The position numbers and the translations under genes were made by a program. This document shows, piece by piece, positions 1 through 64,000 of a stretch of DNA of 64,000 nucleotides. The stretch is from NCBI GenBank assembly GCA_018127085.1, contig CM030727.1, forward strand, positions 310,001-374,000, given 5' to 3'. The stretch comes from Pneumocystis sp. 'macacae'. Taxonomy: Eukaryota; Ascomycota; Pneumocystomycetes; Pneumocystales; Pneumocystaceae. The notes below the pieces were generated by a model, which worked only from the letters and a program-made list of their open reading frames with translations, was not told the origin of the DNA and did no database searches. Position 1 is the stretch's first letter, and each line of letters opens with the position of its first letter.

Positions 1-767
1 GCTCTTCATCAAGTGTTAAAACAGCATCAACTACCATTTTAGCAAAAATATCTTCATGAGAACGAATAAGCTTAGAAGACATTGATGTAGTTGCACACTT
101 TACAAGATACTCATAAAACTTTCTAGACAAATATTAACCTCTTAAATTATTTATTAATGCAAAATTAATGTACTCTTTATTTGACTTCTCTATATTAACC
201 GCAATTTCTTTTATCTTATCAACTGCAAGCTGACATGCCTTCCTATAACCCAATGAAATAATATTAGGGCTCACTCCTTCTTCTATATATGCCTTAGCTT
301 CTTTTAAAAGCTCACCAGCAAGCATAACCACAGAAGTGGTCCCATCACCCACTTCTGCATCCTGACTTCTCTAAAAAGATATTAACATAATAGCTCGAGA
401 AAAATTGATGCACTATACTGCGATATCAACAAGAATTCTGGTTGCCGGATGCACAATATCCAATAATTTCATAATCGTCGCCCCATCATTAGAAATAACC
501 ATTTGACCTAAATTTTAGCTGAAATAAATACAATAAAAACATTATAAACACCTTTACTATCTACGATCAATTTATCTGCACCAAGAGGACCTAATGTTGT
601 AGAAATAGTAGTTTGAATAGCAAGAACAGCATTAATATTAGACAATAATTGGCCTTTTCCTTGTGAATCATTTGTCCCTTCTTTAAGAACTAATATATTA
701 TTAATATACATTTAAACATTCGCATATTCAAACCTATAATAGGAACACTTTCTTTAGGGAAAGACAT
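1..767 (-). CDS. CCT7: CCT/TRiC chaperonin subunit eta, N-terminal part (runs off left edge)
   Basis: Subunit of the cytosolic eight-member chaperonin ring that folds actin, tubulin and other proteins using ATP. The spliced N-terminus reads [18 protein letters not shown], then [15 protein letters not shown] and the nucleotide-binding GDGTTSVV motif, then [11 protein letters not shown]. The lead-in [14 protein letters not shown] and the [11 protein letters not shown] block fit the eta subunit better than the other seven. The start was chosen at 767 because a 44-nt intron at 690-733 (GTTTGA...ATTAG) joins a short first exon exactly at PII-VLKEG. Starting at an internal Met inside that intron would lose the conserved lead-in. 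Only about the first 170 residues are in the window; the rest lies to the left. It is followed in tandem by POL2, whose stop is 128 bp upstream of this start. Confidence 0.9.
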
Positions 768-895
768 AATTTCAATTTTTTTAAGATTTTTACTGATATT
801 TTCGATGTTAACACCGACAAGTATATAAAATAATTATTTATTGTAAATTATATAATAAATATTTATACCAATACTTCTCCCCTCAACATAAAATA

Positions 896-3800
896 TTATT
901 TGAACAAACCAAGAACATCCTCTAGCATCTTAAATCCGTATGCAATAGCAACATTGTTAATTATAGCAAAAAAATCTTGATAGTAATCAATTGTAGAAAC
1001 CCATTTACCTGAACATGTGCAGTATTCTTGTAAGTTACTCTCTTTTATTTTTTTACATTTTTCACAACGAAAATCTTGTATTTGATAAGTCATTATCATA
1101 TGTTGGACTTTTCCAATCAAAACTTCTTCAATAGCAAGTCTATTATATTCTGAAAAACATTGAAGGCATTTTAAAACAAACATTTTTTTTCCAAATTGAT
1201 CAGTTGAAAAAAGGCCATTATCTCTACAAAGATCAATATCACGTAAAAACCCACAATTTTGACAAATAACAGAGATTACATATGACCGACTTGGATTCTG
1301 AAAAATAGATTCAGGACTAAACTCACTAATATCCAATATTCTTAATAAATCTCTCCGTAACATTCTTACATCTAAAGAAAATTCCTTCACCAAGTCAAAA
1401 ACAGCACAGATACATTTTACAAATAACAATACAGAATTATCAATTTTTAAATGAGAACCTGGTAGATTAGGGACTTCAAAATCTACAGCTAATTTTGAAT
1501 CTCTAAAAGAATTGTTTTGTTGATAAACTAACAAAAAAGTACGTTTAAGCAAAGGTTTAGCTATTTCATTCAAAATAGTATTTTCACCTAACTCTTCTGA
1601 AGCTTGGGATTTATTCAGATGATCCTGACATTGATATTGAGTAGAGTATTCCTCCAATGCAGATAATTTTGATTTATACATAAGTGATATAAACTCTGTT
1701 ACCCAAACTTTAAATTCATCTTGAAGAATCTTGGGAAGAAAATTAGCAATATGCCAGTGAAGTATTGTATTTAAATCCTGCCCCTCCTTTATCTCTAAAC
1801 ATGCCTTTCCACCATAATTAACATCATCCATCCAAAGAAGATAGTCCCAATATTCTTTAATATTAATATCTAGAAAATTAAAAAGAGGTTTATTTCTAAT
1901 TGTTTTTATAATATATAACCCATATGTATACGCATTATCCAAATTTTTTTTAGTAGTTTGTATAAGAACACGGAATGTATTAGCAAACACTATTTTTGAA
2001 CCAGATCTTTTTAAATCAGAGAGTAAAGTTATAAACGCCTTTTTTAATATTCTTTGAACATAAATATAAAGACAGATATCATATAAGAAAGAATCTGAGC
2101 TAGAAACCCATCGTAAAAAATGTTGAACCATTAAATCAGCATTCCTATTGCCTGTACTAGCCTCAAACAACCAATGCTTGAGTAATGATTTCAAAACAAG
2201 AATTACAGAGTTAGAAACATTAACATCAATAAAGTTCTCAGTGCTATTATGTATATCACTATCTAAAAAAGAAAATTCATCAGGTATTTGATCAGAAGTA
2301 GAATCAACCATATTAGTCAAAGCAGAATTCAAAATAGCAGAAACATGTAAACTTTTAATGTCAAGCTCAATACATACGTTTTCATAAGATCCTGGGTTGT
2401 TAACTAATGGTATGTCTAATCCTTCTTGCGTATATAACATCCAATCTTTCTCATGTCCCCCATAATCGGGAATAGAGGATCTTGACCACCATAATAAATA
2501 ATTATGTTCCATAAGGCATCTTGCAAATGTAACATCAATGACAAATTTTGAATCATCCTCCAAAATATCACAAAGAGGTATATTACTATATCTAGAAAGC
2601 TTAATCCTGTATGAAATAAAAGCAGACAAATGTAAAAAAGACGTTATTACTTTCTTTCCAAAATAAGTTTGCCATCCTAATGGTGGTATATTATCGTCAT
2701 CTTGAAAAAATTTCATAAGGGGAAAATCAAACAAAATAGGAAAAAAAAGATTTAATTTATCATGCTTTAAAGTATGAACTACAACGGTAGGCCCATGTCT
2801 TTCAGTTTGATACTCTCTTATGCAATTCGATAAAGCTTTATATAGTTTCTTCTCGGTTTTTAAAATAAGAATTTTGAATACAATAGAATCATTGTACTTA
2901 AAAGCCAAATCATCAAAAACACCCTGAGACTTTAAACTAGAGAACAAATCCTTGTAAAGTTTTTCAAAATTCGGAAACACAGATGTTTCACGAGAATTAT
3001 CCAGAACAAACAAATTAGCTATAGATTTGTTTGAGAAAAATATTGAAATAATTTGCTTATTTCCGGAAAAAAATTGAGTTAAAAATATAAAACTCAAATT
3101 GGATTCCTCTAAATATGAAACGTTTTTATCTGATTTTTTCAACATTGTTAAATCAAATCCCTTTTCTAACGCTTTTCTTAAACTACCCTGTCCTGTATCA
3201 TTGAATTCACATGTCGCACCTAACAATAAGACAGCACGTTCTTTTATAGATACCTGACTTTCAAATATACCATCAATACTCGGATGATTTAAAAAACTTA
3301 ACAATGATTTCTGTCTATTTTTATAAACTTGTTCTAAAATTTTAAGTTCAAAAAGATAATCAGAATATCTTCCATTTGGTAAGATTTTTGAAACTTTTTC
3401 AATTTCACAATTTTCTATATTAAACTCTGGAATATCACCAGATTTAAAATTAATATATATAATTCGAGGAATAATCAACTTGATATTATGCAATGAATTA
3501 TCAATTAATACCCAAGCTCGAAGCTCACCTGGTATATCTGTTTGATGAAATTCTAAAACTTGCCATGTTTTTGTATAAGTAAAAATAGCTTTATCACGAA
3601 AAAAACCCAAAAGACTTCTATTTATGTCAATATTTGGGCCAAACAAATGACGACGTGTATCTCTGTTCTGTTTTTGTATCTTCCATTTATGTTTTTGATA
3701 TTGAAGCCATGACTTATAATCATAATCAATATCTACGCTCGGCAAATCTAATACAATAAAAGAATCATCTTTTTCAATTTCTTTTAAGATTTCTTTACGT

Positions 3801-6800
3801 TTATTAGTAGCTTTAGAAGTAATTTGACTAGTTCCTTGAAAAGGAAGTTCTTCAATATCAATAAAAGATGATTTCTTATCAGTATTAGTAATATCTTCCA
3901 TAACTTTAGGTAGTAGTTTAAAACTTTTTGTGATAGAATGTTGCTTAAATTTATCAAGTTTAGCAGCACATCTTCTTTGAAGCCATTCTGGCTGAGCAAC
4001 ACGAGGAACAGGATTTGATACCATTTGCATTGCTGCAGGAATAGTTATAAGTTTCTGTATAACGGAACTCAAGCGTTTTACATAATAATCCCAATCAAGA
4101 ATTGTTCGAATATCATAATCCAAAAGACTGTTATCATGAAGCCACTTTTTTAAAAAATACTTTTTTATACTCTCATCGGCAGAAAATATTGCAACTGGAA
4201 TGGCCCTTTCTACGATAGAAGCATCTTTAGGTTTAGAAGATATAATAAATCTACATAGTAAGCCACGATCTTTGATCATTTGATCACCCAAAAATTCAGC
4301 TAAACGTTTTGCTGTTGATATAGACGTTGATTTTTGTGCGCCATATTCTTCTAAAGTTTTTGACATACTTCTATTCTCAGATATTAAATCAATTAATTCT
4401 TCGTCAGCTAAAGTCGAACCCTTACTATACAAAATGTCAAGCCATTTATTTGCAGCAGTTGCAACAGCAGTATAGCATTCCTCTAGAGTAGTGCCTTCTA
4501 AAAATAATTTAAAAGTTTGAGACTGAAAAATCTTAATTAATTTTAATTCTCCTCGACGCTTAACTTCAAAACCTTTAAGTTCTGCAAATGTATTATCATC
4601 ATTAAATACAGCATATTTCTTTTTAATAGTTTTGTCTTCTTCCACAGATGTAGGCAATATCATAGCTTTATAAGGACCATCTATTTCAAAAAAAATACTG
4701 TTTTCACTATGAACTTCATATTTATATCGAACAGAATCAACAAGATCATGATATTGATGATTGGTAAATTGAGAATGAATTAAATAGTTTAACATAACAC
4801 ATGGATAAGATACAAAAAAAGTCTTCCCATTTGAAAAATTAAATAAATAGTTCTGGGGAAATGTTGACGGTAAAATACACCAAATACCATCAGTATCAAG
4901 TTCAAGAGGTCGACCAACTTTTTCAATTAACTGTCGAGCTGCTTGAATAATTCTAGCGCCAGTTAAACAAGTGACACCTGCCATTTCCATAGAATACCAA
5001 CGTGAACCTTTACGCATAACATATCCATAAAATGAATTTAAAATTACTTTATGAGCAAGCTGCAATGAATCATATAATACAATCATTTTTCGAGCTTCAT
5101 CAATCTGTGAAAGATTTGAGGGAGATATGCTATCAAGTTTCTGTTTCCATTGTTTCAATAAGTCCTTAAGTTCATAACGTCTATCACGAAAACTTTTAAC
5201 TGTATCAACATAAAATGGATTTTCTCTTTGACATACTATAGTTTCTCGTTCTACTACACTAGAATCACGAATTCTACCATATATTTTTTTGCAATATTCT
5301 GTCAATCGTTTTTGAATAATAGAAGATTGCTCTGAAGCAGATAATTCATCAAAACTTTTTGAAGAAGCACCTGAGAACTTTCCAGGAAAAGATTCATTTC
5401 TTAAGGCATGTTTAATCATATTATATTCATCACGTTTGGCTGGGAAAAAATCACCATGCCATAACCATGTCATTTTTTTATCACATATTTTCCCGGGTTT
5501 ATTGAAATCACAAGAAGCACATCTAAACTCATCAATCATAGAATCCGGCTGAAGTCTATTTGTAATCATAATATTAGGGTACATTGATGCAACATCTAAA
5601 TGATAGATCTTAGGATACTCCGTTCTAACAGGATTCTTCTTAAGGTCCTCAAGCTGTAAAATAATTTGTTGTTTTATCTATAAATAAGTTAAAGGAAATT
5701 CCTATATATTTTTTTCTAAAACTACATCATCATAATTAACAATATCTGAAACTTTTTTTTTAGCTTCCACTTCAATACTAAATTTAAGAGCAGGATCAAG
5801 TTCACCTATAAGCTATAATCTAATAAGAAATTTTATACAAATAAACAAGAAAAAACCTTTTCAACAATATCAGGATCAATACTAAACTTTTCTAATATGT
5901 CGCTTCGAAAAACACCTGCCTCAAGACTTTCAACATGGCCACCAACATATGTTTCACTCTCCAAAAGATGCCCTTCATAATGTTTATCATAACGATCAAT
6001 ATGTTTATTAGGTAAAATAATTCCTTTCTTAAATGCTTGAACCTATCAAAATAATAAAAAACTACATATATGTATACATTTTTTTTACCATTAAAAGCAT
6101 TTCACATAATGTTCCAGTACCTTTAGACAAAACATCACCAGGATTCAAAGGAATAATATTACACAAAGAAAATATAAAAGGATGCACATATTTCATATAT
6201 AAGTAATAAGTTGAAACTGCATCTGAAACCGAATATTGAGCAAGAAGTTGGGGTTTTTCGCTAGCATATCTAACCCTGATAAATAATGTATAATAAATAC
6301 AATTTAAACACACTTTGTCATTAGTTCAGGGTCTAACTCAACTGGATCGTATCCTAATTTCGCTTTTGTTACAGCTTTTAATCCTTGACTACCCTGAGGC
6401 AAATAACTGTCTCTTTTAACCCAACGATAACAATCCATATGAACACAATACGAACTTTGATATTCATCACTTTTGTTCTTCATAAACCCTATATCCTCAT
6501 ACATATTTAAACCGTACATAGAAGCTCTAGCATCAATAAATGGCCAATCAAAAATATCACCATTATATGTAGCAATAATTGTAGGTTTTACATCCTTAAT
6601 ATGATTGAAAAATCGTTGAATCATACTTTTCTATTAACAATCAACATACATATATATATAACCTCTACTAATTTATATCATACCTCATCAGATTCATTAA
6701 ATATCCAAAAAGGACCTTCGTACTCAGGTTTGGGTGTATATTCAAAATTATCTATATCTGAAGACACAATATCTCTATTTGTGATCAAAAATCCCTAAAA

Positions 6801-7909
6801 AAATTAAAGATATTTCATAAACAAGCTTACTGTACTTGACCATCAATCATGTAAGAAATCATCATAATCTGATCAATTGTTGAATCAGGGAATTTTAAAG
6901 GTAATTTTGTTGTTTCAATATCGAATACAAGAACCACAGGCTCAGCACGAGTAATACGATCCTCAATTATCTCCATATTTACAATACCTGCTTGAACTTT
7001 TACCTGATACCATTTTCCAACACGAATATCATTATCCATTGCAACACGGACACTATATGGTACATCATATTCTCTTGCATCAATAATATAATCTTCTGAT
7101 AAAACTAAACGAGAAGACTGAGACGCTTCCTGATGAAGAGTCACATCGGTTGTCGCTCTGAAAGCAAATCACTTTCTTCATTACCATTTTTATTATTAAC
7201 ATACGTCACAACTTCATTTAAAACATCCAATGCATCCATTTTTCTTTTATTTGCTTCTGCCATAGGTACAAGGACTTTCTGAACATTTAAAAGATCAGAT
7301 GTATTTTTAAAAAATAATTGTAAAAATAAACGACGATATCCTGTTAAATGATTGGGCTATAATATCATCAAACAATTTCATAGTTAAGATTTTTATACCA
7401 TTTGAAGATCCTCTTTTACACAACGTGATATACGAACAATTCCTTGAAATGTTTTACGTAAATATGCTTCAACTTCAATATCACATCCTGTCTGTAGAAA
7501 TTAATTCAATAAATTTCAGTATTCGTTTCCATTTACTTTACAGGCAATAAAAAAATACGGTTCATACGGCATAACTGTCTTAAATGTATTACCATCTTCT
7601 TGAATGAAATAAAACGCCATAGCTGCTTTTCCTCCCTGACTATTATCAGGCAATGATGTCTTTACATCAATAGTTAAATATTTATAAAACATAGTTAACA
7701 GTCCTTACTTCATGCATATTAATAAGCCATCCCTCTAAAGGCGGCCCAATTTCCAATCTATCAAATCCCATTCGTTCATCAATAACATTAATCAATTGGA
7801 GACGTTCCCAACGATCATAGTCATTTAATGATGCTTTTTCCTCATTTGAAAACCTTTTCTGTCGAAAATAGGCTTTTCGTATTGCCGGACGCTTCATTAG
7901 TATAAACAC
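896..7909 (-). CDS. POL2: DNA polymerase epsilon catalytic subunit
   Basis: Leading-strand replicative polymerase with proofreading exonuclease, about 2,150 residues, close to the 2,220-2,290 of yeast and human. Visible in order: the N-terminal GWLINMHEV block; exonuclease motifs [20 protein letters not shown] and [13 protein letters not shown]; polymerase motif [10 protein letters not shown]; motif [16 protein letters not shown]; motif [10 protein letters not shown]; then the long inactive second polymerase half. The C-terminus carries two cysteine clusters (CQNC...CLQC and CEKC...CTC), the zinc and CysB sites that bind the small subunits. The exonuclease acidic residues and the motif C aspartates are intact. 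All introns lie in the first third; the last exon covers about 4.7 kb. The start may be 7909 or the Met four codons later (MKRPAIRK), and an upstream exon is not excluded. It diverges from COX20 with about 140 bp between them. Confidence 0.95.
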
Positions 7910-8046
7910 ATTATAAACATTATTTCCAATAATCAGAACTCATTTTAAGATGTACTTTGCATTATATAACCCTAAATTTTAGGATAGGGCTATACTATAG
8001 TGATTCTAAACGTATTTTAAAAACCATAAAAAATATTTTTAAACTG

Positions 8047-8376
8047 ATGTTTTTTAATATATCTGAGATATTTAATGTTCATCGTATACCGTGTTTTCAA
8101 AATGCCATTTTATATGGAATAGCAAGTGGAATTGCAATGAGTACCATTCGTATCATTTTTCAAGGTAAACAAATCCAATTTAGCCCTACTATCTATCAAT
8201 TATAACAAAAGATTGTAGCACCTATTATAAAGGCATGCCATTCAGGTATTGCTACATTTTGTGGTATCAGTATTATATCTTGGGAAGGATGCCGATACCA
8301 ACGTTATATGAAAAAAAAAAATATAAGAGTAATTGTTAGCAAAAATTCAAAAGAAAACCTAGAATCATCACTCTAA
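8047..8376 (+). CDS. COX20: Cytochrome c oxidase assembly protein COX20
   Basis: Small inner-membrane chaperone for the Cox2 subunit of complex IV. Two exons read MFFNISEIFNVHRIPC and then, after an intron of about 53 nt beginning GTAAACAAATCC at about 8165, APIIKACHSGIATFCGISII followed by SWEGCRYQRYMKKK. The family hallmarks are the IPC...ILYGI start of the first membrane helix and the SWE/W-C-RY end of the second, followed by a basic tail. The Met at 8047 was taken as start. The frame stays open upstream to about 7957 without an ATG, so a short 5' exon is possible. It is convergent with the ARF GEF gene. Confidence 0.8.
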
Positions 8377-8654
8377 ATAGTACTCTACATATATTAATTA
8401 ATATCCTATAATACAGATTTTTTCCAACTATTTTCAATTACAAGAATAATATAATCTTGTCTGGACAAATATTTGAATCCTTGAGACTAAACATTATTTA
8501 ATAGATAGAAACAGCTATAATTAACTTTTTATTATTTATCACTACAAAAACTACATTAGTGATAAATGATTACTAACTATATTGTAGCTATAAATATATA
8601 ATAACTATATAATATAGTAATCATATTCAGTTTTACATTCTTCAATTATATAGA

Positions 8655-11600
8655 TTATTTATTGTTTGGATAGTTATTATACATAATACTGTTTTTAGAA
8701 AGTCGTTCATTCCTTAATACTAATGCTCGAGATAAGCATTCTAAATACGTTTTATATTTTACAATTTCACGAAGAAGATACTGAGATTTTCTTTCCCAGT
8801 TCAACAATGCTTTTGCTAAATTTGGATGTCGAGGAGAAAACTTTAAATGTTAAGAAATTTATTTTTAAAAAGAAATATACCGCTTGAAGAATTTGTGGTC
8901 TGTATGCATTATGTTTTTGAACATCTTTTTCCAAAATAGATATATAATTTCTAAGATTCTATAAAAAACTAAATTATGTTTCACCGATTTTATAAGAAAT
9001 ATTACTTTTACTTGTTCTTCTTCTTTTGTAGTATTAGTTAGAAGATATAATTGAGGAGTATTCCATGTTTTAATAATAGCCTTATCTCCTGGCAACTTTG
9101 ACTATAAAAATTAGTTTTGATAAAATCTATAAATACTAATACAACATGTTTATCCTCTTTTGTTTTTTTTCTATAATTTTCCATTTCTTCTAAACATTGT
9201 CCCCATCCATACTCAACATTACTAATTCCACCTAATAGAGGCTCTTTAGAAAGTCTGGCAGCCCAGTAATTAGCCGTATAAACCCATTCATTTAGCAATT
9301 CACTAGTTCCAACTTGAAAAAAATGAACACTACCATTTGGTAAAGTCAAAACCCATACATAAGGTCTAGTAGGTGAATATCCAGGTGGAGGCAATGCCGA
9401 AGCAAGAGATTGCAATAATATAAATGACCCAATAATATCAGCGTTTTCCTAAAAATAATTAGCAATCTCCTCTTTTTCTCTCTCTATATATACAATCCAA
9501 TTTCCACTACCAATAACACCCTTTCTTTCTGAAAATTTATTATTATTAAACTGAAATAATTTCAACTTCCCCTTTTCCAATACAGAAAAACATTCGACCC
9601 ATGCTCTATTCTTTGCTTTTTTAAAGTTCTCGAGATAATGTTTATGCTTTAAAATACCTTCTTTTGTCCATGGCGGTCCCGATAAAGCTAACTCATTTTC
9701 CTCAACAGCATCATAATTGCAACCAAGACTAGTTGACGAAAGCGTAGATGTTTTTTTCATAACACTATTTAAAGTACCAGCAAAACCTATTGTAGTAAAC
9801 TGATAATCATATGTATTAGTTGAATAGCAAGAAGAATTAAAAGAACAAACAGATCTGTTTTCAGACGAAAACTAAAGAATTAAAATAAAAAAAAAATTAT
9901 AAAAACCTTACATTATTAGATTTATTTCCAAAACCTGGACTCCAATCATTTATATTACAAGAAATAGAGTCACTATAATTATCATGACAAATTTGAGATA
10001 TATTTTTTTTTTTATTTCCCCAGCTTTTAATTCTAAATTTTCCTGTCCTATATTTTCGCGTACTTGTTTCAGATAAAGATCCACAAGAAAGACTAAGTGT
10101 TTGGTCTAACGACATAGGATAAAAGTCAGAATTTGCCATTTTATATATAGAATTAATATCTTGAACATCATTAGATTGATTATCATTAACCACAGGCTGC
10201 AATATATGAGAATTTTTAACTGATATATACATTTCCTTTCAAAATAAGTTTATCTTTCATAAAACAAATTGAATATACTTTTAATAATGCTTCTAATTGA
10301 AAATAAATAGAATTATTCAGTTCATCGCCTAACGTAACACTAGATGCTTTATTTATTAAAAATTTATTTGATACTTTTTTTGAAATATCTAAGCTAAATC
10401 TTGAGTCAGTAGATAATCGATTATATGAAAGAAAATTTTGAGATAAAGCATGTCCAGTGGGAACCAAAGATATAGAACTATCCATTAAAGATAGTCCACT
10501 AAACTGCGAAATATTTAATTTAGACCTAGGATAAGAAGAAAATATAGTTGATAGTGTATTCTGAACGAATTGATTTTTGGTCATTTTTTGTCCTTGAGTT
10601 AAATCTGCAACATGCAAATCAGTATTTAATAAAAGTAATGAATATGCAATAGGATGGACAATATCTAATAATAATTAAACAAATAATTAAAATTTATTAA
10701 AATAAACCAGGAGTAAACTTAGAAGAAGAATTACATTCATACCATCTTTTTGAAAATGATTCTAATATTCTATCCATTTGCTGAGTCTCTGCTTTCATTA
10801 TAAGTTTAGAACACAAACGTCTAATAAATAAACTTAAGATTCAAATAACTACTATTACTTACCTAAGAGCTGTCAATATATCCACACCAGTCCAATCAAA
10901 TTGATTCATATACACAGTTCTTACATTAGAATTTAACTCTGAACTAATAAATATTAAAAACTATAATCAATAAAAGTAAACATTTTCATACCAATCGCCT
11001 AACCACGTAGCTGCTTTGATTCTACTAATATATGTTTCTTCTCCACGAAAAATGCTCTTCCCTATAATTGAAGCACTATATTTCAATGTTTGACTTTTAG
11101 TTAATTCATCAATACTTCTGTAGTTCTTACTATCAGGATCTACTATATAATCCTTTATATCTTTATTAAAAACATCAGTAAGAGAATTCTTATTATCAAA
11201 TATTTCACGAGCAGAAACAAATGAAAGTTCCGAATACTCTGTAATACTTTGATTTAACTGAGAAATAGACTTTTCAAAATCTTTAGAGCGATCTGATATT
11301 GTATTTTCTTTATCTTCATTATTAGGAAGCATATTTGCTTTATTTGATGCAACAGAAGACGAAACATGGTCATTAATATGTTTCAATCCTGAAGATGTAT
11401 CTGAAAAATTCCTATAAGACTCAAAACTGGTTCGAACTTGGAAATTCTCTATAATGCCCGTGTTATCTGACACTGTTTGAGATGACATAGTATTGCCCAA
11501 AAAAGATAAGGTCCGTTTACATAATGATATAGGATTTTTACCCTTAGGAGTGCTAACACTTCTTGTTAATTTGTATGAAGAAATTGATTCAGAAATCGGA

Positions 11601-12155
11601 GTTGAAAATGATTTTAAGGAGTCTTTATAAGAATTATAATCCTATAATTTATTAAAAAACTTTCAGAAAAATAATAAATTACCTTTAAGCCATTATTTGT
11701 AAAACTCAGCATTTTTTTGGAATACAAGCATGGTTTTTCATTTTTCTATATAATACTTAACAAGCTGAAAATATTTTCTCAGACATACATCATTGGTATC
11801 AAGTTTTTCTACCATTTATAAGTGCAAATATAAAAACCATTTATTTAAACATACGTAGATTAATTTTGCTGCTTTTTTTCCTCATTAAACGTCCAAAAAA
11901 TCCCTTTTTAGATGATTCTTCCATTAATTGAACCAAAGACGCAGATCGAAAGCCAGTTGGCACATGTCCAGATACTAATGATTCTGCCACAGACTGAGAA
12001 TGAGTTAATCCCTTTTTATGGGGTTTATCTAGGTATTCATGTTTTTTTCCTGAAGTGTCTCTGGCTTTGTGTGATTCGTGTGCAAAATTATCTAGACCAG
12101 AATGAAAAAAAAAAGACGAAGCACTCGTTTTCAAAGAGTTCCCATTAGATGACAT
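8655..12155 (-). CDS. Sec7-PH domain ARF guanine-nucleotide exchange factor (EFA6/Syt1-like)
   Basis: Activates ARF GTPases at membranes. The first 300-350 residues are a serine-rich, probably disordered region. A Sec7 domain follows (IKAATWLGDW at its start, then about 10.55-10.65 kb the YSLLLLNTDLH block and KMTKNQFVQNT). A long serine-rich spacer leads to a split-looking PH domain (WTKEGILKHKHYLENFKKAK ... WVECFSVLEKGKLKLF) and the typical downstream block LPPPGYSPTRPYVWVLTLP then TANYWAARLSKEPLLGG. The C-terminus, SQYLLREIVKYKTYLECL, is the conserved coiled end seen in fungal Syt1/EFA6 proteins. This architecture distinguishes it from the Golgi BIG/GBF type. The glutamate finger lies in an exon that was not read precisely. 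Start is the ATG at 12155; stop TAA at 8655 after NNYPNNK. Confidence 0.85.
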
Positions 12156-13281
12156 CTAAGAATTGCTTTAACACTATAAATGCTGGTAAAATAATTATTT
12201 ATATATATGTAGATAATTCTTTTGCCAAACAATTTAAGAATGAAAGAAAGACTAGTTTTTCAAAACTATTAGAAATAAAATAACAAAATTCCATTAAAAT
12301 ATACACTAAATATCATTCCCACTAAAAATAAAACCAAATATTCAATTCAGACAAATTATTGTCTCTCAAAAAAACCTATTTAAATATTCAGATGATGAGT
12401 TTTTTAAAAAAAGATTATACATTAAATAAATAAAAAGCACAATATATATATAGTGTATGCGTGCTTCTATGCGTTTTCTATCTATTTTTATATACTTTTT
12501 ATACGCGATATAACTTTTGACATCGATAAATATTTGTCAACGATGATTGTTCACTAACCTCTAGCTTTTAAGACTAAAAAAACACTCTTTTCAAACACAT
12601 TCAGAATATTCTTTGATATTTTTTTCAAAAGAAACGTATTCTTTTGCTTTATTTTTTTTATAAAAAATATACTCTTTTAATTATAAGATTTGAAAATATT
12701 TTTAATAATCTAAATAAATAATTTTTCTTTAAAACATATTCATTTAAAAAATACTTATTTTTATATTTCTTGTAAGTTTTATATGCATTTATAATCTATT
12801 TTTTCTAAACTTTAGTACTCACTAATCACAAATAGCAAGAAACAATAGTCTACTATTTTTTCTTGTATTTAATATATCAAAATATTCTATATTAGTAAAT
12901 GCAGTTATCGTCATCAAAACAAAAATTTATCTGCATCAGTTATTTTTTTCAAACGTGAATATATTGGAATTCAAGGATAATTTTTGATTTTATTTTAAAT
13001 ATTATTTATATCTAATTTATCATTGATTTATAACATTAGTTATCAAAGAATACATCTTCTTTGGTATATATTCTTTACACTTAAGAATACTCAAAAATAT
13101 TTTAATCCTGAGTCTTCAACTTTAAATATTATTGAATTTTTTCCAATTTTTACAAGATAAAACAGTATTTTATAGTATCTTTTTAAATTACTGCTGCATA
13201 TTACTTTAAAGAGGGTTTTCAGGAAGATTTTTATCATATTTTTATCATTTTTATTTAAAAGACAGCAAGAAATCGTCAAAA
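12156..13281. other. Long divergent intergenic region, AT-rich
   Basis: About 1.1 kb between the start codons of the ARF GEF (left) and TSR4 (right), strongly AT-rich with runs of T and A. It presumably holds both promoters. A frame of 62 codons on the minus strand at 13091-13279 looks like chance. One GAATATTC near 12602 matches the half-site spacing of a heat-shock element but a single copy proves nothing. No RNA gene was recognised. Confidence 0.5.
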
Positions 13282-14552
13282 ATGTTATCTAACCGTGTAT
13301 TATTAGGATTACCTGACAATCGTACAAAAACCAAAGATAAGTTGATTGATCCTTTTGCCATACGTCTTGGAGGACTACCAGTTAGTTAGGCTAAATTTTA
13401 TTTTGTAATTCACATGTATTCTAGATTGGTCTTGATTCATTTACAAAACCACCAGTAAAATTTTCGAAATGTAAAAATTGCAGCAAAATTATGCCTCTTA
13501 TTTTACAAACACGTGCTTGCATTGATCATACAAATTATGACCGAGTTATATATATATGGGCATGTTGTAATAAATATTGTCAATACAAGGAAGGCTCAGT
13601 TCGAGTTATTAGAGGTATTTTATATATAAAAAAGAAGGTCTATACTCTCTTTAAAACTTTTAAAAATATAATGTTCTTATACTTTAATCATTAGGATTTT
13701 GAAATAAATCATTTTCAAAACAACAATCTACATATTAGTTATTTTCCAAATCTTGGTGATTCGTTGTTTAACACTTCAAGTATTCCACTTTATCATACAT
13801 CTAATCCATTTCAAATAAATTCATCTGCAGAAATCAAGCAACATTTTTCTTTATCATTAAATTTAACAGATTTATCAAACACAAAAAATTCTCAAACAGA
13901 TTTCCCTTTAACTCAGAATTCATCTCAATTTAAAACTGAAATAAAAAAGAAAGATGAATGGCCAAATGATAATAAAATAATGCAATATCCCCCAGAATTT
14001 CTTTATATTATAGAAGAAAATGAAAGAAATTACAAAGAGTCTACTGAAAAATTAAATCTAAAAGATATAGAAGAAAAATTCGTGAAAGAAGGTGAAAATG
14101 AATGGTATGAAGAAACATATGAAAAATCTACTTTAGAAAAGGGATTTAATATATTTACAAAAAAAATCATTTCCAATCCTCAACAATGTGTTAGGTATCA
14201 GTATATATTACTTTTAATTATATTATAATTGTTAATAAAAATTAGATATAATAGAAAAGGACAGCCTTTATATTATTCCTTTAGTGACTCTCTTGCTAAA
14301 AAAATTAAATTTTCTAAATCTATGAATCCATTAGGAAAATGTCGATTATGTAATTCTCAAAACGTTTTCGAACTTCAAGTTATGCCAAACACTATCAACA
14401 TTTTAGAAAAGGATACATCTTTAGGAGACATGCTTTGGGGAACAATTATAATAGGAACATGTGGTAATGATTGTATTCCGGACTTGAACAATAAAGGCAT
14501 TGGATATGCTGAAGAATGGGCTGGTGTTCAGTGGGAAGATATGAAGAAATAA
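13282..14552 (+). CDS. TSR4: PDCD2-family ribosomal protein S2 chaperone Tsr4
   Basis: Cytoplasmic dedicated chaperone of ribosomal protein uS5 (Rps2), needed for 40S maturation. Exon 1 gives MLSNRVLLGLPDNRTKT and FAIRLGGLP; a short intron follows, then GLDSFTKPPVKF and the MYND-like zinc motif CKNCSKIM...CCNKYCQYKEGSVRVIRG. A low-complexity acidic spacer separates this from the PDCD2_C domain (GKCRLCNSQNVFELQVMPNT ... LWGTIIIGTC ... WAGVQWEDMKK). Both zinc clusters keep their cysteines. Start chosen at the ATG 13282 because the conserved L-G-LPD opening follows directly. The stop lies only 70 bp from the convergent stop of IFM1. Confidence 0.85.
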
Positions 14553-14622
14553 AAAATTTAAGTGATAAAAAATTCATTATATTTTTATATAACATTTTAT
14601 TTTTTAAATTATCATAAATTAT

Positions 14623-17421
14623 TTACAATTTTTGTTTCGTATATTCCTTTGTATATGCCTCGACTAAATCTCCTTCTAAAAATTTATCCCATTCTTTAAA
14701 ATTCATACCACATTCTTCACCTTCTTTTATTTCAATTATTTCCTTTTTAATATGTCGCAATGATTCTAATTTTCCTATATTAGACAATTAAAACACCAAA
14801 CACAGCAGAATAAAACAAAAATACCATCCCAAATTATTTTTTGGTCACGCAATACACGTATTCTTTCATTTTTATTTATAACACCACTAATAACCCTACA
14901 ACCCGCTATAGATATCTTAGATGCTTTTTTACCCATAATAAAAATTTTAATAATTTTAGCTTGACCAAGAATATTACATTTTACTTTTAAAGGCAAACGT
15001 TCTGATAGTTCTTCCTTAATATAATCTAAAAGTTTGTAAATTATAGAATGAGAAATGATTTTAACTTTTTCTTTATATGCAAATTGAGCAATCTTTTTAT
15101 TTAATTTTAAATTAAAAGATACAATATAACCTATTTACTATAAACCTAATTTCAATACATTTCTCTAAACAATACCTTGTACAGTGGCCGCTCGAATGAT
15201 ATCTGATTCAACGACATTTCCAACATCTCCATAAATAATCTTAATCTTTATTTCGTCATTACCAATTAATAATAAAGCATCCCGTATAGCTTCTACAGAG
15301 CCATTTACATCTGCTTTAATAATAAATGGAATTTCAGTTGATTTTTTTTCAGTTGAGTTGCCTTCAATTATTTTTAATTCCTTTTGATGATTTTCCACAC
15401 GTTTTTTATTAATCACATCAATATCATTCAGCCATTTTTCTTCATTTAAGCGATTCAAACGGGTCTTAACAACCTTTTTAGCATGTTCCTAATAATAATA
15501 AATAAAATATCTTATTTTTAACTATTTTACTTCATTTTCTGCTTCTAAAACATCATCTCCGACAAAAGGAGTATTCTTCCAACCTGAAACTTCCACTATA
15601 GTTCCTGGTATAGCAAAATCAACTTGCTTATTTGAAGTATCTGTCATAGATCTAACACGACACCATGTTATCCCCGAAACTATATAAGAACCTAACTTCA
15701 AAGTACCCTCTTTTATGAGAACAATAGCGAGATGCCTAAATTAAATTACAAATTCACATAAATACAAAATATTGGTAAGTAATTATACCCTTTTGTTTTT
15801 TTAACTGAAGATTCTATTATCCATCCCTCAACACTTCCCTTCACTTCAGATCTAATATCTAAAATTTCAGCTAATGTAACAATAGCATATTCCAAATCCT
15901 TAATCCCTTGTCCCTGGAGATATTAATTACTCCAAAAAAATTAAATAAAACTCTAACCGTTATTGCAGATATTAATACCACTTGTGTGTCACCTCCAAAC
16001 TCTTCAAGTTCAACACCATTCTTTAACAGATCTAATTTTACATTTTGGATATTAACTCCTTCTTTATCTATTTTATTTATTGCTACAATAATTGGCACAC
16101 ATGCTTTTTTTGCATGCTCTATAGCTTCAATAGTCTGTGGCATAACACCATCATCAGCAGCTACAACTAATACAACAATATCGGTAACTAAAGCACCTCT
16201 TTTTCTCATCGATTCAAATGCAGAATGCCCTGGAGTATCTAAAAAACATATCTTTTCTCCATTAGATAAAGTTACTGCACCATTATTTAAAATATATCTA
16301 TATCAAATACATTTAATACCAGAAAAAGCACGAATATGTTGAGTAATTCCACCTGCTTCATGCAAAGCTATTGAAGACTTTTGTAAAAAATCCAATAATG
16401 TTGTTTTTCCATGATCCACATGTCCCATAATGGTAACTACAGGTACACGAAGCGAAGAATTTGTTCTTTCTTTATTTTTTTGTCTGATTTTATTTAGAAA
16501 AACCAATAATCAAAAAACCAATCCAACCTAAATAAATAAAATGAATCCTTATTAGTTATAATAGGATCATAATTATATTCCATAGCAATTAAAGATGCCT
16601 CTTCATACGTTAACACTAAATCAAATAAATCATTTATCCAACAAATTTTAAAAAAATTACGGAAATCATAATCTGAATTTTTGAATCCTAAATCTTTCAT
16701 TTTCTCGGATAATTTTACTAAAAAAATGTTTATAAAACTTTTTAAAAAATAACAACTTACCAAATTCTAATCCTAATAATTGTGATAAATTAGATACTGT
16801 TATGGCTTGAGGAAGAACAATATTTTTTTTTTTAAAAGCATCAATATTTAATTTTGACTTAATTATATTTGATTTTCTAAAATTAGAATCTTTTTTTATA
16901 AATATATTCTTATTATTGGACTTTGCTATTTTTTGTTTAAAAAAATATTTTGAAGAATTATTAAAAATATTAGAACCTTTACTATATGTAACTTTTCGTG
17001 TGTAATTAAACCTTCTTGATATATTATGTTTACGTTTAAAAATATAATTTAACTTTTCTCAAAATACCTAAAATTAAGATAATCTGAGATATAAAGAATA
17101 TCATTTTTAGGTCTAAGAAATATTTTTGGACTTTTTTGAATCCTTTTTAAAAGACTTTTTGCAAATATTTGTTTTTTTTTGGTATTTTTATCTTCATTAC
17201 ATAAATTTGTAAATTTTGGAAAAGATTCATCAAAGAAAGTCTTTTTTTTTAAAAAAATATCACCATCTGAATATCCCTTATATTCATTAATACGTATTAA
17301 AATTGCATACTCTTACTTCATTTGGATAAATTCTTAAATTTTGCGTTGAATAAAATCTTTGGTATAAAATTCTCAAATTAAATTCATAAGAAATATTTAG
17401 GTTAATATTATATTTTAACAT
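14623..17421 (-). CDS. IFM1: Mitochondrial translation initiation factor IF-2
   Basis: GTPase that brings formyl-Met-tRNA to the mitochondrial ribosome. G motifs seen: G1 [12 protein letters not shown]3 DTPGHSAF region just before [20 protein letters not shown], and G4 NKIDKEG. Downstream blocks match domain II, the linker ([28 protein letters not shown]) and domain IV, ending [19 protein letters not shown] and TKEYTKQKL. The start at 17421 opens [20 protein letters not shown] and then QRFYSTQN, basic and free of acidic residues apart from one Glu: a credible mitochondrial presequence. A GTAAGA intron follows directly. The first 250 residues after it are lysine-rich and poorly conserved, as usual for this family. 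Convergent with TSR4, tandem with GGA. Confidence 0.9.
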
Positions 17422-17477
17422 CGACAAACACCTTACTAACAATATCTGGAAATTTACTTTCTTTTACAATAAATCTT

Positions 17478-17526
17478 TAAACAATTTAACTCATCGCTAA
17501 ACAATTTAACTCATCGCTAAACAATT
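17478..17526. repeat. 20-bp direct tandem repeat, 2.45 copies
   Basis: Two perfect 20-bp units (TAAACAATTTAACTCATCGC) at 17478-17497 and 17498-17517, then the first 9 bp of a third. It lies in the 199-bp gap between IFM1's start and GGA's stop, so in the IFM1 promoter or the GGA 3' region. It probably arose by replication slippage; copy number may vary between strains. Confidence 0.85.
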
Positions 17527-17620
17527 GAAATTGCAATTTAATGTTAATATTATATTATAATCACATAAAAAAAATTACTATTTATAACTATGAAATAAAA
17601 TAAACAAGACACACGTTTTC

Positions 17621-19737
17621 TTAAATAGAAGGTATATAATCAATATTACCCAATCTTTCCATTGGATTATTTCCAAGATAATATAAAACTTTCCATTTTA
17701 ATTTTAAATCATTGGAGACATTTTTAACACCAAATACTGTTGCTAGTTGTATAATTCCATTTCTTTGACTCGGATTTATGACTAACCCACTTTGTGGCTC
17801 CAATTTAAGTAATATTGTCTAAATATAATAAATAGTCATATTTATAAAAGAATAATAACTTACCTTTGGAACAGCCATTTTAAAATTTAAAGAACTTATT
17901 GTATCAGTAAAAGACTTATTAGAAAATTCTATCCTAATTAATATAGGTGAATCTAACATGGTATTTTTGCGAGTTATAACAAAATGAATAACAAGATCTG
18001 GACTATCCAAAACTGAAATATTTATATTTTTTTGTTCATCCATTTTATTTTTAAATATACGATCAATCATAGGATTCGATACTAAATCGGTATGATAAAC
18101 ATCATTTTGTGCATTAAAAAAGTCATTAAAAGATTGATCTGTCTGTAATTTTAAAACACCAACTTTATCGTTTTTAAAATTAAACAAATTTTCATCCATT
18201 AATGATATAGCTTTGCAGTTATTAGCTATCTATAATCATTCATAAATGAATTTACGTTTTGTATCTAATTGTCTTCCTTCATCTGCTTTATAAACAGTAT
18301 CAACAGAATCTTTGTCAAGAAAAAGCCCAAGAAGGTCATTTAAATCCAATTTCTCGTCTTTTGCATAATATGAATAATTCTCAACATTTTGTTCATCTTC
18401 TAGATTGATCAATGAAATATCGTTTTTTATAGTCGATTCTTTAAAACTATCATTCTAGTTATTTAATATATAAAAGTATACTCAAAATTACATAGTTATT
18501 GAATTTTTTGAATCATCTAATTCTTTTTTTTCAAATTTTTTTTCGTATTGCAAAATTGTAATATTAATTATATCATTTAACTCTAAAAGTTTGGATATTG
18601 CATTAGTATCATGTTTTTCTTGTTCTAATATCTTTTGAATTTTAGGTTGTGCATCTTTAATAGAAAGAATTAAATCCTAAAAAGATTTAAAATATAAATT
18701 TCAAATACATGTTAATAGATACATTACAAATATCACTTTGACAAACTACGTCCGCATTACTCGTTTTAATCATTTCTTGAAGTAGAAGAGTCTTCTTTCG
18801 TATTTTTTCAATATCTTCTGCCATTTTTGCCCTGTAATTATTCTTTATACCCGTATCATATCCAGCTAATATTTTCATTAATTTATTAGCTTCCACTAAA
18901 TCAGCTGGAGTCCCTCTACGAACAAGTTCCTGTAACTTTGCAGATTGCGTTTCTCTATCTTCCTTTTCTAATTCCTCAATTGATCTAAAATTCTATTACA
19001 TATTAATAATGTTACTTTTCGAATATCAAACCCAACATCAGGTGTATTCATAACAGATGTAGAATCGTGCTGAATCTCTGGAAATATATATCCTATTCAG
19101 TATAAACTCGTTCATTCAATCATTTTTTTCGCTTCTAACCCTTAAACAATAATAGTCGATGCATATCACGAATATTCATCAAATCTTCCTTGTATCTACT
19201 TGTCAAACACAATGTTTGATTCCATTCTGCTATTATCTGAAGAATACGAGTTTGAATGCGTGATAACCGATATGGAGGACGCTCAGGAAATCGTCTTACC
19301 AATTTATTTAAGAATTCTTTCGTTGATACTTGAAGATGGAATCGATATCCACAATTTTTGACACATATGTCCAATAGCTACTGAGAGTCAACATATAAAC
19401 ATTTATTCAAACAATTTTATCTTACTGAAAGCGCTAGCATAGGAACCAAAGTACCCCGATCATTTATTTTATGTACAATCATCATTGCAGCTTCACGAGC
19501 TCTAAAACCTCAAAATTTAGTGATTTTTTACTACTTGAAAAAATTAATCACTACGTATTTCCTTTTTTCTGATTAATCCAATCAACAACTTCCAAATTAT
19601 AAGATAAATTGGGTTCTTCAAGTTCCGGTGAACATGATCGCTCTATTTTACTTTTTAATAAAATTCAAAAGATATTTTTACATAAGAAAACCAATATAAA
19701 ATGGCAGTGATGAAGATCTTATACGAAAATTCATCAT
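17621..19737 (-). CDS. GGA: GGA-type clathrin adaptor (VHS-GAT-GAE)
   Basis: ARF-dependent adaptor that sorts cargo from the trans-Golgi to endosomes. In order: VHS domain (LEVVDWINQKKGNT, then CVKNCGYRFHLQVSTKEFLN and LVRRFPERPP), GAT domain (ELVRRGTPADLVEANKLMKI), hinge, and a C-terminal gamma-adaptin-ear-like domain (VFGVKNVSNDLKLKWKVLYY). Exon 1 was found by splicing: it encodes MMNFRIRSSSLPFYI and joins at a phase-1 intron (GTTTTCTTATG...AATAG) to give YIERSCSPELEEPNLSYN, matching the family's I-x-R-A-T-x-P-x-LxEPN signature. Either of two adjacent ATGs (19737 or 19734) could start. It diverges from TSR3, with 144 bp between start codons. It acts downstream of ARF GTPases, for which another gene in this window encodes a GEF, though the two are not adjacent. 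Confidence 0.85.
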
Positions 19738-19881
19738 GCACAATAAGATTTATTCGTATTATAATGCAAAGAACAACAAATTGGCAAAAAATAAGTTATT
19801 GTTACCAGTTTTACATGAAGATTGGAAAATGATTAGTATAACGTTCTACGAAGGCATTTGGAACGTCAAAAAAATAAAATA

Positions 19882-20843
19882 ATGAAAAAAGACATTATAA
19901 ATCACAATTTTCAGAAGAAAAATAAGAAAAATAGAGCAAAATATTTAAGTATACATCTATTTGTATTTTTCGTTTTTTTAGATTAATAAATTTTTAGTAA
20001 AAACAAACCAAACTAAAGAACATGGACAAATACCTATATTATTGGCGATGTGGGTAATATTCAAACGCTTTTTAAAATGCGTCATTGTCTTATAAAGAAC
20101 ATAGGATTATGGACACTGTGATCCAAAGCGTTGTTCAGGCAAAAAAATGGAGCGATTAGGGTTAATTCAAACGCTAAAGATAGGACAACATTGGAGTGGA
20201 ATCATTCTTAGGTAAATACTGAAACTTTCGCTTTTTATATCTCTAAAAGTAAGAGCCCTGGTCAAAAACTATTTTTGTCACCAGCAGATGCTCCAATATT
20301 AAAAAAAACAGGTGTAGCAGTAATAGAATGTTAATAAATAAAAAAAATAACTCACACTAATGAATAGTTAGGTTCATGGGCTAAGATAGATGAAATTAGA
20401 TTAGAAAGTATCAAAGGAAGTTATTGGAGGACATGTATTTTATTTTTAAAGAATTATTTATACTTTTAATAAATGAATCATAGTACCATATCTTGTAGCA
20501 GCTAACCCTGTTAACTATGGTCGACCATGGAACCTTAATTGTGCTGAAGCTCTTTCAGCATGTCTATATATTACAGGTTTTAGTTTTTTATACTTAATAA
20601 TATATATATTGATTAGTATCAGGTAATCAGACATCTGCACATAAACTTCTACAAAATTTTTCATGGGGAGAAGCATTCTTTCAGATAAATTCAGAAATAT
20701 TGAACATCTATACTACATGTTCAAATAGTTCTGATATAGAAGCGGCACAAAATGCATGGTTATTATCATTATCGGATGAATATATAGAAAATAAAAAGAG
20801 TAGCATTGTGCTTCCATATGACGAAGATTCATGTCAAGAATAA
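19882..20843 (+). CDS. TSR3: 18S rRNA aminocarboxypropyltransferase Tsr3
   Basis: Transfers the aminocarboxypropyl group from S-adenosylmethionine to the hypermodified uridine of 18S rRNA during late 40S maturation. Five or more short exons. Exon 1 [20 protein letters not shown] is very basic. After splicing come [68 protein letters not shown] and [20 protein letters not shown], all hallmark blocks. The exon 1-2 junction (TTA-A|GTATAC ... TTTTTAG) and the exon 2-3 junction (ATG-TGG|GTAATA ... CATAG) both restore frame exactly. No exon exceeds 60 codons, so ordinary ORF scanning misses this gene. Stop TAA at 20841-20843 after DEDSCQE. Confidence 0.88.
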
Positions 20844-21757
20844 AAGCTCTTGAAAGAAAAAATTTTTGTAAACCACGGAAAAAATATTTCTTTTAATTTA
20901 TTATTTAACTCTTCATGGACTATATATGCTAATACGTATTCTTTATATTCGGACATACTATAAAAATATTTACGTCTCTATACATACTTTTTTATTCTAA
21001 TAGTGCTTATTTATTTCTAAATAAGAGCATTTATTTTATCTTATTCTTGGAACAAATTTAATACTAGTTATATTCACAAAATTCAGTATTTTACACTATA
21101 TCATGCACATATTCATTAAACATTTATTTATACATTTATTTATACATTTTTAAATCACTGTTTCATATATTTTTTGCCCTTTTTTATTTTATCTTTTGCT
21201 CCAAAAAACCTTTTTTCCAAAAATAACTACCCGAATCTTCTCATAATACCCTTTTTTATATGGATATATAAAATTTTATATATAAAATGCTTATTTCTTT
21301 TTTTCTTTATTTTTTGTTACTCAGGTAACACTTGTTTACATCAAATACACAAACGCACTATTCAACTTCGGAGGATCAAACGATAATAATTATCGAGGCT
21401 TAATTCTGCAAAAAGCTACGACAAGCACGCATTTATTGCAAAGAGTTCGACTCAGTGTTTCAAAACTTCCCAAACAAGCAGATTTTTTGTAGACTTTGCG
21501 AAAAATAGTCTTAAAAGCGATCTTAACGAACATATTTGTTTTTCAGTTTCATTCGTAATTCAACTTTTCTGAATAAAGGTCCGTTCAAACAAGGCAAAAA
21601 GAACAGTTTTTCTGAGTATATTCAAAAATGAGCACATATATACCCTGTAAGAAGTATTTTATGTGCTATTATTTACAAACATTGCCAATATCTGCATATT
21701 TCTATGAACAAGTTCTAATGTTATCTTTAAATAGATCGTTTTTTCCCGCAACAGTCC
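20844..21757. other. Intergenic region between TSR3 and KHA1
   Basis: About 0.9 kb, AT-rich, with a short perfect hairpin near 21,000-21,030 (CTTATTTA, 4-nt loop, TAAATAAG) downstream of TSR3. The stretch from 21,340 to 21,600 is less AT-rich, but no tRNA or snRNA could be folded from it: a GTTCGACTC near 21,440 has no T-stem. Presumably the TSR3 terminator and KHA1 promoter. Confidence 0.45.
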
Positions 21758-24700
21758 ATGGGAAGTACAGAAGCATCTAATTCTGGTAAAATGGGAGTTT
21801 TTGGAGGGAAAAGCCCGTCAGTATACAATCCGGAGAATCCTATTACTCTCTTTATTATACAAGTAAACATGTTGGTTTCATTTGAATATATATAACTATA
21901 ATCAGTGTGTAATTATTATTGGGTTTTGTCGATTACTTCATCTTCCGCTGTCACGTCTAAAGCAGCCCCGAGTAATCGCTGAAATGTAATATCCTTAATA
22001 TATGTGTAGAGAAAAGCTAATCGAATAGTATTGCTGGGATTCTTTTGGGGCCTTCTGCATTAGGAAAAATTCCATATTTTAATAAGCATATTTTTCCAGA
22101 AGACTCGTTAGTTATTCTTAATCTCGCTTCCAATATTGGACTTGTCTTTTTTCTTTTTGTAGTCGGTATGGAAGTTGATGTACGAGTAATTCGCCGCCAT
22201 TTTAAGGCAGCATTAAGTGTAGGACTGGGAAGCTTATTTTTACCTTTTGCAGGAGGGATGGCTGTCGCTTATGGATTAAACAAGGAATTTAATGACAACA
22301 AAGATACAAATCTTGTTGTATTTTTTATTTTCATTGGAACAGCCTTTTCGATTACGGTTTGTTTTTTTTAATAGTGAAAAAAGGTGTTTTATATTGATAT
22401 AATATTTAGGCATTTCCTGTACTTGCTAGAATTCTCACTGAGTTGAAACTTCTTCAAGAAAATGTAGGCATTGTCGTGCTTTCTGCAGGTGTTGGCAATG
22501 ACATGATAGGATGGGTTCTTCTTGCACTTACAATTGCCCTTGTTAATGCAGGAAGCGGTATCATTTCTCTATACGTCCTTCTTCTTGGAATTGCATGGAC
22601 ACTTATTCTTATTTATATTATTCGTCCAATTTTTATTTGGTTGGCAAAAAAAACAAAAAGTCTAGAAAATGGCCCAACTGAATTTATGATTACTATAACT
22701 TTTTTCTTAGTTTTAAGTTCTGCATTTATTACTGATGTTATTGGTGTTCATCCTATTTTTGGAGGTCGTTTTTTCAGTTTATTTTTCGAATTATAATCAA
22801 TTCTAGGTTTTCTTGCAGGTCTTATTATACCTCATATCGGTGACTTTGCAGTAAAAGTTACTGAAAAAGTTGAAGATCTAATTACTATTCTTTTTCTTCC
22901 TTTGGTAAGTTATATAACTATTTTATGTTTTATTTATATATAATAGTATTTTGCATCATCAGGTCTCAAAACTGATATTAGTTTATTAAATGATCGAATT
23001 TCTTGGGCTTGGACAATTTGCATTATTTCTACGGTTATTGTAACCAAAATTATAGGAAGTTCTTTATCAGCGCGTATAAATGGTTTACTATGGCGTGAAT
23101 CCCTTACAATTGGTGTTCTTATGAGCTGTAGAGGGTATACTTATTTTTTAAAAACAAAATATTTCAACTAAGTATTTAGTCTTATTGAACTTATTGTTCT
23201 AAATGTTGGTCTTACTGCACATATTTTAAATCCAAAAATTTTCACCATGTTTGTTGTTAATGCTGTAATTACAACAACATTAACAACGCCTTCTGTATTA
23301 TTTCTTTATCCTGCATGGTATCGTGAGAAAGTAAAAAGATGGCGTGCTGGAGAAATAAATTGGGATAATACACCAACTAAGATTGATCCTAAAAATGAAT
23401 TTATTTCGAATAACTCCTTCACTCCAGTAATAACCGATAGATTAATGGTTGTTCTTAATCGCGTAGAACATCTTCCTCCTCTTATGTCTTTTATTCGTCT
23501 TCTTGCACCAACATCATCAATAAAAATAGATTATTTGATGGATGATTCTGATTCTCAATCCCCAGTCAAACCTACAGAAGAACCTCTTTTAGTTCATGGA
23601 TTTCGTCTTATTGAGTTAACTCAACGGACTTCTGCTATTATAAAAGCATCGGATAATGGAGAAGATAATAAACTTGATCCATTAATGAACGTTTTCCGGA
23701 CTTTTGCTTCTTTAAATAGATTACGAGTATCTGGTTGTTTGAAATTTGCGTCAGAAGAAGAATTTTCAAACAGTGTTATAGAACAAGCTAAAGATATTAA
23801 AGCAGAACTTTTAATTATACCATGGAGTACAGATGGATCTATTTCTGATGAATCAGAAAAGAACCTTAAACTTATTTCAAGTTCCTTTGTACAGAAGTAC
23901 ACAACACCAAGACATAATGAATATATAGAGAATATTTTCGATAACGTACACTGTGGAATAGGTGTTCTTATAGATCGCGGACTTACAGGAAACATAGTAC
24001 AAGAAAATTTTGATTCTCAATCATATGCCTTGGATAGGAAATTATCTTTCACAAGTTTACGCTCTCATTTTAGTACTATACGTCACCCAAGTACTTTATT
24101 TGAAATTTCAAATCCAAGCAATGGCAAATATCATTTATTTTTCCCATTTTTTGGGGGAGAAGATGACAGAGCTGCTTTAAACATTGTCTTACAATTAATT
24201 TCTAACCCAGCAATATCAGCGACTATACTTCGAATAAATACGTCTGAGACATCTACATATAGTCCTCAATCCATTCATCAGAAAACAGATTCTAAAGACT
24301 TTTCTCCTTTACATGAAGGTTAAATAAACCTAAAACAGATATATCATCTAATAACGATATAGTGCTTGAAAAGAGCGGTTCTGTTAGTTCAAATCATTTT
24401 ACATTACAATTTCGCAATGATCTTCCTCGACAAGTATCAATATCACAAACACCATTAGAATATGATGATAAATTTAAGTCTACTATAGTATCAGATGAAA
24501 ATGATATGGTCGAAAATGCGCTTGATGATAAATTTATACAAACTTGCATGAACCCTATCCTTAAAAAATTTTCATCTCGTGTCACATTTGAGATTATTAA
24601 CACTAATTTACCTTTGCAATATGCATTGTCGTTGGCGAAAAAAGATATTTCCAAACATAAACATTATGGAGGAGGTTCACTCATTATACTTGGACGTTCT

Positions 24701-24880
24701 TGTAAAAATCCAAACTCTTTTATTCGAAAGGACTTGATCAATATATTAAAAGCATCTGGTTATCCTACAGGAGCAGGATCAGGATTACGAAGATGTCTTG
24801 GCGACTCTGCTGAAGCTTACTTGATTGCTAGGATTAAAGCTAGGCATATCTTAACTACTTTTATTTCCAATAAATACTAA
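21758..24880 (+). CDS. KHA1: Monovalent cation/proton antiporter (Kha1-type, CPA2 family)
   Basis: Membrane antiporter exchanging K+ or Na+ for protons, in yeast mostly at Golgi/endosomes. N-terminus [20 protein letters not shown], then a hydrophobic exon ([21 protein letters not shown]), [17 protein letters not shown], the [13 protein letters not shown] segment, and helices through [14 protein letters not shown], which carries the conserved acidic pair region (here N-D) and [12 protein letters not shown]. Twelve or so membrane segments end near [12 protein letters not shown]. The last 500 residues are a soluble tail with a universal-stress-like fold region ([23 protein letters not shown]). 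It ends [19 protein letters not shown]. Introns split the membrane part into many exons; the tail is nearly intron-free. Its 3' end faces SRO7. Confidence 0.88.
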
Positions 24881-25215
24881 TTTCAATATAGTATATTAAT
24901 TATTCAAGCACCGTCAAGGAAGCCTTAAAATCTTCTAAATAACTATATACTCAACTCTGTAGAACTAGATTTTTGAATTGTCTTTAGTATTGTAATTATG
25001 TTTGACTTTTGATTAACTATTAAAAATGCTTATAAATTGTGTATTGGGTGTATTTTTTATATTTTTAGTGCTTTTATAATGTGTATATAATATATAAATC
25101 TTTGATTATTGGTAATTATTCCAAAGATTTGTGAAAACTAGTTTACGTTTTATAATTATTATAAGATTTATTCATATTGGGAAAATTGCATTAAACAGAG
25201 AACCTCAATATCTCA
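24881..25215. other. Convergent intergenic region (KHA1/SRO7 3' ends)
   Basis: 335 bp of AT-rich sequence between two stop codons. Nothing beyond likely polyadenylation signals was seen. Confidence 0.5.
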
Positions 25216-28200
25216 TTATCTAAAAAAGCTTTTAATAGTACCCTTAAGAGCTTGTTTACGTATAGCACTTTTTTGTTGACCAGCATAATCTTGTATACTG
25301 AATAAAATAAGAATTAATTCAAATAAAATATTCAAATAACCTTTTAAGCAAACTTATTGATGAACTTTCTAAAGAATTGAGTTTTTCCTCAATTCCAAAA
25401 ATTTTTTTTCCTCGCTCACGAATATTTTCAGTAGTCTGAGTAAATAAACTAGTAGAACTTTGAAAACGATCCTGTTCGTCTACTGATGATGTTTTTTTTT
25501 TTACTTTATCTTTCAATCTTTGTTCTGTTAATGAGTCAAGAAGTTTTTTAGGTAATGGACGATTCGGTCCACCAACTAAAATGTATTAAAAAAATACTAA
25601 ATAATTATATAAAACTACTTAATAGATCTAACTCGGGGATTGTAATATAGTTTGTACCAATTATCCATTCCCATGTTGAGATTGTAGCTAATAATAATAA
25701 AAATTATGATGAAATAATTTTGTTTTACCTACGTCGTTGAGGAATTTTCTTTAGATCATCATAGAGAACATGAGATGCAAGCTTGTTAATTCTTACTCCA
25801 CTTCCAAGGAGATAAAAAAGAGAAAACTCTGTTTCATTTATCCAAAGATATATATTGGCAGCCATCGTAACAATACTTTTATTTAATCTAAAAGTTATAC
25901 ATATATATATATATAATAATTGTTCTACTTATCAGTGAACAAAGGAGGTAAGTTAATAGTAGCAATAAAACTTAAATTCGATAACGAAATAAGTAATACT
26001 TTTCTATCATTTAATACACAAGCAACAGCTGCCTCTATTTCTTCTCGATAGATAGTACTAGCCGAAATACAATGTACAGATTTCCCGTAAAAATATCGTG
26101 ATATTTCAACAAAGCATGTGTCAAATATCTTTAATGAATTCCTAGTCACAACTAAAATCAAGTTTTCTAAAATAGAATCAGTTTTTATGTTTTTAAAAAT
26201 ATTCGAATAGATGATATAAGGTTTTAATGTATTTTTGTGTATTGATAAAATATTAATAATTGAATCATTTTCAAATAAAAATTCCCCTAAATATTTAATA
26301 TTAAATTCATTTTTAGTCATAAAATATATACTATAAAAAATTAATCTTCCAATTGATGTTCCAATTATAAATAAAATAGTAGGTTCGCCTAGAATAACAA
26401 AATAAGCATATCCGCTGGTACATGATTATATTATATACCATTCGTTTTAAATCTTCCAATAGTAAATTCAAAAATAACAGCAACTTCTAAATCGGAAATT
26501 TCATTATTTCCAATGTCTTTTGATTTTTTTAAGAATTTCTTTTTTTCATTTTTTACTTCACTTAATTCAATTTGAAAAATAATGGCTTGTTTTTGCGTAT
26601 TAATTAAAATAACTGTTCCAAATTCATATCCACATGCTACACTATAACATATATTAGGGAAATATTATAAAATTCTTAAAATGTATACAGTCCAATGTTA
26701 CTGGTTTTTATGGAAATTACAGAACCCCTATGTATTTGGAAAACAGAAACTTGAGAAAAATCACCTTCTGTTCTATCATTATTTAACGAAATAGTAGATT
26801 TATCATCTATGTAACTGTTTAATTTAGAAGTTTCAGAAATATGTTCTACAAATTTTTTAGAAGTTCGAGAAAAATTATTAGATTCAAATGTTTTTTTTTT
26901 ATCAAAAGAAAAAGACGGATATATTATAAGTTCTCCTTTCTCACATCCAACGATAAGTTCCGAAGCTTCAGAAAGCTTAGTAATTGTAACTTTAATCATA
27001 TCAGGTGAATTGTTGAGAACCCTTCCTATAAATATTTCATACATTTTTTCAAGCTTATAATCTCTTGTAACATTATACAAGCGTACTATTCCATTATCAT
27101 GTCCGGTAGTAATAACTTCATTATAAGATAATATTTTTTGTTGTCTTAAAAATCAGCTTTTATAAACTTCATTTAACTCTACCATACCTTTCATTTTCAA
27201 ATAAAAAAACACTATTTGGCATACAACACAATGACAGATCACGAATCCTTGGAGATACCCATTCGAGAGATGCTGGAAGCGATTTTAAAGAATTAAGAAA
27301 AATACCATCTGGATATTTTAATAATTCTATTTCGCCAGAAGCTAAAATAAGCATAATTAATTCAGTATTGTAATTTCCAAGATAAGATTGAGAAATTTTC
27401 GAAAAAACACAAATATCAACAATAATACCTGATAAAAAGTGTGATAAAACATGATGCTGTTTGGGTGTAGTATAATATTGACTAAAAACACTTACAGACG
27501 ATGAACACGGAGGAGATTGTCCAAAATCCAAAATACTTAATTCCTTAGAATCTTGATTATTTAAATTCCCTCCAATTATAAAAATCGATGTATTTTCAAG
27601 ATCATCATTACAACTCCATAAAATTGAAAAAATAGGACTACGGGTATAAACAGGACTGTATGGATTATCTTTTAGTTTATCTTCCAAAAGTACATCAATT
27701 TCAACTTCATCTAGTGTACGAACTTGCAAAGGGCGTTGATTAGATTTTGTAGACCAAAATGCAAAGCATCCATTTTGGTAAGAAGCAACAAAATGATAGC
27801 CATGAGGTGCCCATGAAAAACCCGTTAACCTAGGTCTAGAAATAACTATTTTCCCCATTGAGTCCGCTTCATATATTCTTTGAGGAATTTCTAATTCGAA
27901 AAAAAGTATAGGTGCATTTTTTTTAATTGAATATAAAACAACCCCATCTGGATACCCAATTAAAACTGTACCGACATCCCTCGGATGTATCCTAATAGAT
28001 ACAATAGGTGATAAGCACGATTTAGGAGGTGCATAATCATAATTCATTTTACGCCATTTTTCATGTCTCGTCGTATATAAATTAGGGATTTTATATGGAG
28101 AAATACACTCTCTATCAATATCCCATACATCAATTGTTCCATCTTTGAACCCGATATATAGCCAGTCAATACATGGATCCGTTTCAACACATGTTACATA

Positions 28201-28651
28201 ACCTCGAATAGAATATGTAGCTGAGGGTGTCATAGATGTCGTATCTATAGACCACGAATATAAATTGTTCCTCGAATCAATTGCAATAAGATAACAACCA
28301 TGAAGAACCAGATGCAGAATTGATGTTTGTTTTGGCAAACTGTATTGAACCTTAATATTTTTATCTTTAAATATATATATTTTTGAGTCAAGAGTTGCTA
28401 ATTAAGATTAATTTTAAACAAATACTTCTTATAAACTTAGCATCTACCCACTGCAAGAAGTGATTGGATTGCATCATATGTCGCAAGTCGTATGCCATCA
28501 GAAATACCGTAATTTAATAACTTCCCTATTTAAATATTTTTCCAGAGTATTTTAAAATAATTACTTCATCACAAAAAAAGCGAGAACTAAAATCTGATTG
28601 CTCAAACGTGTTTTTAGTCTTTGATTTCCCTTCTTTTACAAAAAAAGACAT
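25216..28651 (-). CDS. SRO7: Lgl/tomosyn-family exocytosis regulator (Sro7)
   Basis: WD40 double-propeller protein that binds the plasma-membrane t-SNARE Sec9 and the Rab Sec4 in polarised secretion. Exon 1 gives MSFFVKEGKSKTKNTFEQSD, and FSSRFFCDE joins to LLNYGISDGIRLATYDAIQS, the classical family opening. WD-repeat-like blocks follow (LYIGFKDGTIDVWDIDR; IVSIRIHPRDVGTVLIGYPD; LTGFSWAPHGYHFVASYQNG). The C-terminus ends with GPNRPLPKKLLDSLTEQRLK and an R-SNARE-like heptad segment (FTQTTENIRERGKKIFGIEE), then SAIRKQALKGTIKSFFR. About 1,000 residues, near the length of yeast Sro7. The divergent partner, 790 bp away, is BCK1. Confidence 0.88.
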
Positions 28652-29443
28652 TGTATAAAATAATTGTTTAGTTTTTTACATTTACTAGCTTTTTCTACTT
28701 TAAATAAATTATTTTAATAAAAGTTCACGAAATATCTTACTGGTATATATTTACCAGAATAAAGATGCACTTAATTCTTTCTCTAAGTATATTAAAATTT
28801 TTAAAGGTTTTTTTACGTAAATAATTTTAAAATATTATTTAAAACTATGAAAATGTTTTTTTTTAAAAAAAATACTAAAAAACAAAAAAAACGTTACTTT
28901 ATTATTGTTCATATTTTTTTTTATTTTCTATATCTTTGTTAAGTATTTATCACAACAATCCATACTATATATGAAACTATATTCCGCAATGTAAATGCAG
29001 AGTTAATATAAAAGCAATAAATAGAATAACCTAATCACATTTGATTAGAAAATATAATAAAACTGAATATTATATTTATGTATTTTTTTATATAGTGTAA
29101 TTGTATTCGCTCATATTTTTAATCAACAAAGTCATTTATATCAAATATATTTAAATCAGGAATATCTATTTTTTATTCTATAAAATATATGTTTAAACAA
29201 AACGGGTTAAATTTAAATGCATTATTTATAGGTTGCTTTTATTTTTGACTCTGGATATTCTATATTAAGTGACAAGCTATCGCATAAACCATTTTGTATC
29301 TATTCAGATAAGCTTGAGTTATGCTTAAATAGATGGATATTTGAACTCTGAATTATGGAATAGACTAAGTTTTGCTTGCTTTAATCAACGTTTTTTTGTT
29401 TTATATTTATATTATTAATATTATTTCTAATTAACTGTGGCGA
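28652..29443. other. Divergent promoter region between SRO7 and BCK1
   Basis: 792 bp between two start codons, very AT-rich, with long T and A runs. No open frame of note and no RNA gene recognised. It likely contains both promoters and 5' leaders. Confidence 0.5.
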
Positions 29444-32400
29444 ATGTTTTTGGAAAATCAATCAGAAATAAACGCATATAATGGTATTATATTGCACTCT
29501 AAAAAATGCTTTGGGCACCAAAAAAGTTTATATCAAAGTTTGAAAAAATATATGAAAGAAAAGAAAAATCTAAAAGTATTTAATTTTTTTTTAAATACAT
29601 ATTCAAAAAAAAATAAGCAGAAAAAAAATGAAAAAATGTATAGTTATTCAAATATTGTTCGGAATACAAATGATTCTAATTTATATCAAAAAACAATTTT
29701 GGAAAAAAAAAAAGCAGGAAATCATATATATAATTTATATATAATGAATCCATCTTTTAATAAATCATTCACGGAAATATCTACTAGTCAGTATTTAATG
29801 AAAATATCTTCTAAAAAAACAATTTATTCATTTTTGAATAATAAATATGTAAAATATATATTAGACTGGAATTCAGAAGAAATTTGCAAATGGTTATATC
29901 AAAATGAATTTAATATTTACATTGAAAAAGCTTCTTTAAAAAACCGTATCAGTGAAAATTCACTTTCAGGACTGATGAAATATACTCGAATAAAGCGACT
30001 ACAATATATTCAGAATCAAAAGAAAACTTTAAAATTGTATCATGTAATTGATAAATATGTAAATTACAGTATAATTGAGAATGAAGGTACATTTCTAAAA
30101 AAAAAAGAATCATATATATCAAAATATCACACTTCAATATGTCATCATAAGGAAGATTCTAAATTATTAACTTTTTTATCTTGGACAAAATCTTCTAATA
30201 ATATAACTCAAGATTCGAAAAATATTAATATTTTCAAAATAAACAATTTTAGATCTAGAAAGCTGAATAACTCATATAAAACCTTAACACTAGACCAATG
30301 CAAAGAAAAAACCAAGGAAAAACAATATTTTATTTCATTTTTTTTTAATAAAAAATTCTTATATGATTCTAAAAGTTCTTTAAAAAATTCTTCGATTTCA
30401 AAAAGTTCATTTTTTAAACTATTCGGTTTAAATACTCATAAAAAACCAAAAATCAATGCTATTAATAATAATAAAGGATCTGTTTTTTTTTCTAAATCAT
30501 TTATGCATAAAAATAAACAATTTCAAAGTTACAATGGTTTTTATAAAACGTTATCTTATAAAAATGATAATTTTAATGAAAAAAATCAAATTTTTCAAAT
30601 AAAAGAAAAAATGAATAATATTCTTGATATTAATGATAAGTTTATAAAGTTTTTACGAAAAAATACTAACTCTAACTTTATAAATTTTTCTAGGTTTAAA
30701 ATTTATCAAAATATTGTATAAGTAATTTATTTTTTTTATAATTTATACTAAATATTTTAGTCTAGATATAAAAAAATTAAGAAAACTAAAACTTATGAAT
30801 TTTTAAATAATACTAGTATCATAAAAAAATTAAATATATCCTTTTCAAATACTTCCAAATCATATATACAACTCAAGAAGATTAAAAATATTTTGACCAA
30901 AAATAATAATAATAATTCATGGATACCAAAGGCTTTTGATCTAAAAAGTAGAAATTACACTTCAAAATTAACTAAAATAGTTAAATTCATTAAAAATAGA
31001 GAAACGTTTATAATTATTGATTTAATTAACTGTATAAATGCTATTAATATTGAAAAACAGTTATGTAGGAAACTAGATATTGCAAAATTATGGTCTGAAT
31101 GCCATATTTTTAGTACTCAAGTTTACATTAAAGATTATGGTTAATAATATTTTTTTAAAAGAAATAATTTTTTAACTTTATTAGATGAAGAATTAGATTA
31201 TCAAAAATTGATTTACTCAAGATTTTGTGCTGATGATATTGGAACTTTAAAATTCTACATAAAACTTCCTTCCAAAAAAACAAATAAAGATATATATAAT
31301 ACGATATCTCTTTATTCATTTCCTTGCAATGAATTATTAGTACCAAAAAACATTTATTTGAATTCATTATCTAATTTTTTTATTTTACTAAATAAAGATA
31401 ATAATAGTTCTGAAATTTGTGATGGCTTTTTTAAAATTTTCTTAAATACTTTCAATAGAAAAACAAATTTAAATTCTAAAATTCTGAATTCATCTATATT
31501 GCAATTTAAATGGAATAATAATGATAATATTAGGTCTATTAATAACATAAACTATAAATCAGAGGTTAATAAAAAAACATCTTTTAAAACAACCAAACTT
31601 CAAAAAAATAATATTTATAATAATTTAAATAGAAATAAGAAATTAGATTTATTTTATTCTTTTCAAAATAATGGAGGTATTTAAAATACATGAATAATAT
31701 ATATATATTAATAGTAATAGTAAGTGTTAATTTTTATATTAAAAAGATCGAGAATAATATAAATAATGAGTTGGGTTTTTTATCAAATCAAAATGAAGAT
31801 GTAAAATATTTGAAATCTTTAAAGAATTTGCAATTTAATAGTAATCATGAATACATTAATATTGGAAAATCACAATTATCTAAGAAATTAAATATTGATA
31901 TTATTGCCAATTTACCTACTGTTTTTAATAAAACATTTTCTTCGAATTTAGAAAAGAAATTAAAGATAAATACATTAGATTTAAAAAAAACTTATAAAAA
32001 ATCATGCGAGAATATAGAAAATAAGCTAAAAAAATACTCTGGTGAATTTAATATATTATATATATATATTTAACATTTTAATTAGAGAAAAATAATATCT
32101 CTCTTAAAAATGGAATTAAGCAGGAAAGAACTACTTATAATTTAAAAGATAACTATTTTTTTTTCGTTGACTCTAATAATTTATACTTTGATGTATATGA
32201 TGAAAATGTTCGTGATTACTCATATTCTAAAAAAACAACTAATCAGGAGAGCAATCAGGAGATTTTAAGTTATAAAAACTCTAATATAGAAAACTCGTTA
32301 ATTAATACGAACTTTTTTACTGGAGATGTACCTAAAATACAAAAATTATCTGAAAATTTATATGATAAAAAATATAAAATTAAATATTCTAATTCGAAAC

Positions 32401-34404
32401 ATAGATTAAAAAAATCATTAGAAGAGTTATCTAATTTAAATTTATCTGAGTTTCAAAATTTTCATATTCGAAATCAAGCAATATCTAATACTAGAATACT
32501 TTCTAATATAGAAAGAAAACTTCAACCTAGAGAAATTTTAGATTCGTCTAGTAATAGTTTTGTTAACGTAGAGAATGATCAAGAAATATTTTGGGCAGTA
32601 AAACCAAAAAAAATATCCAATAAAATATTATCTGAGAAAATCAAGAACTCTAAGACGGATAATTCTTTAAATTATAATTCAAGTTTAAATGTTTTAGCAA
32701 GTGATTTAGAAGTAAGAAATATTTCAAAAATATTTATAGAAAATCTATTTTCAAACAAATTTACTAAGCTTTTAGCTTCAAAAGATATTAAAGATAATTA
32801 TGATTCTATTTCATATATATTATCAGTATTGACTCAAACTATTTTTAAAAGAAAGATCTATAACGATAAATGGGAAATTCATCCATCAACTCAAATAATT
32901 TATGAACACTTAAAGAGTTTTTTAAATTATAATCTTGATAAATCTGTAATTAATCAATTGCTTGCTTCAACTAACTTTTCTGATCTAAAACATATTTCAG
33001 ATATCTTAACATTTAACTTTATTTCTTCTATTTATTGTACTAAGATTCAAAATTATATGAAATCTATTAAAAATATAGAGAAAAAAGCAAATGCAGCTCA
33101 AAAAAAATATGGAAGTAATTTTAAAAACAATAAATCATTCATACTAAGGAAAAAAAGTACAAAATTATGGAGTGTAAAATCCCAAGAAATAAAACTGAAT
33201 AAAAATAAGAATGATTATGATTTAATAAAAACTAATAATATAAAAAGAGCACGTATGTATTATTATTTTTAATATTATATATTTTACTAATAAATTCAGC
33301 CACTTTTAAATGGATAAAAGGTAAATTAATTGGAAAAGGCAGATATGGAAAAGTATATTTGGCTATGAACGCGATTACTGGAGAAATGTTAGCTGTAAAA
33401 CAGGTAAAAATTTATGATAATTTAAATAACCAGGATCATGAATATCAAAAAGAGTTAATTAATGCTTTAAATATGGAAATCGAAACAATGAAAGATCTCG
33501 ATCACCCTAATATCGTTCAGTATTTAGGTATGTTTAGTCTTGTATTTCATAATAAAAGTCAATATTTCAGGATATGAGCGAACCGATACAACTATTAGCA
33601 TTTTTTTAGAATATATTTCTGGAGGTTCTATTGGAAGATGTCTTCGAAAATATGGAAAAATTGATAAACCAACAATACAATTGTTCACTCGTCAAATTTT
33701 AGAAGGTCTAACTTATTTGCATTCTCAAGGAATCCTTCATAGAGTAAATTTATATAAATATTATTATTAATTTAATAGTTTTAGGATTTAAAAACAGATA
33801 ATATATTATTGGATGTAGATGGTGTTTGTAAAATCTCTGATTTTGGAATATCTAAAAAAAGCAGTAAGCTATATTTTTAGTTTACTTTTTTTTACAATAA
33901 ATATAGAAAATATTTATGACGATAATGCCAATATGTCAATGCAGGGAACCATTTTTTGGATGGCACCAGAAGTTATACAGAATAGAAAACAAGGTTATAG
34001 TGCAAAAATAGATATTTGGTCGTTGGGTTGTTTAGTTCTCGAAATGTTTGCTGGAAAGCGTCCTTGGTCCAATGATGAAGCAATTGGTGCTATGTTTAAA
34101 GTAATTGATTTTTTTATTAAAATTTTTCTAAAAAACAATATAGCTTGGAAATAGATCACAAGCACCTCCAATTCCAGATGATATTATTTCCGATATTAAA
34201 GATGATGCTCTTGATTTTCTTAAATCATGTTTTATTGTGTAAGATTTCCTATATAATTTAAATTTTCCATTTTTATTTTTATTTAGAGACCCAAGTATAA
34301 GACCTACTGCTCAGGCTCTTCTTAAACACCCTTTTATAGAAAATGTGAATTCAGAGTTTAGATTTTCAAATTCTTTATTAAGTCAATTGATTAAAGCAGA
34401 GTAA
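29444..34404 (+). CDS. BCK1: MAP kinase kinase kinase of the cell-wall integrity pathway (Bck1/Mkh1)
   Basis: Serine/threonine kinase acting below protein kinase C in cell-wall integrity signalling. Roughly 1,500 residues over at least eight exons. A SAM-like segment lies near residues 145-200 (DWNSEEICKWLYQNEFNIYI ... RIKRLQYIQ). About 1,000 residues of Asn/Lys/Ser-rich, probably disordered sequence follow. The C-terminal kinase has the P-loop GKGRYGKVYLA, lysine AVKQV, catalytic loop HR-DLKTDNILLD (split by an intron after HR), DFGISKK, and GTIFWMAPEV. It ends PSIRPTAQALLKHPFIE and SQLIKAE. Closest to Bck1/Mkh1 rather than Ste11 by the LEYISGGSIGRCLRKYG block and the domain layout. Catalytic residues appear intact. 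Exact exon borders in the low-complexity region are uncertain. Confidence 0.85.
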
Positions 34405-34712
34405 TATTTTAAATTGTATTTTATAAAATTATTTCAAATAAAATTAAACTATTTTGTTGATAAATAAAAAATAAAAATTATTTATATTTAAATCTATATA
34501 AAATGGATTTATCAAATTAATTTTGTTTAATATTTAAATATTTTTTATAAATTTCTAATAAAATCTCTTATCGTTTATATTTGCTTTAAGATTTTTAAAA
34601 AAATTAAGCTTATCTTAAAAATAAAAACTCTAATAAATATTTTAAAAAAATATACCAATAAAAATATTAATACTTCATAATATATTCATAAAACTCATGA
34701 ATTGTTTTAAAG
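34405..34712. other. Intergenic region BCK1 to NOP9
   Basis: 308 bp of almost pure A/T between tandem genes. It holds the BCK1 terminator and NOP9 promoter by position; no specific site was recognised. Confidence 0.5.
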
Positions 34713-37061
34713 ATGTCAGTTAAAAAAAGAAAAAAGAATAAACAATTTCAAATTCAATCAGAAAAATATGAAAATTCTATTCCTCAAAGTAAAAAAGTAT
34801 TTTATGAAATAAAATTATGTTAATAAATGTAGATGTGTCTTTCCCTTTTAATACTCTTAGTATAGAAGAAGAAAAATATTTCAAAGGCGTTGAGGAAACA
34901 TTAATTATGCATCATTTTTCTCAAGAAAGTAAATATAATCTTTATAATATATATGTTATATATGTGCCTTATAAATTTAGATTATCGTTTATTTATTGAT
35001 AACACTTTTTTTGAGATTGAAGGGAAAGAACTAAAATTAGCAATTAATCCTTTGTATTCAAAAACACTAGAAACATTATTACAAATGGCATCCCCATCTC
35101 AAGTGAAAAAGTATTTCCAAGCATTAATTGGGAAGTAAGTATGCTTGTTTACTTTTTATTTTTCTATTCTTTTAGTTTTAAAAAACTAATATGTGATCCT
35201 TTTGGATCTCATGTTTGCGAAACACTTCTTGCAAGATCTTCATATATTGTTTCTACAGAAAATACCTATGATTATCCTCAAGATAATAAGGAAATATTTA
35301 TAACTATGGAAAATCTTATCTTATTTATGTGTAATGTAAAAATGATTTTTTAAAAAAAAAAATTAATTTATATTTAGGAAATTTCTGAATCACTATTAAC
35401 ATTTACTAATCATAAATACGCGTCATATGTTCTCCGCCAATTACTTTTTGTATTACATGGCATTATACTTCAAACCGATCCGGTATCAGAAAGATTTACA
35501 AAACATAAACGAAAAATACGCTCATTAGATGAAATTATTTTAGCTAAACAAGTGCAAGTGCCAGTTTCTTTCTTTGAAAAAAAAAAATCTATATTAAATA
35601 ATCTAAATACAAATTATGGAGTGACTGAAATTAGAAATCTTGCATTTAATCAATATGGATCTCAAGTTATATCAATTTTACTTTTGATTGAAAAAAGTTT
35701 ATTTAACAATGATAAATGTAAAAAACAACTTTTGTTGGAAAAATTGGTTTTTGGTGATTTTAAGCAAAATCCTTATGATTTGGATTTTATAAAAAAAACA
35801 GAAAAAGATTCTTTTATTGAAACTCTTTTAAGAGATCAAGTTGGATCTCATATTTTTGAATCTATATTAGAATTCTCATCTAGAGAAATTTTTGAAAAAC
35901 TATATAATGTCTATTTTAAAAATAAAATTATTAGAATATCCAAACATCCTGTTGGAAATTATGTATTACAAAAATTTATTAAAAAAAACAATAATTCTAA
36001 ATTATTTAATGAAATTTTCGAAGAAATAATTAAATATTTTGAAGAATTAGTTGGTTTGTTAATTTCTTTAAAAATATATGTTAACTAATTTTGAAAAGAT
36101 ATTAAACATATTGGTGTTTTGGTTTCTCTTATAGATATATGTTCTCCAAATTCATTAAATAGTATTAAATTTGTAAATGTTTGTTTTATTTTTTATTAAA
36201 CATTTCTTTTAAAAAATTACAGGTACTTAAAGAATGCTTTGCAGGTTCAGAAGAAAAAACAGTAAATAATATTTTTCCTTTAATATTAAATCTTGATCCA
36301 AGAAATAAAAATAATTCATTAAAAAATTATAAGAAAATTTTAAACAATGATAATAATATAACTAATCATATTAATATTCAAGGGGCTTATTTAATCAAAT
36401 CTCTTTTTAGACTTCCATATGAGATGTATTACTTTTTAATTGAAAGGTTAAGTCTTAGGTATGTTTTCATATTATTAACATTTTATATAGTCTTGTTTTA
36501 CAGGATAAAAAAATAATTCTTTATTATGCAACTGATAAAATTGGGTCGAACGTACTGGAAACTGTTCTTAAGTTGCCTGATTTAACCCTCTCTGATAGAA
36601 GAAAATTAATGAATAACTTCTTCGAATCATATTCTACTCTTTCTTGTAATCCTTCAGGATCACATATTGTCGATGCTTGTTTATATACCTCTATAGGATT
36701 AAATAATTATAGAGAACGTATTGCTGACGAACTTTCAAAGTCTTGTGAAATAATAAAAGATAATTATTATGGTAAGAGAGTTTGGAGAAATTGGCAGTTA
36801 AATATATATATAAATAATTTCTTAGAATGGAAAAAGAATTTGAATTCTTTTATACAAAAAAAACTCTCAAAATTTCAAATAGATAGAAAAATAGCTGATT
36901 TAAATCTATTAAACCTAGATTTCCGAAATACATATAATTATAAAAGTTCTTTATTAGCATTATCTACTGATGACAAAGAATTAAAAGATAATACCAATAA
37001 TGATCTAGAAAAAGAGATAGATATATTATTTAATAATAGAAAAAAAAGAAGTCTATCATAA
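34713..37061 (+). CDS. NOP9: Pumilio-repeat nucleolar protein Nop9
   Basis: RNA-binding pre-40S factor that holds the central pre-rRNA region in the nucleolus. The start MSVKKRKKNKQFQ is basic. Puf-type repeats are spread over the exons: CDPFGSHVCETLLA, NHKYASYVLRQLL, NQYGSQVISILLL, DQVGSHIFESILEF, KHPVGNYVLQKFI, DKIGSNVLETVLKL, NPSGSHIVDACLY. The irregular spacing with inserts, and the closing block IKDNYYGKRVWRNWQLNIY, are typical of Nop9 rather than of Puf3-type regulators. At least six short introns interrupt it. It ends in a basic FNNRKKRSLS tail. Length about 640 residues, like yeast Nop9 (666). Confidence 0.85.
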
Positions 37062-37520
37062 AAAAAGTCAGACATATATTTTATTTTTTATTTACATTAA
37101 AAGATATTTTAAATATTTTAAAAATTATAACTATTTCTTTATCTCTATTTTTTATATTCAGTAGATAATATTTTTCTATTAAGTTATATATATTAAATCT
37201 AATTATTAAAAATTATTGTGTTATAAAATTTTAATCCTAAAATATACTATTGAAATCCAATTTTTCTATAAAAAATTAATTACAATACAAATTATAATTT
37301 TAATTAAAATTATATTATATATTAAAAATATAGTAATTTATAATAAGAATATTTATTAATAAGATATAAATAAATTAAGTTTAAAGAAATTCTAAATTGA
37401 AAAAACAATACTTCATAGTAAGCATTATAACTAACGGATATATATATATTGCAGAAATCATAAAACAGAATCAATAAAACAATGAATTAGTAAATATGTC
37501 ATATATCAACATATATATAA
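37062..37520. other. Convergent intergenic region (NOP9/aspartyl protease 3' ends)
   Basis: 459 bp of extremely AT-rich DNA between two stops; no coding or RNA signal seen. Confidence 0.5.
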
Positions 37521-39200
<1,680 letters not shown>

Positions 39201-39697
39201 CGTTTTGTGTTTCCAATGCCGTGCCTTTTGAATGAGTTGCTATGACAACGTCAATAGGAAATAAACTTTGAATAAGTTTGTACCTACAATACGTAATAAA
39301 CTGGGTGGGGAGTTAGCAAGTATTTAAAGCATATTAGTACCAAAATTAATGTAAAAGATTGCACTGGCGTAGAGGTGTAGAAAAGGAACATTAGAGAGGC
39401 ATATAGTACGTATATACTACGTATATACTACGTAAAATATACTTTAAGGTAATTTCGAAGTGCATATACAACCAGAAGGTGTATTAGGAAATCAGGATCT
39501 AAAGAAATATACAAGAGTAGCACAAAAAATTTGGTACGCATATATATTAATACTTAAATAAGCTGATTGGGGTATCCAGATACTGTTAAAAGATATATAA
39601 GTTTTGGGTCCAATTTAAAAGTCAAAGTACAAAAAATAGCTGGATACGCGTATTCTCTGCTTGAGTAGCTTAATACATAACTATATTGGTAATTTTT
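39201..39697. promoter_or_regulatory. Divergent intergenic region with palindromic tandem repeat
   Basis: 497 bp between the start codons of the aspartyl protease and the CCDC47 homologue. It includes an 11-bp tandem repeat at 39407-39434. No coding sequence was seen; promoters for both genes are expected here. Confidence 0.5.
39407..39434. repeat. 11-bp tandem repeat TACGTATATAC, 2.5 copies
   Basis: Units at 39407-39417 and 39418-39428 plus TACGTA at 39429-39434. Each unit contains the palindromes TACGTA and GTATATAC, so the block is nearly self-complementary. It sits about 200-260 bp from both start codons of a divergent pair. Confidence 0.85.
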
Positions 39698-40840
39698 ATG
39701 GACTTTTCGTTGTTTTACAAGGAATTTTATTTCCTCTTTATAGTTGGCATTTATGTTTTTATATCTGAATATGGTCGAATTAAAAATGCATTTTTGGCTA
39801 AAAAATGGAAAGTTGATATTATTTGTTTTGCATATGCTTATTTTTTTAGGTTTGAAGGGTTATATCCATTATTTGCTGCACAATTTGCACAAATAGGTAT
39901 AAAAAAAAATGATTCCATACTACTATATAACCAAGATCCTGCCCGTTTTATTTCTTATGCCACTGGACGTATTTATGTTGATTATGCACATATCCAATTT
40001 ATAATGCCGATGCGTCAAAATACATTATCACAGTTAAAATGTATGTTTAAAGCGTTTTTTGCAGATGAGCCAATACCTCGAGATCGTTTATATGTTGATA
40101 TGGTTGTTACGGATGATGCTTTTGATTCTTTTGTTTTTGCAGTGGTTAATAAGACAATAATGCGCTGGTTGCGTGAAAAATATTATCATTTGTCTTTTAC
40201 ACGGGTGTTGGAGACACCTATGTTACCAGAGACATATGTTGTGATGTCTGAGTTGCCAGAAATCATGTCTAGTTTATTGGAAAATAATGATGCTTTTACT
40301 CAGTGTATTATTACATCGAATTACGAACTAGAGTACTTGATTGTGAGTGATCAACCTTCTAAACGGCCAAAAAGGTTTTTTCTTTTTTTATTCAGATAGT
40401 TTTTTCTAACACTTTATATTGAACAACAGTCCGAATCAGAAATACCCTAAGACAGTTTCATTTTGCATAAGACTGCCACCACTGGATTATTTAGATAGAG
40501 TTGTCTCTATCACTACACAATGCATTACATTTGTAGATTTATTAGCTGATAGAGCACACTGGAGATCCAATATCTCTCAAAAACTTAAAGCAACTCGTGA
40601 AGAAGTAAATCGAAAACTTAAAAAGTTGCAGGATGAAGAACAATTAGCAAAAATGTCAAAAAAAAAAACCGAAAAAGATAGACTAGAAAAAGAACGTATT
40701 CGAAATATGAGTTCTCAGGAACAAAGAAAAGTGAGTAATTATGAATTTGCTTTTCTTAATTAAAAAGCTAAAATGTTTAGTATTTAGATAGAGAACGAGA
40801 ACGAAAGTATAAAAAACAGATAAAAACAATAAAAATATAG
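39698..40840 (+). CDS. CCDC47: CCDC47 homologue (ER membrane protein, DUF1682)
   Basis: Family of ER membrane proteins; the animal member is part of the PAT chaperone complex that handles multipass membrane proteins at the translocon. MDFSLFYKEFYFLFIVGIYV provides a membrane segment. Then come PLFAAQFAQIG, SYATGRIYVDYAHIQFIMPM, PRDRLYVDMVVTDDAFDSFV, the LREKYYHLSFTRVLE block, and FVDLLADRAHWRSNISQKLK. A highly charged Lys/Glu/Arg coiled tail ends in EQRK-YLDREREREYKKQ-type sequence. The last exon is reached with an acceptor at TTTAG before TATTTAG, which keeps YLDRERER in frame to the TAG at 40838-40840. The acidic lumenal N-terminal part of animal CCDC47 is missing, so a further 5' exon is possible. 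Confidence 0.8.
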
Positions 40841-41018
40841 ATATAAGATAATATTTATGTCCTATATAGTCTTAGTTTTTTATTTAAAATATTTAAATTT
40901 TTAAAATATACTCTATGACTGTCTTGCTATAATCAATACTCTTTCTTGTTTAAGGTATATGTTTATAAAGTAGATTTATGATATATTTCGGTATAAAATG
41001 ATATTCATGAATTTGTCG

Positions 41019-44000
41019 TTATGTATTATTATTATATAAAAACATCTCACAATTCTGATAAAATAGATCACATGAAAACATTTCTAAAATGAATTTTCGA
41101 ACAGGTTGTCGATAACGATAACGTGTAAGAATTTTAAGAACTGATTTATAAAGGTCCAATGATTTAAATTCTTCAGGGTAATTTAACTTTAACCTAAAAT
41201 CTAATGAATATGTTATATAACAATACTGTTTGAATAACTTCGAAAGAGATTTAACTGCTTTATTGGCTAAAACATGACTAGATAAATCGATTACTGTTTT
41301 TAAAATGCTAGCCTGAATATCGTTTTTAAAAACCAACTTAAATGTATCCTCATCAGAATCAGATGAACACGATTGATAATGCCATGGTTCTAACTGAAAA
41401 AATTAATTATAAAAAAGAAAATAAAATGTAGTACAAATAATATTTTTTTAATATCATTTGGAATACAAATACCAATAGGAACACCAAAACTAGTAAAAAC
41501 GGATACCCAACCATATTGTTCTAATATTTTAGAAACTGGTGTTGTTATAGAAATTAATCCTAATACAAAAAATGCAGTTCTAGAGAGTCAAAAAAATCAA
41601 ACAAAAGAATGAAAATACCCTCTAAGGCTTATTACTTGAGACTTTTCTGCTATATATACAATTTCGGGAATTACTCCACTATTTTCAAGAAATGGAAAAC
41701 CATTATTATGAGAACCAATATTCCCTATAGCCCAAAGAGAACTTTTTAATTGAAGAATAACGTTTTTATCTTCATATTCATTTTTATGATTGAAAACATA
41801 AGAAACAAAATGCTCAAAATGCCCTTTGTTTTTTAAAAGTTGACATCCTTCAGATGTTTTAATAATTTCTCCGTAGAAATGGGGCGGAATAAGACCATCG
41901 AAATCATTACTACATGAATTAATTACCAGAAATTAGAGTAAAATGTTATACTTGTCTGTGAACAAAAATGTTGATGAAAGACGATTTTCTACATAGTTTA
42001 CATAAGATTCATTTTGTTCCTAATCAATTAAGTTTTTTTTAGAAAAAAATAAACATACATGAAACCAATTATCCATTTCTTTTTCAATATAATCAACTTC
42101 TCTAAGATAATTGAATCCTATAGATGATGCCAAAAATCTTATAAAAATTAATTTTTATTAATAATATAAATTTGGTAATCACCTTAAACGCAGTGGTGCG
42201 CCGATATCACCAAGATGCTCCAATGTTGGGCGTAATCTCAATGTATATTGAAGATTTTCAAAATCATAACATGCTTTTTCTAAAACTTTGACAGCCATTT
42301 GACATACTTCAATAGAAGGATCATATAATTGAGTAACAAGCAGATAGATAGCCCATTCTGAAACTTTAGTATTTTTAATAGATATCTTTTTGTTTGGAGA
42401 CAAAAGTGTTCCTAAATGCTTTGTAACAAAAAGTCTTACATCCTGATAAGTTAATTTCCATAATGTATTACCATGATTTAAACCTTTAATCCTGTAGTAA
42501 GGGCTTTTGAAAGGATTATACGAGGATGTCCTTGACTAGGTATATATTAGAAAAAAATAATTAATATTGAAATACTACAATCTGTAGTCCATATTTGTTA
42601 TAAAATTCAAAATCAAATCATCACGACTTCGAAGTTCTGTAAGATGGTAGAACATATTAAATATTTTCAATTTTTCCATCATCCTATATATATAAGACAT
42701 GCACGTTACATATAATTAAACTTGATACGCGATCCCCTCTTTGTTTTCAGATAAAGTTCCAAGAAAAACAAAATATCCTGATGTCAATGTTTCTTCCAAG
42801 CGTTGTTTTGAAAATAAAGGATATGAACAAGAAATACCACTTATCTATAATTATTAGAAAGAAAAAAATTAAGAAAAAGCAAACTGGATCAAGTTGAGCA
42901 AGACATTCTGAAATTTGTCTTAAAAGTTTACTATCTGCTAAATAACGTACACCCTCTGGATTAGCAAGTAACGTAGTGAAGACCATTCGACCAATTCTAA
43001 CATAACGTTGATTAGGCTATATATATTAATTTATATATATTGTACTATGATGTATTATTACTTTTGTTTGTTTAATATTAGAAAATCTATAACTAAATGG
43101 TCGGTAGAAGGACAATAAACGTTTCATGAATTTCGTAGACCGGATGGATTCCTCTAATCTTTTTGGATTTAATAAAGGCCCCTGTAAAAGCTCAACAAGT
43201 ATATCCCATCTCCATTTTTTATAATTTTTAGTGCTTAGAATCTACATAGTTATAAAACAGTAATACTTTTCAGCCTAAAAAAATTACCTGTGTATCCAAT
43301 AAAAGAGTTCGGAAACGAATATCATCAATTTGTAAACCTAATTTGAGTTTGATTTGTTCAAGTTGTCTTCGCCCTTTTCTTAAGAAATTTTCTGAATCTG
43401 AATAATGCACTTTTTGTTGAATAAAGCTAATTTTCATTTTTGCTCTATTTAATGACTCTATTTGAAGAAGAGCAGATGTTGCTGCTGGATGAAATTTATT
43501 ATCAAATTCCAATGCGGATACAAATAATTTTGGAAGAAACTAAGATATATTAATTACCATAAATTATAATATTGTATAGAAACTTGAAGTTTTGCACCGT
43601 ATTTTAATGGCAAGATTCTATTTATCAGTTGAAGTAATTCTACGATTAGTAGTGTTGCTTTTCGAAAAATCAATTTATCCTTAGAATCTTCTGCAACGGC
43701 CATTAAAGCCTATATTATTTTTAGATATATTTTTTATTTAAATATTAAATATAATACATCCAGTATCCCAATATCTACAAACACGATAACAATTAATGCT
43801 AAAAATTGCTTTGACAAATCACTTTTTCCAGATTCAACAAACTTTGAAAATACATTTTCATTTTGTAGTTCTTGTTGAGGATGTGGAAATGGCCTTCCCC
43901 ATGTTGTAAGTCTTCGACCAGCTAAAAACGTTGATGTTATAGATGATGATTGTATTCTGAAAATATTATATAAAAGATCAAGAATTACATCCTTTAAAGA

Positions 44001-45757
44001 TAAGCATATTTATTAAATAAATTTATATATAATATAGAATACCCTGCTTCTAGAAGAAGATATGCGTAACGCATCAACTAAAGAACGAATTGTTTGCATA
44101 TTATACATACTCATATAAAGCAATCCTAAATATATTAAACAATATATATCATCAATATCGATTTCATACCTGACCATGACTTTATCATTGTTGCTACTGC
44201 ATTTGCACAATATCTTACTTTATATTCCTCCATCATAGGATGAATATTAGTAAGGTTAGAAATAACAAGCTTAAAATAATTAATATATTTATAAAAAAGG
44301 AAAAACTAACTTGAAGATCGCTTTGAGGTCTAACATACTTTCTTGTAGAGGGAACATCTAAAAGAAAGATAAATAATTTAACAAGTTCGTTTGAAATTTC
44401 AAATGGTCCATCACTTAAAGTCTGAAGTAATATCTTATTGCCTCCAGAAGAAATAATTAATGCCGGATTTAATACAACTAATATAATATTAATTATAGAC
44501 CTATGAATATTATTTCTACTACGCATTTCAGCCAACGTTTCTATGCATATTGACGACATTTTATCTCCAGAATGCTCAGCCAATGATACAATAGCACTAA
44601 CTACGCTTTTGGATATCTTAAATATGCCGCCTCTAATTTCATAAAATGACCTGAGTAATTTTAAAGCCTGTTCACGCTCATTTGATGCAGTACTGTCTTT
44701 AGAAAATGATCTAAATATTTTAACAAACATTTTATATGAAAAGTGATGAATAACCGTATAATTGCATATTCTATATGAATTTTTTTTAAAAAAGATATAG
44801 ACTCTAAATTATGAATAATGTATCTTGAAAGACGGTATCCACATGCAACCTTATCTGTATTTTTACTTGAAAACATATTACATAAATGGTATCCAAGTGC
44901 TCTCTGATTTAAATTATATTTTAATGTTGGGTATGATTTAAAAAGTAATATAAGATGGTTTATACATTTTATATACTGTAACTGATCGTTAATTGTTTCA
45001 TCTAAACGTTTAAAAGCAGATTGCAATGTCTGTACAGGATCAATAGTTTTTGCATACTCTTTATAGGTTAAATAGATTAAAGCAACAGGTAATAGAAACA
45101 AACCAGTATTTTCAACTTTTCGTGAAAATGAATGCATAGGACGTTGAAATGCATTGTAGCATATGGTAGAATTCTTGATATTCTGTTCATAAGATATATT
45201 TGATGTATTTTTTGCATCTAAAGTAGTTACTTTTATACTTAAAATAGCCCAAAGTAATTCTCACATGAATTATCTGATTTTATCTCATTTATTTGCATTT
45301 TTATTCGTGCAATCTTCATGTTAGAAGCATCCAACTCCAATTCAATTTTTCTTCTTAATATTGCATGATTTTCACCTTCCTGATCAGCTGTTTTTGTGTC
45401 AAAAACCTATAAACACATGTTTTTAGAAATTTTTGATTTATTCATTCTCCTCACCTGTAAAAGATTCTCAGCACCTTCTTTAATTTTGTTTTCAATATCC
45501 AACTGGTTCGTGAGTTCGTTTAGCTACAAAGTATGTTATATAACCCTCAGAAATACAGTTTTTTAAACCTTTTGAATCTTTTGCGTCTCATCCTTTATTT
45601 CACGCACTATTTGCACTGGAAAAAGTGATGATACAGAGTTATTTTCTTGTTTTTTTGCCTTATTAATAATTTCTATTGATGTTTTATTTGATATTATAGG
45701 TACTGCTACCTTTCGACTTTGTGTTTGTTTTTTCTCTATGCATCTCTCCAAACTCAT
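41019..45757 (-). CDS. AVO3: TORC2 subunit of the Rictor/Avo3/Ste20 family
   Basis: Scaffold subunit of TOR complex 2, which phosphorylates AGC kinases and controls actin and growth. About 1,300 residues. The N-terminus MSLERCIEKKQTQSRKVAVP precedes a coiled segment. Armadillo-like helices follow. Family blocks: RSSRNNIHRSI-type helices in the first half; VFTTLLANPEGVRYLADSKL then LRQISECLAQLDP; WAIYLLVTQLYDPSIEVCQM then LEKACYDFENLQYTLRLRPT; HLGDIGAPLRLRFLASSIGF and NYLREVDYIEKEMDNW. The C-terminal region ends FLYNNNT. Around fifteen short introns were passed. Divergent from TIM23 (250 bp between starts). Confidence 0.87.
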
Positions 45758-46007
45758 ACGCTTGTTACGTATTTGTGTTGTGTTTGTGCGTTAAGTGGGT
45801 TGATTTTAGAGATTAAAAGACTGAGAATTGAGAAATTACTATAACATGTTACTGTGGAAACTTGCTATGACAACAAAAGGAGAAAATGTCTTCGGAGAAA
45901 AGCAGTATTTACTGTGGACTTTAAGAGTTAAAGTTTATTAGAACAGGAGAAAGTAAGATTTTGAAATTTTTTTCTGGGTCATATTCAGTTTTTTTGCATA
46001 AAACTTG

Positions 46008-46683
46008 ATGGGGTGGTTTTTTCCCGGAAAAAAATCATTAGAAGAACAACCAGAAAGAGTAAACGATGATATATTAGTAACACCACCTCATTTGGCACCA
46101 GAAACCATAAAACTCTATGATCAAAACGTTCTAGATCCCTCTAGGCTGCATCCACTTGCTGGCCTTGGAAAGGCTTTGGATTATCTTTCTTTAGAAGATG
46201 CACAGTTAGCAAATCTTCCTGGTGGAAAAACAGCTCTCCCAAGTAGAGGATGGAGCGATGATCTTACATATGGGACTGGAACAGTGTATCTTTCTGGTTT
46301 AATGTTGTTTAAATTGAGAAAATTTTACTAACAATATTACAGCTCTTGGTATTGGAGGCGCTTGGGGATTTTTTGAAGGACTGTCTAAAGCAAAAAAAAA
46401 TATTTCAACACGTGTTCGATTTAACAGTATCCTTAATGCAATGACGTCTAGAGGGCCTTTCTTAGCTAATTCAGTGGGCGTAATTGCTCTTGGTTACAAC
46501 GCAGCAAATTCTACGTTGGGCTACTATAGAGGAAAACATGATGATATAAACTCTATTATTAGTGGAGCGCTCGCTGGCACTGTTTACAAAAGTACACGAG
46601 GAATTAAAAGCATTATCATTTTCAGTGGTATTTGTTCTGGAATAGCTGGTATATGGTGTCTTTCAAAACGACTTTTCATATAA
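46008..46683 (+). CDS. TIM23: Mitochondrial inner-membrane translocase Tim23
   Basis: Core channel-region subunit of the presequence translocase. Start MGWFFPGKKSLEEQPERVND; conserved LDPSRLHPLAGLGKALDYLS and the intermembrane-space segment end in GWSDDLTYGTGTVYLS. After one intron the four-helix PRAT domain follows: ALGIGGAWGFFEGL, RVRFNSILNAMTSRGPFLAN, ALGYNAANSTLGYYRGKHDD, INSIISGALAGTVYKSTRG. About 210 residues, like yeast (222). A TTG codon directly precedes the ATG and is not used. Convergent with MDM34. Confidence 0.92.
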
Positions 46684-46870
46684 TAAATATTTTTATATAA
46701 AAAGTATTTACTCTTCATTTAGTATATTAATTTAGACCTGAATCATACATTTTCTTCTTTTTTAAAAAAATATAAAGTTATGAAATTAATATTGAATGTC
46801 ATCCATGCCCATGTAAATAATATAGTTACAATATAATTTAGACGAAAAACATTTATTAAAAGCATATCAG

Positions 46871-48158
46871 TCAACGATATGTTTTCTGGTACTTCACACT
46901 TGTTACATGATGATGCATCCATTTTGTTTTTTCTTTTTTCGTATTATGAAATATATTTACTGACCCTATAGGTAAATGGTTAGAAATGTTATCATCCTTT
47001 TCTACTAATGGTTGAATATGTCGGTCAGTAAATGTTGAATCTTTTGAATTCAAATGCAAACATATAACGTTATGTTTTTTCAAAGTCCATCGCTTATTTA
47101 AAAAAGTAACTTGACGTAAACTTAAATTTCGTCGAAAATTTTGCATTTCTATAGTGTATGTGGTAGAATATGAGTTTGTTAGGCTAGTTGTTGAATCTAA
47201 ATCAGGACTATTTATCAGAGGATCCTTAAAAGTGTAATTTACAGTAGATATTGTTGATAAAAGATGACTTGATCTGTAAATTGCTTGACTTATAGACGGT
47301 GTAAATGGAGAAAGAGTCTTCTGTAATGATGCTAAAGCCGCAAATCGTAGCATACCTGTAATAGAGACTGGATGTTCTGGATTAATATCTGCTAATCTTA
47401 TAAAAGGAGTTGATTCTTTATTCTTAGATTCGTTTGTTAATATCGTACTAGAAGAATCTATATCCAATCTTTCCACAGACTTTTTCGGCATAGATATAGA
47501 TAGCTTATGTATAATGGCTGGAAGTTCTTCCTGAAAAAACGTACGTAATTGTTTTTCAATTTCTTTTTGTAAAAACTGTGCAATAACAGGTATGCTATCA
47601 AACGTGCTAGAAACACGTACAGACTCAACAGGATCATTACGAAAGACCAAAGTAACCCCTTTTGCTTTAGAAAATACCAAAATGATAATACCTGACAACT
47701 TAAAATCTGATAAACGAAGAAACATAGGAACGATTAGTGGAGCATCCGCTGAAAGTATCCCCCTCCATGTAAACTTTGGAGATGTATTTTTCTGTGTATT
47801 TAGAGGATTAATCTTATATAACTATTAAGAATTTATTGAAATTTAAAATACTTACTTGAACCTTGGTTTGTAAAACAATATATGCATCTCCTATGTATTT
47901 TAATTTAAATAAACCACGAAAACGATCTTCCGCAAGATCTCCAATCTCTAAAATTTCAAGTTCTGGAGGCTAATTTATTAGTTATTTAATATAAAAAAAA
48001 GAAATTACTATTGAGCCCATATTTAATTCTTTTACATCAATTTTGTCGACAATAATAGGTAATTTATTTCCCTTATTAAGCGCATAACTAAGAAGAGAAC
48101 ATGTTTTTTCTATAAAAGATTGAGAAAACTCTTTATTCCATGAAAAATGAAAAGCCAT
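46871..48158 (-). CDS. MDM34: ERMES subunit Mdm34 (Mmm2), SMP domain
   Basis: Outer-mitochondrial-membrane subunit of the ER-mitochondria encounter structure, a lipid-transfer tether. Exon 1 starts [20 protein letters not shown]; then [40 protein letters not shown] and [17 protein letters not shown]. The second half of the SMP domain is in the last large exon ([60 protein letters not shown]). A serine/threonine-rich tail ends SVKYQKTYR. About 400 residues, in the usual range. A second SMP protein (NVJ2-like) is encoded 8 kb away. It diverges from COX7 with 355 bp between starts. Confidence 0.9.
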
Positions 48159-48513
48159 ATGTTTTTTTTGGTTTCACGATTTTTTAGAAAAAAAGAACAA
48201 GCAATATATAAATATAGAAATTCGTTTTAGGAATTTCTAAGCATAAATGTTCCCCTTTTATTGCCTGAAATCTGAATTCATTTTTTTATATTAATTTTAA
48301 TGATGTTGATCACTGATCGATGGGCGGGATTTGTCTAGAAATTTATATTTAAATTTATTGAATTATACAGGTTTTTAAGATAGAGTCGTATTTTTATTTT
48401 TAAGGTATAAAAAAAAGAATTTGGTATTTTATTATAGGAGCATTTATTTTTTTTTTAGATAAGTGTTTTTTACATCTAAAACAAAATACTATTAAGTATT
48501 GTAAATTTTCGGA
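48159..48513. promoter_or_regulatory. Divergent intergenic region MDM34/COX7
   Basis: 355 bp between two start codons of nuclear genes for mitochondrial proteins. AT-rich apart from a short stretch near 48,308-48,335 (TGATCACTGATCGATGGGCGGG) that is notably GC-richer than its surroundings and may be a binding site. No coding sequence. Confidence 0.4.
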
Positions 48514-48844
48514 ATGCAACGGGAAAATAGAGTTCCATATTACCAGAAACTATTTCAAGAAAACACGCATCTTCCTGTTTATATGAGAGTATTTTTTTAT
48601 AACGTTTTTTTATAACGTTTTCATTAATTAAATCGTTTTATAGACACCTAGAAGTAGATTGATGTTATATCCTTATATAGTTCTTTGGAGTGTTAGTTTG
48701 ATCGGTTACATTTTTCAAAACTGTTTTTATACTTTTTATTCTAATAGTTTTTAGGTTCTATATGGGGTACTGTAAATATGGTAAAGGCAAGTTAATTTTA
48801 TTAATCAAATAAACGTTAATATATACTAGGGTGCTAAAAAATAA
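48514..48844 (+). CDS. COX7: Cytochrome c oxidase subunit 7 (VIIa family)
   Basis: Tiny single-span inner-membrane subunit of complex IV. Four exons encode about 61 residues: MQRENRVPYYQKLFQENTHL and PVYMR, then TPRSRLMLYPYIVLWSVSLI, then GSIWGTVNMVK, then GAKK. The N-x-VP-x-YQKLFQ opening and the TPRS-x-L-x-LYPY block define the family. Introns: after 48588 with GTATTT and ending TAG before 48644; 48705-48754 (GTTACA...TTTAG); and 48787-48829, which starts with GC (AAG|GCAAGT ... ACTAG). If that GC-AG intron is not used, the frame ends four codons later at 48795 as VKAS. The GC-AG reading is preferred because it gives the family-like basic end VKGAKK. Confidence 0.78.
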
Positions 48845-51151
48845 GTTTTCATTTTCATTATTTTTAAAAAGCATAGCTAAATTGAAATCCATTCTTTTAT
48901 GTTTTCTATTTTATAAAAAATATTTTATTTCATGTTCTAAATTCTCATGTTTTATGGGTTTTGAATCTTTATAATAAAATAAATATTGAAAGAAAAAAAT
49001 TATAAATGACAAAGAACAAATATTTTCTAGTTGTTTTAATACGAATATTTTTTGTAAGTTTACTATAGATTTTTTTATTTTAGTTGTTCTTGTTCTTTCT
49101 TTAAAACCTTTTATTATTATTCTTATTATTATTGTACTTAATGGTTTAAATAAATGTTTATTGATATTATTTTTAAGACATTTCATAATTTATCTTTGTT
49201 TTAAATATTTTTGTATTTTATTTAAGAAAATTTATGATACTTTAATATATTGGGATAAAAAACAATAAATAATTTTGAAATTATCTTAAAAGTTTTTTAA
49301 TTTTTTTTAGATTAAACATTTATTTTTTTAAATTATTTATTAAAATCTAATACTTTTTTTATATTAATAAAAGCATATTTTTCATAAAAAGTAAAAGATA
49401 GTTAAGCTTAAAATAAAGTTAATCTAGTACATATTATATAATTATATTTATTTTTTTACTAAAATCTTTGTGTAATAATATTCGTTTTCGATATAAAATA
49501 CAAAATAAATAACTTTTAATTTTAACATTTTTTATAAAAAATTGTTTTTTTTTCAATTTTAATATTTTTATTTTCAAATTTAAATATTTAATATATAAAT
49601 TATTGAGATGCTTTCAATTAGAGTTACAATTTTGATAGTTATTTATTATATTTATCTGCTTTTTTAAAAAAATAGAATTTTTAAAGATTTAAGCTCAAAC
49701 TTTTAATAAATGTTTAAAGCCTTATTAAGTTCTATTATGAATACCAAATATAAGAGTTAATGAAGAATAAATATCAATAAATATATTATCTTCTTTTAAA
49801 ACTATTGTTTATTTTATAATATTTTTAACATTTTGCAAAATATTTAGATATTTAAAAATATAGATATATAGATTAATGAGTTTTTTGTTAGAAAAAAAAA
49901 TTAAAAAATCGATTATATATATATGATATATGACTTTATGAAATAGATATATATTATGCTAGTTATCTTTTTAGTTGAAATTATTTAAAAATTTCATAAC
50001 GATAATATTTGTTTTATATATGAAATTATTTAATTTAGCTTTTTATATCATTATAATATTATATATGTATTATATATATTATAAACGTTTAAAAAATCCT
50101 ATTTATTCAATCTACAGATTTATATACTTTTTAATTATTAGAATTAATGTTTTAGAAAAAAAACCATTATTTTAAATATACTTATGAATAAAAAGATTAC
50201 AAAATGTTTAAAACTAGTATAATAAAATTATGAAACGTAAAATTTAAATTCATCAAACTGTAATATTTAAATGCATTATATTAAGAAATATTAAATTAAA
50301 AAAATGCTTTAAAACTTAGTATATATTTAAATAATTTACAATTTATTAAATAGCTTATTGTATACATAATTATTATTATAACTTTATTATAATAAAAATT
50401 ACAATTTAATACTTTTACTAATCAGAAAACAAAAGAAGTTTTTAAAATCCTTTATAACATTTATTTATTTATATTAGCTTTTTTTCTAAAAACATTTTTT
50501 ATTTATATCAATAGGAAAAAATATCTTAATATTGACAAAATGTATTATCCAAATACTACAAGAATAGTGATTTGTAGATTTAAAAATTTTAAATATTTGT
50601 TTTAAATAAATATTAAAAATATACTAAACGTCTTTACTTCAATTAATATAATATAGAAGCAAAATATTTCATTTTACAACTATTGCTATTTTTTTCAAAC
50701 TATATATAAAAAGTAACACTTATTTATAAAATAAGTATTTAATATATTACTAAAGATTCACCTATTTGAAATAACCTAAAAATTATATAACATTCAAAAA
50801 CTAATAGAATTTAGCATAAAAAATCAATTTTTTTTTTCTAGAGAACACAAACTTTTAAACAAATTAAATTATCTAAATTCAAAAATACTATTAATATACA
50901 CTTTTTTATATTTTCTTAACATTTTTTACATACATCTCTGAGTATATATATAATACAAAGGTTATTACGTTAACTTTTTTATCAAGTTTCCAATCTTTTA
51001 ATAAAAAGAGGATAGCTAATTTTTAAAAAACTAAACACGGCAACGTGTAAATATGCTCATTACAAAGTTATTATACATATTATACATGTTATTATTATAT
51101 ATTATTGTCGAATAAACCATATTTTATATTTTCAAAAAAAAAATACAAAAA
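48845..51151. other. 2.3-kb gene-free AT desert
   Basis: The most AT-rich block in the window; one 60-base line (49801-49860) has only 6 G/C. It is dense in A and T tracts, with no tandem repeat of note, no spliced gene and no recognisable RNA. A frame of 91 codons on the minus strand (48911-49186) and one of 66 on the plus strand (49975-50175) are made of Ile, Lys, Phe, Leu, Tyr and Asn, as expected by chance at this composition. It lies between COX7 and the sorting nexin gene. It could be a centromere core, an origin of replication or simply a long promoter. Confidence 0.5.
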
Positions 51152-52944
51152 ATGGAAAATTCAGAAAACAATAATCTGTCTTTTCAAGAATTTTATGAAC
51201 ATAGAAATTCATTTTTTTTAAATTCTAAAACAAACTTAACACCAAAAAAAACAAATGAAGAACAACAGGGAGAAATAGACATTGAAAGACCGAAAGACAC
51301 GCTCTGCTGCCACATATATTCTATTATAGATAACGTTTGCGAAGAGCCTTTTATTTTTATTATTGATGCGGAAAAAGTAAGTGAAGGTAATAGCAAAAAT
51401 TTCACTGTCTATACAATACGTACAGGGGTAAAAATATTAATAAAAACATTATAAACACGTAATAATTATTATTAACAGAACCTTGAAACACGCCGTCGCT
51501 ATTCTGAATTTGAATCCCTCAGAATATCACTTTCACGATTATTTCCTACAGTAATTGTTCCTCCAATTCCTGAAAAATCTAATATCAGTAAGCTAATTTA
51601 AGTAACACTTCTTTATTCATATAAATTTACTAGATTTATCAATTTCTTCTACAAGAGCTAAGAAGGATGCAAACATAATTAGTCAAAGAAAAAGGATGTT
51701 ACAGGTTTTCCTTAATCGCTGTGTTTTTCATCCTATTTTAAATAAAAGTCATGTTTTTCATTGCTTTTTAGATAATAACATATCATGGGTAAGATATCAA
51801 TTTCTCTCTTAATTTTCATATTTTAATAAATAATAGCAACAGATTTTAATAACACCGCCTATTTCTTTATTACCACAAAGTATTCTTACATCACATCCCC
51901 TAGATCCAGCTTCTAGTACGAATGATCCTATTTACCAATGTCTTCCTATACCCTCTTCTAATTCGAAATTAATAAACTCCAATAATAAGGATGAAATCAA
52001 ATTCCTAGAATTAGAAAAAAAAATTAAAGAAATAGAAGATATTATTGGATCTGGTATCTTGAAAGCAAATAAATATATTATAAAACACTTTCAAAGTAAA
52101 AACATCTTTTTTTTTTATTTTCTAAATCTTGATAGATTTAGCAGATAATTTCAACGAATTAGGTGCAGCCTATAATACACTTTCAATAATTGGGCCAAAT
52201 CACTTAGCTACAAAAATTGAACGTTTTGGTCAAGCTAACGACTCAAATTTTCATTCCAATTATGAACTAGTATGGGAAAATAAATTTATATTTATACTTA
52301 TATTTATTTATTAGATTGAAAACATGAATTTTATATTATCAGAGCCACTAAAAGAATTGGCACAATTCCATGAAGCTGCCAGGTCCCGTTTAATATATAA
52401 ACGTCAAAAGACTATACAACATGAAATCATTGTAGATGTATTAAATCAGAACAAAAATGTACTAGATACACTTGAAAAATCAGAAATAGAAGCACAAAAA
52501 ATTGAATCATCTTTAGCAAGATTGAATACATGTGGACCTAATTTATCTGCGCTAAATTCTGATGAATCTACTGAGTATAATAACAAACATTCAAAACAAA
52601 GCAAGAATTTCTTTGGAAAGTTAACCATTGCTATAAAGGATATAGTTGATGTGGATTCGAGGACTACTAGAAAAAAAAGTATTGAAAAAGTATATGAAAA
52701 AATTTCCTTGGTAAATCGAATTTAATAATATAAACTGATAATAATCGTTTAGCTGGAAAACGCACTTAAAGTTACAAAAAAAGATTCAAGTATTGCCGCA
52801 GAAGCTATAACAGACGAATTAGAGAGATTCCAAAGCACAATTAGGAAGAATTATTGTGATTTAATGATTAATGTCGGGAAATGCTATATAGAATGGGCCA
52901 AAAGAAATATTAAGATTTGGGAAGAAGCTAATTGTTTAGCGTAA
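51152..52944 (+). CDS. SNX41: PX-BAR sorting nexin of the Snx41/Atg20 type
   Basis: Endosomal membrane-remodelling protein that binds PI3P and acts in retrieval to the Golgi and in selective autophagy. The PX domain has [18 protein letters not shown] and VPPIPEKSN, keeping the R-RYSEF lipid-binding motif and the PPxP loop. Then [20 protein letters not shown] and [12 protein letters not shown] spacer leads to the BAR-like coiled part ([80 protein letters not shown]). It ends [10 protein letters not shown]. About 500 residues in six or more exons. Snx41 versus Atg20 was not resolved from the sequence. Confidence 0.83.
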
Positions 52945-53298
52945 AGGGTCTTTAACTCGCCCAAAAGTACAGAATATTCAGTTAATCGTTTACTAGATAT
53001 TAAACATATGGATCATACTTTTACAATGATACCCCAAAATAAATATTGAAGTATAATTGGAATTAATAGAAGCAAAACGTGTTCTACATGCTTAGATCGC
53101 AAATATGAAAACCGAACACCCAATTTACTCATTGGTGTCCCTGTTGTAATATCCCCTTGCACTTGAGTTCACATTTTCCAGAACAAGTTATGGTATTTAA
53201 AAATTATTTATAAAAATGGTTTTTTAGATTGTTCTTAATTTACATTGTAATAAACATTCAGAAAATAAATACGTTGGAAATACTTGTCAGTCTCGAAA
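52945..53298. other. Gap between the sorting nexin and GPN1 3' ends, with unexplained short frames
   Basis: 354 bp between convergent stops. It contains overlapping short frames on both strands that read more like protein than the surrounding spacers, including a cysteine/histidine-rich one on the plus strand (HWCPCCNIPLHLSSHFPEQV, continued through a possible 35-nt intron at 53193-53227). That frame has no usable start. No gene is called here. Confidence 0.35.
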
Positions 53299-54570
53299 CT
53301 ATTTTGCAAAACTATCTCTCGAAGGCTCCAATGTATCTATAGCATCTGTGTCAACGATGCCTTGATCGTCTTCCGATCCCTCTTCAACATCCGATACTGT
53401 CTGTGCGTGAACTAGTAGAATAAGGATACGCAAACACAAACTCAACCAAGCTACCTCCCACACGGACCTCCTCCCCATTGATATCAATATCTTTCATAAG
53501 ACGGCTTAAATGATCCAGCTTTTCCTTCTTGCTTTTCTCGTCCCGCTCCCTAATAAGCCTCTCAAGCTCGGGACGATATCTCAGCTCATATTCCTCCACT
53601 TTGCGCTCAATGGCATCCATAAAATCATCCATCCCAAACCCTGTCACTGCTGAAACAGCCACCACATCCAAGTGGCGATAGAACTCCTCAAGCATAAGAC
53701 TCATGCTGTTCATCAGACTAGACATATAGCCCGACCCCCCCTCCCCCTCCACATTCCCCTCGTCCCTTGAAAGCGCCGACTGGAACGCCTCAAAATCTGT
53801 CATCCACTCCCTTGCAAACCCCGCATCCTGCACATCTGTCTTGTTAAACACCACAACAAGCGGCAGCTTCGTCTTGTACAAAATCGAGCACGCATACAGC
53901 ATCGAACTCATAAACGTCGTGCACGACCTCGACCGCACCGTATCAACAATATACGCAATACATGTCGGAAACGACGACGCAAGCGCATCCGTTATAATCG
54001 ACCCCGATGCCGACCACGTAAAGATCTCTGCCAACACATAAACAACCTCCTCCTCCCCCTTCTCCCCACCAATCTGTCCCGGCGTGTCAAACAGAATATA
54101 CCTGCTGACTAAGCCTCCTTCCACTCCCCACACACATACCGCGCCCCCCGCTTCTCCAGAATCGACAGCACCTGGTCAAACTTTGTTGTAAACAGATTCA
54201 GCGACGTCACAATCGCCCCATTCGGCCCAAGCCCGTATCTGCCCATCGCCCATCAGCCCTGTCTGCCACACCCCACTCCCTACTGCTTCATCACCTCCCT
54301 GTAGTTGACCGTGTCGCAGATGTCGATATTCACATTGTACGGCACCGACACCACCGCCGGGTCTGTCTCCCATTACCATTCTGCCTCGTCCCCCACGCAC
54401 ACTCACCAAGATTCACAATATATGGGACCTCTTCTCTGCTCCGCATGTGTGCATTCAGCCGCTGCAGAAACGTCGTCTTCCCTGCACCGTCCTCAGCACT
54501 CTCCCCCCGCCGCCCACCCACCTGAGCCCGCCATCCCCACCACCAGCACACTGCACGCCTTTCTCTCCAT
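53299..54570 (-). CDS. GPN1: GPN-loop GTPase 1 (Npa3 type)
   Basis: GTPase needed for assembly and nuclear import of RNA polymerase II. Exon 1 [17 protein letters not shown] joins [60 protein letters not shown], so both the P-loop and the GPN loop are complete. Then [40 protein letters not shown] (guanine-specificity NKTD), [24 protein letters not shown] block, and [20 protein letters not shown]. Introns are 40-45 nt and GC-rich: 54482-54521 (40 nt, 75% GC), and one with GTAGGG...GGGCAG before YGLGPNG. The last intron (GTAGCT...CTACTAG, 43 nt) leads to an acidic tail ending EPSRDSFAK, where base composition has already fallen. It is the left edge of the GC island. Confidence 0.9.
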
Positions 54571-54639
54571 CGCTCCGCTCCGGTCACCGGGCACCCGTTG
54601 CCAGGCACCTAAGCATGCCCGTACACACCACACACCACA

Positions 54640-54775
54640 CACTACATACATATACATATATACATATACATACACATATACACATACACTGCATATACAT
54701 ACACACACCATATACAATACATATACACTGCATACGCACCGTGTACATACACACCATACACATACACCGTGTGCT
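54640..54775. repeat. CA/TA-rich microsatellite (CATACA-type)
   Basis: About 135 bp of imperfect CATATA, CATACA and CACACC units between the GPN1 start and the NVJ2-like stop, in an otherwise GC-rich setting. The plus strand is almost free of G (apart from GCATAC and CGCAC variants). The repeats share the CATAC core with the 11-bp minisatellites 2 kb away. Confidence 0.85.
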
Positions 54776-54781
54776 GCACCA

Positions 54782-56543
54782 CTAGCACGTTGCTGCACGC
54801 GCCGCATCTTCGCTACACGCCTCGACATCGCTCTCCCCAAACCCAAACTCTGCGCCAAACTCCGCCTCACACTCCCCAAAGTCCTGCAGCTCCTCCTCAT
54901 AGTGCTCCGTCTCCCCGCTGTCCGCCGAGTCCTGCTCAGCATCCCCCGCCCACCCGGGTGTCCCGTCGTCAGCCTGCACCGGCGGCGCAGGCAGCGGCCG
55001 CTGTGCCGACGAGATTGTCTCGTAGCCTGTGCGCGCAACCGCCGGGGCAGAGACCGAGTGCACCAGCTCGCAGTATGCCGGCAGCTCGTCTGCCCACTGG
55101 TCCTGTGCCGGCGCATAGTCTGCGCTCCCGCGGCCCCTGCTGTGCCGCTTTGCAATGTAGCTTGCTCCCCACCGCCGCACAGCATTTGTTGCCGAGCTCA
55201 GCGCCACTGCCGCCCGCTCCTTCTTTGCGCCCTCCCAGCCCCCCGGCCGCAGCGTCCGCCCAAACGCACTCAGTGCTGCCGCCGTCACAAACGACCTGTT
55301 CTCCGCCTCCTGCGCGTCGCCCGCTGCAAGCGTCGTGCACGACGCTGCCCGCTTCAGCGCGCCCTCCCGCAGCGTCGTCCGCAGCCGGTGTGTGCTCTCT
55401 GCTGCCCGTGCATCCTCCCACAGCCCGCCCCGGTGCGCCCGGCCCTCCGTGCTGCAGATCGCAATGTCCTCCATGTGCGGGAAGACCAGTGTGTTCTGGA
55501 TCTGCGTTGTCAGTGTCCACGCCTGCTCCACCCACCGTCTCGCGGATCCGGTTCTCCAGGACCTTGAGGACCATCGAGTATGTGATCTGCTTTGAAAAGA
55601 CAACCGGCTCAATTGCCATGTCGATCTGCCGTCAGCGCCGCCTCTGTCTGCGCCATACCTCAGGCATCTCATAGAACCCGTACCAGACGCGGTTGCTTGG
55701 CGGCGGCTTCATAACCACCCCGACCGTCCCCTCAAAGCGCCGGACGACGACTGCGACAACGACGTCCATCCGCCGCCCGCGCAGCCGCCCGCCGAGGTTG
55801 AGTGCAACACTCGTCCCAATCTCGACGCGGACGCGGCCCTCATATGTGATGCGTGCATCGACTGTCAGATGCCCGTCGGTCGACAGCTCGCGCAGCCGCG
55901 GACTCGTCAGCTGTGGAACAGCGGACCCAATGTCGACGTGGCGGACAACAATGTCTGACAGAAAGCCCGGCTTCTTGATGCGTGCAATCTTCTTTGCAAG
56001 GCGGTCGACAACGAGCTGCTCGGCAAGCTGTGTCTGGTAGAGCGCAAGAAACAGCCGCCCGACTGCAGCATTGAGCCAGCGCATCTCGACCTGTGCTGTG
56101 CTGCCGTGGATTGTCTGCAGCAGTGCAGACATGTGTGCTGCGTCAAAGCGCAGCGGCTGCCGGCCGCTGGCTGCAGCCAGTGCATGGTACCAGTCCTCCT
56201 GGTCTGAGGGGCTGCTGCAGAAGAGGAAGTAGTGGCGGCGGGTCTCGGGATGGTCGGCAGGATCGGCAATGTGGATGGCGTGTGGGCGGGCAAAGAGCTC
56301 GCTGTCGTGGGCGTCGGGGGGCCAAAGGGCGACGGCACAGCGGGGAAGAAGGAGGGAGTGGCAGAGGTCGGAGCGGTGCTCGTGGTCGTAGAGACAGAGG
56401 GAGTCGGCACGGAGGACGGCGTGGAAGAGGACAGAGCGGCGGCGGGGATGGCCGCGGGCCACGCGGAGCCAGCCGGTCTTTGCAGAGGGGTCGCGGGGGG
56501 AGCACGGGGGAGGGAGGGGCGGAGGGGGGGGAGGGGGGCGGGC

Positions 56544-56574
<31 letters not shown>

Positions 56575-56636
56575 GGCAGCGTGGCAGCGCCGGCGGCATA
56601 GGCGGCGAGGTGGGAGAGTGCAGGAAGCCAGTGCAT
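54782..56636 (-). CDS. NVJ2: PH-SMP domain lipid-transfer protein, Nvj2/TEX2-like
   Basis: ER-anchored lipid-transfer protein of membrane contact sites. The start MHWLPALSHLAAYAAGAATL runs into a Leu/Val membrane anchor and a proline run (residues about 30-45). A PH domain follows (TGWLRVARGHPRRRSVLFHA ... FCSSPSDQEDWYHALAAASG). The SMP domain has WLNAAVGRLFLALYQTQLAE, LAKKIARIKKPGFLSDIVVR, VDIGSAVPQLTSPRLRELST and GHLTVDARITYEGRVRVEIG. After a 33-nt intron comes DMAIEPVVFSKQITYSMVLK then VLENRIRET, and after a 34-nt intron NTLVFPHMEDIAICSTEG. The tail of about 230 residues is Ala/Glu-rich. Total about 650 residues (yeast Nvj2 is about 770). Third positions are nearly all G or C. The opposite strand is also open and should not be annotated. 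Confidence 0.85.
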
Positions 56637-56716
56637 GTGTGCGGGGGGCGGGGCGGGTGCACGCTATGGGCGCGTTGTGCGGGGTGCAGCACCGCGTGTA
56701 TGGCCGCATTTTGGGT

Positions 56717-56749
56717 GTATGCGCGCTGTATGCGCAGTGTATGCGCTGT
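56717..56749 (+). repeat. 11-bp minisatellite, forward cluster (GTATGCGCNNT)
   Basis: Three back-to-back 11-bp units begin at 56717, 56728 and 56739 (GTATGCGCGCT, GTATGCGCAGT, GTATGCGCTGT). More degenerate copies of the GTATGCG core follow to about 56840. Confidence 0.9.
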
Positions 56750-56768
56750 GTCAGTGCATAACTGCATA

Positions 56769-56820
56769 CAGTGCATACACCCGAGTATGCGTGCTGCAGT
56801 GCATTCGGGTGTATGCGCTG
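56769..56820. repeat. Inverted repeat, 16-bp arms with 20-nt loop
   Basis: Left arm CAGTGCATACACCCGA at 56769-56784, right arm TCGGGTGTATGCGCTG at 56805-56820, with 15 of 16 positions complementary. The loop itself contains GTATGCG. It could extrude as a cruciform or form an RNA hairpin. The arms are built from the same core as the minisatellite. Confidence 0.88.
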
Positions 56821-56968
56821 CGCAGTGAGGCATATATGCGTGTTGCGGGGTGTGCACTGTGCGGTCCGCTGTGCGTTGGCAGTGTATGCGCCATGCGGTG
56901 TGCGGGGAACATGTAGCGCGGCGAGCGGCACGTGTATGTGGAGAAGCGGGCGCGGGCGACGCGAAACG

Positions 56969-58575
56969 ATGGCGACGCGGGCAGCACGGGAGGCAACGCC
57001 GGGCGGGCAGAGGACGGCGCGGACGCCGTTTAGAAGCGTCTCGGTGAACAGCGACACAGAGAAGCGGCTTCTGTCGACGCCGGCACAGCGCGTTGTGCGT
57101 GGGCGCGCGAAGCAGGGCACAGGATGCACGGCCAAGACCGGCGCGCATACACTGCGCATACAGCACGCATACAGCACGCATACAGCAGGCGGAGGCGCAG
57201 CAGCACGCAGCACAGAAACACAGGCAGCGCGCAGCTGTGCAGCACGTGCAGGGCCGGCGGTGCGGGCACCGGGTCCAGCGGGCGGGAAGGCAGACGCTCC
57301 GCCAGGAAGACCAGCGCCAGCAAGGGCGGGCGGCACAGAGCAGAGGCGATGCAGCACCAGCAAGAGGCAGCATTTGACGCCAAAACACAGTGCAACAGAC
57401 GAGAACGAGTGTCCGGGCGTCTATCTGACTGCACGGCTCGGAAACATGCAGATCACGACGCCGAGCCACTGCAGAGACGTCTGGGTCCCAATTACAGGCA
57501 GTCCTCCCGAGAGCTCGGGCAGCTCGAGCCCAGAAAGCCCTACAGGACACCGGGGAACAGGAGGGACAGTGCAGCAGAGCGGGCAGGACGAGACAGGGAA
57601 AGAGGTTTTCTATGATGCATGGGATGTGTCAGAAGCACTGGCAGGATTGGAGGCACCAGAGCCACAGAAGAAGCAGGAGACGGGGTTTGGGCAGGGAAGA
57701 CCGCTGTCGTGTGTTGTGGCATATGTAGACGTCAAGAGCGGGGACAGGAAAGACGCAGGCGGGAGTTTCAAGTGTATTCTGAAGGAATTGGGGGCGTCAG
57801 TAAAAGAAAGATGGGACTGGCTGGTCCCAGAAGAGCGAGGAGAGGCAGGATATAGGGGACAGAAGAGTCAGAGAAGGAGGGGCTCTGTATTTGAAGAAAT
57901 CAGCATTACACATGTGATATGGCGGCAGGGATCGGTGGAGATTCTGGAAAAAGTCAAGGCAGCAAACAGATATCTTGAAAGGATGGGGGAGAAGCGGAGG
58001 ATACAGTGTGTAGGCATCCATTGGGTCACAAAGTAAGGGTGGAGGACATAGGGAAGGAGAATGACGGTGTGCAGATGTGAGGAAGAGGACCGGCACGTGG
58101 ACGAGGCGAAGTACACAATTGGGGAGAGAAGCAGTGGGCAGCAGCGTGCAAGGACAGAGGGGAGCCAGTGGACAGGACCAGGAGAGAAGGGTGCGGGCGA
58201 GACAGAAGCAGCAGGAGTGTTGCAGAACGGGGCGGGAAGCAGTGGGAAAAGCAGGTCAGGGGCAAGCATGTTCGAGCAGGGAGTGTCTATGGGTGCATCG
58301 GTGACGGGGTCTGAGCGGGGATTAGCGAGAGGAGTAGCGGTGGGACCAAAAACACCGGTGCCTGGCAGCTCATCGCCTATGAAAAAGATAGGGTTTTCAG
58401 GGACAAAGACGCCTCCAAGGCCATGTAGGGTTTGCAGGCAGGGGGTGGGTGCTGACAGTTTCTAGTCACAGAGCTCGAGCGATGCGGTCTTATTGCAGCA
58501 AAAAAGAAAATCGAGTTCCATAAACCAATAGTGTCGAGTCCGTTGGCAAAGAAGTGCTGGACATTTTCAGACTAG
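56969..58575 (+). CDS. BRCT-domain protein, probable nuclear DNA-damage or cell-cycle factor
   Basis: Single BRCT domain late in the protein: LSCVVAYVDVKSGDRKDAGG, SFKCILKELGASVKERW, SITHVIWRQGSVEILEKVKA, then QCVGIHWVTK-CEEEDRHVDE AKYTI, with the conserved Gly-x-x-Trp of the third helix present as GIHW. A 45-nt intron (GTAAGG...GTGCAG) splits WVTK from CEEED. The N-terminus MATRAAREATPGGQRTARTP, then FRSVSVNSDTEKRLLSTPAQ, is Ser/Thr-Pro rich and probably disordered. The end was extended past an apparent stop at 58463 by a 41-nt intron (CCA-T|GTAGGG ... TTCTAG), giving ELERCGLIAAKKKIEFHKPI then VSSPLAKKCWTFSD. About 490 residues. An 11-bp repeat sits inside the early coding region. A microcephalin-like fungal BRCT protein is the nearest pattern; the function is inferred. 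Confidence 0.7.
57143..57186 (-). repeat. 11-bp minisatellite, inverted cluster inside the BRCT gene
   Basis: Four 11-bp units starting at 57143, 57154, 57165 and 57176 (GCGCATACACT, GCGCATACAGC, ACGCATACAGC, ACGCATACAGC). GCGCATAC is the reverse complement of the GTATGCGC core of the cluster at 56717. Eleven is not a multiple of three, so gain or loss of a unit would shift the frame if the array is translated. Confidence 0.9.
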
Positions 58576-58922
58576 GATTGTTGCGTACGCCATGGATGCT
58601 TTTCTCTGGTTCTTTTGGCGTTTTGTATATGCATCGGTTGAGCAGTTGAATTTGCTCATATCAACATGTTTTCGCTTCAAAATGTATATAGTTGGTTCTT
58701 TTACTCGGGAGACACAATTGTTTGTGTTGTTCAAGTGTCATTGTCTGTCTAGTACGCTTTGCTGCAAACTGATATATTTTTATTGACCCATCTATTATTC
58801 GTTTCCAGCCCTGTTTGAGCCGACGTAGCAAACGAGTGGTGCAAGAAACCAAGGGGTGTTGGAGGTTCTCCAGACTCCTGAAAATACAAAAAAGACAAAG
58901 ATTGTCAATATTTATGAAGTAA
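58576..58922. other. Intergenic region between the BRCT gene and RFC5
   Basis: 347 bp of normal AT-rich composition starting right after the BRCT stop. A 64-codon frame beginning at 58592 (MDAFLWFFWRFVYASVEQLN) resembles no known protein and is probably chance. It contains the RFC5 promoter by position. Confidence 0.4.
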
Positions 58923-60358
58923 ATGTCTCTATTTATAGACAAATATAGGCCCAGATCACTGGATGACATGCATTTCCATGAAGAGCTTTCACAAAGACTG
59001 AAAGCACTAGTAGGCCTGAATTTTGAAGTAGAATGGCAAGAGTAACATGCATAAGGCAAGAACCAGTGATTTTCCGCATCTTTTAGTGTATGGGATACCA
59101 GGGTCTGGTAAAAAAACCCGAGTTTTGGCAACACTTCGTGAGCTTTATGGATCAGGTGTTGAAAAGGTGCTTTTACGTTAAAATACAAATAAATTGAATT
59201 GACAAGTACAACAGTTGAAAATAGACCAAAAAACATTTGTCTCTTCTTCAAATAGGAAAGTTAAAGTTAATATTATATCTAGTAATTATCATCTGGAATT
59301 TACACCAAGGTATAATTTTTGCGGAATATAGATAGTATGTTTTTTAATCTATATATCAATGATGCAGTGATTCAGGAAACTATGACCGAATGATCATTCA
59401 GGATCTTTTAAAAGAAATTGCGCAAACTCAGCAAGTCGATGCATCAGCAAAACAACGGTTTAAAGGTATACACATTTGTTTCAAAATAGCAACAGAACTC
59501 TTCTAAAACAAATTAAGTTGTAATTATTAATGAATCCGATTCTCTTAGTGGAGAAGCGCAAGCAGCATTGCGTCGAACCATGGAAAAATATTACTCCAAT
59601 TTACGTCTTATTCTTCTTGCGACTTCAACATCCAAAATCATGGCGCCAATCCAGTCAAGGTGCTTTTTGGTGCGTGTAGCAGCGCCTAAATTAGAAGAAA
59701 TAGCTATCGTTTTAAAACATGTTGCTTCTAAAGAACATTTTTCGCTTCCTGATCAATTATGCAATAAAATCGCACTGGACAGTAAAAGAAACCTAAGAAG
59801 AGCATTGTTGATGCTAGAAGCTATTTATGCAAGAGAGTAATATATATTCTTCGTCAACACTGCATTTCTAATGTTTCTCTAGTCCTAATTTGCACGAAAA
59901 CATGACAGTACCTTTACCTGATTGGGAGATATATATTAATCAAATTGCTGAATCTATTATACAAGAACAAACACCTGCAAAGTATGCTTATTAATAACAT
60001 AACAGAAAAGGCACTAATAGTAATAAGAATTCTTCAAGTACGAGGCATGCTTTATGAACTTATTACACATTGTATTCCTCCGTCATTAATTCTTAAAGTA
60101 TGAATTATTTATAATTGCAATTACGTTTTTCTAATAAAAAGGCTCTAACATTCAATTTGGTTTCAAAAATCGATGATATTTTGAAACCCGAAACTATAAA
60201 GTGGGCAACTTTTTATGTAAGACTTCTTTTTATATAATTTTAATTAATCGGAAAAGGAACATCGTCTTCGACTTGGAAATAAAGCAATATTTCATTTAGA
60301 AGCATTCGTCGCGAAATTTATGAGAATATATTCTTCTCATTATACAGGATTCAGCTGA
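58923..60358 (+). CDS. RFC5: Replication factor C small subunit 5 (yeast Rfc5/human RFC3)
   Basis: Clamp-loader subunit that helps load PCNA and checkpoint clamps. Exon 1 MSLFIDKYRPRSLDDMHFHE. Then PHLLVYGIPGSGKKTRVLAT with the Walker A-like GSGKKT typical of this subunit, VIINESDSLSGEAQAALRRT (the degenerate NEAD-type Walker B), MEKYYSNLRLILLATSTSKI, and the arginine-finger motif QSRCFLVRV. The C-terminal collar reads KIALDSKRNLRRALLMLEAI, PPSLILKALTFNLVSKIDD and LRLGNKAIFHLEAFVAKFM. About 350 residues over eight or more exons. Stop TGA at 60356-60358. The antisense frame over its 5' half is a shadow. Confidence 0.9.
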
Positions 60359-60456
60359 TTTGTGATATTTTATTTAAATAAACACTAAATTCGAATCCAT
60401 AGGACAAGACCGGGAAATAACATTATTAATAATATAAATAAATCGACCTTTTAAAA

Positions 60457-61300
60457 CTATGCATCTGCATTTCCTAATGATGTTTTTTGATAAACTTGAT
60501 ATAATCCAATTCGAGCGGGCATGCCTCGTGTAATAACCTCCCATTTTCCTGGTAACTTATATTCTGCTTGTCGTAAAGCTTCTAGTGCAATTTCACTAGC
60601 AATGCCACCCCCTCCAATTTCAAAAACAACTCGACCAGTTGGAACTCTTGCTGCCCAATGATGAAAACTACCTTTGCCCTTTCCCATACGTGTCTAAAAC
60701 AATAATCAATAAACTAAAAAAGAGCATAGACAAACCTCATTTCCTTTTACACAAACAGGGATATTTGCTGCTACACGTGTATATACCCTAGCACCTTTCG
60801 CGGACTTTATTATTCGTTTAATTACCATTTCAGCTGCTTGGAGCTGCTTTGCTGTAAATCGGATTCCAGAGCCTTTCAGACGCATGCCAAAATCACCATA
60901 AACAACTGTACTTCCTTCATAAAGGTACATATTAGTATGTCTGATGTATTTATTCTGTAAAAACCTTTAATTGACATTCCTATAGGCACAGAAATCCTTC
61001 CCTTGTGTGCTTTTTTATATTTTGTACGCCTAGGCGCTTAAAAACATGAAAAATCAAATATACAATAATAAGGAATAGAATACCATATTGATGACCATAT
61101 CTTGATTTCATTAGAAGATAGCGATTATATAAATATCCATGAAAAACTCTATGCATGGGCCAACGCTGAAAAAAGCATAAAATGCCGACTTTTGAAGGTA
61201 AAAGAGAAAAACCTAAAACCTTTGAATATGAGCGAATGTTAGAAAAGTCTTTTATTTGATATTTTTGTTTTAAAAAATAAGGTATTTTATGAAAAATCAT
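60457..61300 (-). CDS. MRPL16: Mitochondrial ribosomal protein uL16m
   Basis: Large-subunit protein near the peptidyl-transferase centre. The start MIFHKIPYFLKQKYQIKDFS, then NIRSYSKVLGFSLLP, is a mitochondrial presequence. Splicing then gives PRRTKYKKAHKGRISVPIGM, GSTVVYGDFGMRLKGSGIRF, TAKQLQAAEMVIKRIIK, and TRMGKGKGSFHHWAARVPTG RVVFEIGGGGIASEIALEAL. The conserved GKGKG-x-xxxWAARV loop is intact. Ends QKTSLGNADA. About 230 residues. Its start is only 59 bp from that of MSF1 on the other strand. Confidence 0.9.
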
Positions 61301-61359
61301 TTTTTAACTTATAACGTTATCAATTTTACAATGTTGAAAAAATAAATAAAATCAAATAA
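61301..61359. promoter_or_regulatory. 59-bp divergent promoter MRPL16/MSF1
   Basis: The entire space between the two start codons is 59 bp and AT-rich (AACTTATAACGTTATCAATT at its left part; TTATAACGTTATCAA is close to a palindrome around AACGTT). Both products work in mitochondrial translation, so coordinated expression is plausible. Confidence 0.6.
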
Positions 61360-63001
61360 ATGAAATCACCCTTCATAACAGTTTCAAACATATATAATTC
61401 TCATATAAGAAAATTTAACAAATACATTTTCTTTACATTAAATACGTTGAGTCCTATTTATTCTAATTCTTTTCAAAAGATAGCAAAAATAGCAAGATTT
61501 TCAGGTAATTCTTTTCTTCATAAAGATTCCTATGATTAAAAACACAGATAGACGGGATACTAAGCCATATATATCTATTCTTGGAAATATTTATCATTCT
61601 GATGACTATACAAACATTGGACCAAGAATTCTTCAAGCAATTGAACGAAAACTTTATCTTCAAACATGTCATCCTTTAGCAATTTTAAGACAAACAATAG
61701 AATCTCAGTTTGATGTATCACATTATGAAATATTTAATGATTTCTCTCCTGTTGTTAGCATAGTGGAAAATTTTGACCTTCTTGATTTTCCAATTAACCA
61801 TCCCAGCCGTGATCGTACTGATACATATTATATCAACAGGAATTATATTTTGCGTACACATACATCAACACATCAGATAGATGCATTTAAAAAGATGAAA
61901 AAAGAAGGATTCTTGATAAGTGCTGATGTCTATAGAAAAGATGAAATTGATAAAAATCATTATCCTATTTTTCATCAAATGGAAGGGGTGAGGCTCTGGA
62001 GAAAAAATGATGAAATATCAATAAAAGATGCCATAAAAATCCCAAATATTACTGTTTCGTCTTCAGATATTATTATTGAAGATACAGCTCTTCCATTTCA
62101 TAGAGAACGAAATCCATTACAAGAAAATCATCAAGAAGACGAGGTTAAAACAATAGGAAAACATTTAAAAAAGACATTAGAGAGGATAATTATTCATATA
62201 CATCAATTATCACGTCAATTTCATGGTTCTTTAGATAAAAGTATTCATTTTCCTTTAAAAATTCGCTGGGTCGAATCATATTTCCCGTTTACAAGCCCTT
62301 CATGGGAACTAGAAATATTTTGGGAAGGAAAATGGTTAGAAATATGTGGCTGTGGTATTATAAAACATAAATTACTTAAAATTGCAGGTATTAATTTAAC
62401 ATCATTATTAACTAATTAACTATAATAGGTATATCTAACAGGATTGGTTGGGCATTTGGGCTTGGTTTAGAGAGAATTGCTATGATATTTTTTAGAATAC
62501 CAGATATTAGACTTTTTTGGTCTCAAGATCAGAGATTTCTTGAACAGTTTTCTTCAGGAAAAATATCTATATTTCAGCCTTATTCGAAATATCCACCATG
62601 TTATAAAGATATTGCATTTTGGATCAATAAAAAAAAAAATACTTATATATCATTATTATTAGAAAAAAAAAGATTTCATGAAAACGATTTCATGGAAACT
62701 ATAAGAAATATAGGAGGCAATCTAATTGAAGAAGTTAAACTAGTATACAAATCTATAATGTTAAACACCGATTCATTGTTTTAATAGATTGATCAATTCA
62801 TTCATCCAGAAACAAAGAGAAAAAGTCTATGTTATCGAATTAATTATAGGTCTATGGATAAGTAAAAATCAATAATATTATACCATACGAACTATATAAT
62901 TTTAACAAACTGATAGGTCACTTTCCAATGAAGAAGTAAACATACTTCAAGAAAAAATTAGGGAACTTATTACAAAAGAATTCGATATAGAACTTCGATA
63001 A
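61360..63001 (+). CDS. MSF1: Mitochondrial phenylalanyl-tRNA synthetase
   Basis: Monomeric class II enzyme charging mitochondrial tRNA-Phe. Exon 1 encodes a presequence ([20 protein letters not shown] ... [10 protein letters not shown]), and a 43-nt intron restores frame to [16 protein letters not shown]. Then [20 protein letters not shown], the [20 protein letters not shown] block, motif 2 [13 protein letters not shown] and MEGVRLW, and motif 3 [30 protein letters not shown]. The C-terminal FDX-ACB anticodon-binding domain begins [16 protein letters not shown] and ends [12 protein letters not shown]. About 490 residues. The catalytic motifs are intact. Convergent with MGE1. Confidence 0.93.
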
Positions 63002-63132
63002 TGTAGATTACTTTCTAATTTTATTAAACACACTACACTACCTTTCTAATAACATATTCATTATACAGTAATAGCATGCTAATATTGTTTTATTAGGAAA
63101 TAAATAAATACAAAACATTATCTTATATAATT

Positions 63133-63915
63133 TCAATGTTCTTTAACAACACCCACTTTTGCAGGACGAATCACACGACCATTCAAAATAAACCCTGTTT
63201 GTTCATTATGAAAAATCGTTCCAGCTTCCTTCCCGGGAACTGATGCTTGATAAACTGCTTCATGAAGGTTTGGATTAAATTTCTCTCCAAGACCATCATA
63301 TTTTATTAATCCGTGTTTCTCCAATGTTTTGTTTAAAATCGTCTCAGTCATTTTAAGACCAGCATAAAGGTCAACCAGCTCTTTACTCTTTTCAACATTT
63401 GTGCGACTATCTTCTGGAACCGTTGCTAATGCTCTCTCCAAATTGTCTACTGAATTGATCAAATCTTTTGCAAATTGTTGAATTGCAAACAATTTTGCGT
63501 CTGCCACTTCTCGTTGTGTTCTTGCTTGAAGATTTCTAAAATCTGCAACAGATCTTAAATATTTATCCTATTATTCATTATAAAAAGTGTTATGTAAACA
63601 ATATGCTAGGGTTTCTCTTACCTTTAATTCTGCAATTTCTTTCTCTAAAGTTATAGTTGGGATTGTAGATTCTGGAGGAACTAACGAGTCCCAATCAGCT
63701 GAGGGAGCCTCGGGAGACTTGCTTATATTATCAGGAGCAGATGATTCAGTATCTTTTGCAGCCAAAGTCTCTGAATTTGATTCTTTTCGTCTTAATACAT
63801 TTTGACCCCAAAATGACCGTTTAAAACAGAATTTCCGAACACCAATAACAACACTTGTTCGTGACCATCGAGTTCCATTCATTACAAATGTATGAAACAT
63901 ATTTAACCTATACAT
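63133..63915 (-). CDS. MGE1: Mitochondrial GrpE nucleotide-exchange factor
   Basis: Exchange factor for mitochondrial Hsp70 in import and folding. Two exons. Exon 1 holds the presequence (MYRLNMFHTFVMNGTRWSRT ... VRKFCFKRSFWG) and an acidic, Ser-rich linker to TLEKEIAELK. Exon 2 continues DKYLRSVADFRNLQARTQRE, VADAKLFAIQQFAKDLINSV, DNLERALATVPE, then the beta domain LGEKFNPNLHEAVYQASVPG, GRVIRPAKVGVVKEH. The conserved SVADFRN-x-Q and NP-x-x-HEAV blocks are present. About 230 residues. The start could also be the Met at 63900; the gene lies 85 bp from the right edge. Confidence 0.92.
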
Positions 63916-64000
63916 GCACCGCTTTAATACTTTTTAATCTTTTTTTGTGGTTTACAGCATATATACATTTTCGGTACGCGGATAACCACCTAAAAGGCAA

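Follow-up and report, generated by a model that had tools for sequence, protein, structure and literature searches.

Why should some 5 kb of GC-rich DNA filled with genes stand in an AT-rich stretch of a Pneumocystis genome? The stretch considered here (the window) comprises 64,000 nucleotides of P. macacae. In 200-bp bins, G+C was 0.325 in the DNA preceding 53.4 kb, ranged from 0.46 to 0.775 across the island (53400..58600), fell to 0.35 at 58.6-58.8 kb and then lay at 0.28-0.41 to 60 kb. One exceptional bin within the island, at a CA/TA microsatellite (54.6-54.8 kb), read 0.435. Outside 53-59 kb, the maximum of any 1-kb bin in the window was 0.341. An initial annotation of this sequence had described a 5-kb island in AT-rich DNA with a gradual left and a sharp right edge. 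The binned composition confirms the jump and the gradual left edge; the right edge, however, also tapers, albeit more steeply.

The two halves of the island differ by strand. The plus strand is C-rich in the left half (53540..55840; GC skew -0.34) and G-rich in the right half (55841..58502; GC skew +0.28). The switch lies inside exon 1 of the NVJ2-like gene described below, at approximately 55.84 kb; 200-bp bins place it at 55.8-56.15 kb. It does not appear in the initial annotation.

Genes and repeats of the window island

Spliced models were obtained for three genes. GPN1 (GPN-loop GTPase 1) occupies 53299..54570 on the minus strand in seven exons (Pfam ATP_bind_1, E 4.3e-82) and shares 86% identity with the P. 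jirovecii protein, which is among its best non-self matches. An NVJ2-like SMP/PH-domain protein is encoded by three exons at 54782..56636, also on the minus strand (Pfam MMM1, 6.2e-8; PH, 2.1e-5); Pneumocystis orthologues were found, and the search returned no match named for P. jirovecii. The third gene (two exons, 56969..58465, plus strand) encodes a BRCT-like protein that is weakly assigned as microcephalin-like: it matched no family in Pfam and, among PDB sequences, matched microcephalin over only some 30 residues (E 9e-4). In P. wakefieldiae, GPN1 and the NVJ2-like gene carry successive tags (MERGE_002483 and MERGE_002484). The nine introns of the three genes measure 33-45 bp with a G+C of 0.40-0.75, and G+C is elevated in coding sequence and introns alike, as expected of an island produced by GC-biased gene conversion. 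The GC-rich introns are misread in the deposited GPN1 gene model. Three native genes with host-type introns and recognisable orthology had been proposed at the outset. The spliced models fit native genes with such introns; Pfam and Pneumocystis matches support GPN1 and the NVJ2-like protein, and the assignment of the third is weak.

Several repeats lie within the island. A CA/TA-type microsatellite detected by TRF (54623..54734) separates GPN1 from the NVJ2-like gene; the protein encoded by the latter has, in its N-terminal part, an LVLVLVLVL stretch read from a CGAGGA tandem repeat (56546..56574, minus strand). Two minisatellites, GTGTATGCGCA at 56715..56751 and CGCATACAGCA at 57144..57187, form the arms of an inverted pair, the first being 97% complementary over 31 nt to 57143-57173. 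The sole TTAGGG of the island (53548..53553, minus strand) is in the outward orientation within GPN1 coding sequence.

A genome-wide set of islands

The initial annotation treated the island as a single case, which requires correction: scans of the 8.27-Mb P. macacae assembly place it among dozens. At least 39 internal clusters of GC runs were identified, a count that excludes contig ends, runs of pure poly-G/C and C19; 29 of these clusters were read whole, one (C7) in part and nine not at all. All 29 contain an island of 2.7-6.1 kb, tapered on both sides and symmetrical about its centre (median half-widths 2061 and 2190 bp), and a single contig carries as many as five. Since the islands were selected by G+C runs, weaker ones will have been missed. 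Motifs yielded 14 further candidate clusters, one of which was read (L030, its right edge outside the part read). A prediction made at C2:75.6 kb from the telomere-like motif GGTTAGGG only was confirmed, with the centre of the island on the predicted side. The partly read C7 locus (L031) showed irregular skew and a telomere-like word against its side. The published assembly, built from Nanopore and Illumina reads (PMC7940399), has 16 scaffolds and the copy analysed here 19 contigs.

Housekeeping proteins carried by islands include GPN1, MON2, an LSD1-like oxidase and ribosomal proteins. The ratio of observed to expected CpG was 0.79-1.01 within 2.5 kb of the centres. An interpretation as promoters or CpG islands was rejected because several centres, including that of the window, lie inside coding frames. 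The initial annotation knew of no published island of this kind in the genus, and our literature search likewise found no printed description.

Strand asymmetry about the centre

GC skew turned from negative to positive through the centre of all 29 islands, with opposite sign on the two sides. Splitting an island at its cumulative-skew minimum forces a V shape; the control therefore used a midpoint set by G+C only, and the same turn was seen in 29 of 29, five being weak on one side. The smallest skew difference of any island (0.24) is below the largest among 48 overlapping AT-rich control windows (0.31). Both halves lay beyond 0.15 in none of 94 overlapping control windows. On the strand that points outward from the centre (the outward strand), the gain in G was 3.4-6.0 times the gain in C at 250-2500 bp. 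Beyond 3.3 kb from the centre the skew was within 0.062 of zero. The footprint is centred on a point and is on the scale of 1-3 kb per side, as for a meiotic break hotspot.

Telomere-like and other words

The telomere-like 8-mer GGTTAGGG was found 84 times on the outward and three times on the inward strand of the 29 islands, and was absent from 171 kb of AT-rich flanks. Short degenerate telomere-like stretches are present in 24 of the 29; outward TTAGGG is missing from five and GGTTAGGG from eight. The bare hexamer ranks second of 60 permutations and partly tracks composition, and the 8-mer is the better evidence. C10 and C15 each begin with an array of TTAGGG, the telomere unit of the species, and GGGTTAGGGTTAG occurs at 25 internal places; no internal array of three perfect TTAGGG units was found. 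Telomere addition at the break itself was rejected, as it predicts TTAGGG on the inward strand, opposite to the orientation observed.

Among other words, TGTATGCG is enriched and mildly stranded (73 outward, 41 inward), recurring in 16 of the 29 islands, and GTATGC-type repeats occur in 31 of 34 BLAST matches between islands. No common centre motif was found; at up to 300 bp from the centre, enrichment was mostly of strand-balanced GC words. Hotspot words of S. pombe include ATGACGT, CCCCGCAC and CCAAT; by raw count, these are present in 4, 13 and 29 of the 29 islands, respectively.

Lineage-specific protein change

P. jirovecii data were available for two loci, Mon2 and GPN1, and at both the amino-acid drift is specific to P. 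macacae, as judged from the aligned proteins. Mon2 is a single open frame that crosses from AT-rich into GC-rich DNA. Its residues 200-599 carry 31 P. macacae-specific changes against one specific to P. jirovecii, whose Mon2 model lacks approximately 120 of the 500 island-core residues; in the first 100 residues, the P. jirovecii-specific changes are the more numerous (10 versus 5). The initial annotation had suggested examining substitutions along the lineage for AT-to-GC bias. At the amino-acid level, this bias is seen at Mon2, where 12 of 37 changes inside the island are weak-to-strong compared with 1 of 35 outside, and is weaker at GPN1 (3 of 18) and the NVJ2-like protein (9 of 81). P. jirovecii and P. 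macacae separated approximately 62 million years ago (PMC7940399). Since the drift at Mon2 and GPN1 postdates this split, some sites appear to have been active long enough to double the local G+C.

Recurrent break repair as a probable source of the islands

In our judgement, the islands are best explained by recurrent breaks at fixed sites, outward G-biased repair synthesis and telomerase-like insertions, and we regard this account as probable. Each island, we infer, would record double-strand breaks that have recurred over a long time at a single, almost fixed position, most probably a site of meiotic recombination initiation. Homologous recombination (through a D-loop or synthesis-dependent strand annealing) would repair these breaks by synthesising DNA outward from the centre, and the newly made strand on each side would be that reading away from the centre. 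This strand would gain G, either through misinsertion of G by the repair polymerase or through resolution of heteroduplex mismatches towards G. Tract ends varying over approximately 1-3 kb could give the tapered profile, while outward-growing 3' ends may sometimes be extended, presumably by telomerase, with TTAGGG-like repeats before re-annealing. Several observations favour this account: the turn of the skew in all 29 islands, their nearly equal half-widths and the loss of skew in the flanks, a skew tied to side in coding pieces and third codon positions, the outward telomere-like words, the confirmed prediction at C2:75.6 kb, the excess of P. macacae-specific change in Mon2 and the strand-asymmetric footprint of human hotspots. 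Against it stand the failure to find a common centre motif, the islands lacking outward TTAGGG or GGTTAGGG, the single TTAGGG of the window island and the C7 locus. Over the inner kilobase, the loss of T is slightly greater than that of A, so that a simple A>G account fits the outer flank only. The title of a previous study suggests primary homothallism in Pneumocystis (PMC5821091); selfing, if common, would weaken conversion bias and counts against this explanation.

More tentatively, the P. macacae genome could contain dozens of long-lasting break sites that act as oriented mutators, at which repair writes G outward and telomerase adds TTAGGG. Which amino acids a conserved protein gains would then be set by its side of the break and by the direction of its gene, and composition alone might map recombination initiation by strand.

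Alternative explanations

The centres might instead be replication initiation sites; replication would proceed from them in both directions, with the G-rich outward strand as the leading strand. Origins are classically recognised by a skew that turns from negative to positive at a central point, and outward-growing 3' ends suit leading strands too. However, the skew is gone within approximately 3 kb and is not spread along a replicon, although short local effects remain compatible, and G+C in the islands rises by some 35 points, an increase that to our knowledge no origin asymmetry brings. We consider this explanation unlikely.

Rather less credible is a strand-specific process without breaks on a long-lived bubble or R-loop, for example adenine deamination of the exposed outward strand. 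In the outer flank, the outward strand indeed loses more A than T; its C does not drop, however, T drops as well, and the telomere-like words are left unexplained.

GC-biased gene conversion at a hotspot, as initially proposed, is partly supported. A point-centred regional process is consistent with island size, tapering edges on the scale of conversion tracts, native genes, lineage-specific change and the weak-to-strong change at Mon2. Ordinary GC-biased gene conversion should, however, raise G and C alike on one strand. Given the unequal gain of the two bases on the outward strand and a single sign of skew in 29 of 29 islands, strand-symmetric conversion alone fails to explain the skew, and that it suffices by itself is decidedly improbable.

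Transcription (R-loops, divergent promoters or purine loading of coding strands) is a most improbable source of the skew. Although 20 of the 31 coding pieces (stop-to-stop frames, which may include introns) are read outward, side and not gene direction sets the skew in all 31; the 11 read inward retain it in every case, with a mean of 0.30 equal to that of the outward pieces, and transcription was rejected on this ground. Third codon positions also track side, the genes of one island (L023) converge on its centre and the switch in the window falls inside a coding exon. Finally, a transferred block, contaminant or assembly error, to which the composition jump alone points, has a negligible chance of being correct in view of the native genes with host-type introns, their Pneumocystis matches and consecutive P. 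wakefieldiae tags, the Mon2 frame across the boundary, the 29 similar islands and an assembly built from Nanopore and Illumina reads. The first two, which the initial annotation had already thought unlikely, were rejected.

Significance and comparison with known systems

The anatomy of the islands resembles a scar left where DNA breaks have been repaired time and again at the same places, and may serve as a recombination map of a fungus in which genetic study is difficult. If break repair is responsible, sequence alone would reveal recombination initiation sites in a fungal genus without easy genetics, and the islands would be a strong case of repair strand-biased enough to rewrite genes, with housekeeping proteins carried along by island drift. 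They would also aid in separating mutational from conversion bias, a distinction that pooling of strands makes difficult. The long-lived activity of some sites bears on the hotspot paradox.

Regional centromeres of Pneumocystis are likewise genic, several kilobases long and without repeats (PMC10327204). They number one per chromosome, however, and in P. murina and P. carinii their G+C is lower by a mean of 3.9%; this identity was rejected for GC-rich islands that number up to five per contig. Human meiotic break hotspots likewise have a central point from which a footprint extends approximately 2 kb in either direction, its strand bias reversing between the two sides; C>N and A>N are described on the strand that is single-stranded after resection (PMC7615360). 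The human signal consists of a slight surplus of rare variants, whereas in P. macacae the whole base composition is altered. The sign is also opposite, in that the resection-exposed strand would gain C in P. macacae, which counts against the break-repair explanation. Interstitial telomeric sequences are similarly internal telomere units tied to break repair (PMC2246262, PMC8537989); compared with these, the P. macacae words are short, degenerate, many per island and oriented outward. Runaway GC in gerbils offers a further parallel, with lineage-specific GC-rich clusters and raised weak-to-strong substitution in conserved genes ascribed to recombination (PMC7403616). In the passages concerned, 'GC skew' denotes G+C bias and no strand switch at a centre is described; P. 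macacae, in contrast, presents dozens of islands of a few kilobases in a fungus, each with a strand switch at its centre.

GC-rich islands recur across the P. macacae genome

The jump in G+C that the initial annotation had reported at 53.4-58.6 kb of the window proved genuine in the composition profile and lies where it had been placed. A scan of the whole assembly revealed this island to be one of a set rather than unique. The 8.27-Mb assembly was searched for runs of 15-20 G or C, excluding contig ends and pure poly-G/C runs. At least 39 internal clusters of runs were found on contigs C1 to C16 (1-5 per contig), with one more on C19. The 29 of these 39 clusters that were read whole (the window, on C8, plus 28 other loci) each contained an island 2.7-6.1 kb long, peaking at 67-78% G+C in bins of 200-250 bp. 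The median half-width to 45% G+C was 2061 bp on the left (range 1105-4203) and 2190 bp on the right (range 1314-3120). Telomere-like or TGTATGCG words mark 14 further candidates outside the 39 clusters: C1:55.9, 309.8 and 562.0 kb; C2:75.6; C3:292.1; C5:211.3 and 369.8; C6:164.6 and 373.8; C10:272.6; C12:105.0, 166.2 and 295.5; and C16:173.0. The one that was read (C2:75.6) is an island.

The three window genes with normal introns were likewise recovered, with spliced models yielding GPN1, an NVJ2-like SMP/PH protein and a BRCT-like protein, all with short introns. Pfam backs the first two; for the third, a PDB sequence search matched microcephalin weakly (E 9e-4). The top database match of the window GPN1 is PMAC_003150 from Pneumocystis sp. 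'macacae'. This deposited protein (425 aa, 53299-54570) still includes intron sequence that is GC-rich, and has an out-of-frame start and a different end; unlike it, our spliced model of 339 aa agrees with other Pneumocystis species. In this case, gene calling seems to have been misled by GC-rich, stop-poor introns. The NVJ2-like protein (54782-56636) comprises 595 aa in the window, against 964 in P. wakefieldiae and 1007 in P. murina. The AT-richest stretch of the window, 2 kb at only 14% G+C (49001-51000), ends approximately 2.4 kb left of the island.

Island genes are native

The Mon2 gene (locus L013 on C3; best match PMAC_002103) is a single open frame that crosses from AT-rich DNA into an island. 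Within the island part, 37 changes were specific to P. macacae and 18 to P. jirovecii (452 sites), compared with 35 and 21 outside it (1060 sites). Residues 200-599 carried 31 P. macacae-specific changes against one for P. jirovecii, while the first 100 residues showed the reverse (5 against 10). The combined share of G, A, R and P residues in the island core was 0.31 in P. macacae versus 0.16-0.19 in five other species; outside the island, it was 0.09-0.11 in all six. GPN1 possessed 18 P. macacae-specific and 3 P. jirovecii-specific changes, and the NVJ2-like protein 81 P. macacae-specific changes against 14 for P. canis. P. jirovecii was compared at Mon2 and GPN1 only, so the NVJ2-like drift could be common to that species. 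The genes carried by the islands are native, and the drift at Mon2 and GPN1 is specific to the P. macacae lineage. The weak-to-strong lineage bias that the initial annotation had suggested looking for was seen in amino-acid changes at Mon2, where P. macacae-specific changes were weak-to-strong in 12/37 cases inside the island and 1/35 outside; fewer were seen in GPN1 (3/18) and the NVJ2-like protein (9/81).

Strand composition switches at the island centre

In 29/29 islands, GC skew of the plus strand was negative to the left of a centre and positive to its right. As splitting at the cumulative-skew minimum favours a V-shaped result, the midpoint was reset from G+C alone. The switch was kept in all 29, albeit with five weak on one side, and the right-minus-left difference averaged 0.55 (s.d. 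0.15, minimum 0.24), compared with 0.009 (s.d. 0.115, maximum 0.31) in a control set of 48 overlapping windows from AT-rich DNA. In the mean profile of 27 islands, C on the left flank climbed from 0.15 to 0.44 while G remained at 0.17-0.22 up to the final 400 bp; the right flank mirrored this profile, and skew lay within 0.062 of zero beyond 3.3 kb from the centre. On the outward strand, which reads away from the centre, G gained 0.11-0.28 and C 0.03-0.08 at 250-2500 bp. A loss exceeded T loss at 1-3 kb, in the outer flank, which an initial A>G change would predict; within 1 kb of the centre, T loss was slightly the larger.

GC-biased gene conversion (gBGC) at a persistent recombination hotspot had been proposed for the window island. 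The islands appear to work like recombination-associated GC islands with a strand bias; since the gain of G and C was not strand-symmetric, we do not classify them as ordinary gBGC islands.

Transcription as the source of the skew was ruled out by genes read inward that keep the skew of their side. A Pfam scan of 30 open frames from islands assigned families in 22; these frames, with four window pieces (one from the weakly assigned BRCT-like gene), gave 31 coding pieces lying no more than 2.5 kb from a centre. Skew tracked the side of the centre in 31/31, including the 11 whose reading direction is inward, against the G-rich strand; their mean skew was the same (0.30). At third codon positions, with the BRCT-like piece excluded, pieces read outward had G 0.57 and C 0.16, and those read inward G 0.19 and C 0.52. 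At locus L023, genes for a DEAD-box helicase and a ubiquitin hydrolase both run towards the centre of an island otherwise like the others.

Telomere-like words point outward

The word GGTTAGGG was found 84 times outward and 3 times inward, in 21 of the 29 islands, and was absent from 171 kb of AT-rich flanks. It ranks first among its 168 letter permutations (median 7). TTAGGG itself occurs once in the window island. Perfect triple-TTAGGG arrays were located only at the starts of C10 and C15, which fits TTAGGG as the telomere unit. A GGCGCGGGGGGCGGCGCGGG run (or its complement) recurs less than about 13 kb from the ends of C3, C4, C8, C10, C13, C15 and C16 among the matches listed.

Genome-wide, GGGTTAGGGTTAG was located at 25 internal places; within the 29 islands, its orientation was outward in 8/8. 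Two minus-strand places at C2:75.6 kb, a spot missed by the GC-run scans, predicted an island centred to their right, and the fetched 5 kb bore this out (centre 76.6 kb, skew -0.28 to +0.31). Locus L031 (C7:119301-124300) starts inside a broad GC-rich stretch, with a cumulative minimum near 119.8 kb, irregular skew and a telomere-like word at 120.7 kb oriented against its side; perhaps two centres overlap here. Minisatellite-like TGTATGCG/CGCATACA stretches, present in 16/29 islands (at 56715-56751 and 57144-57187 in the window; also in L002, L010, L013, L018 and others), caused most between-island matches.

Possible origin and comparison with known systems

Together, the point source, flanks of 1-3 kb, outward-strand footprint and outward telomere-unit words suggest that islands arise where DNA breaks repeatedly and repair synthesis runs outward. 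In established models of strand-invasion repair, synthesis carries each 3' end beyond the break site. The outward-reading strand of either side would then be the newly made one, and the extra G might be inserted by an error-prone polymerase or kept through biased mismatch correction. If a 3' end came off its template, telomerase could lengthen it before it annealed, and this would leave outward telomere words; telomere addition directly at the break would give the opposite orientation to that observed.

With help from human hotspots, we infer that the breaks may be meiotic. Human hotspots carry a mutation footprint of island-like scale with strand asymmetry (PMC7615360). As described there, this asymmetry has the opposite sign from the one in the P. 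macacae islands, and this is the main difficulty.

Judged from titles and abstract beginnings among the matches listed, no description of such islands was found in the open-licence Pneumocystis literature on GC content, recombination and gBGC, which does not prove that none exists; the matching passages of the two genome papers (2016 and 2021) and of a centromere preprint do not mention them. Nor was GC skew at recombination hotspots found reported in open-licence literature. Judged from excerpts of each source, the closest systems are the runaway GC evolution of gerbils for GC enrichment (PMC7403616), human hotspot mutagenesis for strand asymmetry (PMC7615360) and interstitial telomeric sequences for the telomere-like words (PMC2246262, PMC8537989).
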